A model generated the notes under the pieces. It saw only the letters and a list, made by a program, of their open reading frames with translations, was not told where the DNA came from and ran no database searches. From assembly GCA_039030075.1 (NCBI GenBank), contig JBCCEW010000003.1, positions 124,001 through 188,000 on the forward strand: a DNA stretch of 64,000 nt, in the 5' to 3' direction. The stretch is from Myxococcota bacterium. Its GTDB lineage: Bacteria; Myxococcota_A; UBA9160; SMWR01. The position numbers were made by a program, and so were the translations under genes. Position 1 is the first letter of the stretch; every line of letters starts with the position of its first letter. Below are positions 1 through 64,000 of the stretch, piece after piece.

Positions 1-27
1 GCCGGCGCCGCGACGGGAGAAGAGGTC

Positions 28-1032
28 ATGCAACAAGTACGAATCCACGCGCCGGGCGAAGTGCAGCTCGACGACGTCCCGACGCCCGAGCCGGGCCCCC
101 GCGACGCGGTCGTGCGCGTCCAGGCCTGCGGGATCTGCGGCAGCGACCTCGGCTACATCAAGATCGGCGGCATGGCCGGGCCTACGCCCGAGCCGATGCC
201 GCTGGGTCACGAATTCTCGGCCGTCGTCGATCGCGTCGGCAGCGAGGTCCGTCGCTTCCCGCCGGGCACCCGCGTCGTGGTCAATCCCATCGCGGCATCG
301 AACGCGATCGGCAGCGGTGGAGGCGAAGGCGCCTACGCGCCCGAGGTGCTGGTGCGCAACGTCGACGACGGCAGCGTGCTGTTTCCGATTCCCGAGGATC
401 TGCCCTTCGACCGCGCGGCTCTCGCCGAGCCTCTCGGCGTCGGCATGCACGCCGTAGAGCGCGCGGGCGTGTCGCCCGGCGACCAGGTGACGATCTTCGG
501 CGCCGGTCCGATCGGCTTGATGTCGCTGGCCGTCCTCAAATACCGGGGCTTCGACGACGTCGCGATCGTCGACCTGTCGCCCCACCGGCTCGGGATCGCC
601 GAGAAGCTCGGCGCCAGCCTCTTGCTGAACCCCGACGACGGCGACCTCTGGAAGCGTCTCCGGAAGCTCCACGGGAAGGCGTTCTTCATGGACGTCGTGC
701 CCACCACCGGAAGCCATGCGTACATCGAGGCGACGGGCTCGGAAGCAGTGCTCCAGGACATCCTCGCCCAGGCCCGCCCCGGTGCGGCGATCTCGTTGGT
801 CGCGCTCCACCGCCAGCCCCGCACCCTCGATCTGATGAGCGTGATGGCGAAGGAGCTGACCATCGCCGGCTCGATCGCCTACCCCGAAGACTACGGAGAC
901 ATGGTGCGCATGCTCTCCGAGGTGGACCTCTCCCCGGCGATCACGCACCGCTTCGGTCTTGCCGACTACACCCAGGCCCTCGACACGGCGCGCGATCCGA
1001 ACGTCGCTGGCAAGGTGCTGATCGAACCCTGA
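28..1032 (+). CDS. Zinc-dependent alcohol dehydrogenase (MDR family)
   Basis: This 334-residue protein is a medium-chain dehydrogenase of the threonine/sorbitol dehydrogenase type, expected to oxidise an alcohol with NAD(P)+ in the cytoplasm. The catalytic-zinc signature is visible as GICGSD (Cys37) and GHE (His61-Glu62), and the Rossmann loop as GAGPIGL near residue 165. The four-Cys structural zinc lobe usual after about residue 90 is missing; the stretch is Gly/Ala/Ser-rich instead. The ATG follows a GAAGAGG ribosome site. The next gene converges on it after 28 bp. The substrate cannot be read from sequence. Confidence 0.9.
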   Translation: MQQVRIHAPGEVQLDDVPTPEPGPRDAVVRVQACGICGSDLGYIKIGGMAGPTPEPMPLGHEFSAVVDRVGSEVRRFPPGTRVVVNPIAASNAIGSGGGEGAYAPEVLVRNVDDGSVLFPIPEDLPFDRAALAEPLGVGMHAVERAGVSPGDQVTIFGAGPIGLMSLAVLKYRGFDDVAIVDLSPHRLGIAEKLGASLLLNPDDGDLWKRLRKLHGKAFFMDVVPTTGSHAYIEATGSEAVLQDILAQARPGAAISLVALHRQPRTLDLMSVMAKELTIAGSIAYPEDYGDMVRMLSEVDLSPAITHRFGLADYTQALDTARDPNVAGKVLIEP

Positions 1033-1060
1033 GCCTCGCGCTCGGCGACCGGGGCAGGCG

Positions 1061-2209
1061 TCAATCGATACTGGCGTAGAGCGCCTCGACCAACCGCTCG
1101 CTGCGCGGGTCGCCAGTGATGCCGGTCTGCATCTGGTTCATCACGTAACCGAAGGCGAGTTCGCGCTCGGGGTCGGCGAAGGCCAGCGATCCGCCAGCAC
1201 CCGGGTGACCGAAGCTGCCCTCCGGGCACGCCACGCCCAGGGTCGGGGGCAGCATGAAGCCGAGGCCGAAGGTCGTCGGAAGCGGAATCACGGCGTCGTC
1301 CCCCGACGCCTGTTCCGCGCGCGCCCGGTCCACCGACGCGGACGACAAGAGCCGCGTGCCGTCGATCTCTCCGATGACCGCCGCGTAGAAGCGCGCCAGC
1401 GCGCGCGCGGTCCCGATGCCGTTCGACGAGGGCATCTCGGCAGCGCGCACGGCGGGCTCGTTCCACATCGGACCGTACTGGAACAGGTTGGAGGGTCCGC
1501 TGAGCACGCGGCCGAGCAGGGTCTCGGGCCCCATGAACTTCTCGCGCAGGGCGATGAGCTTCGGATCGGTCGGTTCGGGCGGGCCGTAGAGGGTGGCGAC
1601 GCGCGCTTGCTCCGCGTCGGGCAGCCCGATCCAGAAGTCGAGACCGAGGGGAGCCGCCGCTTCTTCCGCGAACACCTGGCCCAGCGTCTTCCCGGTCGCG
1701 CGCCGCACGCATTCGCCGAGGATCCAGCCGAAGCTGCGCGCGTGGTAGCCGTGGGCCGTGCCCGGTTCCCAGTTCGGCTTCTGGGCCGCGATCGCGTCGC
1801 AGACCGGCTGCCACGCCAGAACGTCTTCGAGGGTGAGATTCCCGTCGACGGCGGCGAGCCCGGCGCGGTGGGTGAGCACGTCGCGCAGCAGGATCCCGCC
1901 CTTCCCCTCGGCCGCGAACTCGGGCCAGAGGGCGGCGACCGGCGTGTCGAGGTCGAGCACGCCCCCCTCGACGAGACGGTGCACCAGCGTCGCGGTCAGT
2001 CCCTTGGTGGTGGAGAAGACGATCCCGGCGGTGTCTTCCTGCCAGGGCGCCCCGCTGTCGCGATCGGCGAGACCGCCCCAGACATCGACGACGGGTGCAC
2101 CACGCCAATAGACGCAGCACGCGGCCCCGACCTCTTCGGGAAGGTTCTGGGCAAAGGCATCGCGGACCGCGGCGAAGCGCGGCTCGAAACGACCGTGGAC
2201 CTCGGACAC
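1061..2209 (-). CDS. Serine hydrolase, beta-lactamase/EstB family
   Basis: The protein (382 residues from the GTG at 2209) belongs to the class-C beta-lactamase-like serine hydrolases (PF00144), mostly esterases or peptidases acting on unknown small substrates. The nucleophile motif is STTK at residues 66-69, LTHRAGL lies at 112-118, and Tyr155 in the GYHARSFGW segment is the likely second catalytic residue; HPGAGG near the C-terminus replaces the KTG box. No signal peptide is seen, so it is probably cytoplasmic. I chose GTG 2209 because the reading frame upstream runs through the AT-rich operator region. It is divergent from the aldehyde dehydrogenase and may share its regulator. Confidence 0.85.
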   Translation of the reverse strand: MSEVHGRFEPRFAAVRDAFAQNLPEEVGAACCVYWRGAPVVDVWGGLADRDSGAPWQEDTAGIVFSTTKGLTATLVHRLVEGGVLDLDTPVAALWPEFAAEGKGGILLRDVLTHRAGLAAVDGNLTLEDVLAWQPVCDAIAAQKPNWEPGTAHGYHARSFGWILGECVRRATGKTLGQVFAEEAAAPLGLDFWIGLPDAEQARVATLYGPPEPTDPKLIALREKFMGPETLLGRVLSGPSNLFQYGPMWNEPAVRAAEMPSSNGIGTARALARFYAAVIGEIDGTRLLSSASVDRARAEQASGDDAVIPLPTTFGLGFMLPPTLGVACPEGSFGHPGAGGSLAFADPERELAFGYVMNQMQTGITGDPRSERLVEALYASID

Positions 2210-2244
2210 GGACCCGACATAGCAGAACGAGGCGCAGCGAAGAA

Positions 2245-2266
2245 TTACATTATGCCCGCAATGTAA
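2245..2266. promoter_or_regulatory. Perfect palindrome, probable repressor operator
   Basis: TTACATT (2245-2251), an 8-base spacer, then AATGTAA (2260-2266) form a perfect inverted repeat. It sits in the 113-bp divergent gap between the serine hydrolase and the aldehyde dehydrogenase and is conspicuously AT-rich for this genome. On the minus strand it overlaps CATAAT, a possible -10 box for the hydrolase. The size and symmetry fit a TetR- or GntR-type dimer site controlling both genes. No regulator gene lies next to it. Confidence 0.6.
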
Positions 2267-2322
2267 ATTTCGGTAGGATGGGCGGCGCGCCACCCCTGCG
2301 CCGACTGTCACTGGAGATCCCC

Positions 2323-3795
2323 ATGGCCCTGGCCCCCCTGGCTCCCGAGACCCGCAATCTGATCGACGGCGAGCTCACCGCCGCGAGCAACGGCAACACC
2401 TTCGAGAACGTCGATCCCAGCACCGAAGAAGTGCTCGGGACCTGCGCCGACGGCACGAAGGACGACATGCTGCGCGCGGTGGCCGCGGCGCGGCGCAGCT
2501 TCGACGAGACCGACTGGTCGCGCGACGCGAGCTTCCGATCGCGCTGCCTTCGCCAGCTCTACGAAGCCATGCTCGCCGACAAGGAACAGCTCCGCAGCAT
2601 CGTCGTGCACGAGGCGGGCGCACCGGTGTCGTTGACGGGCTTCATGCACGTCGACGATCCGATCGAGATGATGTCGTACTGGGCCGATCTCGCGGAGAGC
2701 TACCGCTACGAAGAGCGGATGGAGAACGTGATGTTCGGCGGCAATCCGCAGGGGCGCATCCTGCTGCGCGAGCCGGCCGGCGTGGTCGGCGCCATCACGC
2801 CCTGGAACGTCCCGCTCTACCTGAACATCGCGAAGATCGGCCCGGCCCTGGCATCGGGCTGCACCCTCGTGTTGAAGCCCGCCCCCGACACGCCTTGGAG
2901 CGGCACCCACCTCGGCAAGCTGCTCGCCGAGCACACCGACATTCCGGCCGGCGTCGTGAACATCGTGAGCTCGGCCGACCATCTCACCGGCGAGATCCTG
3001 TCGACCGACCCGCGCATCGACGTCGTGACCTTCACCGGCTCCACCGCCACCGGCCGCCGCATCATGGAATGCGCCGCGCCGACGGTGAAGAAGGTCTTCC
3101 TCGAGCTCGGCGGCAAGTCCGCGAACATCGTGCTCGACGACGCGGCCTTCGAAGCCGTCCTCCCGGGCACGGCCTTCACCTGCACCCACGGTGGACAGGG
3201 CTGCGCCATCACGACGCGCCTGCTGCTGCCGCGCTCGCGCTACGACGAGGGCCTGGCGCTCGTGAAGCAGGCCTTCGAGAACTGGAACTACGGCGACCCG
3301 AAGAACCCGGCCAACATGCAGGGACCGCAGGTCAGCCGTCGCCAGCAGGAGCGGGTGCTCGAGTACATCGAGAAGGGGAAGCGCGACGGCGCGAAGCTGC
3401 TGGTGGGCGGCGGCATCCCGAAGCACCTCGAGAAGGGCTTCTTCATCGAGCCCACGCTCTTCGCCGACGTCGACCCCGCCAGCACGATCGCCCAGGAAGA
3501 GATCTTCGGCCCGGTCCTCTGCGTGATCCCCTACGACGACGACGCCGACGCGGTGCGCATCGCGAACCAGTCCGAGTACGGGCTGTCCGGCGCGGTGCAC
3601 TCGGCCGACGCGGACCGGGCGCTCGCCGTCGCGCGACAGGTCCGCACGGGCACGATCAGCGTGAACGGCGCCCAGTGGTTCCACGTGGATACGCCCTTCG
3701 GCGGCTACAAGCAGAGCGGGCTGGGACGCGAGAACGGCGTCGCCGGCTTCGAGGAGTACCTCGAGACGAAGGTGGTGGCGGTCCCCGCGAGCTGA
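2323..3795 (+). CDS. NAD(P)+-dependent aldehyde dehydrogenase
   Basis: This 490-residue cytoplasmic enzyme of the ALDH superfamily oxidises an aldehyde to the acid. The family residues are all present: Asn162 in TPWN, Glu261 in LELGGKS, and the nucleophile Cys294 in GGQGC; EEIFGPV follows near residue 395. The ATG at 2323 is preceded by GGAG at a six-base spacing and matches the usual family N-terminus, whereas the open frame upstream crosses the operator. It is divergent from a serine hydrolase and followed 156 bp later by the HpnN-like gene. With the alcohol dehydrogenase at the window start it could complete an alcohol-to-acid route, which is inference. Confidence 0.93.
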   Translation: MALAPLAPETRNLIDGELTAASNGNTFENVDPSTEEVLGTCADGTKDDMLRAVAAARRSFDETDWSRDASFRSRCLRQLYEAMLADKEQLRSIVVHEAGAPVSLTGFMHVDDPIEMMSYWADLAESYRYEERMENVMFGGNPQGRILLREPAGVVGAITPWNVPLYLNIAKIGPALASGCTLVLKPAPDTPWSGTHLGKLLAEHTDIPAGVVNIVSSADHLTGEILSTDPRIDVVTFTGSTATGRRIMECAAPTVKKVFLELGGKSANIVLDDAAFEAVLPGTAFTCTHGGQGCAITTRLLLPRSRYDEGLALVKQAFENWNYGDPKNPANMQGPQVSRRQQERVLEYIEKGKRDGAKLLVGGGIPKHLEKGFFIEPTLFADVDPASTIAQEEIFGPVLCVIPYDDDADAVRIANQSEYGLSGAVHSADADRALAVARQVRTGTISVNGAQWFHVDTPFGGYKQSGLGRENGVAGFEEYLETKVVAVPAS

Positions 3796-3951
3796 GCCCA
3801 CCTCGCCCTCGCACGGTCCGAGAACCGCGAGACCCGCCTCCCTGGTCTGCAAGAGCGACGCGGGTACTCTTCCGCGGTCGCGCCATCGTGGTCCGGGACC
3901 GGGTGATGCCCGGGCCGCCGTGACGGTGCACCAAGGGGGACCCTCGCGTTG

Positions 3952-6612
3952 ATGAGCCAACTCGACGCCTGGCTCGGCGTCCGGCTGGCCGGTTGGGTCG
4001 ACGGCGTCCGAGAACGGGCAGTCGCCGTCGTCTGGGCGTGTCTGCTCGCCACCGTGGTCCTCGGCGTCTACGCGGCCTTCGGCCTTCGTATCAACTCGGA
4101 CAACCTGGCCCTGCTCTCCGAGGACATCCCCGCGCGGCGCAACCACGCCGCGTTCGCCGAGCTCTTCCCGAACCTCGAGAGTGCGCTCTTCGTCGTGGTG
4201 GACGGCGCCACGCCGGAACTGGCACGCGAAGCCGCCGAAGATCTCGAAGCGCGCTTGGCCGCGCGCCCCGACGACTTCCAGGCCGTCTATCGCCCCGGTG
4301 GGGGGGAGTTCTTCGGACGCCACGGCCTGCTCTACCGCAGCGTCGAAGACCTGGAGGAGTTCTCGGACCGGCTCGCCGGCCTGCAGCCGATCCTCGCAAC
4401 CCTCGAACAGGACCCGTCGATCGCCAGCCTCTCGAAGCTGGTACGACGGGGCCTGCGGGCCCTCGAAGATCAGAGCCCGGACACCACCCAGGCCACCGAA
4501 TGGAGCGCCGTCCTCGACCGCGTCTCCCAGGCCACCGTCGACGTCTACCGCGAGTACCCGGTGGCCATCTCGTGGACCGAGGTGTTGGCGCGCGGCTCGG
4601 CCCTCGAAACGACGAAGCGCCACGTGTTGATCGTCCACGCTGCCCTCGACTTCAGCAGCCCCTTCGCGGCCGCGGCCGCCGTCGGTCAGATCCACGGCGA
4701 AGCCCTCGCCGGCGGCTGGGACGCGGAGCACGGCGTTCAGGTGCGGGTCACCGGCAACCCGGCCCTCAACTTCGAGGAGATGGTCGGCATCGCCTGGGAC
4801 GTCGGGCTCGGCGGCGTCTTCTGCTTCGTGTTCGTGGTGTTCGTGCTCTACGCCGCGCTGCGCTCGTGGAAGCTCACCATCGCGGCCATCGCGACGCTGC
4901 TGGTGGGCCTGGTGTGGGCCGCCGCGATCGCCGCTGCGACGGTCGGGCACCTGACGGTGGTTTCGCTCTCGGTCGCGATCCTGTTCATCGGGCTCGGCGT
5001 CGACTTCGCGATCCATCTGGGCATGCGGTACGCCCAGCGCCTGCGCGACGGCGAGCCCCACGCGGACGCCCTGCGCGGCGCGACCCGCGACGTCGGCAGC
5101 TCGCTCGTGCTCTGCACGATCACCACTGCCATCGGCTTCTTCGTGTTCGCCCCCACCGACTACGTCGGCGTGGCCGAGCTCGGGGTGATCGCGGGTTCGA
5201 GCATGATCGCGGTCTCCTTCCTCACCTTCACGTTCTTCCCCGCGCTCTTGTCCTCCTGGCTCGCGCTGCGCGGCGAACGGCCGATCTCGGCGCCGCTCCA
5301 GTTCGAGATGGACCTGGGGACGGCAGTGGTGCGCCGTGCGCGGGCCGTGCGCTGGATCGCGGCGGCGCTCTTCGTCGCGGGGCTCGCCGCGATCCCGTCG
5401 GCGCGCTTCGACCCCAACGTGATCGACATGCGCGATCCGGACACCGAGTCGGTGCAGGCCTTCAACGATCTGCTGGACGCCAGCGGTGCGGCCTCACCCT
5501 GGTACGTCGATGCGGTGGCCGCGGATCTCGATGCCGCCGTCGCGCTGGGCCAGGAGCTCGAAGGGCTGGCGCCGGTGGCGCGCGCGACGACCCTCGCGAG
5601 CTATGTCCCGGCCGATCAGGAAGAGAAACGCGAACTCCTCTTCGACCTCGCCTTCCTGCTCGAGAGCCCCGGCGAGGCTCTGCCCGGGCCGGCGCCGAGC
5701 ACCGAGAGCCAGGTGGAGGCCCTCCGCGACCTGCACGCGTTCCTCGAGGAGCGTTCGTCCGCCGACTCGGGCGTGCTCGCAGCCAGCATCCAGAAGCTGC
5801 GTCGCCATCTCGCCGAGTTCCTGGAGCGTGTGGACGCCGACGGAAACCCGGAAGCGGCGCTCGCCCGGCTCGAGACGCTGCTACTGGCCAACCTCGATCG
5901 CCAGCTCGAGCGTCTGCGCCTCGCCCTCGAACCCGAAGCGGTGAGCCTCGAGAGCCTGCCGCGCGAGCTGCGCGAGCGCCTGGTGGCCCCCGATGGCCAG
6001 GCACGCGTCCAGATCTTTCCGGAAGCAAACCTGCGTGAGGAGAACGCGATGCGCGCGTTCACCGAGGCGGTGGCCGACGTCGCGCCCGGCGCGAATGGCA
6101 TCGCCTACAACCTGCTCGCCTTCGAAGAGGCGACGAAGCGCTCGTTCCTGCAGGCGCTGGGCTCGGCGGTGCTCTGCATCGGCGTCCTGCTCTTCTGGCT
6201 GTGGCGCCGCTGGGACGACACCTTCTTGGTGCTGGCTCCGCTCTTCCTCTCGGCTGTTCTTTCGGTGGCCACGATGGGCCTGCTCGGGATCAGCTTCAAC
6301 TTCGTGAACGTGATCGTGATCCCGCTGATGTTCGGCATCGGTGTCGACAGCGGCATCCACCTCGTGCACCGCTCCCGCGAACTCGACTCGGCCGAGGGCC
6401 TGCTCGGCACGACCACCGCGCGCGCGGTCTTCTACAGCGCGCTCACCACGACGATCAGCTTCGGCAGCCTGGGACTCTCGTCCCACGTAGGGATGGCGGG
6501 CCTGGGCATCCTGCTCTCGATCGGAATGGTCCTGACCGTCCTCTCGAACCTCGTGCTGCTGCCGGCTCTGCTCGCGCTGCGCACGGAGCCCAGTTCAGAC
6601 ATGGCGGGCTGA
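3952..6612 (+). CDS. hpnN: HpnN-like RND/MMPL transporter (hopanoid trafficking)
   Basis: The protein is about 886 residues and has the RND layout of two repeats: a first membrane helix near 22-45 followed by a periplasmic domain, a helix bundle near 280-440, then a second periplasmic domain and a bundle near 725-880. The first periplasmic domain carries the HpnN-type pattern FFGRHGLLYRSVEDL followed by LAGLQPILATLEQDPS. HpnN moves hopanoids to the outer membrane in other Gram-negative bacteria; that role is transferred by family. AAGGGGGA precedes both TTG 3949 and ATG 3952; either could be the start. No hopanoid biosynthesis gene lies in this window. Confidence 0.8.
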   Translation: MSQLDAWLGVRLAGWVDGVRERAVAVVWACLLATVVLGVYAAFGLRINSDNLALLSEDIPARRNHAAFAELFPNLESALFVVVDGATPELAREAAEDLEARLAARPDDFQAVYRPGGGEFFGRHGLLYRSVEDLEEFSDRLAGLQPILATLEQDPSIASLSKLVRRGLRALEDQSPDTTQATEWSAVLDRVSQATVDVYREYPVAISWTEVLARGSALETTKRHVLIVHAALDFSSPFAAAAAVGQIHGEALAGGWDAEHGVQVRVTGNPALNFEEMVGIAWDVGLGGVFCFVFVVFVLYAALRSWKLTIAAIATLLVGLVWAAAIAAATVGHLTVVSLSVAILFIGLGVDFAIHLGMRYAQRLRDGEPHADALRGATRDVGSSLVLCTITTAIGFFVFAPTDYVGVAELGVIAGSSMIAVSFLTFTFFPALLSSWLALRGERPISAPLQFEMDLGTAVVRRARAVRWIAAALFVAGLAAIPSARFDPNVIDMRDPDTESVQAFNDLLDASGAASPWYVDAVAADLDAAVALGQELEGLAPVARATTLASYVPADQEEKRELLFDLAFLLESPGEALPGPAPSTESQVEALRDLHAFLEERSSADSGVLAASIQKLRRHLAEFLERVDADGNPEAALARLETLLLANLDRQLERLRLALEPEAVSLESLPRELRERLVAPDGQARVQIFPEANLREENAMRAFTEAVADVAPGANGIAYNLLAFEEATKRSFLQALGSAVLCIGVLLFWLWRRWDDTFLVLAPLFLSAVLSVATMGLLGISFNFVNVIVIPLMFGIGVDSGIHLVHRSRELDSAEGLLGTTTARAVFYSALTTTISFGSLGLSSHVGMAGLGILLSIGMVLTVLSNLVLLPALLALRTEPSSDMAG

Positions 6613-6689
6613 ACGCGGGAGGTCAGGTGGGCCGAACCGCGCACCGACGCCCGTTGTGGCAAGCTTGGCGGCCCACCCAGGAGTCCCCC

Positions 6690-7787
6690 ATGCAGCATCC
6701 CCCCGCGCGTCCGTTGCGCGTCATCCAGTGGTCCACGGGCAACGCCGGTCGTCCCGCGATTCGCGGCATCGTGCGTCACCCCGATCTCGAGCTCGTCGGC
6801 GTCCACGCCCACTCGACCGAGAAGCACGGCGTCGACGCAGCCACCCTCGCCGGCCTGGACACGCCGACGGGCGTCACCGCCACCGGCGACGTGGATGCCC
6901 TGCTCGCGATGGACGCAGACTGCGTCTGCTACATGGCCCAGGGCGAGACCCGCATCCGCGAGACGATCGAAGACCTCTCCCGGATCCTGCGGTCCGGGAA
7001 GAACGTGGTGAACACCTCGCTCGTCTCTCTCTGCTACCCGGGCTTCTCCCCGAAGCTGCGCGACGCCCTGCAGGCGGCCTGCGAGGAGGGCGGCTCGACC
7101 TTCTACACCTCGGGCTTCGACCCGGGCTGGTCGGGCGACGTGATCCCGCTCGCGCTCGCGAGCACCTGTGAACGCGTCGATCGCATCCGGGTGACCGAGT
7201 GCATGGACTACTCGACCTACGAGGACCCGGGCTTCACCGGCGTCTTCTTCGGCTACGGACGTCCCCTCGACTACGAAGCGCCGCTGCTTCAGCCGGGCAT
7301 GCTCAAGGGTGGCTGGGGTTGCATGGTGCTCATGCTCGCCGACGCCCTGGGCGTCTCCCTCGACGAGATTCGCGAAGAGCACGAGCGTCTGCCGGCGCCG
7401 GAGAGCTTCGAGACCGCCATGGGCAAGATCGAGAAGGGAACCTGCGCCGGCGTGCGCTTCGAAGTGCAGGGCATCGTCGACGGCGAACCCGCCCTCGTCG
7501 CCGCCCACGTGAATCGGCTGCGCCAGGACATCGGGCCCCAGTGGGATCGTCTCTCGGGCGACAAGCACTCGGGCTACAAGATCGAGGTCGTCGGCTCCCC
7601 GTCCCTCACCTGCGAGATCGAACCGGTGGGCGAAGACGGCGACCACAACACGGCGGGCATCCTGGGGACGGCGATGCGCGTGGTGAATGCGATCCCGACC
7701 GTGGTCGCGCACGCGCCGGGCGTCGTCTCGACGCTGGACCTGCCGCTCTTCACGGCGCGCGGCGTCGGCGGCCAGGTGCGGAGCTAG
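6690..7787 (+). CDS. DapB-like NAD(P)-dependent dehydrogenase
   Basis: This 365-residue protein resembles the dihydrodipicolinate-reductase-like family that includes diaminopentanoate dehydrogenase. It opens with a Rossmann fingerprint, VIQWSTGNAGR, at residues 11-21, and continues with the family's second domain (FDPGWSGD near 145, then the SGYKIEV segment). It probably reduces or oxidises a carbonyl or amine using NAD(P)(H); the substrate is unknown. The ATG at 6690 follows CAGGAG. It lies 77 bp after the HpnN-like gene on the same strand and 65 bp before a lipoprotein gene, so co-transcription is possible. Confidence 0.8.
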   Translation: MQHPPARPLRVIQWSTGNAGRPAIRGIVRHPDLELVGVHAHSTEKHGVDAATLAGLDTPTGVTATGDVDALLAMDADCVCYMAQGETRIRETIEDLSRILRSGKNVVNTSLVSLCYPGFSPKLRDALQAACEEGGSTFYTSGFDPGWSGDVIPLALASTCERVDRIRVTECMDYSTYEDPGFTGVFFGYGRPLDYEAPLLQPGMLKGGWGCMVLMLADALGVSLDEIREEHERLPAPESFETAMGKIEKGTCAGVRFEVQGIVDGEPALVAAHVNRLRQDIGPQWDRLSGDKHSGYKIEVVGSPSLTCEIEPVGEDGDHNTAGILGTAMRVVNAIPTVVAHAPGVVSTLDLPLFTARGVGGQVRS

Positions 7788-7852
7788 CGAACCCGCGGCG
7801 CACACCGGACCCCATCGTGGAGCGAGCGGGCACGGTCGCTACGCTCGGGCGC

Positions 7853-8383
7853 ATGCGAAACCCCGTGGCATCTGCAGCACGTCGCTTCCGGCAGCTGCTC
7901 GCGTTCGCGGGGGTCGCGCTCCTGTGGGCTGCCTGCATCCAGGCTCCGGTGCGGGTCGAGGTGACCGAAGGGGCCGTCGAGCGGCTCGCGGCCGCTCAGA
8001 CCTTCGCGCTCGCCCCCGTAGAATCCCCGCCGCCGCCGGCCGTCACGAAGCGCATCGAGTCGACGCTGCGCTCGGAGCTCGCGGACCGCGGCCTGCGCGA
8101 CGTGCCGCTCGGGGAGGCCGAGGTGAAGATCGCGTACCGCACGAACCGGGAACCGCGAGAGCGCATCGCGAGCGTCCCGAATGCCGAAGGCGGCGACTTC
8201 GGGACGCTCCAGGCGTACACGGAGAAGACGATCGAGATCGACGTGCTCGATGCGAAAACGGGCGACGTGCTCTGGCAGGGCGTGGGGCAGATCGACGTCG
8301 TCTCCGAGTCGAGCCAGCCCCAGGCCGCGGCGAAGGTGGTGCACGAGGTGCTCGCTCGGTTCCCGCGCGAACCGGTGGACTAG
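7853..8383 (+). CDS. DUF4136-type lipoprotein
   Basis: The 176-residue product starts with an arginine-rich N-terminus, a hydrophobic stretch and a lipobox ending LLWAAC, so it should be a membrane-anchored lipoprotein. The mature part has the look of DUF4136 proteins: TFALAP early, a paired ELADRGL segment, KIAYRT strand, and GDVLWQG late. The function of this family is not known. It is the last gene of a same-strand run that starts with the aldehyde dehydrogenase and converges on the next gene with a 46-bp gap. Confidence 0.72.
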   Translation: MRNPVASAARRFRQLLAFAGVALLWAACIQAPVRVEVTEGAVERLAAAQTFALAPVESPPPPAVTKRIESTLRSELADRGLRDVPLGEAEVKIAYRTNREPRERIASVPNAEGGDFGTLQAYTEKTIEIDVLDAKTGDVLWQGVGQIDVVSESSQPQAAAKVVHEVLARFPREPVD

Positions 8384-8429
8384 CGCCGCTTCCGAGTGAT
8401 CTCGGTGGAAGCCCCACCGCGTCTCGTCC

Positions 8430-9377
8430 TCACGTCCGCTCCCAGATCGGCAGGCCCAGGAAGCGCAGCGTGCGGGTGCCGTCGGCGGCGCGTTCGTCGC
8501 CGAAGAGCAGGAAGCGCCGGTTCCGCGAGATCAGGCCACCCTCGGCGTCGACCGCTTTGGTGCGGGTGTAGGCGGGCCACAGGATGCGCAGGGCGTCGTC
8601 GGAAGCGCCGTCGGGGCGCGTCGTGCGACGGTGCATGAAGAGCGGCGCCACGCCGCGCGCGCTGTGCGCCGCGCTGCGGGACCAGTACACGAGCCCCGCA
8701 TGGCCGCGAGAGGCGTCGGCGCTCTCCTCGATCTGGAACAGCGGGAGGAACCGCGCACTGCGGCGCTCACCACCCCATTCTGCGCCGGCGAGCAGGGCGA
8801 CCTCGACCGAGCGGGCGTCGCCGTCGCGCTTCCAGTCGAAGAGGCCGAACGAGGTGACGCGCAGGTCTTCGCCCGGGCCGTCGACGATGCGCAGATTCGG
8901 GAGGGTGTAGAGCGTGTCGTCCGCCCGCACATAGAGAGGAAACATCGCCGAGAAGGGCCGGTCCTTCGCCACCCAGGTCGGGGGCAGCAGCCAGACCGTG
9001 TAGCGGTCGCTCTGATAGAAGAACGGGAAGAACAGGAACTCGCCCTGGGGCGAGCGGAACCAGAACGGAGCCGCACGCTCGAGCCCGTCGTCACTCCACT
9101 TCACGAGGGGCCAGAGCACGTGGTGGTCGCGCCCGTCGCGGGTGCGCGCATAGACGGGAAAGACGAGGGTGAAGTCGTCCTCGTGCACGAAGAGCGGGTA
9201 GAGGAGCGACTTCTCGTCTTCGGTGGCGACGACCAGGGGCCAGAGGTCGAGCCCCTGCTCCTGGGGAGCGGGCGTCGGTAGCGGGGGTTGGGAATCCGGG
9301 ACGGCGCCCGCGCGCGACGCGAAGAGCAGCGCAGCAATCGAGAAGCCGAGGGTCAGACGTCGAACGATGCCAGACAT
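8430..9377 (-). CDS. Secreted protein with aromatic-rich repeats, unknown function
   Basis: I do not recognise a family. The 315-residue protein starts at ATG 9377 behind a clean AAGGAG site and has a signal peptide ending near SRAGAV. The mature protein repeats short strand-like units with a Pro and aromatics, for example LLYPLFVHEDD, LVFPVYARTRDG, LFFPFFYQSD and AMFPLYVRADD, at roughly 20-50 residue intervals. This suggests a beta-propeller or beta-barrel-like envelope protein. It lies downstream of the LLM/SDR operon on the same strand but 185 bp away. Confidence 0.65.
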   Translation of the reverse strand: MSGIVRRLTLGFSIAALLFASRAGAVPDSQPPLPTPAPQEQGLDLWPLVVATEDEKSLLYPLFVHEDDFTLVFPVYARTRDGRDHHVLWPLVKWSDDGLERAAPFWFRSPQGEFLFFPFFYQSDRYTVWLLPPTWVAKDRPFSAMFPLYVRADDTLYTLPNLRIVDGPGEDLRVTSFGLFDWKRDGDARSVEVALLAGAEWGGERRSARFLPLFQIEESADASRGHAGLVYWSRSAAHSARGVAPLFMHRRTTRPDGASDDALRILWPAYTRTKAVDAEGGLISRNRRFLLFGDERAADGTRTLRFLGLPIWERT

Positions 9378-9446
9378 GGACGATCTCCTTCGAGGTGTGC
9401 CGTCCCCCAGAGCAGATCGCGTGCCAAGGCTGTGGAGGGCGCGGAA

Positions 9447-9460
9447 GTGTGCGCGCACAC
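9447..9460. repeat. 14-bp perfect palindrome of alternating purine/pyrimidine
   Basis: GTGTGCGCGCACAC is a perfect palindrome in the 185-bp gap between the SDR gene and the secreted aromatic-repeat protein. Strict purine-pyrimidine alternation makes it a candidate Z-DNA or cruciform site, or a small regulator site upstream of the secreted protein. Nothing else is recognisable in this gap. Confidence 0.4.
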
Positions 9461-9562
9461 AGCGAAAACGGCGGAGCCCCCCGCTGCCCGGGGAAACGCG
9501 CCGCCGTCCATTCGCTGTCCAGGTCCGGACACCCGCTGTCGGGGCCCGAGGTCTGCGACCGA

Positions 9563-10327
9563 TCAGCCGATCTTGCGGAAGCCGATCAGACCACCGCCGT
9601 CGAGCACCAGGGTCTGGCCCGTCACCCAGCGGCTGGCGTCGCTCGCGAAGTAGAGCGCGGCGGCACCGATGTCCTCGGGTTCGCCGAGGCGACCCAGCGG
9701 GTACTGCTGGGCCACCTGCTCGCCCTTGCCGCCTTCCCAGAGCGCCTTCGCGAAGTCGGTCTTCACCAGACCGGGCGCGATGCAGTTGACGCGCACCTTC
9801 GGGGCCAGCTCGGCCGCGAGCTGCTTCGTCAGGTGCATCAGCGCGGCCTTCGTGACGTCGTAGACGCCGAGGATCGGGTTCGTGGAGAGGCCGCCCACAC
9901 TCGAGATGTGGATGACCGCACCCCCCTGCTCCTTCATGCAGGTGTTCCAGGCCAGCTGGGTCCAGAACATCGGGGCGGTGAGGTTCACCTCGAAGGTCTT
10001 GTCCCAGCGGGCGCGGTCGACGTCGATGGTCGGGCCGGCGTAGGGGTTGGTCGCAGCGTTGTTCACCAGGATGTCGAGACCGCCGAGCTTGTCGACGGTC
10101 GCGCCGATCACGCGCTCGGCATCCTCGTTCTTGCCGATGTGACCCGCTTCCCAGTGAACCGAGTCGCCGAGTTCCTTCGCCGCAGCCTCGCACGACTCGG
10201 CCTTGCGCGACGTGATCATCACCTGGGCGCCCGCATCGGCGAACGCCTTGGCGATTCCCTTGCCGATCCCGCGCGAGCCGCCGGTGACGAGCGCGACCTT
10301 CCCGTCGAGCCGCGCGGCGGTGTTCAC
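9563..10327 (-). CDS. Short-chain dehydrogenase/reductase (FabG-like)
   Basis: A classical SDR of 254 residues: cofactor loop GGSRGIG near residues 16-22, NNAAT near 87, catalytic Ser in HISSVGG and the YDVTK Tyr/Lys pair near 155-159. It reduces or oxidises an alcohol/ketone with NAD(P)(H) in the cytoplasm. The start is GTG 10327, which overlaps the upstream stop by one base (TAGTG), so translation is probably coupled to the luciferase-like gene. Paired LLM and SDR genes are frequent in steroid and fatty acyl degradation loci, but the substrate is not determined here. Confidence 0.9.
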   Translation of the reverse strand: MNTAARLDGKVALVTGGSRGIGKGIAKAFADAGAQVMITSRKAESCEAAAKELGDSVHWEAGHIGKNEDAERVIGATVDKLGGLDILVNNAATNPYAGPTIDVDRARWDKTFEVNLTAPMFWTQLAWNTCMKEQGGAVIHISSVGGLSTNPILGVYDVTKAALMHLTKQLAAELAPKVRVNCIAPGLVKTDFAKALWEGGKGEQVAQQYPLGRLGEPEDIGAAALYFASDASRWVTGQTLVLDGGGLIGFRKIG

Positions 10328-11370
10328 TAGAGGAGCTCTTCGGCGACCAGCTCGAGTGCCTCGGGCTGGCTCGTGCCGATGTTCATCGTCTCGACCCAGC
10401 GCTTCTTCCCGGCTTCCTTCCAGGCCTGCAGGCGCTCGCGGATGCGATCGGCCGGGCCCACCAGGTGCACGGCGTCGACCAGCTCGTCGGGGACGGCGGC
10501 CATCGCCTCGGCCTTCTTCCCGTCGAGGAAGAGGTCCTGGATCTTCACGGCCGCCTCTTCGTAGCCGAGGCGCTTGGCCAGGTCGTTGTAGAAGTTCTTG
10601 TCGCGCGCGCCCATGCCGCCGACGTAGAGGGCCAGGTTGCCCTTGACGGGCATGCGCGCCTTCTCGACGTCGTCGCTGATCACGACGGTCACGCCGGGCA
10701 CGATGTTGAAGTTCTCGAGGCTCTTGCCGCCGCCGGCCTTCTTGAAGCCCTCTTCGATGTACGGCAGATAGGTCGTATCGACCTTCTCCGGGTCACACAT
10801 CATCGGGAAGACGCCGTCGGCCACCTCGCCCGCGCAGCGCAGGCCGTTCGGCGAGATCGACGCGGTGTAGATCGGAATCTGCGGGTCCCCGTGCAGGATG
10901 CTCTTCAGCGGCTTGCCGAGACCGGTGGTGCCCGGGCCGTTGTTGGGGATGTCGTAGTGCTCGCCGTGGAACTCGACGGGCTTCTCGCGCGCGAGGATCT
11001 GGCGAACGATCTGGATGTACTCGCGCGTGCGCGTGAGCGGCTTGCCGTAGGGCACGCCGTGCCAGCCTTCCACCACCTGCGGGCCGCTGGGTCCGAGGCC
11101 GAGGATGAAGCGACCGCCCGAGAGATGGTCGAGGGTCATGGCCGTCATCGCGGTCATGGCCGGCGTACGCGCGGGCATCTGCATGATCGAAGAGCCGGCG
11201 CGGATCTTCGTGGTGTGCGCCAGGACCCAGGCGGCCGTCGTGGCGGCGTCGTTGCCGTAGGCCTCGGCGGTCCAGGCCGAGTCGAAGCCGAGGGACTCGG
11301 CGCGCTGGATCAGTTCGAGGTTGACCTTCGCCTTGGGTCCGAAGGCGATCGCTCCCAGTCCTAGCTTCAT
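10327..11370 (-). CDS. LLM-class (luciferase-like) flavin/F420 oxidoreductase
   Basis: This 347-residue TIM-barrel oxidoreductase begins MKLGLGAIAFGPK and shows the luciferase-like family features ESLGFDSAWTAEA near residue 29 and HLSGGRFILGLGPSGPQ near 90. Such enzymes use F420 or FMN; NCBI-style naming is usually F420-dependent, but the cofactor cannot be decided from sequence alone and no F420 biosynthesis gene is in the window. The ATG at 11370 has AGGAG at a good spacing, so the five-codon longer frame is not needed. It is first in an operon with the SDR. Confidence 0.88.
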   Translation of the reverse strand: MKLGLGAIAFGPKAKVNLELIQRAESLGFDSAWTAEAYGNDAATTAAWVLAHTTKIRAGSSIMQMPARTPAMTAMTAMTLDHLSGGRFILGLGPSGPQVVEGWHGVPYGKPLTRTREYIQIVRQILAREKPVEFHGEHYDIPNNGPGTTGLGKPLKSILHGDPQIPIYTASISPNGLRCAGEVADGVFPMMCDPEKVDTTYLPYIEEGFKKAGGGKSLENFNIVPGVTVVISDDVEKARMPVKGNLALYVGGMGARDKNFYNDLAKRLGYEEAAVKIQDLFLDGKKAEAMAAVPDELVDAVHLVGPADRIRERLQAWKEAGKKRWVETMNIGTSQPEALELVAEELL

Positions 11371-11468
11371 GATGTTCTCCTGCACTCCCCCACGGGCGCC
11401 GCGGGATCATCGCATACTGTCATGTTCCGTGTCGATATCGGACCCAGGCGCGCGGCGCGAACCCCGGC

Positions 11469-12539
11469 TCAGTCGGCCATCACGTCGATGTCCTCGACGC
11501 CCGCCGGCAGCGAGATCCACGATCCGTCGCGGCCCAGCGTGACGCCGCCGTCGTAGTTGTCCGAGACGCCCTCGAGGAAGATGCCCTCGAGCCCGGGGAG
11601 CGGCAGCGGCGGCACCACGTGGTAGAAGAGCAGATGCCCCGCCCCGACGGCGGTCGCGACCTCGGCCACCTGCGCCGGGTCGGCGTGGTAGTCGAGGATG
11701 TCCACCGCGATCTTCGCGATGGCCTCGTTGCCCGCGGCCTCGGCCGCCTCCTGCATGATCCCGACCAGCTCGAACGAGAGCGCTTCGTGCACGAGCAGGT
11801 CGACGCCCTGGCTGGCCTGGATCAGGCTCTCCGAGCGCGTGGTATCGCCGCTGATCGCAACCGAACGACCGCGATAGTCGAAGCGGTACCCCACCGCCGG
11901 CTCGACCGGCGCGTGTTGGACGGCGAAGGCGCGCACCTGCAATCCGTCGTCCTCGTAGACGACGACGGTCTCACCCGGCGGCGGCAGCTCGAACCCGCGC
12001 GCGCTCAGGCCGGTACCCGAGGATGGCACGACCGCCTCCCCGTGATGCGCCGTGCGATACACCGCGTCCTGGGCGTAGGCCATGTTGAAACCGTTCACGA
12101 TCTGCTCGACACCCGGGCCGCCGTAGACGGGAAGCGGGGACGTGTGGCTTCCGTTGACCCAACGCTGCATCCCCAGCTCGCCGAGTCCATCGATGTGGTC
12201 GCTGTGGAAATGGGTGAGGAAGACCGCCTGGATGCGACCCGGCCCCCAGCGGAACAAGCGCTGCAGGTTGCGCACGCCGCCGGTCCCGGCGTCGATGATG
12301 AAGATCCGCTCACCGGCCACGACCGCCACGCACGGCCCGGAGCGTTCCTCCGACGGCAGGGGCCCTCCCGCACCACAAAGCCCCACGTGCAGGCCGTCGG
12401 GGAGATCGTCCACCGCGTCTCCCGCCATGTTGCGCTCGAGCACCGTGCGCATCACGCGGGTCGAGACCGAGCCGCACGCCAGCTGCGCCAGGGCCGCAAC
12501 CGAGCAGAGCAGGGTCGCGAGAAGGATCCAACGCTTCAT
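11469..12539 (-). CDS. Secreted metallo-beta-lactamase-fold hydrolase
   Basis: The 356-residue protein has the MBL metal motif HFHSDH at residues 110-115, preceded by a strand with IIDAGTGG, and later the metal ligands HHGEA and SGDTTRS; the overall order is like RNase Z/arylsulfatase-type hydrolases. A signal peptide is clear (MKRWILLATLLCSVAALAQL), with a possible lipid-modified Cys22 although the -3 residue is not the usual Leu. It should act in the periplasm. GGGAGG precedes the ATG. It is divergent from an amidohydrolase across 145 bp with no evident site. Confidence 0.82.
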   Translation of the reverse strand: MKRWILLATLLCSVAALAQLACGSVSTRVMRTVLERNMAGDAVDDLPDGLHVGLCGAGGPLPSEERSGPCVAVVAGERIFIIDAGTGGVRNLQRLFRWGPGRIQAVFLTHFHSDHIDGLGELGMQRWVNGSHTSPLPVYGGPGVEQIVNGFNMAYAQDAVYRTAHHGEAVVPSSGTGLSARGFELPPPGETVVVYEDDGLQVRAFAVQHAPVEPAVGYRFDYRGRSVAISGDTTRSESLIQASQGVDLLVHEALSFELVGIMQEAAEAAGNEAIAKIAVDILDYHADPAQVAEVATAVGAGHLLFYHVVPPLPLPGLEGIFLEGVSDNYDGGVTLGRDGSWISLPAGVEDIDVMAD

Positions 12540-12684
12540 CTTGCGAAACCTCCCACTGGCGCGACCGAGCGCCTCGTGAAACCGTCGGTCGCGGAGAACG
12601 TCAAGCGGCCAGAACCTAAGTGGCGGAGCGCGTGGACGCCAACGCCGGTCTGGTACTCTCGTGCGCCACGAAGGAGCTCACCCC

Positions 12685-13998
12685 ATGGCGGATGCCCGCG
12701 TCGTCCTTTCGAACGCTCAGCTGATCGACGGAGTGGGGGACCCGAAGAGCGGGGCCCACCTCGTCATCGAAGGGAACACGATCACCGCCGCTGGCGCGGG
12801 TGATGCCGAGACCCGACCCGACGACCGTGTCGTCGACCTGGCTGGCAAGACGGTGATGTCGGGCCTCGTCCAGGGCCACTTCCATTCGGGCTTCGGCCCC
12901 TATCCGACGCTGGGCGCCGCACCGATCCTCGGTCTCGAAGCCGCACCGCCCTACATGGGGATGGTCGCCGCGAAGAACGCGCAGATCGCGCTGCAGACCG
13001 GCACGACGGGCATCATCGGTTCGAGCTGCGGCGACAACCTCGATGTCTGCCTGCGCGAGGCCATGATCATGGGTCTCGTCCAGGGACCCCGCATCATCGC
13101 CTGCGGACACGAGTTCATGGCATCCGGCGACATGGCCGACGGCATGAACCGCTCCTGGTTCATGGGGATCCAGCACTCGGGCCTCACGCGGCGCCTCGAT
13201 GGCGCCGAGGAGTTCCGCCAGGCGACCCGCGAGGAGATCGGACGCGGCTGCGAGATCATCAAGCTCTCGATCGCACCCGGCCACGGTTCCTCGCCGGTGC
13301 GGGACGTCTGCTACCTCAGCCGCGAAGAACTCGAAGCAGTGGTGGGCGTCGCCCACGACCACGGAAAGCTGGTGCGCGCCCACTGCCCGTCGCGAATCGG
13401 GATTCTCGAGTGTGCCCGCGCAGGCGTCGACATCATCGACCACGCCGACCGCATCGACGACGAATGTATCGAAGCCGTGGTGAAGAGCGGCGCGGCGATC
13501 ACGCCGAGTCTGCTCTGGTCGACGCGCTTCCTGCAGTTCGCCGAGAACTGGGACTACGCGAATGGCCCGTTCCCGATCGGCGAAGGCTTCGCCGAGACCC
13601 ACGACCAGGTGCTCGCCCGGCTGCGCGGAGTGCGTGAGGACTTCGAGTACACCTGCGAGCAGCTTCCGAAGATGATGGAAGCCGGCGTGAGTCTCGTCTG
13701 TGGCGACGACTTCGGCTTCGCGATGATGCCCCACGGCGACTACGTGTCCGAGTACGAGGTCTACACGAAGCAGATGAACCTGCCGGCCCTCGAGGTGCTG
13801 CGCTGGGCCAGCGTGAACGGCGCGAAGGTGATGGCGGGCCCCCTCGGCCTCGACGCGGGACACGGAACCCTGGTCGCGGGCCAGCGCGCCGACCTCATCG
13901 TGGTCGACGGTGACCCGGTGGCGGACATCTCCTGCCTGCGCGATCGCATCGTGGGCATCGTGCGGGACGGCGAGTTCATCCGCGACGCGATCGGCTGA
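12685..13998 (+). CDS. Metal-dependent amidohydrolase
   Basis: The 437-residue protein is an amidohydrolase-superfamily enzyme of the imidazolonepropionase-like branch. It has the metal pair His65-x-His67 (GHFHSG), later His residues in VRAHCPS and IDHADRID, the Asp in CGDDFGF near 345, and the C-terminal sandwich signature GQRADLIVVDGDP. It hydrolyses a C-N or ester bond in an unknown cyclic or amide substrate. The ATG at 12685 follows AAGGAG at nine bases. No signal peptide. Confidence 0.88.
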   Translation: MADARVVLSNAQLIDGVGDPKSGAHLVIEGNTITAAGAGDAETRPDDRVVDLAGKTVMSGLVQGHFHSGFGPYPTLGAAPILGLEAAPPYMGMVAAKNAQIALQTGTTGIIGSSCGDNLDVCLREAMIMGLVQGPRIIACGHEFMASGDMADGMNRSWFMGIQHSGLTRRLDGAEEFRQATREEIGRGCEIIKLSIAPGHGSSPVRDVCYLSREELEAVVGVAHDHGKLVRAHCPSRIGILECARAGVDIIDHADRIDDECIEAVVKSGAAITPSLLWSTRFLQFAENWDYANGPFPIGEGFAETHDQVLARLRGVREDFEYTCEQLPKMMEAGVSLVCGDDFGFAMMPHGDYVSEYEVYTKQMNLPALEVLRWASVNGAKVMAGPLGLDAGHGTLVAGQRADLIVVDGDPVADISCLRDRIVGIVRDGEFIRDAIG

Positions 13999-14020
13999 GC
14001 CGAAGGGCAGCCGCTGGACG

Positions 14021-15145
14021 TCAGGGGGCCATCGTGTCCGGCGTGTCGAAACCGCTCGGCCGGTGGATCCCGATGCACATGTTCTCGTGCATGCCGTAGC
14101 CGACTTCGCCGGTCGAGAGCTCATAGCGGCACAGGGTCTCGTTGAGGAACGCCCAGGAAGAGCGCTTCTCCTGGGTGCTCATGTCGTGCACCAGGCCCTG
14201 GACGACGTTCTCTCCGCGCCAGGTGCCGTGACCCCAATCGGCGTCGGGGCGGTAGCCCGAGCCTGCCGCGAGGTACACCGTGCGGAGCGGCGTGTTCCGG
14301 CTCTCGAGGGTGACCGTATCGTCGCGTCGGATCACGACGCGTGACGCAGCCATCTCCCGTGTGCCCGAGAGGTAGTCGATCTCCACCTCGGGGCGCCCGA
14401 GGTGTTCGTGGGGCTTGTCGTGCCCGAAGTTCCACACCTTCATCGACTCTTCCTGGACACGATTCCCGTCGTAGTCCTCGTCGACGCAGACCTTCACCAT
14501 GTAGTCGTCGAACTGCATCGGCAACCAGTTGTGCAGGAAACCCACCGTGGCGTTCGCCATGTCCTTCAGGCGGATGCCGGGCGCTTCGGGTTCGCCGACG
14601 GGCCGGACGCCCCAGGAACGATCGCGGGCGCCCTTCCACCGGGTCGGCTCCACCTCGTAGGTCTGGCCGGCCACTTCGAGACGCCCACTCCAGCTGCCCA
14701 CCTGGGCGTAGCGGCTGACGTCCTGGGTGATGCGCGCGCGCGTGCGTGTGAAGGACTTCGGCTCCTCGAGCGCCGGGATCGTCCCCTCGAAGGTGAGGTC
14801 GAAGGCGATGCCCCATTCGTTCTCGTCGCAGCGCAGCCGGAGCTTCTTCAACCCTTCGAGCACCTCGACCGAGAGCGGCCCCACCTGGGTGTCGAGCCGG
14901 TCGTGCCCCAGCTCGCGTGACGCGCGCACGGTGTACTGCTGTTCGCCGTGGGAGATCGTCACGAACGCATCGGTCACGCCGAGATTCGGGTACTGCCCCA
15001 TGCCGGTGACCAGGAAGAGCTCGTCGCTCGACGGATGACAGTTGAAGTAGTAGCGATCGTAGAAGTTCTTATCGCTGGTGAAGACGTAGTCGAAGGTATC
15101 GGTGGTCTGGTGGGCGAGAAACTCGTCCATCGGGCTGATCGGCAC
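14021..15145 (-). CDS. DUF7064/7065-type protein (hydroxyneurosporene-synthase-like fold)
   Basis: This 374-residue protein matches the pattern of DUF7064/7065 proteins, beta-rich proteins distantly like CrtC/AttH lipocalin-type hydratases. Visible landmarks are FYFNCHPSSDELFLVTGMG-type strands early, DRSWGVRP near residue 175 and HNWLPMQFDDYMVKV in the middle; the DRSWG element is typical of this fold. No catalytic role is established. I chose GTG 15145 because AGGAG lies five bases upstream; ATG 15130 is the alternative. It converges on the amidohydrolase and is divergent from a small lipoprotein. Confidence 0.65.
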   Translation of the reverse strand: MPISPMDEFLAHQTTDTFDYVFTSDKNFYDRYYFNCHPSSDELFLVTGMGQYPNLGVTDAFVTISHGEQQYTVRASRELGHDRLDTQVGPLSVEVLEGLKKLRLRCDENEWGIAFDLTFEGTIPALEEPKSFTRTRARITQDVSRYAQVGSWSGRLEVAGQTYEVEPTRWKGARDRSWGVRPVGEPEAPGIRLKDMANATVGFLHNWLPMQFDDYMVKVCVDEDYDGNRVQEESMKVWNFGHDKPHEHLGRPEVEIDYLSGTREMAASRVVIRRDDTVTLESRNTPLRTVYLAAGSGYRPDADWGHGTWRGENVVQGLVHDMSTQEKRSSWAFLNETLCRYELSTGEVGYGMHENMCIGIHRPSGFDTPDTMAP

Positions 15146-15290
15146 GAAGACTCCTGGCGGTGGGGCGAGCCGCAAATCGCGGTGCGGCCATCCTAACCCC
15201 CCGACCCGCGCCAGCGAAACGCGGACGCGAGACGCTGGGAATGGTCCGACCGATGCGGCAGCATGGGTCGCGCCGCCCGAGGAGATCGTC

Positions 15291-15731
15291 ATGACGTCTG
15301 TACGTTGGCTCGTCCTTCCCCTGCTGCTCGCCACCGCGTGCGGTCCGCTGGTCATGATTCCCGGCGGCGCGCTCTCCGGGATGCCCCAGGAGGTGCCCCG
15401 CGATTGGAGCTTCACCGACGGCGTCGACGTCGTGCAGCTCGAGACCCGACCCGACGATCCGTACTCGGTGAACGTCTGGACCGTGGCCGCCAACGACGCC
15501 CTCTACGTCGTGGCCGGGACGGGCGCCGAGTCCGCTTGGGTCCAGCACATCGAGGCCGATCCGCGCGTGCGCCTGCGGGTGGGCGACGACCTCTACGACC
15601 TCCGCGCGGTCCGCGCCGACGACGACGCCGAGGTCGACGCCTTTCTCGAAGCCGCCATGGCGAAGTACGACTTCGAGCCCGAAGAAGGACAACGCGAACA
15701 GGCGGTGCTCTACCGGTTGGTCGCGCGCTAG
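15291..15731 (+). CDS. Lipoprotein with split-barrel (PNPOx/nitroreductase-like) fold
   Basis: The 146-residue product has a signal peptide with lipobox LLATAC, so it should be membrane-anchored. The rest contains NVWTVAANDALYVVAG followed by WVQHIEADPRVRLRV, the strand pattern of pyridoxamine-phosphate-oxidase-like and deazaflavin-dependent split-barrel proteins. Those normally are cytoplasmic flavin or F420 proteins, so a lipid-anchored member is unusual. GAGGAG precedes the ATG. Cofactor binding is uncertain. Confidence 0.6.
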   Translation: MTSVRWLVLPLLLATACGPLVMIPGGALSGMPQEVPRDWSFTDGVDVVQLETRPDDPYSVNVWTVAANDALYVVAGTGAESAWVQHIEADPRVRLRVGDDLYDLRAVRADDDAEVDAFLEAAMAKYDFEPEEGQREQAVLYRLVAR

Positions 15732-15758
15732 TCCCGATCGGTCAGGCGGCAGGACGCG

Positions 15759-16514
15759 CTAGAGGCCGCCCGTCACGTCCAGGATGCTGCCGTGGCTGTA
15801 CGCCGCGGCATCCGACGCGAGCCACAGGATCGCCTCGGCCACCTCCTGGGCCGTGCCCGGACGCTGGGTCGGAATGCGTTCCCGAAGCCGCTTCGGGCGA
15901 TCGGGCTCGCCTCCGCTCGCGTGGATCTCCGTGTCGATGACACCGGGCCGTACGGCCGAGACCCGGATGCCGTCGGAAGCGACCTCCTTCGCGAGCCCGA
16001 TCGTGAAGGTGTCGATGGCGCCTTTGGAGGCGGCGTAGTCGATGTACTCGCCCGGCGAGCCCAGACGCGCGGCGCCGGAAGAGACGTTGACGATCACACC
16101 GCCTTCGCCCCCAGCAGAGCGCGCGATCCGGCGAACCGCTTCACGCGCACACAGCAGCGACCCCAGCACGTTCACGTCGAGAATGCGTTGGATGCGTTCA
16201 CCCGACATCTCCGCGAGGGGCATCTGGGTGTCGAGGATGCCGGCGTTGTTCACGAGCACGTCCAGCCGACCCCACTCGGAGTCGAGGTGCGCAAAGAGCG
16301 CGACGACTTCGGCCTCGTGAGCCACGTCCGCGCACAGCAAGAGGGCGCGACGACCGGTGGCACGTACGTCGGCCGCCACCTCCTCCGCCGCCTCGAGGCT
16401 GCGATGCGCGTGCACGGCCACGTCGAAGCCGCGCCGGGCGGCGAGCCGCGCCGTCGCCGCACCGATGCCCCGGCTCGCTCCGGTCACCAGCATCACCCGA
16501 GCGGAATTCGCCAC
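15759..16514 (-). CDS. Short-chain dehydrogenase/reductase
   Basis: A 251-residue classical SDR with cofactor loop GASRGIGAA near residues 12-20, NNAG near 90, the catalytic Ser in NVSSGAA and the YAASK Tyr/Lys pair near 157-161. It starts with GTG, 10 bases after the stop of the VOC gene, and is the third gene of the redoxin/VOC/SDR operon. The substrate is unknown; linkage to a redoxin hints at carbonyl detoxification, which is inference. Confidence 0.88.
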   Translation of the reverse strand: MANSARVMLVTGASRGIGAATARLAARRGFDVAVHAHRSLEAAEEVAADVRATGRRALLLCADVAHEAEVVALFAHLDSEWGRLDVLVNNAGILDTQMPLAEMSGERIQRILDVNVLGSLLCAREAVRRIARSAGGEGGVIVNVSSGAARLGSPGEYIDYAASKGAIDTFTIGLAKEVASDGIRVSAVRPGVIDTEIHASGGEPDRPKRLRERIPTQRPGTAQEVAEAILWLASDAAAYSHGSILDVTGGL

Positions 16515-16524
16515 CGTCGACGCC

Positions 16525-16935
16525 CTACCCGTCGTAGATGATGAACTCGAGGAGGTTCTGATCGGGATCGCGGATGTAGACGCTCACCCCTTGCCCGCGA
16601 CCACCAGGGAGCTCGACCGGGCCGGCGATGATCTCCGCCCCGGCCTTCGCGAGCGTCTCGCGCAGCAGGGCGTCGCCGCCCTCCCAGACGAAGCAGAGGT
16701 CCCCACAGCCGGGCTCTGCCGTCGGGCCGCGCAGGGTGAACGTCTCGTTCTGCCACATCGCGGGGGCGTGCACGTTGATCTTCTGAGGCCCGAGATGGAT
16801 CGAGAAGAACGGAACGCCCGCCGCGCGCCACGCCTCGAGGTCGGGGACCTCGAACCCCAAGGCGCCGTAGAAGGTGATCAGCGCCTCGGGATCGCTCGTC
16901 GGAAGCGCGACGTGATCGAAGGCGACGACCGGCAC
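16525..16935 (-). CDS. VOC/glyoxalase-family protein
   Basis: This 136-residue protein is a single vicinal-oxygen-chelate domain pair: FDHVALPTSDPEALITFY at the N-terminus (metal His), GQGVSVYIRDPDQNLLE at the C-terminus with the metal Glu. Members include glyoxalases, dioxygenases and fosfomycin-type transferases. The GTG start at 16935 lies two bases after the redoxin stop, so translation is probably coupled. Its place between a redoxin and an SDR suggests electrophile or oxidative-stress handling. Confidence 0.82.
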   Translation of the reverse strand: MPVVAFDHVALPTSDPEALITFYGALGFEVPDLEAWRAAGVPFFSIHLGPQKINVHAPAMWQNETFTLRGPTAEPGCGDLCFVWEGGDALLRETLAKAGAEIIAGPVELPGGRGQGVSVYIRDPDQNLLEFIIYDG

Positions 16936-16937
16936 GA

Positions 16938-17591
16938 CTAGCGCGCTCCGTGCAGACGCTTCGCCGCGTCGAGCAGCGCGTCGTTCTCGGGTCGGACCTT
17001 GTAGTCCGGGTTCGAGTACACCCAGCCAACCTGGCCACCCGGTTCGACGAGGAACACGGAGGGCACCGGGAGCTGGTAGTGGTCGCGCCCGGCTGCGGCT
17101 TCGAGATCGATGCCGAAGGTCCTGTACTGGAGGACGGTCGCCTTCGAGAGCTGGAACGCGATCCCGAAGGCGCGTGCCGCGTTCATCGCACTGTCCGAGT
17201 AGAGGGTGTAGCCGAGACCCTCCGCCTTGCGGCTCTGCTGCAGGTTCTTCGGAAGATCGGGGCTGAGGGCGATCACGCGATAACCGAGGCCCTCGAGCTC
17301 CGCTTCGATCTTGCGCAGCTCGCCGAGCTGCGTGTTGCAATAGGGTCACCAGCCACCGCGGTAGAAGACGAGCAGCGCCCCCTGTTCTCCGACGAGCGAC
17401 GCGATGTCGACGGGTTTCCCGTCGAGGTCCGTGACTTCGGCACTCGGAACCGAGGCGCCGACGGCCAACGGCTCGACGGACTCGGCGTCGGAGTAGACGA
17501 CCGCCTGGGCCGCCCAACCGAAACCGAGCACCGCGATTGTTCCGAGAGCGAGGGCGCGCAAGGAGAGATGCGAAGCGTGTAGGGATTGCAT
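16938..17591 (-). CDS. Selenocysteine-containing AhpC/TSA-type redoxin (in-frame UGA)
   Basis: Read through the TGA at 17348-17346, this is one 217-residue thioredoxin-fold protein: signal peptide (residues 1-30), beta strand GALLVFYRGGW, Sec at residue 82, then PYCNTQLGEL and the family's VIALSPD strand. Cysteine homologues of this AhpC/TSA group have GGWCPYCN at exactly this place, so the UGA replaces the first Cys of a C-x-x-C motif and gives U-x-x-C. The frame is intact on both sides and no length change is needed, which argues against a pseudogene. A stem-loop follows the UGA. The protein is probably exported and reduces peroxides or thiols. Standard gene callers would split it into 81- and about 112-residue pieces. 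First gene of a redoxin/VOC/SDR operon. Confidence 0.82.
17311..17345 (-). promoter_or_regulatory. Putative bacterial SECIS element
   Basis: Directly after the in-frame UGA the mRNA can fold into a hairpin with a perfect 8-bp stem, CGCAGCTC (17332-17325) pairing with GAGCTGCG (17321-17314), and a GGC apical loop; TTG/CAA can pair below it around a bulge. The loop begins 21 bases after the UGA and its first two bases are GG, both within what is described for bacterial SECIS elements read by SelB. It lies inside the coding sequence, as expected in bacteria. Confidence 0.65.
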
Positions 17592-17650
17592 GCGGAGAGC
17601 CTACCATTCGGTCTCCCGCGCGCTCAACGCCGCTCCCGCGCTGCTAGGGT

Positions 17651-18118
17651 GTGGGTGTGCAGCCGGAAACCCGACTCTACGTCGATGGCGACGCCTGCCC
17701 CGTGAAGGACGAGATCTATGTCGTCGCCACGCGCTACGGGGTTCCCGTGTCGCTGGTGGCGAATCAATACCAGCACGTCCCGGCGGACTTTGGCGTCGAG
17801 ATGGTCGTGGTCGACGCGGGACCGGATGTGGCGGACGACTGGATCGCCGAACGCGCGGGGCCGGGAGACGTCGTGATCACGGCCGACATTCCGCTCGCAG
17901 CGCGCTGCCTCGAGCGCGGTGCGCGGGTGATCGGTACCGACGGGCGCCCCTTCACCGAAGACTCGATCGGCGGAGCGCTCGCGACCCGCGCATTGCGCGA
18001 AGAGCTCCGCGAAGGCGGAGTGGCGACGGGCGGGCCCGCCCCGCTCTCGGGGAAGGACCGGTCGCGCTTCGCCTCGCGGCTCGATGCCCTGGTGCAGCAG
18101 GCCCTGCGCGACGCCTGA
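17651..18118 (+). CDS. YaiI/YqxD family (UPF0178, DUF188) protein
   Basis: The 155-residue protein matches UPF0178 (DUF188): it opens with the family signature YVDGDACPVKDEI, then VVDAGPDVADDWI, DVVITADIPLAARCL and a C-terminal RSRFASRLDAL. The fold is PIN-like with conserved acidic residues (Asp in DGDACP, Asp in TADIPLA), suggesting a nuclease, but no function is established. The start is GTG at 17651 or 17657. It is divergent from the selenoprotein gene (59 bp) and 29 bp upstream of the dioxygenase gene. Confidence 0.88.
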   Translation: MGVQPETRLYVDGDACPVKDEIYVVATRYGVPVSLVANQYQHVPADFGVEMVVVDAGPDVADDWIAERAGPGDVVITADIPLAARCLERGARVIGTDGRPFTEDSIGGALATRALREELREGGVATGGPAPLSGKDRSRFASRLDALVQQALRDA

Positions 18119-18147
18119 GCGGCTCGGGAAGTCAGAGAGGGACGGAG

Positions 18148-19146
18148 ATGTCGCGATTCAAGAGCTACGGCGAGCAGACCCTGCACTACTTCGGGCGGCC
18201 CCACACCGAAGTGCCGGCAGGTCCGGTCGGGGGTCCTGCCGCTTGGAAGCGTGCGGACGTCGCCGACGACCCGGGCTGGCGCTACCGGCTCAGCGACGCA
18301 GAAGCCGCCGAGCTTCAGAGCGCGGTCTCCGAGGTGCGTGAGCGCGGCATCCCGATGGGCGAGTTGCGAGCCGCGGACTTTCCGCTCCCCACGCTCGCGG
18401 CGCGGGTCGCAGAATGGCGCCACGCCATCCAGCACGGCCTCGGCTTCCAGGTCGTCTCGGGAATGCCACTCGATGCCTGGGACGAAGCGGAAGCGTCGGT
18501 GGCGTACTGGGGGCTCGGGCTCCACATGGGCACCCCGGGTGCACAGAACCCCCAAGGCGATCTGCTCGGACACGTGCGCGACTCGGGCGCGGCCACGGAC
18601 GACCCCTTCGTTCGCCTCTATCAGACCTCCGCGAACATCGCCTACCACTGCGACGCCGCCGACGTGGTGGGCCTCTTGTGCCTGCGACCCGCGAAATCCG
18701 GCGGGGCCAGCCGGATCGTCAGCTCGGTCAGCGTCTTCGACGAAGTCCAGCGTCGGCGTCCCGAGTTCGTACCGCGCCTCTTCGAGCCCTTCCTGCTCGA
18801 CGTCCGCAACGAGGACGCGTCTGGAGCCTTGCGGCATTTCCCCGTATCGCCCTGCCGCTTCGCCGAGGGAGCGCTCGCGACGTTCTTCCACAGCGACTAT
18901 TTCCGCTCGGTGCAGCGACACGACGACGTCGCTCCGTTCACCGACGACGAGACGGCATTGCTCGACCTCTACGAGGGCATCGCCGAGCGGCCCGAACTCT
19001 ACTTCGACATGGAGCTGGCCCGCGGCGACATCCAGTGGCTCTCGAACCACCGGATCCTCCACGCGCGCACCGAGTACGAAGACCACCCGGAGCCCGAGTA
19101 CCGGCGCCACCTGCTGCGCCTGTGGCTCTCGCTGGAAGCCGCCTAG
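18148..19146 (+). CDS. TauD/TfdA-type Fe(II)/2-oxoglutarate dioxygenase
   Basis: A 332-residue protein of the TauD/GbbH-like dioxygenase fold. The iron ligands are visible as YHCDAADVVG (His-x-Asp) near residue 167 and the distal His in LSNHRILHAR near 298, followed by an Arg-rich RRHLLRLWL strand that binds 2-oxoglutarate. It probably hydroxylates a small or lipid-like substrate. The ATG follows GAGAGG. It belongs with the upstream DUF188 gene by spacing only; no functional link is evident. Confidence 0.82.
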   Translation: MSRFKSYGEQTLHYFGRPHTEVPAGPVGGPAAWKRADVADDPGWRYRLSDAEAAELQSAVSEVRERGIPMGELRAADFPLPTLAARVAEWRHAIQHGLGFQVVSGMPLDAWDEAEASVAYWGLGLHMGTPGAQNPQGDLLGHVRDSGAATDDPFVRLYQTSANIAYHCDAADVVGLLCLRPAKSGGASRIVSSVSVFDEVQRRRPEFVPRLFEPFLLDVRNEDASGALRHFPVSPCRFAEGALATFFHSDYFRSVQRHDDVAPFTDDETALLDLYEGIAERPELYFDMELARGDIQWLSNHRILHARTEYEDHPEPEYRRHLLRLWLSLEAA

Positions 19147-19155
19147 CGCAACGGC

Positions 19156-20946
19156 CTAGGGGAAGACCTGGACGAGGGCGAAGCCCGCCGTGTCCGAGCC
19201 GATGCGCACCACTGCGCCGCCGATGCGGTCGTAGACGACGCCCGTCGGAAGGAATCCCTCATCGAGGGAAACCAGCAGATTCAGCGCGGAGACGGTCGGC
19301 GGCGTGGTCAGGTTGACGGCGAGGAGCTGGGCCTGGGCCGTGACCACCGTCGCCACCAACAGGCGGTTGCCTCCTTCGTCGATCCCGAGCCCGTCGGGCT
19401 GGCCGAGGCTGGCCGGATTCAGACCGAGGTCCGTCGCCATCCCGGCGGCGTCGAACTCGAAGACGCGGGGCGTCGGCGTGATCTCGTCGCCGTTGTCGAG
19501 CACGAAGAGCCGGCCATCCGAGGAGAAGACCAGGTCCGAGAGCGGTGCCGGCTGCGCGGCCGGAGTCATGACGTTCGCGAACACCACCGGCATCGGGTTG
19601 GCCGGATCGATGCGCAGGATGTCGCCTCGGTCGGTCGTGGCGAAGAGCTGACCGCCGAAGGCGCCGAAGGTGGCCGGGGCGCGTTCGAGTCCGAGGATCT
19701 GGCCACCGGCGGGGTCGGTCGCGAACAAGCTCAGCCCGCCCAGGCCGTTCCGTTCGATGATCGTGCCCGACGCGGTGCCGATGAAGAGCTGCTGCGTCAC
19801 CGGATCGCTCGTCAGGCTCAGCAGCAGCTCCTGGGCGCCGGCGATGCCGGTCTGGACCAGCTGGATCTCGGCGAAGCGATTCACCGTGAACAGGAAGTTG
19901 TTGAACGAGTCCGTCGGATCCATCGGATCGTCGGGGTCGTTCGCGACCGCGACGAAGTTGCCGTCGCGCAAGAGCTCGAGGTCCCCGAAGCCAGCCGTCG
20001 GGCCGCCGAACGTGCCGCCGAAGGTGGCCGGCGAGAGCGGGGGCACGTTGATGCCCTGCAGCGTCGCCGCCGCGCCCGGAGGGTCCGCCGAGACGAAGGC
20101 GATCGTGCCGAGTCCGTCGTAGGCGATGCCCGTGCCCATCGGATCGAAGTCGTAGGGAGCGAGCGGTGTCGGGCCACCCCCGGTAACGGGCACGAAGCTC
20201 AGGCGGTCGTTGCCGGCCTCCGCGACCAACAGCTGCTGGGCTGCCGCGTCCAGGGTGATCCCGACGGGATCGTTGAGGCCCGCCTGGAGCACGGTGTCCG
20301 TCCCGTCGGTCGCGATCGTGTCGACTTCGTCGTTGGTGGTATCGAGGGCGACGAGGGTCACGCCACTGAAGGTCAGGTCGATGTAGTCCGCGGCCGTGGT
20401 CAGCACCATCGGCGTGCCCGGCGAGTTGCGATCGATGACCTGGATGCCGCTCGCGCCGGCCGCAGCCAGCACGTTGCCCTCGAAGGGGCTTTCCGCCGGG
20501 CCGATCGCGAGACCGGTCACCGGGTTGGCCCCGGTGTTCGCGAAGGGCATCGACACACCCATCGCGTCGACCTGCAGGACGTCGCCGTTCGCGGCGCCGA
20601 CGAAGACGGCGCCATCCCCCGCCACCACGATCGAGCGCAGCAGGGCACCGCCGCCGACCCCCGTGGCGAAGGTCGTCAGCGCGCCGTCTGCGATCGCGAC
20701 CCGGAAGATGTCTCCGGTGCCCGTCACGAACAGGAGATCCCCCCCGCCCGGCGCGAACGCGGCGTCGCTCGGCCCCGCAGCCGTGATCGAAATCGGGAAG
20801 AAGCCCTGCGGAAAGGCGAACGGGATCGTGATGATGCCGCCGCCGCCGCCACCACCGCCCCCGCCACAGGACAGGCTGCCGCCGAGCCCCCACACGAGGG
20901 TCGTGATCGCGCAGAGAGCGGCGCGCGCTCTCCGTCTCCAGCACAT
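19156..20946 (-). CDS. Poly-glycine lipoprotein with beta-propeller repeats
   Basis: The 596-residue product has a signal peptide ending LGGSLSC followed by exactly ten glycines, then a long beta-rich region. Repeats of the kind DLLFVTGTGDIFRV, AVFVGAANGDVLQV and QLFATTDRGDILRIDP recur about every 45-60 residues, as in NHL/SMP-30-like propellers. It is probably a surface or periplasmic lipoprotein; a ligand or enzyme activity cannot be assigned. The ten Gly codons are a mixture of GGC, GGG and GGT, so the run is not a simple DNA repeat. It converges on the dioxygenase with a 9-bp gap. Confidence 0.75.
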   Translation of the reverse strand: MCWRRRARAALCAITTLVWGLGGSLSCGGGGGGGGGGIITIPFAFPQGFFPISITAAGPSDAAFAPGGGDLLFVTGTGDIFRVAIADGALTTFATGVGGGALLRSIVVAGDGAVFVGAANGDVLQVDAMGVSMPFANTGANPVTGLAIGPAESPFEGNVLAAAGASGIQVIDRNSPGTPMVLTTAADYIDLTFSGVTLVALDTTNDEVDTIATDGTDTVLQAGLNDPVGITLDAAAQQLLVAEAGNDRLSFVPVTGGGPTPLAPYDFDPMGTGIAYDGLGTIAFVSADPPGAAATLQGINVPPLSPATFGGTFGGPTAGFGDLELLRDGNFVAVANDPDDPMDPTDSFNNFLFTVNRFAEIQLVQTGIAGAQELLLSLTSDPVTQQLFIGTASGTIIERNGLGGLSLFATDPAGGQILGLERAPATFGAFGGQLFATTDRGDILRIDPANPMPVVFANVMTPAAQPAPLSDLVFSSDGRLFVLDNGDEITPTPRVFEFDAAGMATDLGLNPASLGQPDGLGIDEGGNRLLVATVVTAQAQLLAVNLTTPPTVSALNLLVSLDEGFLPTGVVYDRIGGAVVRIGSDTAGFALVQVFP

Positions 20947-21110
20947 GCGGCCAGCCCCTTTCGCGCCCGTTCGCGACGCGGAGCGAGGGTCGCGTCGCCG
21001 CAAACCGGGTCCGCCCGGCTCGAGTGCGATGAGGAACTTAGGTCGCGGTCGAGCGGAGCGTCAAGCCGGCGCCCGGCCCCACGTCCGGATGGCCGGCCCG
21101 ACGCACCGGG

Positions 21111-22442
21111 CTACGCCGGGTTCGGAACCCAGTTGCCGTGGAATCCGAAGGGCACCCGACCCGGGAGATCGATCACCGCGACGGGCTCTTCCTCGAAGTG
21201 CTGCGCATCGAGAATCACCACCTCGCTGGTGTCGCGCTCGGTGTCGTAGGTGTAGGCGAGCAGCCAGCCCTCGTCTTCTGCGGCCGTCTCGTGCCGGGGC
21301 ACGAAGACCGGCTCCATGAACAGGCGCGACTCGGGCCCGCGGTGGACCGCCGTCCGGACCGACTTCACGTCGTGCTTGAGCAGAGCCTCGAAGCGGAAAC
21401 CGGGGCCGATCTCGACGCCGTACCCGTAGCGATAGGGCTTCCCCACCAGGCGCTCGTCGCAACGCGGGAACTCCTGCGGGTGGTCGTCGAGCCGTTCTTC
21501 CTTCACCGGGCCCCCGCTCGGATCGATGACCCAGCGATCGAGGCTCGGCGGGCCGTCGCCTTCGCCGGTGCGGTTGAACTGGGTGGGATGCCGCACGACG
21601 TCGAGCACGACGCGTCCGTCGGCGTCCTCGTACGAATTCTGGGGATGGAACACGAAGCACGGATCCACCTCGTGCCAGGTCACGTCCGACGCGTCGCCTT
21701 CTCTCGGCAGCAGCCCGATGCGTGCGCCGTAGTCGGGCGTCCAGGCGTAGGGAAGGGTGAGTCCGCCGTCGGCGGCGTCCTCGTCGACGATCACGGGCAG
21801 GTCGAGGAGCACGAAGTAGTTCTTCGTGATCGAGCAATCGTGCACCATCGGACGACCGGGAACCGGGACGTCGACGACCTTGCGCACGCGACCGTCGGCG
21901 CCGAGCACGACGTACTGGATCGCGTTCATGGTCGGCGAGTAGACCGCCGTGTGGAGCTCGTCGGTGTCGGGGTCGCGCTTCGGGTGGGCACTGAAGCCAC
22001 CCGGCAACGTGCCCTCGAAGTCGCTGCGCGCGACGGTCTCCAGATCGCGGGTCAGCTCGACGGGGAGGTTCCCACCCTCGACGATCGCGAAGGTTTTGCC
22101 GGCGTGGCCAATCACGTTCGTGTTCGCGACGCCCGCGGCCATCATGTCGCGCGCGGGGCCCTCGACCGGGGGCCACCCCTTCGCGGCCACCAGCTCGTCG
22201 TCCCGCACGAAGCGATTGCGGTATCCGACGGCACGCCCCCCTGCGATCTCCACTCCGTGAACCATGCCGTTGCCGAGGAACCAGTGGTAGGTCGCCGGGT
22301 CCGCGGCGATCGGGTTCGGGCCGATGCGCAGCAGGCGTCCGTTCAGCGCTTCGGGGATCTCACCGCGCACGCGCAGATCGTGGGCGGTGCGCTCTTCTTC
22401 GATGGGCCCAAAGTTCCCCGAGAGATACAGATTGTCGGTCAT
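21111..22442 (-). CDS. Carotenoid cleavage oxygenase family protein
   Basis: This 443-residue protein belongs to the carotenoid oxygenase/RPE65/lignostilbene dioxygenase family, seven-bladed propellers with a four-His iron site. The ligands are seen in FSAHPKRD, MVHDCSIT, CFVFHPQN and PFGFHGNW; GRLLRIGPNP at residue 40 is a family hallmark. It cleaves a C=C bond in a carotenoid, retinoid or stilbene. The ATG at 22442 overlaps the TetR stop (ATGA) and AAGGAG lies inside the 3' end of tetR, so translation is coupled and the TetR protein likely controls it. Confidence 0.9.
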   Translation of the reverse strand: MTDNLYLSGNFGPIEEERTAHDLRVRGEIPEALNGRLLRIGPNPIAADPATYHWFLGNGMVHGVEIAGGRAVGYRNRFVRDDELVAAKGWPPVEGPARDMMAAGVANTNVIGHAGKTFAIVEGGNLPVELTRDLETVARSDFEGTLPGGFSAHPKRDPDTDELHTAVYSPTMNAIQYVVLGADGRVRKVVDVPVPGRPMVHDCSITKNYFVLLDLPVIVDEDAADGGLTLPYAWTPDYGARIGLLPREGDASDVTWHEVDPCFVFHPQNSYEDADGRVVLDVVRHPTQFNRTGEGDGPPSLDRWVIDPSGGPVKEERLDDHPQEFPRCDERLVGKPYRYGYGVEIGPGFRFEALLKHDVKSVRTAVHRGPESRLFMEPVFVPRHETAAEDEGWLLAYTYDTERDTSEVVILDAQHFEEEPVAVIDLPGRVPFGFHGNWVPNPA

Positions 22443-23110
22443 GAGGATGCTCCTTCGGTGGACGTCGTGGGCGGCGTCCGGTGATGGGAATCGGCAGGGG
22501 AGGTCGGGACGCGCTCCGCGAGCGTGCCCGTTTGAATCATCAGTTCGATCAGGTGCGTGAGGACCGCCTCGAGCGAGGCGCCGGGGATCGCACCTTGCAC
22601 GGCGCCCTGATTCCACAGCGAGGCGACGCCGTGAACGCCGGCCCAGACCGCTCCCGCCAACTCTCGCGTCTCGCGCTCCGGTTGCCAGCCGCTGTCCTGG
22701 GCAAACCGCACCAGCTGCACGACGTGCTCGAAGGCCGCTGGGGCGTGCCGGCGAAAGCGCTCGTTGTCGTCGTCGATCTCGCCGGGTCGGAACATCAGGG
22801 CGAACAGGCCGGGGTGCGCGACGGCGCAGTCCACGTAGGCGCGAGAGGCAACCTTCAGCCGGGCCAGCGCCCCGGCACCCGGAGCGAGCTGGGCTCCCGA
22901 CTTCTCGACTGCGCCGTGGAGACGCTCGAATCCGTGGGAGGCGAGCTCGGCCTTGAAGTCGGCCAGGCTCCTGAAATGACGCAGGGGGGCGCCATGGGAA
23001 ACGCCCGCGGCGCGTGCCACTCGCCGCAGGGTCAGCGCCTCGACCCCCTCCTCCTCGAGGAGCGCGAGCCCGACGTCGACCAGGCGGGCTTCGAGGGGGA
23101 GAGCGTCCAT
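22439..23110 (-). CDS. TetR-family transcriptional regulator of the carotenoid oxygenase operon
   Basis: The 223-residue protein has the TetR helix-turn-helix TLRRVARAAGVSHGAPLRHF near residues 32-50, and a C-terminal helical ligand domain (TetR_C_33-like). I take ATG 23110, just downstream of the first operator; an alternative ATG at 23128 would put that operator inside the coding region. It is the first gene of a two-gene operon with the carotenoid oxygenase and most likely autoregulates through the twin palindromes upstream. An isoprenoid cleavage product or substrate would be a sensible inducer. Confidence 0.87.
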   Translation of the reverse strand: MDALPLEARLVDVGLALLEEEGVEALTLRRVARAAGVSHGAPLRHFRSLADFKAELASHGFERLHGAVEKSGAQLAPGAGALARLKVASRAYVDCAVAHPGLFALMFRPGEIDDDNERFRRHAPAAFEHVVQLVRFAQDSGWQPERETRELAGAVWAGVHGVASLWNQGAVQGAIPGASLEAVLTHLIELMIQTGTLAERVPTSPADSHHRTPPTTSTEGASS

Positions 23111-23146
23111 GTAGACAGTGTCTACCATTTTGTAGACAGTGTCAAC
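23111..23146. promoter_or_regulatory. Twin TetR operators spaced 21 bp
   Basis: Site 1 (23111-23125) is GTAGACA-G-TGTCTAC, a perfect palindrome around a central G. Site 2 (23132-23146) is GTAGACA-G-TGTCAAC, with one mismatch. The centres are 21 bp apart, two helical turns, so two dimers would bind the same face. On the minus strand site 2 contains TTGACA, a consensus -35 hexamer. Both sites lie immediately upstream of the tetR start. Confidence 0.78.
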
Positions 23147-23183
23147 ACCGAATCGGGCGGCCGTCGGCGCCCGGCCGGAGGGC

Positions 23184-23732
23184 CTAGCGGTGCTGCGGCC
23201 CGGGCAACGGCTGGTTGCAGCGCAGGCCCTCGAGGGGCTCCTCGGTCGCGGTGTCGACCACGACGGGCTGGAGCCGCGGGTCGTGCCGGGTCATGTCCCA
23301 ACCCCGCTTGTAGACCTGCTCGTTGTGCTCGAGCAGACGGCTACGGATCGTGTACTGGTGGCCCGCTTCGAAGGGGGCCTTGATGAAGCAGTGAACCACG
23401 TGCTGCGGGTTCACGGTCGATCCGTCCGTCGAACCGCCATCGCCGAGGTTCTTGTAGGCGGTCCGCACCCGAAACAGCAACACGTGGGTGTCGGGCAGCA
23501 CGGCGACCGTCGACTCCAGACGCGGGATGGACTGGCCGTCCACCTGGAGGATCGTGGCATCCCCCGGCGCATCGATGATCGCCACTTCTTCGAAGGGTTT
23601 CGGCGGGCCGTCGTAGAGGTGAATCGGCGCGAGGCAACCAGCGCTCAGCAGGGCCGGACCGAGTGCCAGCCACAGGCCGAGCCTCCGCTCGGCGGCGAGC
23701 CAGGGCCCTGTCCGAGATCTCGGTTCGCGCAT
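23184..23732 (-). CDS. Lipoprotein, unknown function
   Basis: A 182-residue protein with a long N-terminal signal and a lipobox LLSAGC at about residue 33. The mature part includes EEVAIIDAPGDATILQVDG and HVLLFRVRTAYKNLG strands resembling small periplasmic lipoproteins that present a PEGA-like fold, but I do not recognise a named family. GGAG lies seven bases before the ATG. It sits upstream of tetR on the same strand, 74 bp away with the operators between, so it probably has a separate transcript. Confidence 0.6.
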   Translation of the reverse strand: MREPRSRTGPWLAAERRLGLWLALGPALLSAGCLAPIHLYDGPPKPFEEVAIIDAPGDATILQVDGQSIPRLESTVAVLPDTHVLLFRVRTAYKNLGDGGSTDGSTVNPQHVVHCFIKAPFEAGHQYTIRSRLLEHNEQVYKRGWDMTRHDPRLQPVVVDTATEEPLEGLRCNQPLPGPQHR

Positions 23733-23871
23733 CGCTTTCTCCCCGTCCGGCGCCGTGGTGCTCGCCAGATGCGGGCATCAGCATGCACCGCCGGGCGCCC
23801 GCTTGTCTCCCATGTTTCACGGTGGCGGCGATCACATCTCGAAGCGGGCGGTCAACCGCTACGCTCACCCT

Positions 23872-24378
23872 ATGGCCGAGACACGGATTCGGGTCGACCT
23901 CGCTCGCCAGCGCCTCGAGCTCCTCGCCGGAGACGAGGTACGGGCCAGCTACCCGATCTCGTCGGCTGCGAACGGTGCGGGCGAGGCCGATGGCAGCGAG
24001 AAGACGCCGCGCGGTCTGCACACCATCGCGGAGAAGATCGGGGCCGACGCCCCGGACCGGGCGGTCTTCGTGGGTCGCGAACCGACCGGCGAGATCTGCG
24101 ATGCGGCTCTCTATGCCGGCGCGCCCGAGCGCGACTGGATCCTCACCCGGATTCTCTGGCTCGACGGACTGGAGCCCGGCAAGAACCACGGCCCCGGCGT
24201 CGACAGTCACGACCGCTACATCTACATCCACGGCACCGCCGAGGAGGAACGGATCGGCACGCTCGCGTCCCACGGGTGCATTCGCATGTGCAACGCGGAC
24301 GTTTGCGAACTCTTCGATCAGGTCGAGGTGGGCACCCTGGTCGAGATCCTCGAGGGCAAGCCCGACGCCGAGGCCTGA
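23872..24378 (+). CDS. L,D-transpeptidase (YkuD domain)
   Basis: The 168-residue protein is almost only a YkuD catalytic domain: IRVDLARQRLELLAGDE at the start, IHGT with His120, then SHGCIRM with His134 and the nucleophile Cys136. Such enzymes make 3-3 crosslinks in peptidoglycan or attach proteins to it. No signal peptide or membrane segment is seen with the ATG at 23872, which is unusual for a periplasmic enzyme; short cytoplasmic-looking YkuD proteins do occur. It is divergent from the preceding lipoprotein gene. Confidence 0.85.
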   Translation: MAETRIRVDLARQRLELLAGDEVRASYPISSAANGAGEADGSEKTPRGLHTIAEKIGADAPDRAVFVGREPTGEICDAALYAGAPERDWILTRILWLDGLEPGKNHGPGVDSHDRYIYIHGTAEEERIGTLASHGCIRMCNADVCELFDQVEVGTLVEILEGKPDAEA

Positions 24379-24387
24379 GCGGAGCGA

Positions 24388-26478
24388 TCAGCGCGCCGGC
24401 GGTGTCGTCCAGATCGGCGATGTCCAGGCGCGTTCCTGGATCACCGGGGAGTAGAAGGGCTCTTCGGCCGGATCCAGACAGCAGCTGCCGTAGACGTCGC
24501 CGCGCCCGCCCGCGCGCTGCACGGCGGCCGTCGCCGCCGCCGCCTGTTCGGCACAGTCTTCGGCGAAAGGGTTCACGCCGGCGGCCTGGCACTGCAGCGT
24601 GCTCCAACGACAGGTCGGGTTCTCGAGCACCCGCGCGTAGTAGACCGCGGGGTGCGCCGGGTCGAAGTCCGGGTCTTCCCAGACGCTGCACAGGGACGCG
24701 TGTCCCAATCCGGTCGGTCGACAGCTCGCGTCGACCCCCGCGCCGTTGTCCGCGGAACCCGCGACGTCGATCACGCGCTCGCGGGGTTGGCCTTCGGCAT
24801 CGACCCAGCCCTTGATGATCTGGATGCGCTGGAGATCGGTGCCGGGGTGCGACGCGACGCCCGGGTCCTTCAGCGCACTCACCAGGAAGCGCGGCGCGCC
24901 GGTCTCGGGCGCCGCGGGGAGGTTGCCGCCCATCGGCACGCCGCTGGCGTAGGCCGCCGCCACGCGGTCCGGGTCGTCGCAGAGATCCTTGCCCAGGTCG
25001 TAGCCTCCGAAGAAGCGAACGACCGGTCGCGTTCCGCTCGTCGCATAGGTCTCGCGTCGACGCATCGCCGCGAACACGCTGTCGCGCGAGTTCTCCTCGG
25101 CCCAGACCACCGCGAGACCGCCCGGGTTGTCCTGGAAGTGGTCCTGCACGTTGCGATAACCCGTATCGCGACGACCGAGGTGGCCGACGTAGTCGTACTC
25201 CATGGCGCCGCCGGGCACGGCGCTGTGGGTGTCGGTGCTGCCGATGAAGCCCATCTGGAACGGGTTCACGCCCTGCCGCTGCTCGAGCGCGAGCCCGTCG
25301 ACGAGCACGTTGCGCACCATGTTGCGCCGGGCGTAGTCGTCGATCGCGACCGCCTTCCCCTCCTCGGTCTGCAACTCTCCAAACAGCGTGCTCAGCGCGG
25401 CAAGGTTGTCCGTCTTGTTCTGCTCGAAGGTGCAGAGCTCGTCCTCGGTGCCGACGCCGCGGCCCGCCAGGCGATCGAAGCGACACTCGGAAGCCGCCTT
25501 GTGCTGCACCAGTTCGACCAGCGGCTCGAAGAAGCGCCGGTCGTTGGCTTCGGTTTCGTCCTTCGGGTCGGGGAACATCAGCCCGCCCGCCAGATTCGGA
25601 TTGTGTGGGATCGACAGCACGTCGCAGCCCGGCGCGCCCTCGATGCACTGGGCCCGGAGCTGGCGCCACAGCTCGGGGAAGTTCCGCGTCCCGGTGTCAT
25701 AGGTGCTGATGGGAAGCGGGATGACCTGTTCGTTGCGGAAGATCACGTTGCGGTGGAGGTTCCGGAAGCCCGGGGCGTCGGTGTACTCGTAGCCGACGAA
25801 GGTCGTGAATCGGCACTCCGCCGAGCGGTCGTAGTGCGCCTCTGCGGCTTCTTGAAGCTTCTCCCAGAACACCGAGGCACCGGCCTCGCAGTCGCCGCCA
25901 GGCAGGCTGCACGCGACGCTGCGCTCCTTCGTCTCGGACTCGTCGAGGACTCCGAGCTCCACCCACTCGCCGGCCGCAAAGAGTTGGAGATAGAAGGAGT
26001 CGGCGCGCGTCAGCACACACAGGGGCGTCCAGTAGCCCATCGACCAGGCGTCCTCGGTGCACAGGTGCATCTCGCCGAGGAACTCGGAGTGGTCGGTCAC
26101 CGACGTGAAGTCGAGGGGTCGGTCGATCTTCGCCTCGACCGTGGGCTCGCCATCCACGTCGGGCAGCGTGATCGCATCGCCCTTCGCATAGCGGTATGCC
26201 TCGTCGGGACCGTTGCGCTGCCCCGAGGTGTAGGAGTCGAAGGAGTAGCGGGTGTGGACGTGCAGATCGCCAAAGAGCGGCTGACGAAGTGGCTCGAAAC
26301 GAGCACAGTTCTCGCGAACCTCCGTGCGTTCGAAGGACGCAGCGGCCACCGCGTTCGTCTCGGATGGCGTTTCGGAGGGCATCTCGGCACCCGTCTCGGA
26401 CGCGGTCGCTGCCACGCACCCAAAGCCGACCGCAAGGGCCACCCAGGCGTAGATCCGGACCCCGTTCGATCGTCGCAT
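24388..26478 (-). CDS. DUF3604 (PHP-like) secreted protein
   Basis: A 696-residue protein with a signal peptide ending near AATASE and a DUF3604 domain over the rest. The N-terminal metal motif GDLHVHTRYSFD near residue 69 and later VTDHSEFLGE, IPHNPN and STDTHS are PHP-type metal-binding segments, suggesting a phosphoesterase or hydrolase outside the cytoplasm. Substrates of DUF3604 proteins are not established. Many cysteines in the mature protein fit an oxidising compartment. GAGGAGG precedes the ATG. It converges on the L,D-transpeptidase gene and is divergent from the kinase pair. Confidence 0.85.
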   Translation of the reverse strand: MRRSNGVRIYAWVALAVGFGCVAATASETGAEMPSETPSETNAVAAASFERTEVRENCARFEPLRQPLFGDLHVHTRYSFDSYTSGQRNGPDEAYRYAKGDAITLPDVDGEPTVEAKIDRPLDFTSVTDHSEFLGEMHLCTEDAWSMGYWTPLCVLTRADSFYLQLFAAGEWVELGVLDESETKERSVACSLPGGDCEAGASVFWEKLQEAAEAHYDRSAECRFTTFVGYEYTDAPGFRNLHRNVIFRNEQVIPLPISTYDTGTRNFPELWRQLRAQCIEGAPGCDVLSIPHNPNLAGGLMFPDPKDETEANDRRFFEPLVELVQHKAASECRFDRLAGRGVGTEDELCTFEQNKTDNLAALSTLFGELQTEEGKAVAIDDYARRNMVRNVLVDGLALEQRQGVNPFQMGFIGSTDTHSAVPGGAMEYDYVGHLGRRDTGYRNVQDHFQDNPGGLAVVWAEENSRDSVFAAMRRRETYATSGTRPVVRFFGGYDLGKDLCDDPDRVAAAYASGVPMGGNLPAAPETGAPRFLVSALKDPGVASHPGTDLQRIQIIKGWVDAEGQPRERVIDVAGSADNGAGVDASCRPTGLGHASLCSVWEDPDFDPAHPAVYYARVLENPTCRWSTLQCQAAGVNPFAEDCAEQAAAATAAVQRAGGRGDVYGSCCLDPAEEPFYSPVIQERAWTSPIWTTPPAR

Positions 26479-26581
26479 GCAATGGCCTCCTCGCTCGGGC
26501 GCGTCCCGCCGGTGCGCCGCAAGTGGCTCGCATCCTACCGCGCAACCCGCGGCGCCCGCTGCCTCCGCTATTCTGCGGCCG

Positions 26582-27418
26582 GTGCCGCCGCTCGAGTGCC
26601 TTCGCTTCGAAGACCTCTCCCCGTACCTGCTGCTGCGAAACGGGAACTACCTCTACAAGGTGCCGTTTCGCGACGATTTCGCGGTGGTGAAGGTCTATTT
26701 CGGCAGCCGCGGCGGCTTTGCCAACCTGGTCAAGAGCGCCGAGAACGTGCTGCTCGCGGGCCAGACGTCATACATGCCCCGCACCCGCCGACGCATCGAA
26801 CGCGAATGCCTCGACGTGTGGCGTCGACACGGCTTCCGGGTCTACGAGACCTACGACGACGTCCGCGTCGAAGCCCCCGGCTGCCCGGATGACGGCTACA
26901 CCGTGTTCGAGTACCGCGACGGCCCGAAGCTCAACGCGTATCTCGCGGACGCCCAGGTGCCCGAGAGCGAGCGCTTCGACACCTATCGGCGCTTCCTCCT
27001 CGAGTGGTCGCGCCGTCACGAACTCGCGATCGCCGAACGGGAACCCCGCCTCGTCCACGAGAACGGAGATGGGAAGCACGTGCTCGTCTTCGACGACGGC
27101 TTCCACTGGTTCGACTTCGAGATGATCTGGCGCAGCGCGGCGCGCGTCGAGGAACAGGTCTGGCACGAGATCGTTCAGTACGTCTGGAACATCCACAAAT
27201 CGATTCCCGAGTCGCTGCGCGGGCGCCTGCTCGACGAGACGGTGACGAGCTACCCGGACCTCGCGCGGCTCCGCGCGGCCTGCCTTTCGTTCCTGGAGCA
27301 CCCGCGCCTGGGTTGGCGAATGGCGCGACGCCTCGATCGCACCCTGCGTGCCCGCGCGCGCAAGCCGACGTCGAAGTACAACGTCGCCCAGCAGCTGCTG
27401 GACCGGCTCGCATCATGA
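26582..27418 (+). CDS. Kinase-like protein A (Kdo/WaaP-type fold)
   Basis: The 278-residue protein looks like a small atypical kinase of the lipopolysaccharide (Kdo/WaaP)/Rio type. A VVKVYF lysine strand is near residue 36, a helix with RRRIERECLDVW supplies the Glu, LVHENGDGKHVLVF is the catalytic loop, and FHWFDFEM carries the DFG-equivalent. No membrane segment or signal peptide. I chose GTG 26582 because the upstream in-frame sequence is low-complexity and belongs to the promoter gap. The stop overlaps the next start (ATGA) and the next gene encodes a second protein of similar type, so the two probably work together. Confidence 0.65.
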   Translation: MPPLECLRFEDLSPYLLLRNGNYLYKVPFRDDFAVVKVYFGSRGGFANLVKSAENVLLAGQTSYMPRTRRRIERECLDVWRRHGFRVYETYDDVRVEAPGCPDDGYTVFEYRDGPKLNAYLADAQVPESERFDTYRRFLLEWSRRHELAIAEREPRLVHENGDGKHVLVFDDGFHWFDFEMIWRSAARVEEQVWHEIVQYVWNIHKSIPESLRGRLLDETVTSYPDLARLRAACLSFLEHPRLGWRMARRLDRTLRARARKPTSKYNVAQQLLDRLAS

Positions 27419-28245
27419 CCGAGGCCGTCTTCTCGTTTTCCCCGTGGAGCACCATTCAGGACGGCGGACCCGGCGGCGCCGGCAACCGCATTCTGCGCTG
27501 GCACGAAGACGGCTCGACCGCGCTCTTGAAGCTCTACTTCCGGCGCACGCCGTGGCCGAAGGAGATGCTGAAACGGGCGACCTGCGGACCGGTCGAGGCG
27601 CGCCTCGGCGTCACGGCCGAAGAGCGCTGCCAGATCGAGCGCGATCATCTCTCGCTCTGGCACGACGCCGGGTTCTGCGTGCCGAAGCTGCTGACCCTGC
27701 CGCTGCCGTCCGGAACCGAGACCCGCACCGCCAACTGGATGGAATACCTCGATGGTCCGCTGCTGTCGGGCTGGATCGCGAACCCCGACCTATCGGTCCC
27801 CGAGAAGACGGCGCTCCTGGCGCGACTGGCCGGAGAGTGGGGCGCGCGCCACCAGCGCGGAGTCGACTCCGAGGACGTGCGTTTCTTCATCGAACACGCC
27901 GGACTGAAGCACGTCGTCCTCAGTGACGAGCGACTCGTCTCGATCGATCTCGAGACCCGCTTCCACCCGAAGCTGTGCCCGTGGAGCGCTTTGGCCCGCG
28001 AGACGTCTTCGGTGCTGCGATCGATCTGGCGCCACGCGCCGGGCGACTTCGACGTGCTGGCGCGATCCTTCGTCGACCACCACCCGCGTCCCGAGCTGCT
28101 GCTCCGGGCGGCGCGGCGCGGCCTGGAAGAGCGCGGCCTCGTCGCGCGCATCCGGCGTTCGACCCACCGCCGACAGAGCGATGGCGGATCGAAGACCGAG
28201 ATGCTCGGCTGGCTGCACGACGCCGTGGAGCATCGCGCACCCTAG
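27415..28245 (+). CDS. Kinase-like protein B (paralogue of protein A)
   Basis: The 276-residue protein resembles its upstream neighbour in length and order of elements: TALLKLYF (Lys strand) near residue 38, a helix with ERDHLSLWHDAGF, the hinge-like NWMEYLDGPLL, GLKHVVLSDERLVSIDLE as catalytic and DFG-like segment. The catalytic loop has no obvious His-x-Asp, so activity is doubtful; it could be a pseudokinase partner. Translation is coupled by the ATGA overlap. It converges on an acyl-CoA dehydrogenase gene with an 8-bp gap. Target lipid or sugar unknown. Confidence 0.6.
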   Translation: MTEAVFSFSPWSTIQDGGPGGAGNRILRWHEDGSTALLKLYFRRTPWPKEMLKRATCGPVEARLGVTAEERCQIERDHLSLWHDAGFCVPKLLTLPLPSGTETRTANWMEYLDGPLLSGWIANPDLSVPEKTALLARLAGEWGARHQRGVDSEDVRFFIEHAGLKHVVLSDERLVSIDLETRFHPKLCPWSALARETSSVLRSIWRHAPGDFDVLARSFVDHHPRPELLLRAARRGLEERGLVARIRRSTHRRQSDGGSKTEMLGWLHDAVEHRAP

Positions 28246-28253
28246 CTCTGGGC

Positions 28254-29408
28254 TCAGGCCCCCTCGCGCAGGACGTCGCGCGCGATCGTGTTCAGCTGCA
28301 TGAAGGTCGTCCCCTCGTAGATCTGGGCGACCTTCGCATCGCGCAGGTACTTCTCGGCGGGGCACTCCTCGGTGACCCCGATGCCTCCGTAGACGTCGAT
28401 GCAACGGCTGGCCACCGACTCGGCGACGCGACTGCCGACGAGCTTGGTCATGGCACCAGCGCGAACGATCGGCAGACCCGCTTCGCGTGTGCGCGCGGAG
28501 TTGTAGACGTGGAGGCGCATCGTCTCGACGTCGGTCGCGCACTCGGCGAGCAGGTGCTGCACGGCCTGGAACTCGCCGATCTTCTGACCGAACGCCTCGC
28601 GCTGCCCCGCGTACTCGACGGCGCCCGCTAGCGCACCCTCTGCCAGGCCGAGCATCTGGGCCCCGATGCCGATGCGTCCCTCGTTGAGCGTCTCGATCGC
28701 GAGCTTGTAGCCCTGGCCGACTTCGCCGAGCACGTGGTCACCGGGCACTTCGACCTGGTCGAGGGTCAGCTCACAAGTGCTCGAAGCGCGCACGCCGAGC
28801 TTCCCTTCCTTCTTGCCGACCTTGAAACCCGGCATGTCACGCTCGACGACGAACGCGGTGATCCCGCGATAACCGGCACCCGGGTCCACGTTCGCGAACA
28901 CCACGTAGATTCCCGCCTCGGCGGCGTTCGAGATCCACAGCTTCTGGCCCGAGAGACGCCAGTCGTTGCCCGACTTCTCGGCGCGGGTTTCCAGTGCGAA
29001 GGCGTCGCTGCCCGAGCCCGCCTCGGAGAGTGCGTAGGAACCCACGGTGTCCGTGGCCAGGCGCGGCAGGAACTTCTCTTTCTGGGCATCCGACGCCCAG
29101 TGCAGGAACTGGTTCACCACCAGCGTGTTCTGCACGTCGACGGGGATCGCGAGCGCCGGATCGACGCGGGCCAGCTCTTCGATTGCCAGGATCGACATGA
29201 AGAAGGTCGCGCCCGCTCCGCCGTACTGCTCGGGGATCTCGATCCCCATCAGCCCCAGCGCGAAGAGCTCGTCGAGCAACTCCCTCGGCTGCTGGCGGTT
29301 GCGCTCCATGTCGGCGACGAGCGGTCGTACCCGCTCTTCGGCGAACTCCCGCACGGTGTCGCGAAAGATGCGTTCGTCTTCGGCCAGCTCGGTGATCGGT
29401 TGGGTCAT
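28254..29408 (-). CDS. Acyl-CoA dehydrogenase
   Basis: A full-length 384-residue acyl-CoA dehydrogenase: YALSEAGSGSDAF near residue 130 (FAD/substrate), KLWISNAAEAGIYVVF, and the C-terminal IDVYGGIGVTEE with the catalytic-base motif YEGTTFMQ near 368-375. It introduces a trans double bond into acyl-CoA with electron transfer to ETF. The complete YEGT motif puts it in the short/medium-chain group. GAGGAA precedes the ATG. It is divergent from a crotonase gene, a likely beta-oxidation partner. Confidence 0.95.
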   Translation of the reverse strand: MTQPITELAEDERIFRDTVREFAEERVRPLVADMERNRQQPRELLDELFALGLMGIEIPEQYGGAGATFFMSILAIEELARVDPALAIPVDVQNTLVVNQFLHWASDAQKEKFLPRLATDTVGSYALSEAGSGSDAFALETRAEKSGNDWRLSGQKLWISNAAEAGIYVVFANVDPGAGYRGITAFVVERDMPGFKVGKKEGKLGVRASSTCELTLDQVEVPGDHVLGEVGQGYKLAIETLNEGRIGIGAQMLGLAEGALAGAVEYAGQREAFGQKIGEFQAVQHLLAECATDVETMRLHVYNSARTREAGLPIVRAGAMTKLVGSRVAESVASRCIDVYGGIGVTEECPAEKYLRDAKVAQIYEGTTFMQLNTIARDVLREGA

Positions 29409-29478
29409 CGCAATTCCTCGAAGTCTCGTGGGGGGCCGATCCGCGTTCAGCCGGGGGCGGCGGGCGGTGGCGCCTGCC

Positions 29479-29484
29479 TATACT
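29479..29484 (+). promoter_or_regulatory. Possible -10 box for the crotonase gene
   Basis: TATACT matches five of six bases of the sigma-70 -10 consensus and lies 43 bases before the TTG start of the crotonase, in the divergent gap with the acyl-CoA dehydrogenase. No good -35 is found at 16-18 bp, so an activator or another sigma factor would be needed. Confidence 0.35.
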
Positions 29485-29527
29485 AGGTGCGGAACGCCCC
29501 GCTCGCCGGGCAGGTCTGGAGAATCCC

Positions 29528-30286
29528 TTGCCCACCGAGTCCCTCGACGTCGAACGCTCCGGTCCGCTCCTACACGTCTGGCTCTCGCGACCGAAGCAGC
29601 TGAACCCGATCAGCACGTCGGTGCTGCGCGAGCTCGGCGATCTGTTCCGGAACCTGGAGACCGACTTCGACATCCGCGCCGTGGTGCTCGGCGGCCGCGG
29701 CCGCAGCTTCAGCGCCGGGGCCGATCGCCGCGAACGCCGAGAGCCGGACGAGGGCGCGACCGAGCGCGAGCGCCGCTGGTTCTCCCAACTCGGGCGACGC
29801 GCCTGTCAGGCCATCGAGGACTGCGAGGTCCCCACGATCGCGCGCGTCCAGGGGCATGCCTTGGGTGGCGGCTTCTGTCTCGCCCAGTCCTGCGACTTCC
29901 GCGTCGCGGCCGAGGACGCCGAGTTCGGTCTGCCCGAGGTGGAGCTCGGCCTGCCCCTCACCTGGGGAGCGGTGCCGCGGCTGATCCACGAGATCGGGGC
30001 CGCGCGCGCCCGGGAGCTGGTAATGCTGGGGACGCGCATCGACGGACGGCGCGCGGCCGAGATCGGGCTCGTGCATCGGGCGGTGCCCGCCGCCGAGCTC
30101 GACGACGCGGTGGCGCAGCTGGCCGAGCAGGTGCTCGCGTTGCCCGAACTCGCGGTGCACATGACCAAGACCCAGCTCCGCGGCTATGCGCGCCGCGACA
30201 GTCTCGGCGATGCCAGCGAAGCCGACGGCGACCTGCTGGGCCAGGCGTTCCAGAGTCCAACCCTACGCGAACGATTCCGTCTGTAG
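29528..30286 (+). CDS. Enoyl-CoA hydratase/isomerase (crotonase) family
   Basis: The 252-residue crotonase has the CoA-oxyanion strands GRGRSFSAGADR near 57 and GHALGGGFCLAQSCDFR near 110, then FGLPEVELGLPLTWG, where the Glu pair sits at the hydratase positions. It hydrates or isomerises an enoyl-CoA in the cytoplasm. The start is TTG 29528 with GGAG upstream. It is divergent from an acyl-CoA dehydrogenase. Confidence 0.9.
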   Translation: MPTESLDVERSGPLLHVWLSRPKQLNPISTSVLRELGDLFRNLETDFDIRAVVLGGRGRSFSAGADRRERREPDEGATERERRWFSQLGRRACQAIEDCEVPTIARVQGHALGGGFCLAQSCDFRVAAEDAEFGLPEVELGLPLTWGAVPRLIHEIGAARARELVMLGTRIDGRRAAEIGLVHRAVPAAELDDAVAQLAEQVLALPELAVHMTKTQLRGYARRDSLGDASEADGDLLGQAFQSPTLRERFRL

Positions 30287-30355
30287 CGGAACGCCGCTCC
30301 GCCGGCGTGCCGGGGACGGCGCAGCGCAGTCGAGAGAGTGGGGTTTGCCCCTCTC

Positions 30356-30371
30356 TGTGACGTCAATCACC
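30356..30371 (+). promoter_or_regulatory. CRP/FNR-like half-site pair
   Basis: TGTGA (30356-30360), six bases, then TCACC (30367-30371) match the TGTGA-N6-TCACA CRP consensus except for the last base; the centre also contains the palindrome TGACGTCA. It lies 59 bp upstream of the TTG start of the lipoprotein gene, in the 143-bp gap after the crotonase. No CRP-family gene is in the window. Confidence 0.4.
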
Positions 30372-30429
30372 GGCTGCGATCGGTCGATACCTGTCTGGGG
30401 ACCCGCGATTCCTCGGACGGGAGACCACC

Positions 30430-31353
30430 TTGCGCTCGAAACCTCTTCGCCTGTCTCATGCGGTCGTGCTCGCCTGTCTGGCGTCGTTCGCCCTCGGCTG
30501 CGCGTCGCTGCAGCACCACAAGGACACGGGCGCCTTCATCGGGCAGCCCCTCCACACGGGCGAAGCGCGTGCCGCCCAGCGCCTGGCCGGCGAGCTTGCT
30601 TCCGATGCCACGATGGCCACCTACGCGGAGAAGCACGGCAAGCCCGACTACTTCTACATCGAGAGTCGTCAGAAGCTCTACTTCTTCTATCTCCAGCGAG
30701 ACCGCGCCGCCAAGTTCGAACGCGTCCTGCTCGAGGACAGCCAGGTCACCGAACTGGGACGCATCCCGGGCAGTCTCCTGAAGCGGCTGCCGGAGACGGT
30801 GCGAGCCCAGCTGCAGCGTCAACGGCAGGTGGGACAGCGCCGAGCCCAGGCTCAGGCGAAGCGCGCCAAGGTGCGCGCCGCACACGCCCCGAGGCGCGCC
30901 TCCTCGCCCGCATCTGCTGCACCGGGCGGCACCTACTTCGGCGGGTTCGAGGTCGACTCGATCGTCGCTCGGATGCGCGAACCGATGACCGCAGCCGACT
31001 CGGGTGTTTCGGGTTGGCGTGCATCGAAGCGGACCGATGGCGCCACCGCGTACACCGCGAAGCGCGGCTCGGCCCGCTACGAGGTCGCACATCAGCGCGT
31101 GGCGTTGACCGTAAAGATGTCGTCGAAGCGAACCAAACTGCCCGGCCTCGCCCGCCACGAGATCCTGCGACTGAACAGCGCGATCTTCGGCGCCAAAGCG
31201 AAGGCCGTCACGCGCACGGTCATGGGCATGGCCGAACGCGCGGCTGCCGATCGCTCGGGCGCGACGGCGTTCGCGAAGCGCGTACAGGGCCGCACGATCC
31301 GGATCGGACGTCGTACCGACGCAGGTGTCTTCGCCTACTCGGTCCACCCGTAG
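30430..31353 (+). CDS. Lipoprotein with basic linker, unknown function
   Basis: I do not recognise a family. The 307-residue product starts at TTG 30430 and has a signal peptide with lipobox FALGC near residue 24. An N-terminal domain contains KPDYFYIESRQKLYFFYLQ and ends near residue 120; a very basic Ala/Arg/Lys linker (about 125-165) follows; then a second domain with KRTDGATAYTAKR and mostly helical, Lys/Arg-rich sequence to the end. The strongly positive mature protein might bind nucleic acid or anionic polymer at the cell surface, which is a guess. A possible terminator follows. Confidence 0.6.
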   Translation: MRSKPLRLSHAVVLACLASFALGCASLQHHKDTGAFIGQPLHTGEARAAQRLAGELASDATMATYAEKHGKPDYFYIESRQKLYFFYLQRDRAAKFERVLLEDSQVTELGRIPGSLLKRLPETVRAQLQRQRQVGQRRAQAQAKRAKVRAAHAPRRASSPASAAPGGTYFGGFEVDSIVARMREPMTAADSGVSGWRASKRTDGATAYTAKRGSARYEVAHQRVALTVKMSSKRTKLPGLARHEILRLNSAIFGAKAKAVTRTVMGMAERAAADRSGATAFAKRVQGRTIRIGRRTDAGVFAYSVHP

Positions 31354-31393
31354 CCGAGAGCGCGCGCCTGACACGAAGGCGCCCCCAACGAAG

Positions 31394-31420
31394 AACGCCC
31401 GGCCACGAGGACCGGGCGTT
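31394..31420. terminator. Hairpin, likely bidirectional terminator
   Basis: AACGCCCGG (31394-31402) and CCGGGCGTT (31412-31420) form a perfect 9-bp stem with a 9-base loop, followed by TTT on the plus strand. It sits between the convergent lipoprotein gene and the PEP-CTERM gene. The T tract is short, so intrinsic termination is not certain. Confidence 0.6.
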
Positions 31421-31455
31421 TCGAGGAGCGCGAGCGGTGTGGCTCGCGGGCCTGA

Positions 31456-31758
31456 CTACTTGCGACGTCGCTGGGCCGCGTAGGCGACCAGCAGGCCGGT
31501 GCCGAAGATCAGCGCCGCACTCGGCTCGGGGACCACCGAGCCAGGATGATCCGAACGATCGCCGTCGTACGGGGAATCGCCGCCGTCGCCGGGCGTCTCG
31601 CCATCGATCGGAACCAGGATCGGTCCACCGTCACTCGCGGCCGCCGCTGCGGAGAGACCCGAACCACCGCTTCCGCTGCTGCCACTGCTTCCGTCGCAGT
31701 CGGCGCCCATCAAGAGCGCAGCCATCGCCAGCAGGCTGAGTACGAAGTGTCGTCGCAT
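31456..31758 (-). CDS. PEP-CTERM sorting-domain protein
   Basis: This 100-residue protein has a signal peptide, a short Gly/Ser/Asp-rich middle, and a complete PEP-CTERM tail: VPEPSAALIFG, a hydrophobic helix and RRRK. PEP-CTERM proteins are processed by an exosortase and linked to exopolysaccharide or surface matrix. The signal peptide ends in GADC, so Cys could also be lipidated, an unusual combination. ATG 31758 has GGGAG about ten bases upstream. No exosortase gene is in the window. Confidence 0.82.
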   Translation of the reverse strand: MRRHFVLSLLAMAALLMGADCDGSSGSSGSGGSGLSAAAAASDGGPILVPIDGETPGDGGDSPYDGDRSDHPGSVVPEPSAALIFGTGLLVAYAAQRRRK

Positions 31759-31947
31759 AGGAACGGTCTCCCGAGGCGCCGCGCGGCAGGCTGCGGCGGT
31801 TCGACCGGTAAGTGGCCGGCCAGGTCTCAACAGTGACGGCGTTCCAGGCGACTTTTTTTAATGAAATCGGCTAGATAGGGGACTTCACGAGCACGCAACG
31901 GGGGCCTTTGAAGCCCGTTCCGAAGCGTACTTCGCGGGGTCCTTGCA

Positions 31948-31977
31948 CACGCCTGAGCGTGCGCGCCTTCAGGCGTG
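31948..31977 (-). terminator. Hairpin over the stop codon of the small membrane protein gene
   Basis: CACGCCTGA (31948-31956) and TCAGGCGTG (31969-31977) form a perfect 9-bp stem with a 12-base loop. On the minus strand the first arm contains the stop codon of the membrane protein gene. There is no U tract, so it may act as an mRNA 3'-end stabiliser rather than a classical terminator. The rest of the 210-bp gap up to the PEP-CTERM gene holds only a T run near 31853. Confidence 0.45.
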
Positions 31978-32244
31978 CGAGCGCCGTTTCCGGAGCACCC
32001 AGTGGCGCAGCAGCATTCCGAGGCTCACCGTGGCCGCGGCCCAGGCCGCCACGCGCAGTGCGTGAAACACGGGGAGCTCACCGATGCGCAGATCGGGTGC
32101 AGCGATCTTCACCCCGTAGGTTGCTACCAGCAGCGCAAAGGTCACAGTCGTTGCGGCGAAGCGCGGCTCTCGCGTGCGGACCCAGCGCAGCGCGAAGAAC
32201 GGCGCGTGGGTCGCGAACACGACCAGCAAGAGCGTGTCGCTCAC
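31969..32244 (-). CDS. Small multi-pass membrane protein
   Basis: A 91-residue protein with about three hydrophobic segments (TLLLVVFATHAPFFALRW, TTVTFALLVATYGV, ALRVAAWAAATVSLGMLL) and a basic C-terminus. The GTG start overlaps the stop of the flavoprotein gene in GTGA, so it is translationally coupled. A membrane anchor or electron-transfer partner for the flavoprotein is possible but not shown. Confidence 0.65.
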   Translation of the reverse strand: MSDTLLLVVFATHAPFFALRWVRTREPRFAATTVTFALLVATYGVKIAAPDLRIGELPVFHALRVAAWAAATVSLGMLLRHWVLRKRRSHA

Positions 32245-33680
32245 GCGGGCTCTTGACTCGCGCTCCGCCCCGCACGCCGACCGAAGAAGGTGCCATCGCC
32301 CAACGACAGACCACTGCTGTAGCCACCGACGGACAGGCCCGAGGTCGCGCGGCCGGCCGCATACAACCCGGGGATCGGTGCGGCCTCGGGGTCGAGCACC
32401 CGGCCGTCCACATCGGTGTGAAGACCACCGAGGGTGAACGCCGCGTAGAGCGAGTTGTCGGTGGTGCAGTCGAACGCGCCGAAGGGCGGCGCCACCAGCG
32501 GCGTGACGTACTTCGCAGCCTTCTGGAAGACGGGATCGACGCCGTCGGCCGCGTGCCGGTTGTAGAGCTCGAGGGTCGCACCGAGACTGCCCGGAGGCAG
32601 ACCCAGCTCGGCTTCGAGCTCGTCCGGCGTTTCTCCGACCGCCACCAGTTCGCGCGGATAGTCGGGCTGTTCGAAGACCGCGTCGTCGACGACCAACCAC
32701 GCCTTTCCGTCGCGGCCCAGCAGGGCGCGCTCGCCGAGCTGTCCGTAGTAGGCGTCTTCGTTGGTGAAGCGCTGGCCGCGGGCGTCGACCATCACCCCGC
32801 GCTTGAGTCCCCAGGGTTGGGTGGCGGGCAGGGAGATCGAGACCGCATCCATGTGGAGCGTGGCGGCACCCGCGGCGATGCCGAGCCGGATACCGGAACC
32901 GTCGTCACCCTCGGCACCGACGCGCACCTGGCAGCGCCGGGTGAGCGGCGCGTGTGCCTCGAGCATCGTGTCGTTCTGGATGAAGCCGCCCGTCGTCAGC
33001 ACGACTCCGCGGCGCGCACGGATCCGGCGCTCTTCTCCGAAGTGGTCGCAGACCAACCCGACGATGCGATCGTCGGAAGCGCGGACGAGCGCGCGGGCTC
33101 GGTGGTTGGTGGAGAGCCGGGCCGGGCTCGCGTCCACGGCGGCCACGAGCTTCCGCATCAACAGTGGCCCGGTGGCGTGCTCCTGCTGAGGGACGTGACC
33201 CCGCGGCGCAGGAACCGCAATGTCGCAGTACGGATGACACTGCTCCGAGCCCGACCACACGAGTCCATCGTCGGTCGGCGGCTCCCCGCTGACGCCCTCA
33301 TAGAAGACCGCTTTGAAGGGAACGTCCTGAGCGACGAACCAGGCGTAGTGCTCGACGGATCCCTCGCAGTAGAGCGAGAGCTTCGCCTCGTCGGGGGAGA
33401 GGCCGACCGAGGCCTGCAGATACTTCTCCATCTCTTCGGGCGAGTCCTCGAAGCCGCAGGCCTTCTGCAGGGGCGTCCCGCCCCCGAGATAGAGCACCCC
33501 GCCGCTCATCGCGGACGTTCCCCCGCCACCGCCCGCGCGCTCGAGGACGAGCACGTCCACGCCGGCCGCCGACGCCTCCAAGGCGGTTGCCGCACCGGCG
33601 GCACCCAGGCCGACGACGACGACGTCGGCGGTGTCGTCCCAGGACGGGATCTCGGACTCGTGGACGATGGCCGTGGACAT
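32241..33680 (-). CDS. FAD-dependent dehydrogenase (KstD/fumarate-reductase flavoprotein family)
   Basis: The 479-residue flavoprotein has the FAD dinucleotide motif VVVVGLGAAGAATALEA near residues 20-36, GGTSAMSGGVLYLG near 55, and a C-terminal FAD closure with GLYAAGRATSGLSVGGYSSG. TLGGLHTDVDG near 410 is typical of the 3-ketosteroid delta-1-dehydrogenase/fumarate reductase group. It likely dehydrogenates a cyclic ketone or steroid-like compound; identity as KstD is not certain. It follows the dihydrouridine synthase gene by 28 bp and is coupled to a small membrane protein. Confidence 0.85.
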   Translation of the reverse strand: MSTAIVHESEIPSWDDTADVVVVGLGAAGAATALEASAAGVDVLVLERAGGGGGTSAMSGGVLYLGGGTPLQKACGFEDSPEEMEKYLQASVGLSPDEAKLSLYCEGSVEHYAWFVAQDVPFKAVFYEGVSGEPPTDDGLVWSGSEQCHPYCDIAVPAPRGHVPQQEHATGPLLMRKLVAAVDASPARLSTNHRARALVRASDDRIVGLVCDHFGEERRIRARRGVVLTTGGFIQNDTMLEAHAPLTRRCQVRVGAEGDDGSGIRLGIAAGAATLHMDAVSISLPATQPWGLKRGVMVDARGQRFTNEDAYYGQLGERALLGRDGKAWLVVDDAVFEQPDYPRELVAVGETPDELEAELGLPPGSLGATLELYNRHAADGVDPVFQKAAKYVTPLVAPPFGAFDCTTDNSLYAAFTLGGLHTDVDGRVLDPEAAPIPGLYAAGRATSGLSVGGYSSGLSLGDGTFFGRRAGRSASQEPA

Positions 33681-33708
33681 TGGGGGTGTCGCCGCGCGCT
33701 CCTTCGAC

Positions 33709-34896
33709 TCAGCCGCCCGACACCGCTTCGACGGTGTCGAGTTCGGCGCGTGGCGGCGTGGCGTCGGCGCGATCCGCCAGATAGCCGGGCGGCAGCGCGA
33801 CACGCTGGGTGCTGCCGCGCTTGCCGCGCGGCAGGCGCATCGCGTGGGCGGGGAAGGGTTCGTCGCCGTTCGTGTCGGCGAGGATGTCGCGCAGCTCGCC
33901 CAGGCTCTCGATGCGAATCAGGGCGTCGCGCAGCTTGGTGCTCCCGGGAAAGCCCTTCGTGTACCAGGTCGCGTGCTTGCGGAAGTTGCGCGCGCCCATG
34001 CGCTCCCCCATCCACGCGCAGAGTCGCTCGGCGTGATCGATCATCACGGCGGCAACCGCACCGAAGTTCGGCGGGTCTTCGGGCTCGCGCCCGGAGAAGA
34101 CATCGGCCAGGTCGCGGAAGAGCCAGGGGCGTCCGAGGCAGCCCCGTCCGACGACCACGCCGTCGCAACCGGTCTCGCGCATCATCCGCAGGGCGTCCCA
34201 CGCTTCCCAGATGTCGCCATTGCCGAGCACCGGGATGGTCTCGACCGCGTCGACGAGCGCCGCGATCGCCTCCCAGCGCGCCTCCCCCGAGTAGAGCTGA
34301 GCGGCGGTGCGCGCGTGCATCGCGACGGCGGAGCAGCCCTCCTCTTCGGCGATGTGGCCGGTCTCGCGGAAGGTGAAGAGATCCTCGTCGATCCCCATGC
34401 GGAACTTGATGGTCAGCGGGATCTCGCCCGCGGCGCCCACCGCAGCGCGCAGGATGTCGCGAAGCAGATTCGGCTTCACGGGGATCGCCGCTCCACCGCC
34501 CCGGCGGGTCACCTTCGGAACCGGGCAGCCGAAGTTGAGGTCGATGTGGTCGACCCACCCCTCGCCCACCAGGAACCGGACCGCCTCACCGGTGTAGTGA
34601 GAGTCGACGCCGTAGAGCTGGAGGCTCCGCGGCTTCTCGCTCGGATCGAAGCCGGCGAGCCGAAGCGTCTTCGCGTTGCCCTCGACGAGCGCCCGCGCGG
34701 TGATCATCTCGCTGACGTAGAGCCCAGCGCCGAAGCCCCGGCACAGGGTCCGGAAGGGCGGGTTCGTGATGCCCGCCATCGGCGCCAGGACCACCGGCAC
34801 CGGGAGCTCGAGCGGCCCGATGCGCAGGGGCGCGAACTCGCCCGGCTGGGCCGGACGCACACCGCGGTTGCGCTCGCTCACGTAGCTCGGGTCCAT
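33709..34896 (-). CDS. dusB: tRNA-dihydrouridine synthase
   Basis: This 395-residue FMN enzyme reduces uridines in tRNA. The N-terminal APMAGITNPPFRTLCRG, DLNFGCPVPKV with the catalytic Cys near 120, and GNGDIWEAWDA near 245 are DusB-family landmarks; the C-terminal tRNA-binding helices follow (NFRKHATWYTKGF). The ATG at 34896 gives a typical length although no strong ribosome site precedes it; the longer open frame upstream is a high-GC extension. First gene of a three-gene run with the flavoprotein and membrane protein; that linkage has no obvious functional reason. Confidence 0.92.
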   Translation of the reverse strand: MDPSYVSERNRGVRPAQPGEFAPLRIGPLELPVPVVLAPMAGITNPPFRTLCRGFGAGLYVSEMITARALVEGNAKTLRLAGFDPSEKPRSLQLYGVDSHYTGEAVRFLVGEGWVDHIDLNFGCPVPKVTRRGGGAAIPVKPNLLRDILRAAVGAAGEIPLTIKFRMGIDEDLFTFRETGHIAEEEGCSAVAMHARTAAQLYSGEARWEAIAALVDAVETIPVLGNGDIWEAWDALRMMRETGCDGVVVGRGCLGRPWLFRDLADVFSGREPEDPPNFGAVAAVMIDHAERLCAWMGERMGARNFRKHATWYTKGFPGSTKLRDALIRIESLGELRDILADTNGDEPFPAHAMRLPRGKRGSTQRVALPPGYLADRADATPPRAELDTVEAVSGG

Positions 34897-35058
34897 GCGG
34901 GAGGAGTACCCCGAACCCCGCGACCGAGCCAGCCGGTGCTTTGCCCTGGGCCACGACTCTGCCAAGCTGAAGGCATGGCCCCCCTCCGACGCCATCTCCG
35001 CAGCAGCGACCCCCCGAGCGCGGCGCGGCGCCAACCGAGCGCCGCGAGGATCCGCTAG

Positions 35059-35502
35059 TTGGAGGGCTGGGCGAAGATTTTCGCGGGCTACGGCTCGGCG
35101 GCGCACAGCCTGGCGGAGCAGCTCGACCGCAGCGGCGTCCCGGTCTTCGAACGGCTCGAGGAGGCGCCTCGCACCACCGAGAGCGGCGCCCTGCCCCAGA
35201 CCGAGGTCTGGGTCCCCGAAGACGAGCGTGACCACGCCCAGCGTCTCGTCGAGCACTGGCGCACCCACCACCACGTGCGGGTGGATGGCATCACGGGACG
35301 CCTGCTGCGCGTGTTCGCGCTGAGCGCGTTGGTCCCGATCCTCTGGATCGGAGGCGCTTGGCTCGCGCCCGAGCGCGTCCCGCCGACCTCGGTCAAAGGG
35401 CTCGGGGCCGCCTGGGTGGTCGCGCTCGTGCTATTCGCCCAGATCGAGCACCGCCGACACCACCGCGAGCGCATCGACCCCTGGGCAGCACCGCCGCGCT
35501 AG
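35059..35502 (+). CDS. DUF2007-like protein with two membrane helices
   Basis: The 147-residue protein starts at TTG 35059. Its N-terminal half resembles DUF2007 (putative signal-transducing domain): AHSLAEQLDRSGVPVFERL followed by VWVPEDERDHAQRLVEHW. The C-terminal half has two hydrophobic segments, ALSALVPILWIGGAWL and GAAWVVALVLFAQI. A TAG lies just upstream in frame, so the start cannot be earlier unless read through. Function unknown. Confidence 0.62.
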   Translation: MEGWAKIFAGYGSAAHSLAEQLDRSGVPVFERLEEAPRTTESGALPQTEVWVPEDERDHAQRLVEHWRTHHHVRVDGITGRLLRVFALSALVPILWIGGAWLAPERVPPTSVKGLGAAWVVALVLFAQIEHRRHHRERIDPWAAPPR

Positions 35503-35533
35503 AGCGCGCTGGCCCCGCCCACGGCCCACCGCT

Positions 35534-38203
35534 TCAGGGGGCCGGCACCGGAGGCGCGACGCGGCCTCCCACCTCGCGGGAGAAGCCGACCCGACCGGTG
35601 CCCCCCACACCCGCGGTCCCGACCGTCGAGGTGAAGCCCGTCAGGAACTGCAGGCCCAGATTCGACTGGACGTCGATCTCGACGATGGTCTCGAGGGTCG
35701 GATAGGCACCGCACGCCTCGCCCTCGTCGCATACGACGAAGTCGTTGTCCGAATCCGTCCCCGCGATCAGCATGTACTGACCGGGCTGCACGTTCCCGAA
35801 GGCGAACGAGTACGAACCCGACACGGGGTCGACTTCGACGAAGTCGACGGTGGCGAGTGTCCCCGGCTCCACGAGCAGCACGAAGTGGTGGCCGGCATTC
35901 GACTGGGCCGCGGTGGCGTCGCCGACCTGCATGATCACCGGCACCATCACGTCGTTGGAATCCGAGTCGAAGGTGATCGTCCCGGTGTAGAGCCCGTCGG
36001 CGAGTCCGGAACGGTCGATGGTCGCGGTGTAGTCGCCGAGGCCGTCGGCACCCACGGTGGCCGGCGTGATCGTGAGCCAGGGCATGCCGTCGTCGCTCAT
36101 GAAGGTCGGGGCCATCAGGTTCAGGGCGGCCATCGCGTTGCCGCCGTTGCGCGCAGTCACCGTGAAGCTGTTCGCGAGGAACCCGTAGTTCAGCGCGTCG
36201 GGCTCGATGCGCAGCACCGGTGCGAGGACGCCGCCGCCACCTCCGCCCTCGGCGGCTTTGTTCACGGCCTTGACCGCATCGATCAAACCCGCGCCGAAGA
36301 AGTTGGGACTGCCGATGTCCTCGGTGATCTCGCCGAGGTTGATCGCGTTGTCGATGTCGACCGGGGTGAGCGCCGGGTTCACCCCGAGCATCAGCGCCAG
36401 GATGCCCGCGACGTGGGGCGTCGCCATCGAAGTGCCCTGGTAGAAGGCGTAGACGAAGTCGTTGTTCGCGACGTCGAAGAGCGTGCTCAGCACGCCGTCG
36501 GGGAAGCCGTCACCGTCGGTATCGCGGGTGAAGTCGCCACCGGGTGCAGCGATGTCGATGGTCGCCCCGAAGTTCGAGTAGGGCGCCAGGAGCTGGGTCG
36601 GACCCACCGCCGACACGGAGATGACGCCGGCATAGGCGGCCGGGTAGATCGGTGCCGACGACGCGTCGTTGCCGGCCGCAGCCACGATCACCATGTCGTG
36701 GTCGTTCCGCAGCGTGGTGACCAGATCCTGGAAGGTCTGGTTGAAGCCGGGACCGCCGAGACTCAGGTTCAGGATCTGGGCGGTGGCCGGGGGCGTGACC
36801 GAACAGGCGTTGTCGAGGCCGGCCGCGTACCGCATCGCCGCCATGATGTCGAAGTCGGTGCCGCCGCCGACGCCCAGTACGCGCAGGGGCATCACCTCGG
36901 CGTTCCAGGCGACTCCCGCGACACCGTTGGCGTCACCGCCGCCCTGGAGCGAGGTCCGCGCAACCACCGTGCCGGCCACGTGGGTGCCGTGGAAGGAGCT
37001 GCCGCCGGCGGCCAGGTCGCCGGGATCGTCTGGGTTGCCGTCGCAGCCGTCGCCGTCGTTGGAGATGGCCGTGCTCTGGATGAAGTCGTAGCCGCCCACC
37101 AGCTGACCGGCGAGATCGGGATGGGCGGTCCTCACGCCGGTGTCGATCACCGCGACGATCACGCCGTTGTTGTCGGACACACCGTCCCAGGCGGTCGGAA
37201 GGTTGACCTGCTGGTAGTGCCACTGGAGCGGGAAGAACTCGTCGGTGGGAACGGCGCTGGGCTGGCGGATGTAGTTGAGGTCCGCCGACTGCACGTCGGG
37301 CTGGGCGCGCAGCGCCTCCACCATCTTCTGGGTGTCTTCGCGCAGGCGGGCCTCGGGATCGGCGGCGACGATGCTGCGGGTCGGGGCGTCGTCCGAGATA
37401 CCCAGCGCGGAGAAGGCCAGCGCCCGGTCGTTCGGGTCCTTGCAGGAATAGAGCATCGGGCCGTCGGCGTCGCCGGCCATGTAGTCCATGGCGAAACGCC
37501 CGGCCGCGGCCTGGGCGCTCATCACGTTCATGGGATGACTCGGCCCGTCGTGGTAGCGGACGATGATCTCGCCCGGGACGAAGTCCATCAGCGGGGCCGG
37601 GCCGTCGGCGCGCATCCCGGTCTGGCCGATCGTGAGCGTGTAGTTCGAGAAGCCGGCGGTGGCGACGACGACGACGTAGTAGTCGCCCGTCGTCATCACG
37701 GTGATCTCCTCGCTGCGACCGGTGGAGGTACTGCTCGCCACGAGCGTCGTGTCGAGCATGCGCAGCTCGAGGTCGACGTTGTTGGTGTTCCCATCCTCGG
37801 CGATCTGCAGCCGCACGGTCTGGCCTGCGGCGAGAGAGACGCGGAACCAGTCGGCCGCGTCACCCGCCACCGTGGTGCGGCCGTCGGGAACCCCGAACGG
37901 CTTCGCGCCCGCGACGTTGACGTGCCCGCCCAAGGTGACCGGGTTGCTGATCTCCTGGGCGGTCACCGAAGAGTCGTTGGCCGTGAACGGCGCACTCGGG
38001 TTGTTCGTATCCGAGTCGACCTGGGTCGAGACCGCGGCGGGCATCGAACCCGTGATCGTGTAGGGAGGACCGGACGCGCCGCCGCCGCCACCGCCTCCGC
38101 CGCCGCCACAGGCGGATGCGAGCGCAAGCGCGATCCACGCGATCGAGACGCGCGCCAAGATCGCTCTTCGTGTCGATCGCCAACGACCCTGGGGTTCCGG
38201 CAT
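35534..38203 (-). CDS. Poly-glycine S8 serine protease lipoprotein
   Basis: This 889-residue subtilase has a signal peptide ending ALASAC followed by exactly ten Gly. Next come a PPC-type beta domain (ADWFRVSLAAGQTVRLQI; about 120-210), a propeptide-like region ending MVEALRAQPDVQSADLNYI near 325, then the catalytic domain with Asp354 (AVIDTG), His405 (HGTHVAG) and Ser592 (GTSMATPH), and a beta-rich C-terminal part ending in another domain about 700-889. It should be a surface-anchored protease. ATG 38203 has GGGAG five bases upstream; ATG 38215 is the alternative. It lies 202 bp downstream of the other S8 gene. Confidence 0.92.
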   Translation of the reverse strand: MPEPQGRWRSTRRAILARVSIAWIALALASACGGGGGGGGGGASGPPYTITGSMPAAVSTQVDSDTNNPSAPFTANDSSVTAQEISNPVTLGGHVNVAGAKPFGVPDGRTTVAGDAADWFRVSLAAGQTVRLQIAEDGNTNNVDLELRMLDTTLVASSTSTGRSEEITVMTTGDYYVVVVATAGFSNYTLTIGQTGMRADGPAPLMDFVPGEIIVRYHDGPSHPMNVMSAQAAAGRFAMDYMAGDADGPMLYSCKDPNDRALAFSALGISDDAPTRSIVAADPEARLREDTQKMVEALRAQPDVQSADLNYIRQPSAVPTDEFFPLQWHYQQVNLPTAWDGVSDNNGVIVAVIDTGVRTAHPDLAGQLVGGYDFIQSTAISNDGDGCDGNPDDPGDLAAGGSSFHGTHVAGTVVARTSLQGGGDANGVAGVAWNAEVMPLRVLGVGGGTDFDIMAAMRYAAGLDNACSVTPPATAQILNLSLGGPGFNQTFQDLVTTLRNDHDMVIVAAAGNDASSAPIYPAAYAGVISVSAVGPTQLLAPYSNFGATIDIAAPGGDFTRDTDGDGFPDGVLSTLFDVANNDFVYAFYQGTSMATPHVAGILALMLGVNPALTPVDIDNAINLGEITEDIGSPNFFGAGLIDAVKAVNKAAEGGGGGGVLAPVLRIEPDALNYGFLANSFTVTARNGGNAMAALNLMAPTFMSDDGMPWLTITPATVGADGLGDYTATIDRSGLADGLYTGTITFDSDSNDVMVPVIMQVGDATAAQSNAGHHFVLLVEPGTLATVDFVEVDPVSGSYSFAFGNVQPGQYMLIAGTDSDNDFVVCDEGEACGAYPTLETIVEIDVQSNLGLQFLTGFTSTVGTAGVGGTGRVGFSREVGGRVAPPVPAP

Positions 38204-38355
38204 CGCTACTCCCATGCGCTTGGCCGCGGCAACAAGCGCGTGGCCCGGGCGGTCTCGGGATGCACCGCCTCGCTTTCTTCCATCGGCGAGAACGGCTGGG
38301 ATCTGGTGGGGGAGATCACAGTTGCGCCTCGGCCACCGGCCAGGTGCTCATCGAC

Positions 38356-38397
38356 GCGCCCCGCGGCGGTCTTCAGCCGTGTGCAAGTACGGGGCGC
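38356..38397 (-). terminator. Stem-loop between the two S8 protease genes
   Basis: GCGCCCCG (38356-38363) and CGGGGCGC (38390-38397) can pair as a perfect 8-bp stem, with a smaller CGGC/GCCG pair possible in the 26-base loop. It sits just after the first S8 gene and before the poly-Gly S8 gene. No U tract follows, so attenuation or partial termination is as likely as full termination. The remaining 200-bp gap shows nothing else. Confidence 0.4.
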
Positions 38398-38405
38398 AAC
38401 CCTCC

Positions 38406-39842
38406 TCAGAGAGAGGGTATCCCTCCAGCGGGGGCCGGTTGCGCGGTTTCCGTGCCGCAGGGGTGACCGACCCGCGAGAGCGCATCGCAGAGGGCCGTGA
38501 TCGAGGGGCCTCGGACCCCGCCGCCGGCCGGCACCGCCGCCTGGGCCGCGAGGAAGAGGGCGCGCCGCGCCTCGACGGGGGTCGCGCCACTGCCCACCAG
38601 CACCGCGAGCGCGCCGCTCACATGGGCCGCCGCAAAGCTGGTGCCGGTGGCGAACGCGAAGGCGTCGCCGGGAACGGTGGAGAGGATCTCGGTTCCGGGC
38701 GCCCACAGCTCGGCGGACAGACCGTGGTTGCTGCCCGCATAGCGCTGACCCTCGGCGTCGAGCGCGCCCACGCCCACGACGGACGCGTAGGCTGCCGGGT
38801 AGCGCGGCTCCCCGGTCCCCTCGTTGCCGGCGGCCGCCACCACGACGGCGCCGAGATCGTCGAGCCGATCCGTGGCGCGCTCGAGCAGCGGGTTGTGGGG
38901 CCCGACGAGCGAGAGGTTGAGCACCTGGGCGCGCTGTTCGCGGGCGACGTCGAGCCCGCGCAAGAGGTCGAAGAGGCGACAGTGATCGCGCGCCGTCGCG
39001 CCGAGAGGACGACAGACCGGGATCACGACGACATCGGCGTCGGGGGAGGCCCCGACGATCCCGAAGCCATTCGCCGCCACCGCGGCGATGACACCGGCGC
39101 TGAGCGTGCCGTGGACGGCCGGTGCCACACCCGGGCCGCGCGAGATCGTGGCCACGCGGAGCCCGTCGAAGTCGCGATGGGTGCGCTGGGGAGCCGAGTC
39201 GAGAACGGCGACGCGCGCCCCCGCGCCGGTCGACACCCGCCGCGCCGCGTCGATGCCGAGGCGATCGAGGCCGTGCTGCATCTCGCGGTACGGATCGTCG
39301 ACGGGCACGACGCGCTCGGCGGCGGTCGTGTAGACGTGGTTCGGCACGATCCCGACATCGTCGGGCAGGGAATCGACGAGATCGCCGGGCGCGGCATCCT
39401 CGGCGCCAGCCAGGCGTGCGACCGTCGCGCACAGCAGGGGGCTCCAATACGAGTCGACGACCCGCGTCCCGCCGGCGAGCGTGTAGCCGTCCGCGAGGGA
39501 CCCGTCGCCCCGCTTCGGCACCACCAGCAACGCCTCACCCGCGACCTGCTGGGCGACGTCACTCGGAGGCGCCTCGGGCAGCGTGATGATCGGACCGGTC
39601 CCCGGGCGCGAAGCGGCAACCCCAGGGTCGGCACTCGGCGCCAGCTGGGCGTACTCGCGCGGCAGCGCGATCGGCTCGCATCCCGCGTCGGTAGCGGCGG
39701 CTACCCGCAGCCCAGCGCCGGCGAAGGCCAGACACACGAATGCGGCGAACGCGCGCCTGGCGGCACGCCCGTTCGGTCGCGAACCGGGAGGGGTGGGATC
39801 AGCCTGATTTTGGTTCCGCGAATCCTGCAACGCCTCGGCCAT
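38406..39842 (-). CDS. S8 family serine protease coupled to the anti-sigma gene
   Basis: The 478-residue subtilase has an N-terminal hydrophobic export segment (AFAAFVCLAFAGAGLRVAA, residues about 31-49), a propeptide-like region ending with DSLPDDVGIVPNHVY near 160, and the catalytic triad Asp215 (AVLDSAP), His244 (VHGTLSAG) and Ser402 (GTSFAAAH); AAAGNEG is the oxyanion region. It should work in the periplasm. The ATG lies 44 bases inside the end of the anti-sigma gene, so translation is coupled and its amount is tied to that of the anti-sigma factor. It could process or bind the anti-sigma periplasmic domain. Confidence 0.9.
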   Translation of the reverse strand: MAEALQDSRNQNQADPTPPGSRPNGRAARRAFAAFVCLAFAGAGLRVAAATDAGCEPIALPREYAQLAPSADPGVAASRPGTGPIITLPEAPPSDVAQQVAGEALLVVPKRGDGSLADGYTLAGGTRVVDSYWSPLLCATVARLAGAEDAAPGDLVDSLPDDVGIVPNHVYTTAAERVVPVDDPYREMQHGLDRLGIDAARRVSTGAGARVAVLDSAPQRTHRDFDGLRVATISRGPGVAPAVHGTLSAGVIAAVAANGFGIVGASPDADVVVIPVCRPLGATARDHCRLFDLLRGLDVAREQRAQVLNLSLVGPHNPLLERATDRLDDLGAVVVAAAGNEGTGEPRYPAAYASVVGVGALDAEGQRYAGSNHGLSAELWAPGTEILSTVPGDAFAFATGTSFAAAHVSGALAVLVGSGATPVEARRALFLAAQAAVPAGGGVRGPSITALCDALSRVGHPCGTETAQPAPAGGIPSL

Positions 39843-40443
39843 CTCCTCGCAGCAATTTCAGCGCAGCCTCGACGTCGGCGCCCGGGTTCAATCGGACGCG
39901 ATACACCCCTCGCTCGGAGGGTCCGGAAATCAAGCTTGCCCCCGCCGACCGCAGCGTCTGCTGGATCGCAGCCGCCGTGGCGTCGGGTCGGAACACGATC
40001 TCGAGCTCGGGCCCGGCCATGGCGGTGACCGCCGTGGCCGAAGCCGTCTGGTAGGCCGGAACCTCCCGGGCCACCCAGATCACACCGATCGTGGCCATCC
40101 CGGAGACCAGGGCGACCAGCAGACCGGCGGCCATCGACAGCGGCTTCGCCGCCCGCAGGTGCAGCTCCTGGCGGAGTCGACGCGGCAGGGCGGCCTCGGC
40201 CATCTGGCCTTCGGCCTTCTCGTAGGAGTCGATGTGCTCGGTGACGCGGGCATAGACCCGATCCGGATCCGGTACCTCGATCTCGGGCTCTTCTTCACCC
40301 GCGATGTACGCGATCTCGGCACGGCAATCGGCGCAGTCGGCCGCGTGCGACTCGACGGCACCGCGCTCCTCGATCGAGAGACCGTCGGGGTACCAGGGGA
40401 TCCAAACCAGGATGGTGTCGGGGCAGGACGAAGTTTGGGCCAT
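39799..40443 (-). CDS. Zinc-finger anti-sigma factor with subtilase-propeptide-like C-terminal domain
   Basis: This 214-residue membrane protein begins with a cytoplasmic ZAS domain (Cys7, then His33-x3-Cys37-x2-Cys40), has a linker, and one membrane helix at about residues 103-125. The periplasmic part (about 145-214) reads ELEIVFRPDATAAAIQQ ... GVYRVRLNPGADVEAALKLL ... GVAGFAEP, which has the strand-helix pattern and terminal ..FAEP of subtilase propeptides (I9/fervidolysin type). This similarity is my reading of the sequence and needs a profile search. It follows the sigma gene by 5 bp and overlaps the S8 gene by 44 bp, so the three are one unit. Confidence 0.82.
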   Translation of the reverse strand: MAQTSSCPDTILVWIPWYPDGLSIEERGAVESHAADCADCRAEIAYIAGEEEPEIEVPDPDRVYARVTEHIDSYEKAEGQMAEAALPRRLRQELHLRAAKPLSMAAGLLVALVSGMATIGVIWVAREVPAYQTASATAVTAMAGPELEIVFRPDATAAAIQQTLRSAGASLISGPSERGVYRVRLNPGADVEAALKLLRGDGRGVAGFAEPKSG

Positions 40444-40448
40444 GGGGA

Positions 40449-41081
40449 CTACCTCTGGCTCTGGGGCAGGTAGCGGGAGAGACTGCGCAAGCGCGTGCGT
40501 GCGCGATTCACCCGCGTCTTGACGTTCGCCTCGGAGATCTGCAGCTCTTCTGCGATCTCGGGGTACGAACGTCCTTCGAGGAAGGCGAGGCGCAAGACTT
40601 CGCGCTGGCCCTCCGGGAGTTTCTCGATGGCGCCGAGAACGCGCGTGAGCTCTTCGCGCGCGTCGATGGTGGCACCCGCGTCGCCGGGATCCGCCACGCG
40701 CGACAGCACCTCGTCCGGTGTCACCTTCACCGAAGCGCGGCGCGGCTGCGCGTAGAAGCGGCGGGCCGACAAGGCCTTGAGATTCGCGATGCCGAAGATC
40801 CAGGTCGACACCGGCGATTCACCGCGGTAGGAGGCGGCGTTGCGCCACACCTCGAAGAACACATCGGCCGTCACTTCCTCGGCGAGTCCTTCGTCGCGCA
40901 CCCGTCGCTGAACGAAGGAGAACACCCGGCGGTAGTAGCGGTCGAACAGAGAGCGGTGGGCCGCGTGGTCGTGTTTGACGACGCGCGCGAGCAGTGCGCG
41001 GTCGCTGTTCGGATCGTTGGCGGCGGCCTCGGCTTCTTTCTGCCTTTGGGCGCGTCCGCCGGGAACGACACGAAGCTGCAT
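40449..41081 (-). CDS. ECF RNA polymerase sigma factor
   Basis: A 210-residue ECF sigma factor: region 2 with SLFDRYYRRVFSFVQRR and EEVTADVFFEVW (about 45-80), region 4 with LPEGQREVLRLAFLEGRSY and a final helix-turn-helix IAEELQISEANVKTRVNRAR (about 150-195). The anti-sigma gene follows five bases later and presumably holds it at the membrane. GGAGG lies eight bases before the ATG. A perfect hairpin lies in the leader. Confidence 0.93.
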   Translation of the reverse strand: MQLRVVPGGRAQRQKEAEAAANDPNSDRALLARVVKHDHAAHRSLFDRYYRRVFSFVQRRVRDEGLAEEVTADVFFEVWRNAASYRGESPVSTWIFGIANLKALSARRFYAQPRRASVKVTPDEVLSRVADPGDAGATIDAREELTRVLGAIEKLPEGQREVLRLAFLEGRSYPEIAEELQISEANVKTRVNRARTRLRSLSRYLPQSQR

Positions 41082-41108
41082 GGATTTTCCCTCCTGGGCT
41101 GTCGGGAT

Positions 41109-41126
41109 GTCCTGAACTCTCAGGAC
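41109..41126 (-). promoter_or_regulatory. Hairpin in the leader of the ECF sigma gene
   Basis: GTCCTGA (41109-41115), a four-base loop, and TCAGGAC (41120-41126) make a perfect 7-bp stem 28 bases before the sigma start, between it and the small secreted-protein gene. It has no U tract. It may be a weak terminator of the upstream transcript or a protein-binding palindrome. Confidence 0.45.
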
Positions 41127-41164
41127 CTTTGCTGTCGTTGTCTTCCAGCGAGATCAGCTTGGTT

Positions 41165-41632
41165 CTAGTCGTCGCCGGGAGGACCCATCATGGGCGGGGG
41201 AGGCTCCGGTTCCACCAACGGGGGGGTCCCGGGCCCGGGGTTTCCCGGCGCATCAGGTAGGTCGAGATCCGGCAGCTTCGGGTCACGGTCGAGACGCGGA
41301 ATCTCGAGATTTCCGTCGGTTTCCGTGCCCAGACCGCCTCCGGTGCGGATTCCGGGGCCGCCCGCGACGTCCCGCGGGTCGAACAGGTCCGACGGCGGGC
41401 CGACCACGTCGCCCGGATCGTCCTCCGGGGACTCGGGAGGCCCTTCCAGAAGATCGCGGCGGGTGACGTCGACGTCGCCGCCCTGGGTGATCCGGGGGTC
41501 GGGCTCGGAGCCAGCACATTCCCCTGCGGGGGCGATGCCCGCAGCCCCGCTCGGCGTTCCCGGGGCCATCGCCAGCCAGACGCCGAGCCCGAAGGTCAGG
41601 GCGCGCGAGGTGCGGAGGAGGCGATGGGCCAC
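41165..41632 (-). CDS. Small secreted Pro/Gly/Asp-rich protein
   Basis: The 155-residue product has a signal peptide (AMAPGTPSGAAG end) and a low-complexity mature part of Asp/Pro/Gly runs, such as DLFDPRDVAGGPG and PDLDLPDAPGNPGPG, and a proline tail. No known domain. Its GTG start overlaps the stop of the TPR-barrel gene by one base (TAGTG), so it is probably made with that protein. It may be a disordered accessory for the outer-membrane protein. Confidence 0.7.
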   Translation of the reverse strand: MAHRLLRTSRALTFGLGVWLAMAPGTPSGAAGIAPAGECAGSEPDPRITQGGDVDVTRRDLLEGPPESPEDDPGDVVGPPSDLFDPRDVAGGPGIRTGGGLGTETDGNLEIPRLDRDPKLPDLDLPDAPGNPGPGTPPLVEPEPPPPMMGPPGDD

Positions 41633-43296
41633 TAGAAGAGCTCCAGGGCAGCCTCGAAGCGCAGGCCCACGACGTGCTGGTCGTAGTCGAAGACCTCGGC
41701 GTTCGAGCGGTGGTCGCGGTAGCGATGGTAGGCGGTCGCGGTCAGGCGGTCCGCCAGGGGAAAGCGCAATTGAGTGGTCACCAGGACCACATCCTCGCGC
41801 CGGCGAATCTGGGAAAGCGCGTAGGGCTGGCCTGCCACCAGGTTGCCGGGGTCGGGAAACGTGGTCGCGTGGCGGTAGGGGCGATGGACGTAGGCCGCCT
41901 GCAGGTCGAGGCCGACCCCGCGCGTCCCGGGCAGCACCCAGGCGAGCCCGGCGAAGCCCTGGTGCGCGTCATGGCTGTAGTCGCGTCCCTCGCCTTCGAA
42001 GCGGGCGAACGCATACCCCCCACGCAGGGTCACGGCCGGTAGCGGATCGAGCCGCAGCCGCAGGACGTGGGAGAGGCCGGCACCCCAACCCCAGCCGTCG
42101 CGTTCCCGCGCGTCGCGTTCGTCGAGACCCGGCGGCCCACAAACGGTGAAGGGCGGCGGGAGGACCGGGCAGACCCCACCCGCGGCGTCGGGCACGTCGA
42201 GCACGCTGAACAGGTACTCGTCGTGGAACAGGCTGGTGAACACCGCCGTCGATTGGTCGGCGGACCAGCCATGACGCAGGGACAACCGGCCCGCGTTCGA
42301 GAACAGGAAGGGTTCGGCGTCGACCCAGAGGTAGCGGAGGTCATAGTCGGCCCGGACCGCCGTGGCTTCGCCGAGGGCCCGCTGCACCCACACCGTGGCA
42401 CCGGGAAAGTGGGTGTCGAAGTCACGCAGATCCGTGTCACCGTGGGCGCGGCCCCGGTAGCTGGCGATGACGCCGAGCGCCGTCGCGTCACGACGGCCGG
42501 TCTCGACGCCAGCGCGCGCCTGCCAGACCGCGCGCAGGTCTTCCTCGTCGGAGATGTTGGCGGGGAGCGGCGTGTCGCGACCCGTGAGAACCACGTTGTC
42601 GTCGTACTCGGCCCCGACTCCCAGCTCGAGCCAGCCGCGGGCGGCCGCCTCGGGTGGCCGGCGCGGGCGCTCCGCCTCCTCGGCCCAGACGCTCCCCGGC
42701 GCCGCCGCGGCCGCCGCATCCAGAGCGGCGAGAGCCTCCTCGCGGGCGCCGAGCTGCGTGAGGGCGCGGCCCAGGTAGTAGGCGGCCGCCGGGTCGACCG
42801 CGGCCGCATCGAGGGCGCGAGCGCGCTCCAGGGCGCGCACCGCGGTCTCGGCGTCCTCGCGGGCCCAGGCCAGCATGCCCCGATAGAGCTGCCAGAGCGC
42901 GGTGTCCTCCAGCGTGGCGGCGGCGGCGAGGGCTTCTTCCGCCGCGTCGAGCTGACCCAGGTGGTAGTGGGCCCGCGCGAGATCGAGACGTGCGTGGGCG
43001 AGGTCGGGCGCGTGATCCAGGGCCTGGCGCAAGGCCTCGACGGCCTGGGCGTGGTCCCCCTGACGCAGGGCGCACTGGCCGAGCCGCCAGGCCGCCGTTG
43101 CGTCACCCGGGTTCGCGGCAAGGTGCTCGGTCAGCTCCGGGATCGCGGACGCGCAGCGGCCCTCCAGCGCGAGCCGTTCGCCGCGCGAGCTGGCCTCGGC
43201 AACGCCCGCCCAGAGCGCCAGTGCGAGCCACACCCACCCGGGAGGGCCACCGAGCAAGCCCGCTCGACGGGGACGGGAAGGCCTCCTGTACCGCAT
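41632..43296 (-). CDS. TPR plus outer-membrane beta-barrel protein
   Basis: The 554-residue protein has a signal peptide (ending GVAEAS), then about five TPR-like repeats (residues 40-210, e.g. WRLGQCALRQGDHAQAVEAL and ARAHYHLGQLDAAEEAL), then a C-terminal region of amphipathic strands starting LELGVGAEYDDNVVL and ending in Phe, as outer-membrane barrels do. This resembles the architecture of surface lipoprotein assembly modifiers (SLAM) and related TPR porins, but identity is uncertain. ATG 43296 is used because the frame upstream is Arg-rich filler. Its position ahead of the sigma/protease genes suggests a role in surface protein display. Confidence 0.78.
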   Translation of the reverse strand: MRYRRPSRPRRAGLLGGPPGWVWLALALWAGVAEASSRGERLALEGRCASAIPELTEHLAANPGDATAAWRLGQCALRQGDHAQAVEALRQALDHAPDLAHARLDLARAHYHLGQLDAAEEALAAAATLEDTALWQLYRGMLAWAREDAETAVRALERARALDAAAVDPAAAYYLGRALTQLGAREEALAALDAAAAAAPGSVWAEEAERPRRPPEAAARGWLELGVGAEYDDNVVLTGRDTPLPANISDEEDLRAVWQARAGVETGRRDATALGVIASYRGRAHGDTDLRDFDTHFPGATVWVQRALGEATAVRADYDLRYLWVDAEPFLFSNAGRLSLRHGWSADQSTAVFTSLFHDEYLFSVLDVPDAAGGVCPVLPPPFTVCGPPGLDERDARERDGWGWGAGLSHVLRLRLDPLPAVTLRGGYAFARFEGEGRDYSHDAHQGFAGLAWVLPGTRGVGLDLQAAYVHRPYRHATTFPDPGNLVAGQPYALSQIRRREDVVLVTTQLRFPLADRLTATAYHRYRDHRSNAEVFDYDQHVVGLRFEAALELF

Positions 43297-43641
43297 TCGG
43301 GGGCAAGCATGCCGCAACCGACGCGCGAAGGGTGTTCGGAAAGTCGAACAGCGTGAGTCCGCGAGGCGACGCTGGACGCGAACCTGGGGGTGGCGCTGAT
43401 GGCGACCCCACCGCAGCATGACCGGAGCGCGGGCCCGCGTGGTTGACTCCGCATAAGGAACGCAGATACGGATCCACGCTCCGGCCGGGCTGCGGTAGAT
43501 GAGTGCCCCCGTTCTCGTCGGGGGTTACATCTGCTTCGCCACGTCCGGAGAAAATTCCGCGCAGGCCGCGTCGCGCCGGGAACCCGTGTTTCACGCGGCC
43601 GCGCCCACCCCGATGAACCCCTCGATCCCACAGGAGATTCC
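43297..43641. other. 345-bp divergent gap with no recognisable gene
   Basis: This gap separates the TPR-barrel gene from the crotonase gene. It holds a CCCCCG/CGGGGG hairpin (43506-43524, 7-base loop) and AGGAGATTCC before the crotonase ATG. No ORF with credible coding character or RNA gene was seen. Confidence 0.6.
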
Positions 43642-44439
43642 ATGCCCGCCCTACTCACCGAGACCGACGGCCACGTGCTCACCGTGACGCTCAACCGGCC
43701 CGAGAAGAAGAACGCCGTGAACGCGGAAGTGCTGTGCGGGCTCTCGGACGCCTGGCACCGGCTCGATGCCGAAGACGATTTGCGGGTCGCGATCCTCACC
43801 GGCACCGGCCCGGTCTTCTGCGCGGGTATGGATCTCTCGGTGATCCCGAAGCTGCGTGCGGGGAAGGCCGACGATGAGTACGAAGAGCGCCTGCTGAAAG
43901 AAGGCTCGGTGATCTTCGACGGCTGGCTGAAGACCTACCGGCCCGCGAAGCCGGTGATCGCCGCCGTGGAAGGCTACGCGCTGGCCGGCGGTACCGAGAT
44001 CCTGCAGGGCACCGACATCCGCGTCGCGGGGCAGGGAGCCGAGTTCGGCGTGACCGAGGTGCAACGCGGCCTGTTCCCGATGGCCGGTTCCACCGTGCGC
44101 TTGCCGCGGCAGATGCCCTACACGGTGGCGATCGAAATGCTGGTCGCCGGCACCTCGATCACCGCGCAGCGCGCCTACGACCTCGGCCTGATCGGGCACG
44201 TCGTCCCCGACGGCGAGGCCCTCGCCAAGGCCCGCGAGATCGCCCAGCGGATCGCCGACAACGGACCGCTCGCGGTCAAGGCCATCATGGCCACCATCCG
44301 CGAGACCGCGACGCTGCCCGAGGCCGAGGCCTTCGGCATCGAGATGAAGCACGGCATGGTCGCCATGTCTTCCGAGGACGCGGCCGAAGGCCCGAAGGCG
44401 TTCCTCGAGAAGCGCAAGCCGGTCTTCAAGGGACGCTGA
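43642..44439 (+). CDS. Crotonase/enoyl-CoA hydratase family protein
   Basis: A 265-residue crotonase with TVTLNRPEKKNAVNAE at the N-terminus, VFCAGMDLS near 61, and GYALAGGTEILQGTDIRV near 112. The catalytic region reads FGVTEVQRGLFP, so only one Glu is retained, as in isomerase- or hydratase-like branches. AGGAG lies nine bases before the ATG. It is followed after 94 bp by the ChrR-type cupin gene. Confidence 0.9.
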   Translation: MPALLTETDGHVLTVTLNRPEKKNAVNAEVLCGLSDAWHRLDAEDDLRVAILTGTGPVFCAGMDLSVIPKLRAGKADDEYEERLLKEGSVIFDGWLKTYRPAKPVIAAVEGYALAGGTEILQGTDIRVAGQGAEFGVTEVQRGLFPMAGSTVRLPRQMPYTVAIEMLVAGTSITAQRAYDLGLIGHVVPDGEALAKAREIAQRIADNGPLAVKAIMATIRETATLPEAEAFGIEMKHGMVAMSSEDAAEGPKAFLEKRKPVFKGR

Positions 44440-44533
44440 TCGCCGCGCCTGCGCGACGGGCGCGCGGTTTCCCAGAGTTGGGGCTGGCATCGAAACGCAA
44501 GTCCCATCCGCCAGCGCCCGCCCGGAGACCCCC

Positions 44534-45229
44534 ATGTCCGATCTGCGACCGGACCTCTCGATCCTCGAATCTGTGGACACGACTCGGGAAGACTGGGTCG
44601 CGAGCCCGAGCGCACAGGTGCTGCGCAAACGGGTCCATCGCGTCGGACCCGCCGAGTCGGGCCAGGTGACCTCGGTCGTGCGCTACCTGCCGGGCGCCGC
44701 GTTCCCAGCGCATGACCACCCGGAAGGCGAAGAGATCCTGGTGCTCGACGGCGTGTTCTCGGACGAGCACGGCGATTGGCCGGCGGGCACCTACCTGCTG
44801 AACCCCGAGGGCTTCCGACACGCGCCCTTCTCGAAGGAAGGCTGCGACATCTTCGTCAAGCTACGCCAGTTCCCCGGTACGGATCGGGAACACATCGCGA
44901 TTCAGACCCGCGATCTCCCGTGGGCTGCGACCGAGACTCCCGGGCTGGAACGCAAAGCGCTCTACGCCCAGTCCTCTTTCCGCGACACCACGACGCTCGA
45001 GCGCTGGACCCCCGAGCTCTCGAGCGTGCGCTCCTATCCGGAAGGAGCGGAGCTGTTCGTGATCGAGGGGCAGTGGGAAGACGCGAGCGACGTCCACGGA
45101 CCGGGCACCTGGCTGCGCCTCCCCACCGGCGCGGAGCACACGCCGCGGGTCTCCGCTCCCTGCGTCGTCTACGTGAAACGCGGGGGCTTCGCCTACCTGA
45201 ACCCGTCCGAGGCGCCCGCGGCTACTTGA
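44534..45229 (+). CDS. ChrR-type cupin-domain protein
   Basis: The 231-residue protein contains two cupin halves in the ChrR style. The first has AHDHPEGEEILVLDGVFSDEHG with His, His, Glu and His metal ligands plus GFRHAPFSKEGC; the second repeats the pattern with SYPEGAELFVIEGQWED and TGAEHTPRVS. ChrR proteins bind zinc and can act as anti-sigma factors for singlet-oxygen ECF sigmas, but here the N-terminal sigma-binding part is missing, so a sensory or enzymatic role is possible. It converges on the GYF gene with an 8-base overlap. Confidence 0.82.
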   Translation: MSDLRPDLSILESVDTTREDWVASPSAQVLRKRVHRVGPAESGQVTSVVRYLPGAAFPAHDHPEGEEILVLDGVFSDEHGDWPAGTYLLNPEGFRHAPFSKEGCDIFVKLRQFPGTDREHIAIQTRDLPWAATETPGLERKALYAQSSFRDTTTLERWTPELSSVRSYPEGAELFVIEGQWEDASDVHGPGTWLRLPTGAEHTPRVSAPCVVYVKRGGFAYLNPSEAPAAT

Positions 45230-45692
45230 AGTGCGACGCCAGCGCCGGGACCTCGCCGGCTGCGGTCCAGGCTTCCAACCCGTTGCCATAGACGGGCGTC
45301 GTCGCGTCGACGGCACCGCTGCGGATCAGCTGCACCAGGTGGGCCTCGGACACGTTGCGGGTGCCCCCCTTGCCATCGTCGAGAAACCACTGGCGTGCGC
45401 TCGGCGGCGGCGGGGGTGCGTCGACGCCGGGGTCGGCCGGCTTCGACGCGCTCGGGGGCGGCGGCGGCGCGTCTTCGGGGAGCGCCGCGTCGACCTCGTC
45501 ACGGGTATCGGTGACGACGCCCTTCCCTTCGTCATAGGTGTCCTTCGCGTCGTCTCGGGTCTCGCGCACGTCCTCCACGAGATCACCGGCGGCACCGACG
45601 CCTTCCTTCAGGTCGTCCCAGATCCCAGCGATCGCCGGCGCGCTGCCGAAGCAGAGCGCCACAACGAGCCAACAAGCGAACCGCGTTCCCAT
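45222..45692 (-). CDS. Secreted protein with GYF_2 (DUF4339) domain
   Basis: This 156-residue protein has a signal peptide, a charged Asp/Glu-rich helical linker (residues about 25-75), two Pro-rich DAPPPPPS patches, and a C-terminal GYF_2-like domain with RQWFLDDGKG and TPVYGNGLEAW. GYF domains bind Pro-rich peptides, possibly its own linker. AGGAGG precedes the ATG, and the TAG of cysK is part of that site, so the two genes are linked in one operon. Confidence 0.75.
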   Translation of the reverse strand: MGTRFACWLVVALCFGSAPAIAGIWDDLKEGVGAAGDLVEDVRETRDDAKDTYDEGKGVVTDTRDEVDAALPEDAPPPPPSASKPADPGVDAPPPPPSARQWFLDDGKGGTRNVSEAHLVQLIRSGAVDATTPVYGNGLEAWTAAGEVPALASHFK

Positions 45693-45701
45693 ATGCGCCT
45701 C

Positions 45702-46709
45702 CTAGGCTTCGAGCCAGCTCGGAACCGGCAGATCCTTCTCTCGCAGGAATGCCGGGTTGAACAGCTTACTCTGATACCGGGTGCCGTAGTCACAGAGCAC
45801 GGTCACGATGGTGTGGCCGGGCCCGAGTTCCTTCGCGAGGCGAATCGCCCCGGCGACGTTGATTCCGCTCGATCCACCCAGGCAGAGCCCCTCCTCGCGC
45901 AGCAGATCGAAGACGATCGGCAGCATCTCGGTATCGGGGATCGAGTAGGCGTCGTCGATCTGCGCCCCGTCGACGTTGCCCGTCACGCGGCCCTGGCCGA
46001 TGCCTTCGCTGATCGAGCCGCCCTCGGTGGCCTTGACCTCACCGTCCTTGATCCAGTGGTACATGCAGGCGCCCTTCGGATCGGCGGCCGCGATCTTCAC
46101 GTTCGGGTTCTTCGACTTGAGGAACTCGGCGACGCCGGACAGTGTGCCGCCGGTACCGATCGCGCAAGAGAAGCCGTCGACCGTCCCGTCGGTCTGCTCC
46201 CAGATCTCGGGGCCGGTCGAACGCACATGGCCGCTGCGATTCGAGAGGTTGTCCCACTGGTTCGCGTAGAGGACGCCGTTCGGCTCGGTCTTCGCGAGCT
46301 CCTCGGCGAGACGTTCGGCCTGATGCACGTAGTGGTCCGGGTTCTTGAAGGGAACCGCGGGCACGCAGCGCAGCTCGACCCCGCACAGGAGCAGCATGTC
46401 CTTCTTCTCCTGGCTCTGGGTCTCGGGCATGAGGATCACGGTCTTGTAGCCGCGCGCGTTTCCGACGAGCGCCAGGCCGATCCCGGTGTTGCCGGCGGTG
46501 CCCTCGACGATCACGCCGCCGGGCTGCAGATCGCCGCGCGCTTCGGCGTCCAGGATCATGTACTTCGCCGCGCGGTCCTTGACCGAGCCACCCGGGTTCA
46601 AAAACTCGGCCTTGCCGAGAATGGTGCACCCCGTCAGCTCCGATGCCTTGCGGAGCTTGATCAGGGGCGTGTTGCCGATGGTGTCGACGAATCCGTCGCG
46701 TACTTCCAC
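45702..46709 (-). CDS. cysK: Cysteine synthase A (O-acetylserine sulfhydrylase)
   Basis: The 335-residue PLP enzyme makes cysteine from O-acetylserine and sulfide. Landmarks are FLNPGGSVKDRAAKY with the PLP Lys near 45, EGTAGNTGIGLA near 70, GTGGTLSGVAEF near 180 and GGSSGINVAGA near 280. The GTG start has GGAGG four bases upstream. It is the third gene of a rhodanese/DUF4202/cysK/GYF operon, consistent with sulfur assimilation. Confidence 0.93.
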   Translation of the reverse strand: MEVRDGFVDTIGNTPLIKLRKASELTGCTILGKAEFLNPGGSVKDRAAKYMILDAEARGDLQPGGVIVEGTAGNTGIGLALVGNARGYKTVILMPETQSQEKKDMLLLCGVELRCVPAVPFKNPDHYVHQAERLAEELAKTEPNGVLYANQWDNLSNRSGHVRSTGPEIWEQTDGTVDGFSCAIGTGGTLSGVAEFLKSKNPNVKIAAADPKGACMYHWIKDGEVKATEGGSISEGIGQGRVTGNVDGAQIDDAYSIPDTEMLPIVFDLLREEGLCLGGSSGINVAGAIRLAKELGPGHTIVTVLCDYGTRYQSKLFNPAFLREKDLPVPSWLEA

Positions 46710-46727
46710 GGTTCCTCCAGAGGTGAG

Positions 46728-47327
46728 CTAGAGATGCTCGGCGGCGCGCTCCAAGAGAGCCGCCTGGTCGGGATCGAGCGCGAGTTCGCGCGCCAGCGCG
46801 ATCCCGGCCGGGCTCATCTTGCGAAGCGTCTTGGTGGTGATGTCGAGGACCTTCTCCGCGTCGAAGCGCTCGGCCAACGCGGCGAATTGAGTCTCCAGAA
46901 AGACGAGGCAGAGGGCGTCCTCGAGGACTTGCACTTCAGGGTCGCGTCCGAGGCCGCGCTTCTGGATCAGCTCGCCGACGCGCTTCGTCATGGCTGCGTC
47001 GTAGCCGTGCTCGTTCAGGATGCGTTTCGCCGTTTCCGCGTGCATCGCCTGGAGCGCCTTACGCCAGCGGTGATAGCCGGCCTTGCCCTCGGGATGGTCG
47101 GTTCGCGGAATCGACCAGCGGCGCACGTGATGAGCGCGTCCGGCGAGGCGCAGCGCGTCCCCCGCATCGGGTGCCAGCCGCTCGATCCATTCGGAGACCA
47201 GCCGAGCGTGGGCCAGCTCCTTTGGCTGCAGCTCTCCCCGCACGACCAACGTGTTCGGGTCGTCGGCGTTCGCCGCGTCGATCGCAGCGAGGGTGCGCTC
47301 CAGTTGTCCGCCACTCACGTGAGACAT
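46728..47327 (-). CDS. DUF4202 protein
   Basis: The 199-residue all-helical protein matches DUF4202: ELAHARLVSEWIERLAP early, then RAHHVRRWSIPRTDHPEGK and GYHRWRKALQAMHAE. The conserved His/Asp positions resemble an HD-like metal site. Function is not established; members often lie near cysteine or sulfur genes, as here between a rhodanese and cysK. It starts two bases after the rhodanese stop. Confidence 0.85.
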   Translation of the reverse strand: MSHVSGGQLERTLAAIDAANADDPNTLVVRGELQPKELAHARLVSEWIERLAPDAGDALRLAGRAHHVRRWSIPRTDHPEGKAGYHRWRKALQAMHAETAKRILNEHGYDAAMTKRVGELIQKRGLGRDPEVQVLEDALCLVFLETQFAALAERFDAEKVLDITTKTLRKMSPAGIALARELALDPDQAALLERAAEHL

Positions 47328-47329
47328 CC

Positions 47330-47662
47330 TCAGTAGGGCGTCAAACTGGGGTCGATCTGGTGGATCCAGGCGAGGATGCCGCCCTGGACGTTCCAGGTGT
47401 TGGTGAACCCGATCTCGCGCATCGCGTTCACGGCCGCCGCACTGCGCATGCCCGATCGGCAGAGCACGACGATGTGCCCGTCCCGCGGCAGCTCGCCGAG
47501 ACGACCCTCGAGGGTCTGGAGTGGCACGAGCTGGCCTTCCTCGAGGTGGCAGATTTCGTGCTCGTGGGGCTCCCGGACGTCGAGCAGCACGTACTCGCTG
47601 CCGGCGTCACGCAGCGCCTTCAGGTCTTCGACGCTGATGTCCCAAGGACACTGCTCCGACAC
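47330..47662 (-). CDS. Single-domain rhodanese
   Basis: A 110-residue rhodanese (GlpE/PspE-like) with LLDVREPHEHEICHL and the active-site loop CRSGMRS (nucleophile Cys near 69). It carries sulfane sulfur in the cytoplasm. The GTG start has a strong AGGAGGTG site. First gene of the operon that also has DUF4202 and cysK, so it may deliver or recycle sulfur for cysteine synthesis. Confidence 0.92.
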   Translation of the reverse strand: MSEQCPWDISVEDLKALRDAGSEYVLLDVREPHEHEICHLEEGQLVPLQTLEGRLGELPRDGHIVVLCRSGMRSAAAVNAMREIGFTNTWNVQGGILAWIHQIDPSLTPY

Positions 47663-47977
47663 GGGTCACCTCCTGGTTGGGTCGCCGCGGAGCGTGGCGG
47701 GTGCCCCTCCGCGTCGCGCCCGCTCGGCGCGAACCCTCCGGCCGCCACCAGCGCGACGTCGCCGAGGGCGCTCGGGACGTGGGCTGGGGAAGACGACGCT
47801 GGGGGGATCGTCACCGAGACCTCGCGATCCGTGTGTCGCGAGGCGTCGGGCAGCGACGGCAAAGTAGCCTCGGCAACTGGGTTTTTCACCGCGTCACGGA
47901 GGCCGGTCCGGCGACGCTGCCGCCCGGCGGGGCAAGGGTCGGCACGCCGCCAGCGCCGCGATACGCTCGGCCGCCCG
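47663..47977. other. 315-bp divergent gap with no recognisable gene
   Basis: The gap separates the rhodanese gene from the retropepsin-like lipoprotein gene. An 89-codon minus-strand frame (47889 to 47620) enters the rhodanese gene and looks like a high-GC artefact. No promoter, tRNA or hairpin stands out. Confidence 0.55.
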
Positions 47978-48520
47978 ATGCGTGACCACCTCTCTCAGCG
48001 ACGCTCGGGCTGGGCCCGCGCCGGCCTGGCCGCCCTTGGCGGTGGGCTCCTGCTCGCCGCCTGCGCAACGCCCTCCGGACCGACCCACGTCCTCGGCGCG
48101 ACCGAGACCATCCGGGTGCTCGACGCCGAGCTCGACTTTCTCGCCCTGGTCGACACGGGCGCGCACTCCACCTCGATCCACGCCATCGACCTGCGCATCG
48201 CCCACGCCTCGGACGCGATGGCCCAGAACATCGGCAAACCGATCGTGTTTCGCGTCGCGAACGAGCGGGGCGAGACCCGCGAAGTGCGCTCGACGATCTC
48301 AGCGGTGGTCTGGGTCAGTACGGCGAACGGCAGCGAGCCGCGCTACCGGGTGCCGCTGCGACTGCGTTGGCAGGGCGTGGAGAAGCGCATCGAAGTAAAC
48401 CTGCGCGATCGCCGTCCGCTGACCTACAAGCTGCTGATCGGTCGTGACTGGATCCAGGGAGACTTTCTGGTCGACGTGAGCCGGAACGTTCCCGTCGATG
48501 CCGCCGCCGGTCCCCCTTGA
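47978..48520 (+). CDS. Retropepsin-like lipoprotein (Zn_protease/RimB-type domain)
   Basis: The 180-residue protein has a signal peptide with lipobox LLLAAC (Cys near 29). The domain reads LALVDTGAHSTSIHA, an aspartic-protease-like Asp-Thr-Gly motif, and ends LLIGRDWIQGDFLVDV, matching the ATP-dependent zinc protease family (PF05618), which has a retropepsin fold. Whether it cuts proteins is not established. It is followed by a small membrane protein gene. Confidence 0.8.
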   Translation: MRDHLSQRRSGWARAGLAALGGGLLLAACATPSGPTHVLGATETIRVLDAELDFLALVDTGAHSTSIHAIDLRIAHASDAMAQNIGKPIVFRVANERGETREVRSTISAVVWVSTANGSEPRYRVPLRLRWQGVEKRIEVNLRDRRPLTYKLLIGRDWIQGDFLVDVSRNVPVDAAAGPP

Positions 48521-48630
48521 CCTCGAGTGCGCTCGAAGCCCCATCTTCACCTCGATGCCGTCCTGCGATCTTCCAGAGGCGGCGAGGGTCGACGGCCTCG
48601 GAACGCGCGTCGACTCCGGAGGAGATGCGC

Positions 48631-48864
48631 ATGGATCCGATCGAGATCTACGGGACGCTGGCGGTGTCGAGCATGGCACTGACCTACGCGCTGGAGCCGC
48701 GCGACCCGCGCTACACCGCCCTCTTCGCCGTCGGCTGTGCGGCTTCCGCGGGCTACGCCGTGGCGATTGGTTCGTGGCCCTTCGCTGCGGTGGAAAGCCT
48801 GTGGGCCGGAATCGCGCTGCGGCGCTACCGGCGGCGGATCAGTCCCCGCGACGCCAATACGTGA
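48631..48864 (+). CDS. Small membrane protein
   Basis: A 77-residue protein with two hydrophobic helices (YGTLAVSSMALTYAL and YTALFAVGCAASAGYAVAIG) and a basic C-terminus, RRYRRRISPR. GGAGG lies seven bases before ATG 48631. The end overlaps the convergent CDP-alcohol phosphotransferase gene by 26 bp. Function unknown. Confidence 0.6.
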   Translation: MDPIEIYGTLAVSSMALTYALEPRDPRYTALFAVGCAASAGYAVAIGSWPFAAVESLWAGIALRRYRRRISPRDANT

Positions 48865-49381
48865 GCAGTCGATCCCCCATCGAGACCAGGGTGCTGGCCA
48901 CCAGCAGCCAACCCAGCTGACGCACGAATGCGTCGGCCGGCCAGGAGAGCGCGAGCGCGTCGCGCACCAGAGGAATCGCGAGCACCACGTAGTAGGCGAT
49001 GCCGTTCCAGCGGCCGACTGCGCTCGCACGCAGGGCGTGCCCGGCCACGATGCGCGAGTCGAGGGCGTACTGGGTGAAGGCCAGCGCGATCAACCAGGGC
49101 AGCGGCGCGGGCAGCACCCCGGCGCAGGCGAGAGCCGCCGTCCCCGCCGTGACCAGCAACGCGTCGACCGCGTGGTCGGCGAAACCGCCGAACGCCGACT
49201 CCTCGCCGTAGCGGCGGGCGACCCAGCCGTCTGCAAAGTCCGTCGCGATCGCGAGACCCAGCAGCCACGCCGCGAGCGGTGTCATCCCCTGGAGGATCGC
49301 GCCTGCGATCGCCGGCGCGAGCAAGAGCCGGACCAGGGTGAGCGCGTTTGCGCGCGTCGACCAGGAGGCAGCCGAAGCCAT
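48839..49381 (-). CDS. CDP-alcohol phosphatidyltransferase
   Basis: The 180-residue integral membrane enzyme has the complete family motif D-x2-D-G-x2-A-R-x8-G-x3-D-x3-D, seen as DFADGWVAR...GGFADHAVD at about residues 43-67, and five to six hydrophobic helices. It transfers a phospho-alcohol from CDP-diacylglycerol or a CDP-alcohol to make a phospholipid. The acceptor is unknown. ATG 49381 has no strong ribosome site. Confidence 0.85.
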   Translation of the reverse strand: MASAASWSTRANALTLVRLLLAPAIAGAILQGMTPLAAWLLGLAIATDFADGWVARRYGEESAFGGFADHAVDALLVTAGTAALACAGVLPAPLPWLIALAFTQYALDSRIVAGHALRASAVGRWNGIAYYVVLAIPLVRDALALSWPADAFVRQLGWLLVASTLVSMGDRLLTYWRRGD

Positions 49382-49507
49382 GGATGGAATCTCGCCCGCG
49401 CTCCTGGATCTGTCGAGAGGCAGGCGCGACGTGCCGATTCGTGCCCGGCGGGACCCCGCTCCGGGCCACCTACCCGCCGCAGCCAGCGCCGCTACAGTCG
49501 CGGCCCG

Positions 49508-49885
49508 ATGCGACGGAACCGAATCCGATTTCGACAGGCAATGACCGTCGGCCTCGCCGGTCTGGTCGCGTGCGGCGCGATCGCGTGCGGCGAAGGCGGC
49601 GAGAGCGTCGCGCTCTCCCCCCTCGCTCGAGAGGGGGAGGCGATCTACCAGAACGTCTGCATTGCCTGCCACAACGGCGACCCGAACAAGGACGGAGCCC
49701 TCGGTCCGGCAAACGCCGGTGCGTCGGAGGCGCTGCTGCTCGCCAAGGTCGTGAACGGCACCTACCCCGAGGGCTACACGCCGAAGCGTCCCGACAGCTC
49801 GGCAATGCCGCGCTTCCCGTATCTGGAGAAGGACATCCCGGCCCTGGCCGCCTACCTGGCCGAAGTGGAGCGGGACGCGCCCTAG
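49508..49885 (+). CDS. Small c-type cytochrome lipoprotein
   Basis: A 125-residue monohaem cytochrome c with CIACH at residues 51-55 and a likely distal Met in SAMPRFP near 101. The N-terminus is a signal peptide with Cys22 and Cys27 as possible lipidation sites. It would carry electrons in the periplasm. Its stop overlaps the convergent VOC stop in CTAG (49882-49885). Confidence 0.87.
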   Translation: MRRNRIRFRQAMTVGLAGLVACGAIACGEGGESVALSPLAREGEAIYQNVCIACHNGDPNKDGALGPANAGASEALLLAKVVNGTYPEGYTPKRPDSSAMPRFPYLEKDIPALAAYLAEVERDAP

Positions 49886-50619
49886 GCGGCGGCGAAGCGA
49901 ACGCCTGCGATTCGCGCGGCGCCGTCGGCTTCGAGCACGCCACGCGCCCGGGCACGCGACGCGAAGGCGTCGGCATCCGCGAGCGCGATGTGCACTTCGA
50001 CCAGGCCTTCACCCGCCTGGCTCGGCACGAAGCGAAGCTCTCCGCCCCGCGGCAGGCTGAGCGTCCGGCCGTCGCCTTCCGCAACGCCCAGCACCTCGGC
50101 CCAGTGCGCCGCGAGCCGTTCGGGCTCGGGGCTCTCGAGCACGGCGCCGGTGATGGCGCTGGAAATTTCGGTGCGTCGGTGCGCACGCCAACTCGGCCCC
50201 GCCCAGACCCATTCCTCCCAGGCGGGCATGGCGTCGAAGGACAGGATCGCTCCGAGATGACGCGGGTGGAAGTGCACGCCGCGCGCGCCCTCGTGGGTGC
50301 CCTCCCAGACTCGCACCGCCCCAGCGCTCTCGGCGCGCGCGAGCTCGCGCTCGAGGTGGGCGTAGTCGTCACACTGGAGGATCACCATGTAGCCGCTGTC
50401 GCCGCCGCGCTTGCGGATCCAGCGCATCGCGGTGGCGTCCTCGCGCACCGGCGAAACCACCTCGAGGTAGGTGTCGCCCACCGGCATCACCACGTTCTCG
50501 AGGCCGAAAACGGCAACGCCGGGATCGCGGAAACCCACCTCGATGCCCAGGACATCGGTGAGGGCTTCCACGGTCCCGGCGAGGTCCGTGGCCGCGAGGG
50601 CGATCTGTCGGAGCCGCAT
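49882..50619 (-). CDS. VOC-family protein with two domains
   Basis: The 245-residue protein has two glyoxalase-like halves: an N-terminal IALAATDLAGTVEALTDVLG with YLEVVSPV, and a C-terminal SAITGAVLESPEPERLAAHW with LVEVHIALAD. The first half is like Glyoxalase_3/VOC enzymes that cleave or isomerise aromatic or acyl compounds. The gene is on the same strand as the PuuD-like membrane gene, 20 bp after it, so they may be co-transcribed. Confidence 0.75.
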   Translation of the reverse strand: MRLRQIALAATDLAGTVEALTDVLGIEVGFRDPGVAVFGLENVVMPVGDTYLEVVSPVREDATAMRWIRKRGGDSGYMVILQCDDYAHLERELARAESAGAVRVWEGTHEGARGVHFHPRHLGAILSFDAMPAWEEWVWAGPSWRAHRRTEISSAITGAVLESPEPERLAAHWAEVLGVAEGDGRTLSLPRGGELRFVPSQAGEGLVEVHIALADADAFASRARARGVLEADGAARIAGVRFAAA

Positions 50620-50639
50620 CGGCCCGTCGCCCGCGCCGG

Positions 50640-51341
50640 CTAGAGCACGCTCATCAGGATGTACAGGACGATCGTGAGGATCACGCCCACGTGGATCGTG
50701 CCGGAAACGGTGCCGAGGAACTTCTGTCGCCCCTGGCCGGTACCCACCAGGCAGTTCGCCTCGACCGCGAAGATCAGCACCAGCGCGATCGCCCAGTAGG
50801 CGGTGATGTTCGTGCCGAGCGGCAGCGAAAGGAAGTTGGCCGCCGCCACCATGAAGAACAGCATCGGAATGGAGAACAGCGTGTTGGTGCGCGAAGCCAG
50901 GCCCGCCCGCGCGGCACGGGACGCCGCGGCCGGATCGGCTTCGCCGCCGGCGGCGACCTTCTCGGCGTTGGCGATCACGACCTGCTGCGCCGGCCAGATC
51001 ACGAGCCAGACGTTGAGGAACATCAGCGTGCCCATCAGTGCGCCGGTGAGGATCAGCGTCATGTAGCCGCTGCTCAGCGGGACGCTCTCGTGCCCCCACT
51101 TGGTGAGCAGCAACAGGACGCCGGTGATGAAGGTGAACATGGCGCCCCAGCGGAACCACCACAGCGCGTTGGGCACCAGGCCGCGCGTCACCAGGCTCTT
51201 CGCTTGACCACCGAGCTCGGTCCCGAAGAACGGCGTCTGAACGAAGTTGAAGTAGTAGAGCATGCCGATCCAGGTGATGCCGGCGAGCACGTGGAACCAA
51301 CGGAGGAGGACGCTCCAGCCCTCCATGCTGAGGATTTCCAT
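50640..51341 (-). CDS. PuuD-like (Urate_ox_N) membrane protein
   Basis: The 233-residue protein has about six to eight membrane helices and the pattern of the PuuD/Urate_ox_N membrane domain: LRWFHVLAGITWIGMLYYFNFVQ near residue 13, PNALWWFRWGAMFTFITG near 56, and a C-terminal anchor. In PuuD this domain is linked to a cytochrome c urate hydroxylase; here the cytochrome part is absent from this gene, although a small cytochrome c gene lies about 0.8 kb away on the other strand. AAAGGA precedes the ATG. Confidence 0.72.
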   Translation of the reverse strand: MEILSMEGWSVLLRWFHVLAGITWIGMLYYFNFVQTPFFGTELGGQAKSLVTRGLVPNALWWFRWGAMFTFITGVLLLLTKWGHESVPLSSGYMTLILTGALMGTLMFLNVWLVIWPAQQVVIANAEKVAAGGEADPAAASRAARAGLASRTNTLFSIPMLFFMVAAANFLSLPLGTNITAYWAIALVLIFAVEANCLVGTGQGRQKFLGTVSGTIHVGVILTIVLYILMSVL

Positions 51342-51558
51342 GACGGTCCTTTCTTGGCGTCGGCGGCGCGAGGCGCGCGCGACGGAAACCAGCGGGCTCG
51401 AGGGCCTTCCCTGGTTGGGACGGGGCGGGCTCTCGAAGACGGGACGCCAGGGCTTGGCGTCGCGCCCATTCTACATGCGGTTCGGGGCCTTGGCCGGCCT
51501 TTTGCGGGTTTGCGAGCGCCCGCTGGAGCGGTCGGAAAGTCCCGTTCCCCGTCGGCTT

Positions 51559-52716
51559 TCAGGGTTTGTCGGCCCCGAAGATGCACATCGAGAAGTACTG
51601 CGAGCCCCCACCATAGGCGTGGCCCAGCGTCTTGCGAGCGCCGTCCACCTGGTGCTCGCCGGCCTGTCCCCGGACCTGCATCGCGGCTTCCGCGTACCGG
51701 ATCATGCCCGAGGCACCGATCGCGTTCGACGACAACACGCCGCCGGACATGTTGACCGGTAGGTCGCCATCGAGCGCCGTCGCTCCCTCGTAGACCATCT
51801 TCCAGCCCTGACTCTCTTCTGCAAAGCCGAGGTTCTCCATCCACATGGCTTCGAACCAGCTGAAGGGGACGTAGATCTCGGCGCAGTCGATCTCCTGACG
51901 CGGGTTCTGGATCCCGGCCTGCTTGTAGAGATCACGTGCGGCGTCGCGGCCCGCCTGAGGGTTCACTGCGTCGCGCCCGGGGAACTGGTTGGGTTCGCTG
52001 CGCATGGCGGTGGCGTGCACCCAGGCCGGTGCGTGCGGCGCCTGCTCGGCCAGGTCCTCCTTGGCGAGCACCATCGCGCACGCCCCGTCCGAAGACGGGC
52101 AGCTCTCGAGGTAGCGGATCGGATCCCAGAGCATCGGCGAGTTCGCGATCTGCTCGAAGTCGATGTCCGGGATCTTGAGGTGCGCGTAGGGGTTCAAGAG
52201 CGCGTTCTTGCGATCCTTCAGCGCCGTGCGGATGCCCGTGTCTTCCGGCGCGCCGGAGCGCTCGATGTAGGCGTGGATCAGCGGCGCGAAGTAGCCACCG
52301 GCGCCCGCCACCACCGCCACCGAGAAGGGCGGCGAGAGCGTGAGCCCCCACATCGCGTTGCTCTCGGACTGTTTCTCCCACGAGATCGTGAGGACGCGGT
52401 CGTGGATGCCCGCGTGGATCAGGCTCATCGCGACGTTCGCCGTCGAACCGCCCACGCTGCCGGCGGTGTGCACGCGGAGCAGCGGCTTCCCCGTCGCACC
52501 GATCGCATCGGCGAGGTAGTTCTCGGGCAGCATCACCCCCTCGAACATGTCGGGGGCCTTGCCGATCACCACCGCGTCGACGTCGGCAAAGGTGAGCTGG
52601 GCGTCCTCGAGGGCGCGCAGCGCCGCCTCCCGGAGCAGACCGGGCATCGAGACGTCGATGCGCTTGGCGTCGTACTTGGTTTGGCCGATGCCGACCACGC
52701 CGCACAGGTTCGCCAT
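51559..52716 (-). CDS. Thiolase-like protein (Ltp/SCP2 group), lacks nucleophilic Cys
   Basis: A 385-residue thiolase-fold protein of the lipid-transfer/SCP2-thiolase branch: VVGIGQTKYDAKRID at the start, VVIGKAPDMFEG, and the C-terminal GGGSQYFSMC. At the place of the catalytic Cys (near residue 90) it reads HTAGSVGGST, with no Cys, so conventional thiolysis is unlikely and an aldolase role like that of Ltp2 is possible. It starts two bases after the second thiolase gene stop and is the last gene of a DUF35/DUF35/thiolase/thiolase operon. Confidence 0.8.
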   Translation of the reverse strand: MANLCGVVGIGQTKYDAKRIDVSMPGLLREAALRALEDAQLTFADVDAVVIGKAPDMFEGVMLPENYLADAIGATGKPLLRVHTAGSVGGSTANVAMSLIHAGIHDRVLTISWEKQSESNAMWGLTLSPPFSVAVVAGAGGYFAPLIHAYIERSGAPEDTGIRTALKDRKNALLNPYAHLKIPDIDFEQIANSPMLWDPIRYLESCPSSDGACAMVLAKEDLAEQAPHAPAWVHATAMRSEPNQFPGRDAVNPQAGRDAARDLYKQAGIQNPRQEIDCAEIYVPFSWFEAMWMENLGFAEESQGWKMVYEGATALDGDLPVNMSGGVLSSNAIGASGMIRYAEAAMQVRGQAGEHQVDGARKTLGHAYGGGSQYFSMCIFGADKP

Positions 52717-52718
52717 GA

Positions 52719-53768
52719 CTACTCGCCCTCCAACACGCAGACCAGGTTCTGCTGGAGGCAGTGCCCCTGGGTCGCATGAGCCACGGCGCGGTCGCCGTCG
52801 CCTGCGGCGATGCGCTCGAAGGCGTCGCCGATCCGGTTCAGTCCGCACGAGAAGAGCGTGCGGCTACAAAGCGATCCGCCCGACGGGTTCACCCGCAGGT
52901 CATCGGCAAGCCCGAGGGCTTCGCGCAGGATCAGCTCCTGGTGGGTGTAGGGCGCATCGAGCTCGGCGAAGTCGACCTTGTCGCTGCCGACCCCCGCCTT
53001 CGACGCCGCCAGCTCGGCCGACGGTGCGCTCGTCAGGTCGCGCACCCCGAGTGCCGGCGGATCGATGCGGTGGTCGATGCCGCGGATCCAGACCGGGCGC
53101 TTCGAGAGCTCCCTCGCCTTCTCCTCGGCCGCGATCACCATCACCGTCGCTCCGTCCGTGTTCGTCGGACAATCGTGGTCGCGCAGAGGCGAGGTGCGGT
53201 ACGGCTCGGCGAGCAGCTTCTCGACATCGAAATCGCCCTTCGTCACCGCGTGGGGGTTGTCCTGGGCGTCGCGGCGGCTGCGCGCCGCGATCTCGGCGAG
53301 GTCCCGCTCGCTCTTCCCCGAACGTTCGAGGAAGAGGCGGGCCTGGATTCCCGCGACACTATCCGCATCGGGCCAGAGTTGAGTCACGCAGTAGGGGTCG
53401 AGCTGCAGCGCGACGACCTCGGCGAGGTCACCCGGTGAGGTCTTGCCGAACGAGTAGATGATCGCCGAGTCGACTTCGCCGGTCTGGATCTTCACCCACG
53501 CTTCGTAGAGCGCGAAGGCGCCGTCCATCTCGACGTGGGACTCCTTGATCGGCGGCCACGCGCCGACGCCATCGAGCGCCAACACGAACGCGAAGGGCTG
53601 ACCCTGCAGGAAGTCGCTGCTTCCCGAGCAGGTGAACTCGATGTCCGTGCGCTCCATGCCGCTGCGCGCCACGGCTTCCTTCACCACGGGCAGCAGGAAC
53701 TCGACCTCGTTGCGCACCTCGGCGCGCGCGTTGGACTGGGCGAACGAAACGATTCCGACGTTGCGCAT
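52719..53768 (-). CDS. Thiolase-like protein (Ltp/SCP2 group), partner
   Basis: A 349-residue thiolase-fold protein, second of a pair. It starts MRNVGIVSFAQSNAR, has FTCSGSSDF and GTL-like sheet residues early, and ends with a C-terminal half including SGGSLCSRTLFSCGLNRI and ATQGHCLQQN. The nucleophile position (SHVEMDGAFAL near residue 80) has no Cys. It likely forms a complex with the other thiolase and the two DUF35 proteins. The stop/start overlap with the upstream DUF35 gene is TGATG. Confidence 0.8.
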   Translation of the reverse strand: MRNVGIVSFAQSNARAEVRNEVEFLLPVVKEAVARSGMERTDIEFTCSGSSDFLQGQPFAFVLALDGVGAWPPIKESHVEMDGAFALYEAWVKIQTGEVDSAIIYSFGKTSPGDLAEVVALQLDPYCVTQLWPDADSVAGIQARLFLERSGKSERDLAEIAARSRRDAQDNPHAVTKGDFDVEKLLAEPYRTSPLRDHDCPTNTDGATVMVIAAEEKARELSKRPVWIRGIDHRIDPPALGVRDLTSAPSAELAASKAGVGSDKVDFAELDAPYTHQELILREALGLADDLRVNPSGGSLCSRTLFSCGLNRIGDAFERIAAGDGDRAVAHATQGHCLQQNLVCVLEGE

Positions 53769-54265
53769 CAGGTGTTCTCCCGAATCTGCTCGTAGGTCAC
53801 GTCGGGCTCGTCGATCGGCTCGAAGTAGTCGATGCTCGCGACGTTCGGCGAGAGCTGATCGTCGCTGACCCACTTCGCCTGCACGCGCATGCCGATGCGC
53901 ACCTCGTCGAGGGGGCACTTCTGCAGCACGTGGAACATGCCGACCCCCGCACCGTCGAGCAGGACGTTGATGCACACGTAGGGCAGCTCGAACTTGATGT
54001 TGTCCGACGGCACGCGAATCACCGAGTAGGTGACGACGGTGCCTTTGTCGGAAACTTCGACCGATTCGGTGACGAGCTCCGAGGTTCGCGGGTCGGCGCC
54101 ACGGGGCGGCACCATGACCGGAGCGCCCGGCCCGGACCGCGCGCCGATGATCTTCTTCTGCTCGAGGCCGCGCAGGAACTGGGTCGCGGCGAGCCCAGCC
54201 GTGAAGTCGTAGTCGAGGCGTACCGGCGTGACGATCGCCTTGATCTCGTTCGCTTCGTCGCTCAT
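53768..54265 (-). CDS. OB-fold DUF35 protein b
   Basis: The 165-residue protein has the DUF35/ChsH2-type architecture: an N-terminal helix (LAATQFLRGLEQKKIIG), a PPRG motif, and an OB fold with VVTYSVIRVP and VGMFHVLQKC. The usual rubredoxin-like CxxC zinc pair before PPR is absent (GARSGPGAPVMVPPRG). DUF35 proteins partner with thiolase-like enzymes and hold acyl-CoA. It overlaps the next gene by one base and the preceding DUF35 gene by four. Confidence 0.82.
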   Translation of the reverse strand: MSDEANEIKAIVTPVRLDYDFTAGLAATQFLRGLEQKKIIGARSGPGAPVMVPPRGADPRTSELVTESVEVSDKGTVVTYSVIRVPSDNIKFELPYVCINVLLDGAGVGMFHVLQKCPLDEVRIGMRVQAKWVSDDQLSPNVASIDYFEPIDEPDVTYEQIRENT

Positions 54266-54714
54266 GCGCCCTCCTCCAACGTGAAGCACACCACGTCGTT
54301 GATCCCGCCCTTCGGCTCGTCGGCCCAGCGAGGTTGCACGCGCGCGCCGATCGAGAGCCTGGACTCTTCGCCCGCGTCGACGGCGTGCAGGAGCGGGACG
54401 TCGGCCCCGTCCAGCTGAATCAGCGCATAGGCAAAGGGATGATTCAGCGGCTGCTTCGTGCGGGGCTTCGACACCCACGACCACGACACCACCTTGCCGC
54501 CCGGTCCGACGGACACCCACTCCGAGAGCGCTTCGCCCGTATACGGGTCGTACTCCTGGGGCGGGACGAGCACTTTGCCGTCCTGGGACTTGATGCCTTC
54601 GAACTTTCGGTCGCGAAGACTCGTGAAGAAACGCGAGAGCACCGGCCCGAGCGACCGCTTGTACGGATACTCGAGGACGTGGGGCCCGCGCAGAACGTCG
54701 GGGCTATCGGCCAT
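54262..54714 (-). CDS. OB-fold DUF35 protein a
   Basis: The 150-residue DUF35 protein has FFTSLRDRKFEGIKSQDGKV and VLVPPQEYDPYTGE, then an OB fold (KVVSWSWVSKP, VPLLHAVDAG). The zinc-binding Cys pair is missing here too. It is the first gene of the four-gene thiolase operon; GGAG lies seven bases before the ATG and the stop overlaps the next start (ATGA). Confidence 0.8.
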   Translation of the reverse strand: MADSPDVLRGPHVLEYPYKRSLGPVLSRFFTSLRDRKFEGIKSQDGKVLVPPQEYDPYTGEALSEWVSVGPGGKVVSWSWVSKPRTKQPLNHPFAYALIQLDGADVPLLHAVDAGEESRLSIGARVQPRWADEPKGGINDVVCFTLEEGA

Positions 54715-54884
54715 GAAGGGCTCCGTCGAGACTGGGGGAACGAACAGGGCGCGACGGACGGCCAGTTTGCCGAGGGCGGGGGGCCAGGCCCGTCGGGCTG
54801 GCCACGCTAGCACGGATACCGACGGCGGTGAGCGCGCAAGACCGCTGTCAACGCGGCCTTACGAAACACGAGGCGCGCGGTGCG

Positions 54885-55793
54885 TCAGTCGGTCGAAACC
54901 GTCGGTGCAGGAATCACCAGCGTCGGACATGCCAACTTGGGCAGCGCCCGTTCGAGGCGTTTGCGCGCCGGGCGAGACATCACGAGGAGATCGGCTTCTT
55001 CCGAGGCGGCGATCCACGCGTCTTCGGCCGACCCCTCGTGGTGGCGATCCTCCCAGACCCCATCGGGTTCCGCGCCGAGGTCGGGCGGCGGAGCGCTCGG
55101 TTCGCCGACGTGCAGGCGCGTGATGCGAACCTCCGCGTCGCCGTAGGCCTTCGCGGCATCCAACGCGCGCAGCAGCGGGACCTCGGGCTCGGGGACCTCG
55201 TCGAGCACGACCACGATGTGCTGAAGGGAGAGAGTGCCGTCCTCGGCCGATACGAGTCCCTGACCGTCGCGCGGTACGAACAGCGTCATGCCGGGCGTCG
55301 CTTCACAGATGCGCGCGACCCGCCCCGGCCGCAGGACGCGACGCCAACCCGGCAGCGGCTCGCTCGACACGACCACGAGGTCCGTGGGTTCTTCGTAGGC
55401 GTAGCGCGTCACCGCCTTCAAGCGATGCCCGCGACCGGGCTGCTTGACGACGCGCAACCCGAGCTTCTCGGCCACCTCGCGGCGCGCGGCCCGCGGAGAG
55501 AGCAACCCCCAGCCGGCCAGTGTGCGGCGTACGGCCGGGCTGATGGCGGGACCGCGCACGCGTTCCTTGCACTCGAGGATCGTCAGCGACGCACGGCGCA
55601 CGAGCGCGACGGCCAGCGCGTGGGCAAAGGCCTCATGGCTCGCACTCGACTTGTTCGTGGCGAACAGAATCGAGCTGATGTCGGGAAGATTCGCGCCTGC
55701 GTCCAACGTGGCCTCCGCGCCGGCAGCATACTGCGAATCCTCGGGCGCCGGTCGCGAATTCCCGGTGAGGCGCGCGAGCAGAGCCCGGTTCAA
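54885..55793 (-). CDS. UspA-like universal stress protein
   Basis: The 302-residue protein contains two Usp-like halves: SSILFATNKSSASHEAFAHAL and IVVVLDEVPEPEVPLLRALD begin each, with DLVVVSS and DLLVMSRPARKR as the terminal strands. The canonical G-x2-G-x9-G-S nucleotide loop is poorly conserved, so binding of ATP is doubtful. TTG 55793 overlaps the stop of the channel gene (TTGA), so the two are coupled, suggesting it regulates the channel. Confidence 0.75.
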   Translation of the reverse strand: MNRALLARLTGNSRPAPEDSQYAAGAEATLDAGANLPDISSILFATNKSSASHEAFAHALAVALVRRASLTILECKERVRGPAISPAVRRTLAGWGLLSPRAARREVAEKLGLRVVKQPGRGHRLKAVTRYAYEEPTDLVVVSSEPLPGWRRVLRPGRVARICEATPGMTLFVPRDGQGLVSAEDGTLSLQHIVVVLDEVPEPEVPLLRALDAAKAYGDAEVRITRLHVGEPSAPPPDLGAEPDGVWEDRHHEGSAEDAWIAASEEADLLVMSRPARKRLERALPKLACPTLVIPAPTVSTD

Positions 55794-56512
55794 TCCACGG
55801 GCGGCCTTGGCACGGGGCGTCCGTGGGCCAGATGCAGGCCGACCAGGCGCGCGATGAAGATGGTGATGTACAGCTGGCCCACGATCGCCTCGCCGGCGGC
55901 CAGCGCGCGCATCGCATCCGAGCGCGGAACGATATCGCCGTAGCCCAGCGTCGTGAGCGTCACGAAGCTGAAGTAGAGGATCTCGGGATGCCGGAACGTC
56001 TCCCCGGGCACGCTCCCATCGGTGAGCGGCGCCCCTTCGATCCAGAGCGAACCGGGCTGCGCGATCTCGGCGAAGCTATAGAGGGTGACCCACAGGATCC
56101 CGAGCAGCAGATAGAGGCAGGCGCCGCCGAGGATCGTGTCGCTGGTCACGCGATCGGTCGCGAGCAGCCGCGCGCCGAGCGTCGCCGTCACCAGCGCCAG
56201 GAAACCGCTCGCTGCGAGCGAACTCAGCATCGCGAAGCCGCGCGAGGCGGTGATCCAACTGGCCCAATCGAACACGAGCGCCGGCACCCCGAGCAGCAGG
56301 CCCGCGACGAGCACCGCTCGCCGGCGACTGATGGTGAACAGCGCGGCGACGAGCACCACCGAGAGGCCGATCCGCAACGTCGGAACGTGCAGCTCGGTCG
56401 CGCGCAAGAGCGGCGGCAGGAACAGCGCGAGCAACACCGCGACCAGGAGCCAGCTGTAGCGGGCGGTGTCCCGCCCTCCCGACCCGAGTGTCAGCGCCTC
56501 GCGTTCTTCCAC
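55790..56512 (-). CDS. Two-pore-like potassium channel
   Basis: A 240-residue membrane protein with five to six helices and one pore loop containing the K+ selectivity filter TLGYGD near residue 196, after LYFSFVT. No cytoplasmic RCK/TrkA domain follows; the adjacent Usp-like protein may supply the regulatory domain. Translation of the Usp gene is coupled by TTGA. Confidence 0.87.
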   Translation of the reverse strand: MEEREALTLGSGGRDTARYSWLLVAVLLALFLPPLLRATELHVPTLRIGLSVVLVAALFTISRRRAVLVAGLLLGVPALVFDWASWITASRGFAMLSSLAASGFLALVTATLGARLLATDRVTSDTILGGACLYLLLGILWVTLYSFAEIAQPGSLWIEGAPLTDGSVPGETFRHPEILYFSFVTLTTLGYGDIVPRSDAMRALAAGEAIVGQLYITIFIARLVGLHLAHGRPVPRPPVD

Positions 56513-56613
56513 GACCGCATGCTACAGCGATCTCGGGTGCGCGGTCCTGCTTCGACCCCGTTGGCACGGAGAGCGGGTCGGGGCTCCGGGCCCCGACCCT
56601 CGGTCCGCGCGCC

Positions 56614-57804
56614 CTAGAGCGGTCGCGTCAGTCCGAGCCCGTTGTCGCGCATCACGAGACGCGTGTCCTCGGCATTGAAGCCCGCGAGGTCGTTCACGAA
56701 CTCGGTGGGATCCGCCAGACCTTCGCCGTGGGGGAAGTCGGAACCAAAGAGCATGTGATCCGCGCCGATCGAGTCGCGCAGCGCCGGCAGATCGTCCTCG
56801 TAGTAGGGCGACACCCAGACGTGCTTGCGGAAGGCCTCGACCGGGTCCTGCTTGAAGGCAAAGGGCATCTGTCCGTAGGCCTTCTTCAGCTTCGAGAGCA
56901 GCGGGGGAACCCAGGAGCTGCCGGTCTCGATCGTCGCCAGGCGCAGGCGCGTGTGACGATCGAAGAGGCCTCCGCAGACGAGCGCCGCCATCGTGTCCAG
57001 GATCGGCGACGGCGACATGCACAGCCGCAGCGGGTTGAAGTCGAAGGACTGGAACTCGGTGCCGAGCCCCCACGAGTCGTAGAACTCGTAGTAGCCCGAG
57101 TCGCCCGAGTGGTACGCCACGGTGATGCCCGCCTCGTTCACGCGAGACCAGAACGGGTCGAAGCGCTCGTCCGCAGGGCTGACGCCACCGGCCGGCGTGT
57201 GGATCGGACCGGCCCGCATCACGACGACCCGCGCGTCCCGCGCGAGCGACCACTCGAGTTCGGCGACGGCGTGGTCGACGTCGACGAGCGTGATGTAGGG
57301 CGCCGCGAAGATGCGGTCCTTGTAGGAGAAGCCCCAGTCCTCGTCCATCCAACGGTTGAACGCACCAAAGGCGGCGCACAGCGCCTCGGGGTCTCCCTTC
57401 AGCGACTCTTCCATACCGACGCCCAGCGTCGGGAACATGAACATGCCCTCGAGCCCCTGGGTATCCATCAGCGCGAGGCGCGCATCGCGATCGCGGTAGG
57501 CGGGGTTGATCGGCTCGAGGTCACCGAAGACCTCGCGGATGCTCTTCCCTTCCGGGTTGCGACCGCGGAAGTACTCGTCGAGGCAGCCGGGCTTCGCCAC
57601 CGGGTCGAAGGTGGGGTTCGGGATGAAGCGGTTCACCTTGCCGCCGACCAGCAGGCACTTGCGGCCGTTCAGCGTGCCCCACTGCATGGCGCGTCGGGCC
57701 ATCTTCGGATCGATGTGGCGGGTGAAGGCGTCCTCGGCCTCGTAGTAGTGGTTGTCGGCGTCGAAGGCCGCGAAGTCGATGTGAGAGGAAGCGATCTGGG
57801 ACAC
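56614..57804 (-). CDS. Amidohydrolase family 2 (TIM-barrel decarboxylase/hydrolase)
   Basis: The 396-residue protein is of the PF04909 type: DADNHYYEAEDAF replaces the usual D-x-H metal motif, HSGDSGYYEF near 225 and FGSDFPHGEG near 360 supply the other ligands. Members decarboxylate or hydrolyse aromatic and cyclic acids. The GTG at 57804 follows AAGGAG. It is divergent from a TetR regulator which probably controls it. Confidence 0.87.
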   Translation of the reverse strand: MSQIASSHIDFAAFDADNHYYEAEDAFTRHIDPKMARRAMQWGTLNGRKCLLVGGKVNRFIPNPTFDPVAKPGCLDEYFRGRNPEGKSIREVFGDLEPINPAYRDRDARLALMDTQGLEGMFMFPTLGVGMEESLKGDPEALCAAFGAFNRWMDEDWGFSYKDRIFAAPYITLVDVDHAVAELEWSLARDARVVVMRAGPIHTPAGGVSPADERFDPFWSRVNEAGITVAYHSGDSGYYEFYDSWGLGTEFQSFDFNPLRLCMSPSPILDTMAALVCGGLFDRHTRLRLATIETGSSWVPPLLSKLKKAYGQMPFAFKQDPVEAFRKHVWVSPYYEDDLPALRDSIGADHMLFGSDFPHGEGLADPTEFVNDLAGFNAEDTRLVMRDNGLGLTRPL

Positions 57805-57875
57805 GGGAGCTCCTTGGCGGTGCGGGCCGCTGGGGTCCCGCTCGCGGAATGACTCGTGGTTCGTTGCCGAAATAT

Positions 57876-57900
57876 TAGCGTTCGTTTCGATGAACCGCTA
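57876..57900. promoter_or_regulatory. Imperfect palindrome, candidate TetR operator
   Basis: TAGC-GTTC (57876-57883), eight bases, then GAAC-CGCTA (57892-57900): the inner GTTC/GAAC arms are exact and the outer arms pair with one extra base. It lies in the AT-richer 180-bp divergent gap between the amidohydrolase gene and tetR, with AATATT beside it. Likely site of the adjacent TetR protein. Confidence 0.45.
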
Positions 57901-57984
57901 TTCATACAATCGTGAGCGGGGCCGAGCCCGGCGCTTCCGGAGGTCGGGGGCGGCGAGGCGCCCGCCGAAGCGCGAGGAGCCGGG

Positions 57985-58593
57985 GTGCCCAGCCAAGCCC
58001 ACGCCAAGGACACCCTGCGCCGCGCCCGACAGGAGGCCTACCGGGGCCTGATCCTGGAGGCCGCCGTGCGGGTCTTCGGCGCCAAGCCCTACGGCGAGGC
58101 GAAGGTCGCCGAGATCGCCCTGGGCGCGGGCATCGCGACGGGCACGGTCTACGCGTGCTTCCCCAGCAAGCGCGATCTCTACCGCGCGGTCCACCGGGAG
58201 AACCTCGATGCCCTGGCCGCCGCCTATGCGGAGATCCCGCCCGGCGGATCGGTGCAGGAGACGATCCTCGCCCGCTCCGGCGTCTCGACGCGCTTCCTCA
58301 CGTCCCGCCCGGACTACCTCCGCATGTACCTGCGCGAAGCCGGGGGCTGGGGCTTCGACGCCGAAGGAATCCCGGAAGCGGCGGCGGCGTTCATGGAAGA
58401 CGCGCTCTACGAGCGCGGCGTCGCCGAAGGTGAGCTCATCGAAGAGGATCCGGGCGTCCTGCAGAGCCTGATGCGGGCCAGCCACCAGGTGCACCTGAGC
58501 CACTGGCTGCAGAGCGGCATGCGGGAAGCGCCCGCGGATCTCGCGGGGCGCATCCAGGCCTACGCGAAGCGGGCGTTCTTCCGGGCGTCCTAG
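57985..58593 (+). CDS. TetR-family transcriptional regulator
   Basis: A 202-residue TetR protein: helix-turn-helix AKVAEIALGAGIATGTVYACF near residues 39-59 followed by PSKRDLYRAV, then a helical ligand domain. The GTG start at 57985 has GAGGAG five bases upstream. It is divergent from the amidohydrolase and is the probable regulator of it. Its stop overlaps the convergent kinase stop in CTAG. Confidence 0.9.
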   Translation: MPSQAHAKDTLRRARQEAYRGLILEAAVRVFGAKPYGEAKVAEIALGAGIATGTVYACFPSKRDLYRAVHRENLDALAAAYAEIPPGGSVQETILARSGVSTRFLTSRPDYLRMYLREAGGWGFDAEGIPEAAAAFMEDALYERGVAEGELIEEDPGVLQSLMRASHQVHLSHWLQSGMREAPADLAGRIQAYAKRAFFRAS

Positions 58594-60050
58594 GCTTCCG
58601 CGGCGGCGCCCGCACAGGGCAGGTGGAAGCGGAAGCACGTGCCGCGTCCCGGCTCACTCTCGACCTCGATCGCCTCGCCGTGCAGGTCGAGGATCCGGTG
58701 CACCACCGCGAGGCCGAGGCCCATTCCCTCGCCCGGGACATCCGTGACCCGATAGAAGCGATCGAAGATGTGGGGCAGAGCCTCTGACGGAATCCCGCGG
58801 CCGGTGTCCGTGACCTCGACCCGGATGCCCGCCCCGGCCCGCTCGGCGCGCACGCTAACATCGCCCCCGTCGGGGGTGTGGCGCAGCGCGTTCTCGACGA
58901 GGTTCTCGAGCACCCGCTCGACCAGGCCGATGTCAGCGTGCACGGGCGCCAACCCGGGTGCCACGCTCGCCTCGAGTCGCACCCCTGCTTCCTCGGCGCG
59001 GAGTACGTGGGGTTGCAGGACGTCCTGCACGAGTTCTCCCAGCGCGAAGCGTTCGCGGCGCAGCTCGACCCCCCCCGACTCGAGACGCGCCAGCTCGAGC
59101 AGACTGTCGACGAGCGCCGAGAGGCGATCCGTGTGGCGCGCCGCCGCTTCGAGGTAGCGGAGCTGCTCCTCGCGGGAGAGTTGATCGCCCATCAGCTGGA
59201 GGGTCTCGAGATAGCCGCGCAGGGACGCCAACGGTGTGCGCAGGTCGTGGGAGACGCTCGCGACCAGTTCACGACGCAATCGGTCGACCTCCTCGAGCGC
59301 GTTCACCTGCTGGGAAACCCGATCGGCGAGGTGGTCGAAGGTGGCGCGCAGGCGATCGAGCTCGTCGGCGCCCAGCGGCGCGATCGGTTCGTCCGGGTCG
59401 GCGTCGGCCAGGAACGTCGCCATGCGCTGGTCGAGGTCGGTGACGCGGCGGGTGATCGAGCGGAACAGCACCAGCCCGACGACCAGGCCGAAGACGCTGA
59501 CCAACGCGACGCTGCCGACGGCGAGCTGGGCGATCCGGCTGCGACTCATCAAGCCGCCGAGACTCTGATAGCGCTGGCCTTCGAGCACGACGTACAGGAA
59601 GCCCGTGGGTCCGCCGTCGTCGCCCAACACCGGTGCCGCCGAGAAGATCACTTCGCGACCCGCGTCGCGCGGATCGTCACCGTAGATCGGCAGCATCTCG
59701 CCGCGCTCGATGAAGGCGCGAATCGGTTCGACGTCGACGCGCTGACGCACCACGCTGCCTTCGGGTGCCGAGTAGGCGAGCAGGCCGCCCGCCGGATCGA
59801 GCCAGTAGAGCTCGACGCTCGGGTTCAGATGCATGAGCGTCTCGAACTCGCTCTCGAGCACCGGAAGGCCCCACTTTGGATCGACCTCGTCGGTCAGCAG
59901 GGTCCCGGCGAGTTCTCGGTGCAGTGCCTGGATGGCCTCGTCTTCGTAGACCTGGCTGACGCGCATCCAGACCACGAGCTGGGCCACGAGCAGGGCAGCG
60001 ACCAACGCGGTGAGCGCCAGCGCCAGCTTGCGATACAGGGTGCGGCGCAC
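58590..60050 (-). CDS. Sensor histidine kinase
   Basis: The 486-residue kinase has a membrane helix near 13-33, a periplasmic sensor of about 130 residues (PPIYGDD- and VFSAAPVLG-type strands), a second helix near 178-200, HAMP, then the dimerisation His in SVSHDLRTPLAS near 266, N box ENLVENALRHT, DTGRGI and GMGLGLAVVH. It pairs with the response regulator, whose stop lies two bases upstream. GTG 60050 is the start. The signal is unknown. Confidence 0.93.
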   Translation of the reverse strand: MRRTLYRKLALALTALVAALLVAQLVVWMRVSQVYEDEAIQALHRELAGTLLTDEVDPKWGLPVLESEFETLMHLNPSVELYWLDPAGGLLAYSAPEGSVVRQRVDVEPIRAFIERGEMLPIYGDDPRDAGREVIFSAAPVLGDDGGPTGFLYVVLEGQRYQSLGGLMSRSRIAQLAVGSVALVSVFGLVVGLVLFRSITRRVTDLDQRMATFLADADPDEPIAPLGADELDRLRATFDHLADRVSQQVNALEEVDRLRRELVASVSHDLRTPLASLRGYLETLQLMGDQLSREEQLRYLEAAARHTDRLSALVDSLLELARLESGGVELRRERFALGELVQDVLQPHVLRAEEAGVRLEASVAPGLAPVHADIGLVERVLENLVENALRHTPDGGDVSVRAERAGAGIRVEVTDTGRGIPSEALPHIFDRFYRVTDVPGEGMGLGLAVVHRILDLHGEAIEVESEPGRGTCFRFHLPCAGAAAEA

Positions 60051-60052
60051 GC

Positions 60053-60760
<708 letters not shown>

Positions 60761-60834
60761 GGGGCCTTCGATGCCGGGGGACGCCCCCGGGTTCCGAGGC
60801 TCCGGGTCGGGGGGAGGCAGGGAGAGAGCCACGC

Positions 60835-61428
60835 TTAGGCCGCCGAATCGAGCAGTTCGAGGTCGCCCCGCACGCGCTCGCGCGCCCGGTGAACGAGCAT
60901 CTTCGCCGCGTTCGGCGTCCGGCCGAGGCGCTTCGCCACCTCGCCCACCGGCAGCTCCTGGACCCCGCGGAGCAGCAGCGCCTCGCGCTGGACGTCCGAG
61001 AGCGACTCCATCGAATCGCGGACCGCGTGCAGCCGCTCGCGCTGCCAGAGCCGCTCGTCGGCCGCGGGCAGGTTCGCATCGGGCCACTCGGCCTCGCCGT
61101 TGGAGACCTCGTCCAGGGCCACGGTCGGGCGGCGTCGGCGCGACCGCAGGCGCATCAGCGCGCAGTTCACGGTGATCCGGTAGAGCCACGAGGAGAGCTG
61201 GGAGTCGCCGCGGAAGCGGTGGAGCGAGCGGAGTGCCGCCAGCACCGCCTCCTGGACGACGTCCTCGGCCTCGTCCGGATCGCGCACCAGGCGATCTGCG
61301 GCGGCCAGGAGGCGCGACCGGTAGGCGGTCGCGGCTTCGGCCAGGGCCTCGGGGGTTGCCAGCGCTGCCGCGGCCGGAGCCGCGGAAGCCTTCGCGTCGA
61401 TCGAGTCGGGTCGTCGTGTCGTGTCCAT
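60835..61428 (-). CDS. ECF-type sigma factor (RpoE-like)
   Basis: The 197-residue protein has region 2 with ADRLVRDPDEAEDVVQEAVL and LSSWLYRITVNCALMRLR, an acidic middle, and region 4 with MESLSDVQREALLLRGVQE and a helix-turn-helix ending AKMLVHRARERVRG. No anti-sigma gene is adjacent; it precedes a two-component system instead, which may act downstream of it. ATG 61428 gives a typical length. Confidence 0.9.
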   Translation of the reverse strand: MDTTRRPDSIDAKASAAPAAAALATPEALAEAATAYRSRLLAAADRLVRDPDEAEDVVQEAVLAALRSLHRFRGDSQLSSWLYRITVNCALMRLRSRRRRPTVALDEVSNGEAEWPDANLPAADERLWQRERLHAVRDSMESLSDVQREALLLRGVQELPVGEVAKRLGRTPNAAKMLVHRARERVRGDLELLDSAA

Positions 61429-61545
61429 GCCCCCAGAGTGGCGGGCAAAGATCACGCAAATCTCACGACGACCTCATCGTTCGCTCGCGAGGGGAGATCC
61501 GGGTTCGAGACGTGCCGCGACCGACACAGCGGCGCGGCAGTCGGA

Positions 61546-62757
61546 TCAGCCTCCGCTGGGGCGCAGGTCTCGGGGGAGCCCCAGCCCGCGCTCGCCGATG
61601 ATGTTGCGCTGGATGTTCGAGGCACCGCCCGCGATGGACGGGCCCATAGAGTACAGGAAGTTGTGCACGCCGCCGCGGAGCGTCCCCGAGCCGTCGTAGA
61701 TGCTGTCGTTTTCGACAATCGGCGCGAGCAGCCCGTCACCACCGAGCAGGTCGTAGGCCAGGCTCGCGACCCGCTCCATCACCTGGGTGGAGTAGAGCTT
61801 GATCATCATCATCGGCAGCATCACCTGCATCGCTTCGCCGCGGGACTCGGCCGAGAGCATGCGCAGGTTGGTGGTTTCGACGCAGCGCACGAACCCCTCG
61901 ACTTCCGCGATGCGATCGCGAATACCGGGCTCTTCGATGGCCGGTCGCCCCCCGCGCTCGGTCCGACGTGCGATCGCCAGCATCATCTCGAACTGCTGGC
62001 GCATCAGCGCCGGGTTGCCGATCAGGTTGCGTTCGTGGCGCAGGGTGGCCCGCGAGATCGTCCAGCCTTCGCCGCGCTTGCCGAGGATGTGGTCCGCGGG
62101 CGTGTGCACGTCGTTGAAGAAGACCTCGTTGAACTCCTCGCTCCCGGTCATCTGCTTCAGCGGGCGCACGTCGATGCCTTCGGCGTCCATGGGCACGAGC
62201 AGGTACGAGATGCCCGCGTGCTTGCCGGCGTCGGGCTCCGTGCGGAAGAGACCGAACATGTAGTGGGCTTCGCGCGCGTTGCTCGTCCAGATCTTCTGAC
62301 CGTTGATCACCCAGTGATCCCCATCGAGACGCGCGCTGGTCTGCAGCGAGGCGAGATCGCTCCCGGAGCCCGGTTCGCTGTAGCCCTGGCACCACTGCAT
62401 CTCTCCCGCCAGCGTCGGCGGAATGAAGCGGCGCTTCTGCTCCTCGGTGCCGAAGTCGAGCAGGGTCGGCACGAGCAGGCCCGGACCCTGGTTCAGGCGG
62501 TTGCCGGGCGCGCCGGTGCGCGCGTACTCCTCTTGGATGATGCGGTCGTAGAGCGGGTCGCTCTGGCGTCCGGCGCCGCCGTACTCGGCGGGAATGCTGC
62601 GGTAGACGTAGCCCGCCTCGATGCCGCGCTTGCGGAACAGACGCTCCTGTTCGTTGCGGGGCAGCTTCGCTTCGTCGCCTTGGAGCGGCCAGCCACGCAG
62701 GAACTCCTGCAGCTCGGCACGGAACGCTTCGTACTCGGGTCCGTAGGTGAGGTTCAT
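61546..62757 (-). CDS. Acyl-CoA dehydrogenase, subunit A of a pair
   Basis: A 403-residue acyl-CoA dehydrogenase of the FadE steroid/long-chain type: GYSEPGSGSDLASLQT near 130, KIWTSNAREAHYMFGLF near 160, and GDGLLAPIVENDSIYDGSG at the C-terminus, where the usual YEGT base is replaced by YDGS. HERNLIG near residue 250 supplies a Glu as in isovaleryl-type enzymes. Its ATG is directly after the stop of the partner gene, so a heteromeric complex is likely. Confidence 0.92.
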   Translation of the reverse strand: MNLTYGPEYEAFRAELQEFLRGWPLQGDEAKLPRNEQERLFRKRGIEAGYVYRSIPAEYGGAGRQSDPLYDRIIQEEYARTGAPGNRLNQGPGLLVPTLLDFGTEEQKRRFIPPTLAGEMQWCQGYSEPGSGSDLASLQTSARLDGDHWVINGQKIWTSNAREAHYMFGLFRTEPDAGKHAGISYLLVPMDAEGIDVRPLKQMTGSEEFNEVFFNDVHTPADHILGKRGEGWTISRATLRHERNLIGNPALMRQQFEMMLAIARRTERGGRPAIEEPGIRDRIAEVEGFVRCVETTNLRMLSAESRGEAMQVMLPMMMIKLYSTQVMERVASLAYDLLGGDGLLAPIVENDSIYDGSGTLRGGVHNFLYSMGPSIAGGASNIQRNIIGERGLGLPRDLRPSGG

Positions 62758-63837
62758 CTACCAGGCTCCCAGCTCGGCGATCCGCCGACGGTGTTGTTCG
62801 GGCGTCCCCCCCCAGGCCCGATCGAAGAGAACGCGCTTGAACCAGAGCTGGACGTCGCACTCCCAGGTGAAGCCCAGGCCGCCGTGCAGCTCGACCGACG
62901 CGCGCGCGACTTCGATGGCGCGGTCGGTGATGTGGCTCTTCGCGAGCGCCGCCGCATGGGCGGACTCCGCGGGCAACTCGTCCCAGGCGTGGGCGGCGTA
63001 CCAGTAGAGCGCGCGGGACGCCTCGACCTGGGTCGCCATGTCGGCGAGCTGGTGCTTCACCCCCTGAAACTGGGCGATCGGCGTCCCGAACTGTTCGCGG
63101 GTCTTCGCGTACTCGGTGGTCATCGTGACCAGGCGCCAGGCCGCGCCGAAGGCCTCGGCGGCCAACAGCACCGCGGCTGCATCACGCACGCGTGCGGCCG
63201 CTCCCGCATCGCCCTCGAGAATTTCGGCGGCCGCGCCGTCGAAGTGGAGCGTGGCGAGGGGGCGTCCTCGATCGATGCCGTTCTCGTCCTCGCAGCGCAC
63301 GCCGTCGGCCTGGGTCTCGACGACCGCGAAGCCACCGCCCGCCACGCCGACCACGCAGAACTCGGCGTGCCCACCGTGGGGGACGTGTTGCTTCTGGCCG
63401 CGCAGAGACCCGCCGTCGAGCCCAAGGCTCCACTGCTCCGGGTCCCAGCCATCCGCCCCGTCGGCGAAGGCCACGGTCGCAAGGGTCTCGCCCGACGCGA
63501 TGCCTGGAAGCCAGCGCTCGCGCTGGGCGTCGCTGCCCGCGAGCTGGATCGCCAGGCCAGCGAGGGCGTGGCCGAAGAGCGGCCCCGGCAGACAGCCCGC
63601 GCCCAGCTCCTCGAAGACGATCGCCAGCTCGAGCAGCTGCATGCCGGCGCCGCCGTGGGCCTCGTCGATCGCCAGGCCGGGAATGCCCATCTCGGCCAGG
63701 CCCTTCCAGAGGCCCGGGTCGTGGCCGGTGCCCGCGTCGAAGAGCTCCCGGAGCCGGGGCGGGGGACACTCGCCAGCGACGAAGCCCTGGACCGTTTCCT
63801 GGAGGAGCTGTTGCTCCTCGTTCAATCCAAAATGCAT
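62758..63837 (-). CDS. Acyl-CoA dehydrogenase, subunit B of a pair
   Basis: The 359-residue protein is the divergent partner: MHFGLNEEQQLLQETV, a weakened FAD/substrate loop, QFGTPIAQFQGVKHQLADM near 250 and ELHGGLGFTWECDVQ near 305. The C-terminal base motif is replaced by WGGTPEQHRR. Such partners with degenerate sites pair as alpha2beta2 in actinobacterial steroid degradation. AGGAG lies eight bases before ATG 63837. It is divergent from the last partial gene. Confidence 0.9.
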   Translation of the reverse strand: MHFGLNEEQQLLQETVQGFVAGECPPPRLRELFDAGTGHDPGLWKGLAEMGIPGLAIDEAHGGAGMQLLELAIVFEELGAGCLPGPLFGHALAGLAIQLAGSDAQRERWLPGIASGETLATVAFADGADGWDPEQWSLGLDGGSLRGQKQHVPHGGHAEFCVVGVAGGGFAVVETQADGVRCEDENGIDRGRPLATLHFDGAAAEILEGDAGAAARVRDAAAVLLAAEAFGAAWRLVTMTTEYAKTREQFGTPIAQFQGVKHQLADMATQVEASRALYWYAAHAWDELPAESAHAAALAKSHITDRAIEVARASVELHGGLGFTWECDVQLWFKRVLFDRAWGGTPEQHRRRIAELGAW

Positions 63838-63858
63838 GGGGGTTCTCCTGCGCCCCAT

Positions 63859-63900
63859 TTGGTAAACTATCTTGACTAAGCGGTCAACCCACCATAGACT
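63859..63900. promoter_or_regulatory. Divergent promoter with palindromic TTGAC/GTCAA core
   Basis: Rightward: TTGACT (63872-63877), 17 bases, TAGACT (63895-63900). Leftward: TTGACC (63887-63882), 17 bases, TACCAA (63864-63859). The two -35 boxes share the inverted repeat TTGAC-N6-GTCAA (63872-63887), so one repressor dimer could block both. The rightward start would fall within a few bases of the ATG at 63910, giving a nearly leaderless mRNA. Confidence 0.6.
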
Positions 63901-63909
63901 GGAAGCCTC

Positions 63910-64000
63910 ATGAGTGAAGCCACGATCCAAGACGCGGCGCAGTCGATCGCCGACATGAAGGAACGCAACTTCCCGCTGCTGGTTCAGTTGCTCACGCGGG
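63910..64000 (+). CDS. Partial CDS, unknown, runs off the window
   Basis: An ATG at 63910 opens a frame that reaches the end of the window (30 codons seen: MSEATIQDAAQSIADMKERN and on). GGAAG lies five bases upstream. Too short to assign. It is divergent from the acyl-CoA dehydrogenase pair and shares its promoter region, so a role in the same pathway, or as its regulator, is likely. Confidence 0.55.
   Translation, partial: MSEATIQDAAQSIADMKERNFPLLVQLLTR

Follow-up and report, generated by a model that had tools for sequence, protein, structure and literature searches.

Bacterial selenoproteins that carry selenocysteine (Sec) as the first residue of a UxxC motif in an AhpC/TSA-type domain (PF00578), encoded by genes in which a hairpin directly follows the UGA, have been described several times (PMC1088965, PMC2398784, PMC13188914). 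They were reported as a "Prx-like protein" in the Sargasso Sea (PMC1088965) and as "Prx-like 1," with 225 genes, in GOS (PMC2398784). The 2026 catalogue of 119 families includes a Prx-like thiol:disulfide oxidoreductase (UxxC/UxxU) represented by WP_010940744.1, for which the thiol:disulfide oxidoreductase activity is listed as predicted (PMC13188914). The bSECIS model of the catalogue calls for an apical loop of 3 to 9 nt with G in the first two loop positions, a stem of 4 to 16 bp, a spacing of 16 to 37 nt, and a minimum free energy (MFE) of at most -7.5 (PMC13188914). The anaerobic myxobacterium Anaeromyxobacter has 11 selenoproteins, the threshold for a "selenoprotein-rich" organism being six or more (PMC1794560); that myxobacteria use Sec is therefore in itself no novelty. 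In the one literature collection that we searched, selenocysteine, peroxiredoxin, and Myxococcota were found together in no paper.

The gene analyzed here lies in a 64-kb window, i.e., the whole stretch of DNA under study, which is part of contig C3 (342 kb) of a draft genome of 5.76 Mb with 95% completeness and 3.3% contamination. Its features are as follows.

16938..17591, minus strand: predicted selenoprotein gene, 217 codons from ATG (17591) to TAG (16938), with a single in-frame TGA
17502..17591, minus strand: probable signal peptide, residues 1 to 30, ending in AAQA (by inspection; hydrophobic N terminus in the orthologues; low-confidence stretch of the structural model)
17025..17462, minus strand: AhpC-TSA/redoxin domain, residues 44 to 189, running across the UGA (PF00578, 82.1 bits; AlphaFold2 pLDDT 91.2; Bcp/PrxQ-like fold)
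17346..17348, minus strand: UGA read as Sec82, first residue of UxxC (TGA in 14 of 14 distinct orthologues; Cys in homologues from other phyla)
17337..17339, minus strand: codon for Cys85, the UxxC partner, at the position of the peroxidatic Cys of peroxiredoxins (invariant in the alignment; register from profile and genome-internal alignments)
17314..17332, minus strand: SECIS-like hairpin, 8-bp stem CGCAGCUC/GAGCUGCG, apical loop GGC at 17324-17322 (MFE, frozen stem codons, hairpin score)

We predict with high confidence that this gene encodes a selenoprotein with Sec at position 82. As the initial annotation had noted, a single TGA (17348-17346) interrupts the frame from 17591 to 16938; it is codon 82, and reading through it yields a protein of 217 residues. 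The family motifs that the initial annotation had pointed out on both sides of the TGA, in FYRGGW-U-PYCN and in VIALSPD downstream, are indeed there. In a profile search, the PF00578 match of the read-through protein (cut-off 26) covers residues 44 to 189, so that one domain spans the TGA, and the residues U82-P-Y-C85 form a UxxC motif. When 2.47 Mb of the genome were scanned for coding potential, this TGA was among the strongest cases of same-frame coding on both sides. Standard ORF finding with table 11 breaks the gene into segments of 81 and 112 residues, the second starting from a GTG at 17276; a split annotation would thus lose the protein, as had been anticipated. The same split is what supports the reading of the UGA as an ordinary stop, i.e., of the gene as a decayed pseudogene, as a product of sequencing error, or as a pair of distinct ORFs. 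We consider that reading extremely improbable: 14 distinct orthologues, taken from independent assemblies, share the TGA and have invariant residues flanking it, and the full Sec machinery and the frozen stem codons directly after the UGA, both described below, speak against it as well.

Orthologues with 60 to 62% identity are present in six other genomes of the same family, and a search of 284 genomes sampled from the phylum yielded 11 matches with E values below 1e-40, all in one order and distributed over five families; each of these genes has exactly one TGA. Further orthologues came from public genome loci, mostly labelled Deltaproteobacteria, which were placed in Myxococcota. After removal of duplicates, the TGA was found at the same codon in all 14 distinct orthologues, which represent one order and at least five families. 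A TGA conserved at one codon in 14 orthologues, with coding sequence on both sides, is more than chance. As independent assemblies of many species carry it, sequencing error, which the initial annotation had named as a way for its claim to fail, is excluded. One locus (L059) was omitted from the alignment, as it has a stop within the matched range.

The alignment places a Cys opposite the TGA codon, in keeping with the GGWCPYCN counterpart that the initial annotation had assumed. The 18 more distant aligned homologues that have Cys at this site come from Planctomycetota, Verrucomicrobiota, Bacteroidota, Gammaproteobacteria, and others. Cys-containing AhpC/TSA homologues with FYRGGWCPYCNTQL from the four named groups are approximately 32 to 47% identical to the present protein and have the same motif and invariant residues, Cys replacing Sec. 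Residues C85, Q88, S110, D133, and R200, all encoded 3′ of the TGA, are invariant in the alignment. Maximum-likelihood analysis groups 13 of the 14 Sec forms in one branch (support 97/96) and puts the remaining one (L256) just outside it; one or two Cys-to-Sec events therefore fit the data.

The initial annotation had made the Sec reading depend on selA, selB, selD, and tRNA-Sec, and all four are present in the genome. The tRNA-Sec was identified with Rfam RF01852 (69.7 bits, cut-off 47) and has a tca anticodon according to ARAGORN, and SelA, SelB (C3:233464-235359), and SelD scored 517, 322.6, and 271 bits, respectively. SelD has no internal TGA and is thus a non-Sec SelD. Two hallmarks of a bacterial selenoprotein are thus present, the complete set of tRNA-Sec, SelA, SelB, and SelD in the genome and an in-frame UGA that is conserved in orthologues and replaced by Cys in homologues. 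As selB and the selenoprotein gene share contig C3, approximately 92 kb apart, contamination is an unlikely explanation. The start of selB (L017:6138-9384, C3) falls within the 3′ end of a serS-like gene, so named from its profile match and ORF reading, the predicted product of which would load serine onto tRNA-Sec. Among the genomes that carry the selenoprotein gene, one (G199) is 85% complete, and SelA was not detected in it.

An Rfam gathering search of the 64-kb window found nothing, and we therefore applied the published bSECIS constraints. The CGCAGCUC-GGC-GAGCUGCG hairpin begins 13 nt after the UGA, and its 3-nt loop, with G first, starts 21 nt after it. With its 8-bp stem and an MFE of -13.6 kcal/mol, it falls within all the limits of the model (PMC13188914); the z score was -2.9, and none of 200 shuffled sequences was as stable. 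Codon identity in the stem averaged 0.93 among the 14 orthologues, versus 0.55 at 47 other amino-acid-conserved codons (Mann-Whitney p = 3e-4, a value to be taken as a guide only because the orthologues share ancestry), and all four Gly codons are used for the loop codon between the arms. Such a pattern is explained by selection for RNA pairing but not by protein selection alone. The Cys homologues have no frozen hairpin codons, and folding over the same stretch is mostly weaker in them, although some of them come from lower-GC genomes. When 39,923 TGAs from 2.47 Mb of the genome were ranked by a simple hairpin score, that of the gene came within the top 0.43%. The whole 57 nt after the UGA fold no better than shuffled sequences (z score of -0.18) because longer alternative folds compete, but the short hairpin alone does. 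What supports a SECIS element is thus the conserved codons and the recurrence of such hairpins in other genes rather than a long fold.

The frame would equally be open if the UGA were decoded as another amino acid, by a reassigned code or by a suppressor such as Trp. However, most TGAs with coding sequence on both sides in the genome scan look like normal stops after which another gene begins in frame; the code is thus not reassigned genome-wide. The aligned homologues carry Cys at this position and in no case Trp, and the genome has tRNA-Sec and SelA, which makes such decoding most unlikely. For Sec insertion, the cis and trans parts were found to be present, and from them we infer the act itself: SelB carrying selenocysteyl-tRNA-Sec would bind the hairpin just 3′ of the UGA, so that Sec is incorporated at position 82 and translation does not stop.

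By domain, motif, and hairpin, the features by which it was likened to the catalogue family, the predicted protein is a member of the known PF00578 UxxC Prx-like family, a protein type already described, in keeping with the statement of the initial annotation that Sec redoxins are known in bacteria. The gene differs from the described Prx-like selenoproteins in having a probable signal peptide and in that, within the phylum sample, its close orthologues (E values below 1e-40) are in one order only. It would thus add a probably exported subgroup to this family. By inspection, the hydrophobic N terminus ending in AAQA has counterparts in the orthologues, two of which have a lipobox-like LSAAC or LAVGC sequence; this suggests that the protein is exported to the cell envelope.

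The AlphaFold2 model has a Prx/Trx fold, with low confidence for residues 1 to 30. Among solved structures, Sulfolobus Bcp4 (3hjp; Z score of 23.1, 2.0 Å over 158 residues) is the closest, and those of PrxQ, AhpE, and ResA are also near. Identity to the PrxQ/Bcp peroxiredoxins (3hjp, 2cx3) and ResA (4nmu), which have the same fold and no Sec, is about 15 to 25%. Profile and genome-internal alignments match U82 with the Thr/Ser of the peroxiredoxin TxxC motif and C85 with the peroxidatic Cys, a register that defines a thioredoxin-like UxxC site within a peroxiredoxin-type fold. The present protein thus has UxxC where PrxQ has TxxC, and its site has its counterpart in the CxxC of ResA-type proteins. 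Sec peroxiredoxins (PF00578, TxxU), two genes for which are found in the same genome, share superfamily and fold with it, but the Sec of the present protein lies three residues earlier, at the Thr position. The profile of the SelL-related redox protein (NF040769) matched weakly (50.7 bits, under the curated cut-off of 120), and SelL has UxxU, versus UxxC here.

The product would accordingly combine a Trx/Prx fold with a thioredoxin-like UxxC active site, unlike the TxxU of true Sec peroxiredoxins, and its export to the cell envelope is probable. Most likely, the Sec82 selenolate would attack a disulfide or a peroxide, a selenenyl-sulfide would form between Sec82 and Cys85, and a cellular thiol partner would then reduce it. 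If Sec is inserted, the protein may yet act as a genuine peroxidase in which Cys85 is peroxidatic and Sec82 resolving. The PrxQ/Bcp-like fold is consistent with such a role, and Cys85 does share its alignment column with the peroxidatic residue of PrxQ (2cx3) and the Sec residue of the TxxU peroxiredoxins that this genome encodes. In contrast, the PxxxT part of the peroxiredoxin motif PxxxTxxC (or U) is missing, RGGWUPYC having no Pro and having Sec at the Thr position. Sec is moreover the better nucleophile and occupies the position of the first Cys of thioredoxins, and we regard peroxidatic Cys85 as unlikely, if by no means negligible. The comparisons with Foldseek and VIA-align show the Prx/Trx fold and do not separate peroxidase from thiol:disulfide chemistry.

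Two genes directly follow the selenoprotein gene in the window.

16935-16525, minus strand: VOC/glyoxalase-like gene, beginning 2 nt past the selenoprotein stop codon
16514-15759, minus strand: SDR gene, next after the VOC gene

Co-transcription is possible, and the initial annotation was right about the presence of both genes downstream when it placed the three in an operon. Neither is found beside any orthologue, nor is the divergent upstream DUF188/YaiI-type gene or the carotenoid-oxygenase-type gene, in loci many of which extend no further than 1.5 to 5 kb on each side. The VOC/SDR operon was therefore rejected as a functional context, and we claim no functional link. No sigma-70-like promoter was found near the selenoprotein gene.

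Searching the genome for PF00578 gave 24 matches, 12 of which have one TGA. All 12 TGAs are at the redox position: FTFVU and FTPGU (TxxU), eight UxxC including the present gene, one UxxT, and a GPx-type SQUGLT. Among all TGAs, the 12 genes have hairpin scores between the top 0.4% and the top 8%, with the FTPGU gene lowest. The recurrence of a TGA at the redox position in the eleven other redoxin-superfamily candidates (L105, L106, L108, L109, L112, two genes of L115, L116, L120, L123, and L127), nearly all with a good hairpin, supports the Sec reading. Two of these eleven genes are close neighbors on contig C17.

Selenoproteins outside PF00578 were sought in 43% of the genome (2.47 Mb) by combining the coding scan with the hairpin score, which contributed two FG-GAP/UnbV proteins and one AhpD-like protein with CVFU (PF02627). 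The minimum is therefore 15 predicted selenoproteins, compared with the six or more that define a selenoprotein-rich organism (PMC1794560). Standard annotation would split or lose the present gene and at least 14 others in this genome. The AhpD-like/CMD protein (L167:3062, minus strand, C6) has CVFU as a CxxU motif of known type and a 7-bp hairpin. Examples of TGAs that have coding sequence on both sides but look like normal stops, with translation beginning anew in frame, are those of L240, L166, L241, L208, and L195; three others (L146:1638, L129:2958, and L018:4988) were left uncounted, no domain extending across the TGA. A 720-codon frame with one TGA (L175:11521-13680, plus strand, C6) combines a SelL-related redoxin (NF040769, 146.5 bits, above the cut-off; ULFC) with an SDR domain and possibly represents a fused selenoprotein.

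No formate dehydrogenase alpha subunit matched at the family cut-off in the genome, and none with a TGA was found. Two matches to the heme-copper oxidase family, one of which could be another family member, suggest aerobic respiration. Of 80 genomes that were sampled in the order, 75 have SelA, so that Sec coding is close to universal there. According to reviews, selenoproteins are seldom kept by aerobic bacteria (PMC13188914), and the trait is largely maintained by FdhA or SelD (PMC1794560). A little-studied, probably aerobic myxobacterial order uses Sec far beyond expectation. We think it fairly likely that this order of oxygen-respiring Myxococcota keeps Sec near-universally without Sec-containing formate dehydrogenase or SelD, through an enlarged set of Sec redoxins, the present exported UxxC protein being one of them, and through Sec proteins other than redoxins, the candidate FG-GAP/UnbV family included. 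If so, a Sec-rich aerobic order would run against the views that Sec is rare in aerobes and maintained by FdhA or SelD. The order is a test case for why Sec persists under oxygen. The added value lies in this lineage, a probable aerobe with heavy use of Sec in redoxins and no recognized Sec formate dehydrogenase, and in the candidate new family described next.

The two FG-GAP/UnbV genes of the genome are the following.

L187:10101, contig C17 at approximately 92.1 kb, minus strand: FG-GAP/ASPIC-UnbV (CRTAC1-like) protein, one in-frame TGA
L133:17154, contig C3 at approximately 117.2 kb, minus strand: FG-GAP/ASPIC-UnbV (CRTAC1-like) protein, one in-frame TGA

The family is not in the 119-family table (PMC13188914), and we therefore propose it as a candidate new selenoprotein family. 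In the order, all 18 matches with E values below 1e-14 have a single TGA at one aligned site (further loci L257-L262, L265, and L268-L279), and more distant homologues have Cys there (DYC). In most of these genes, a hairpin with the loop GGUC follows the UGA.
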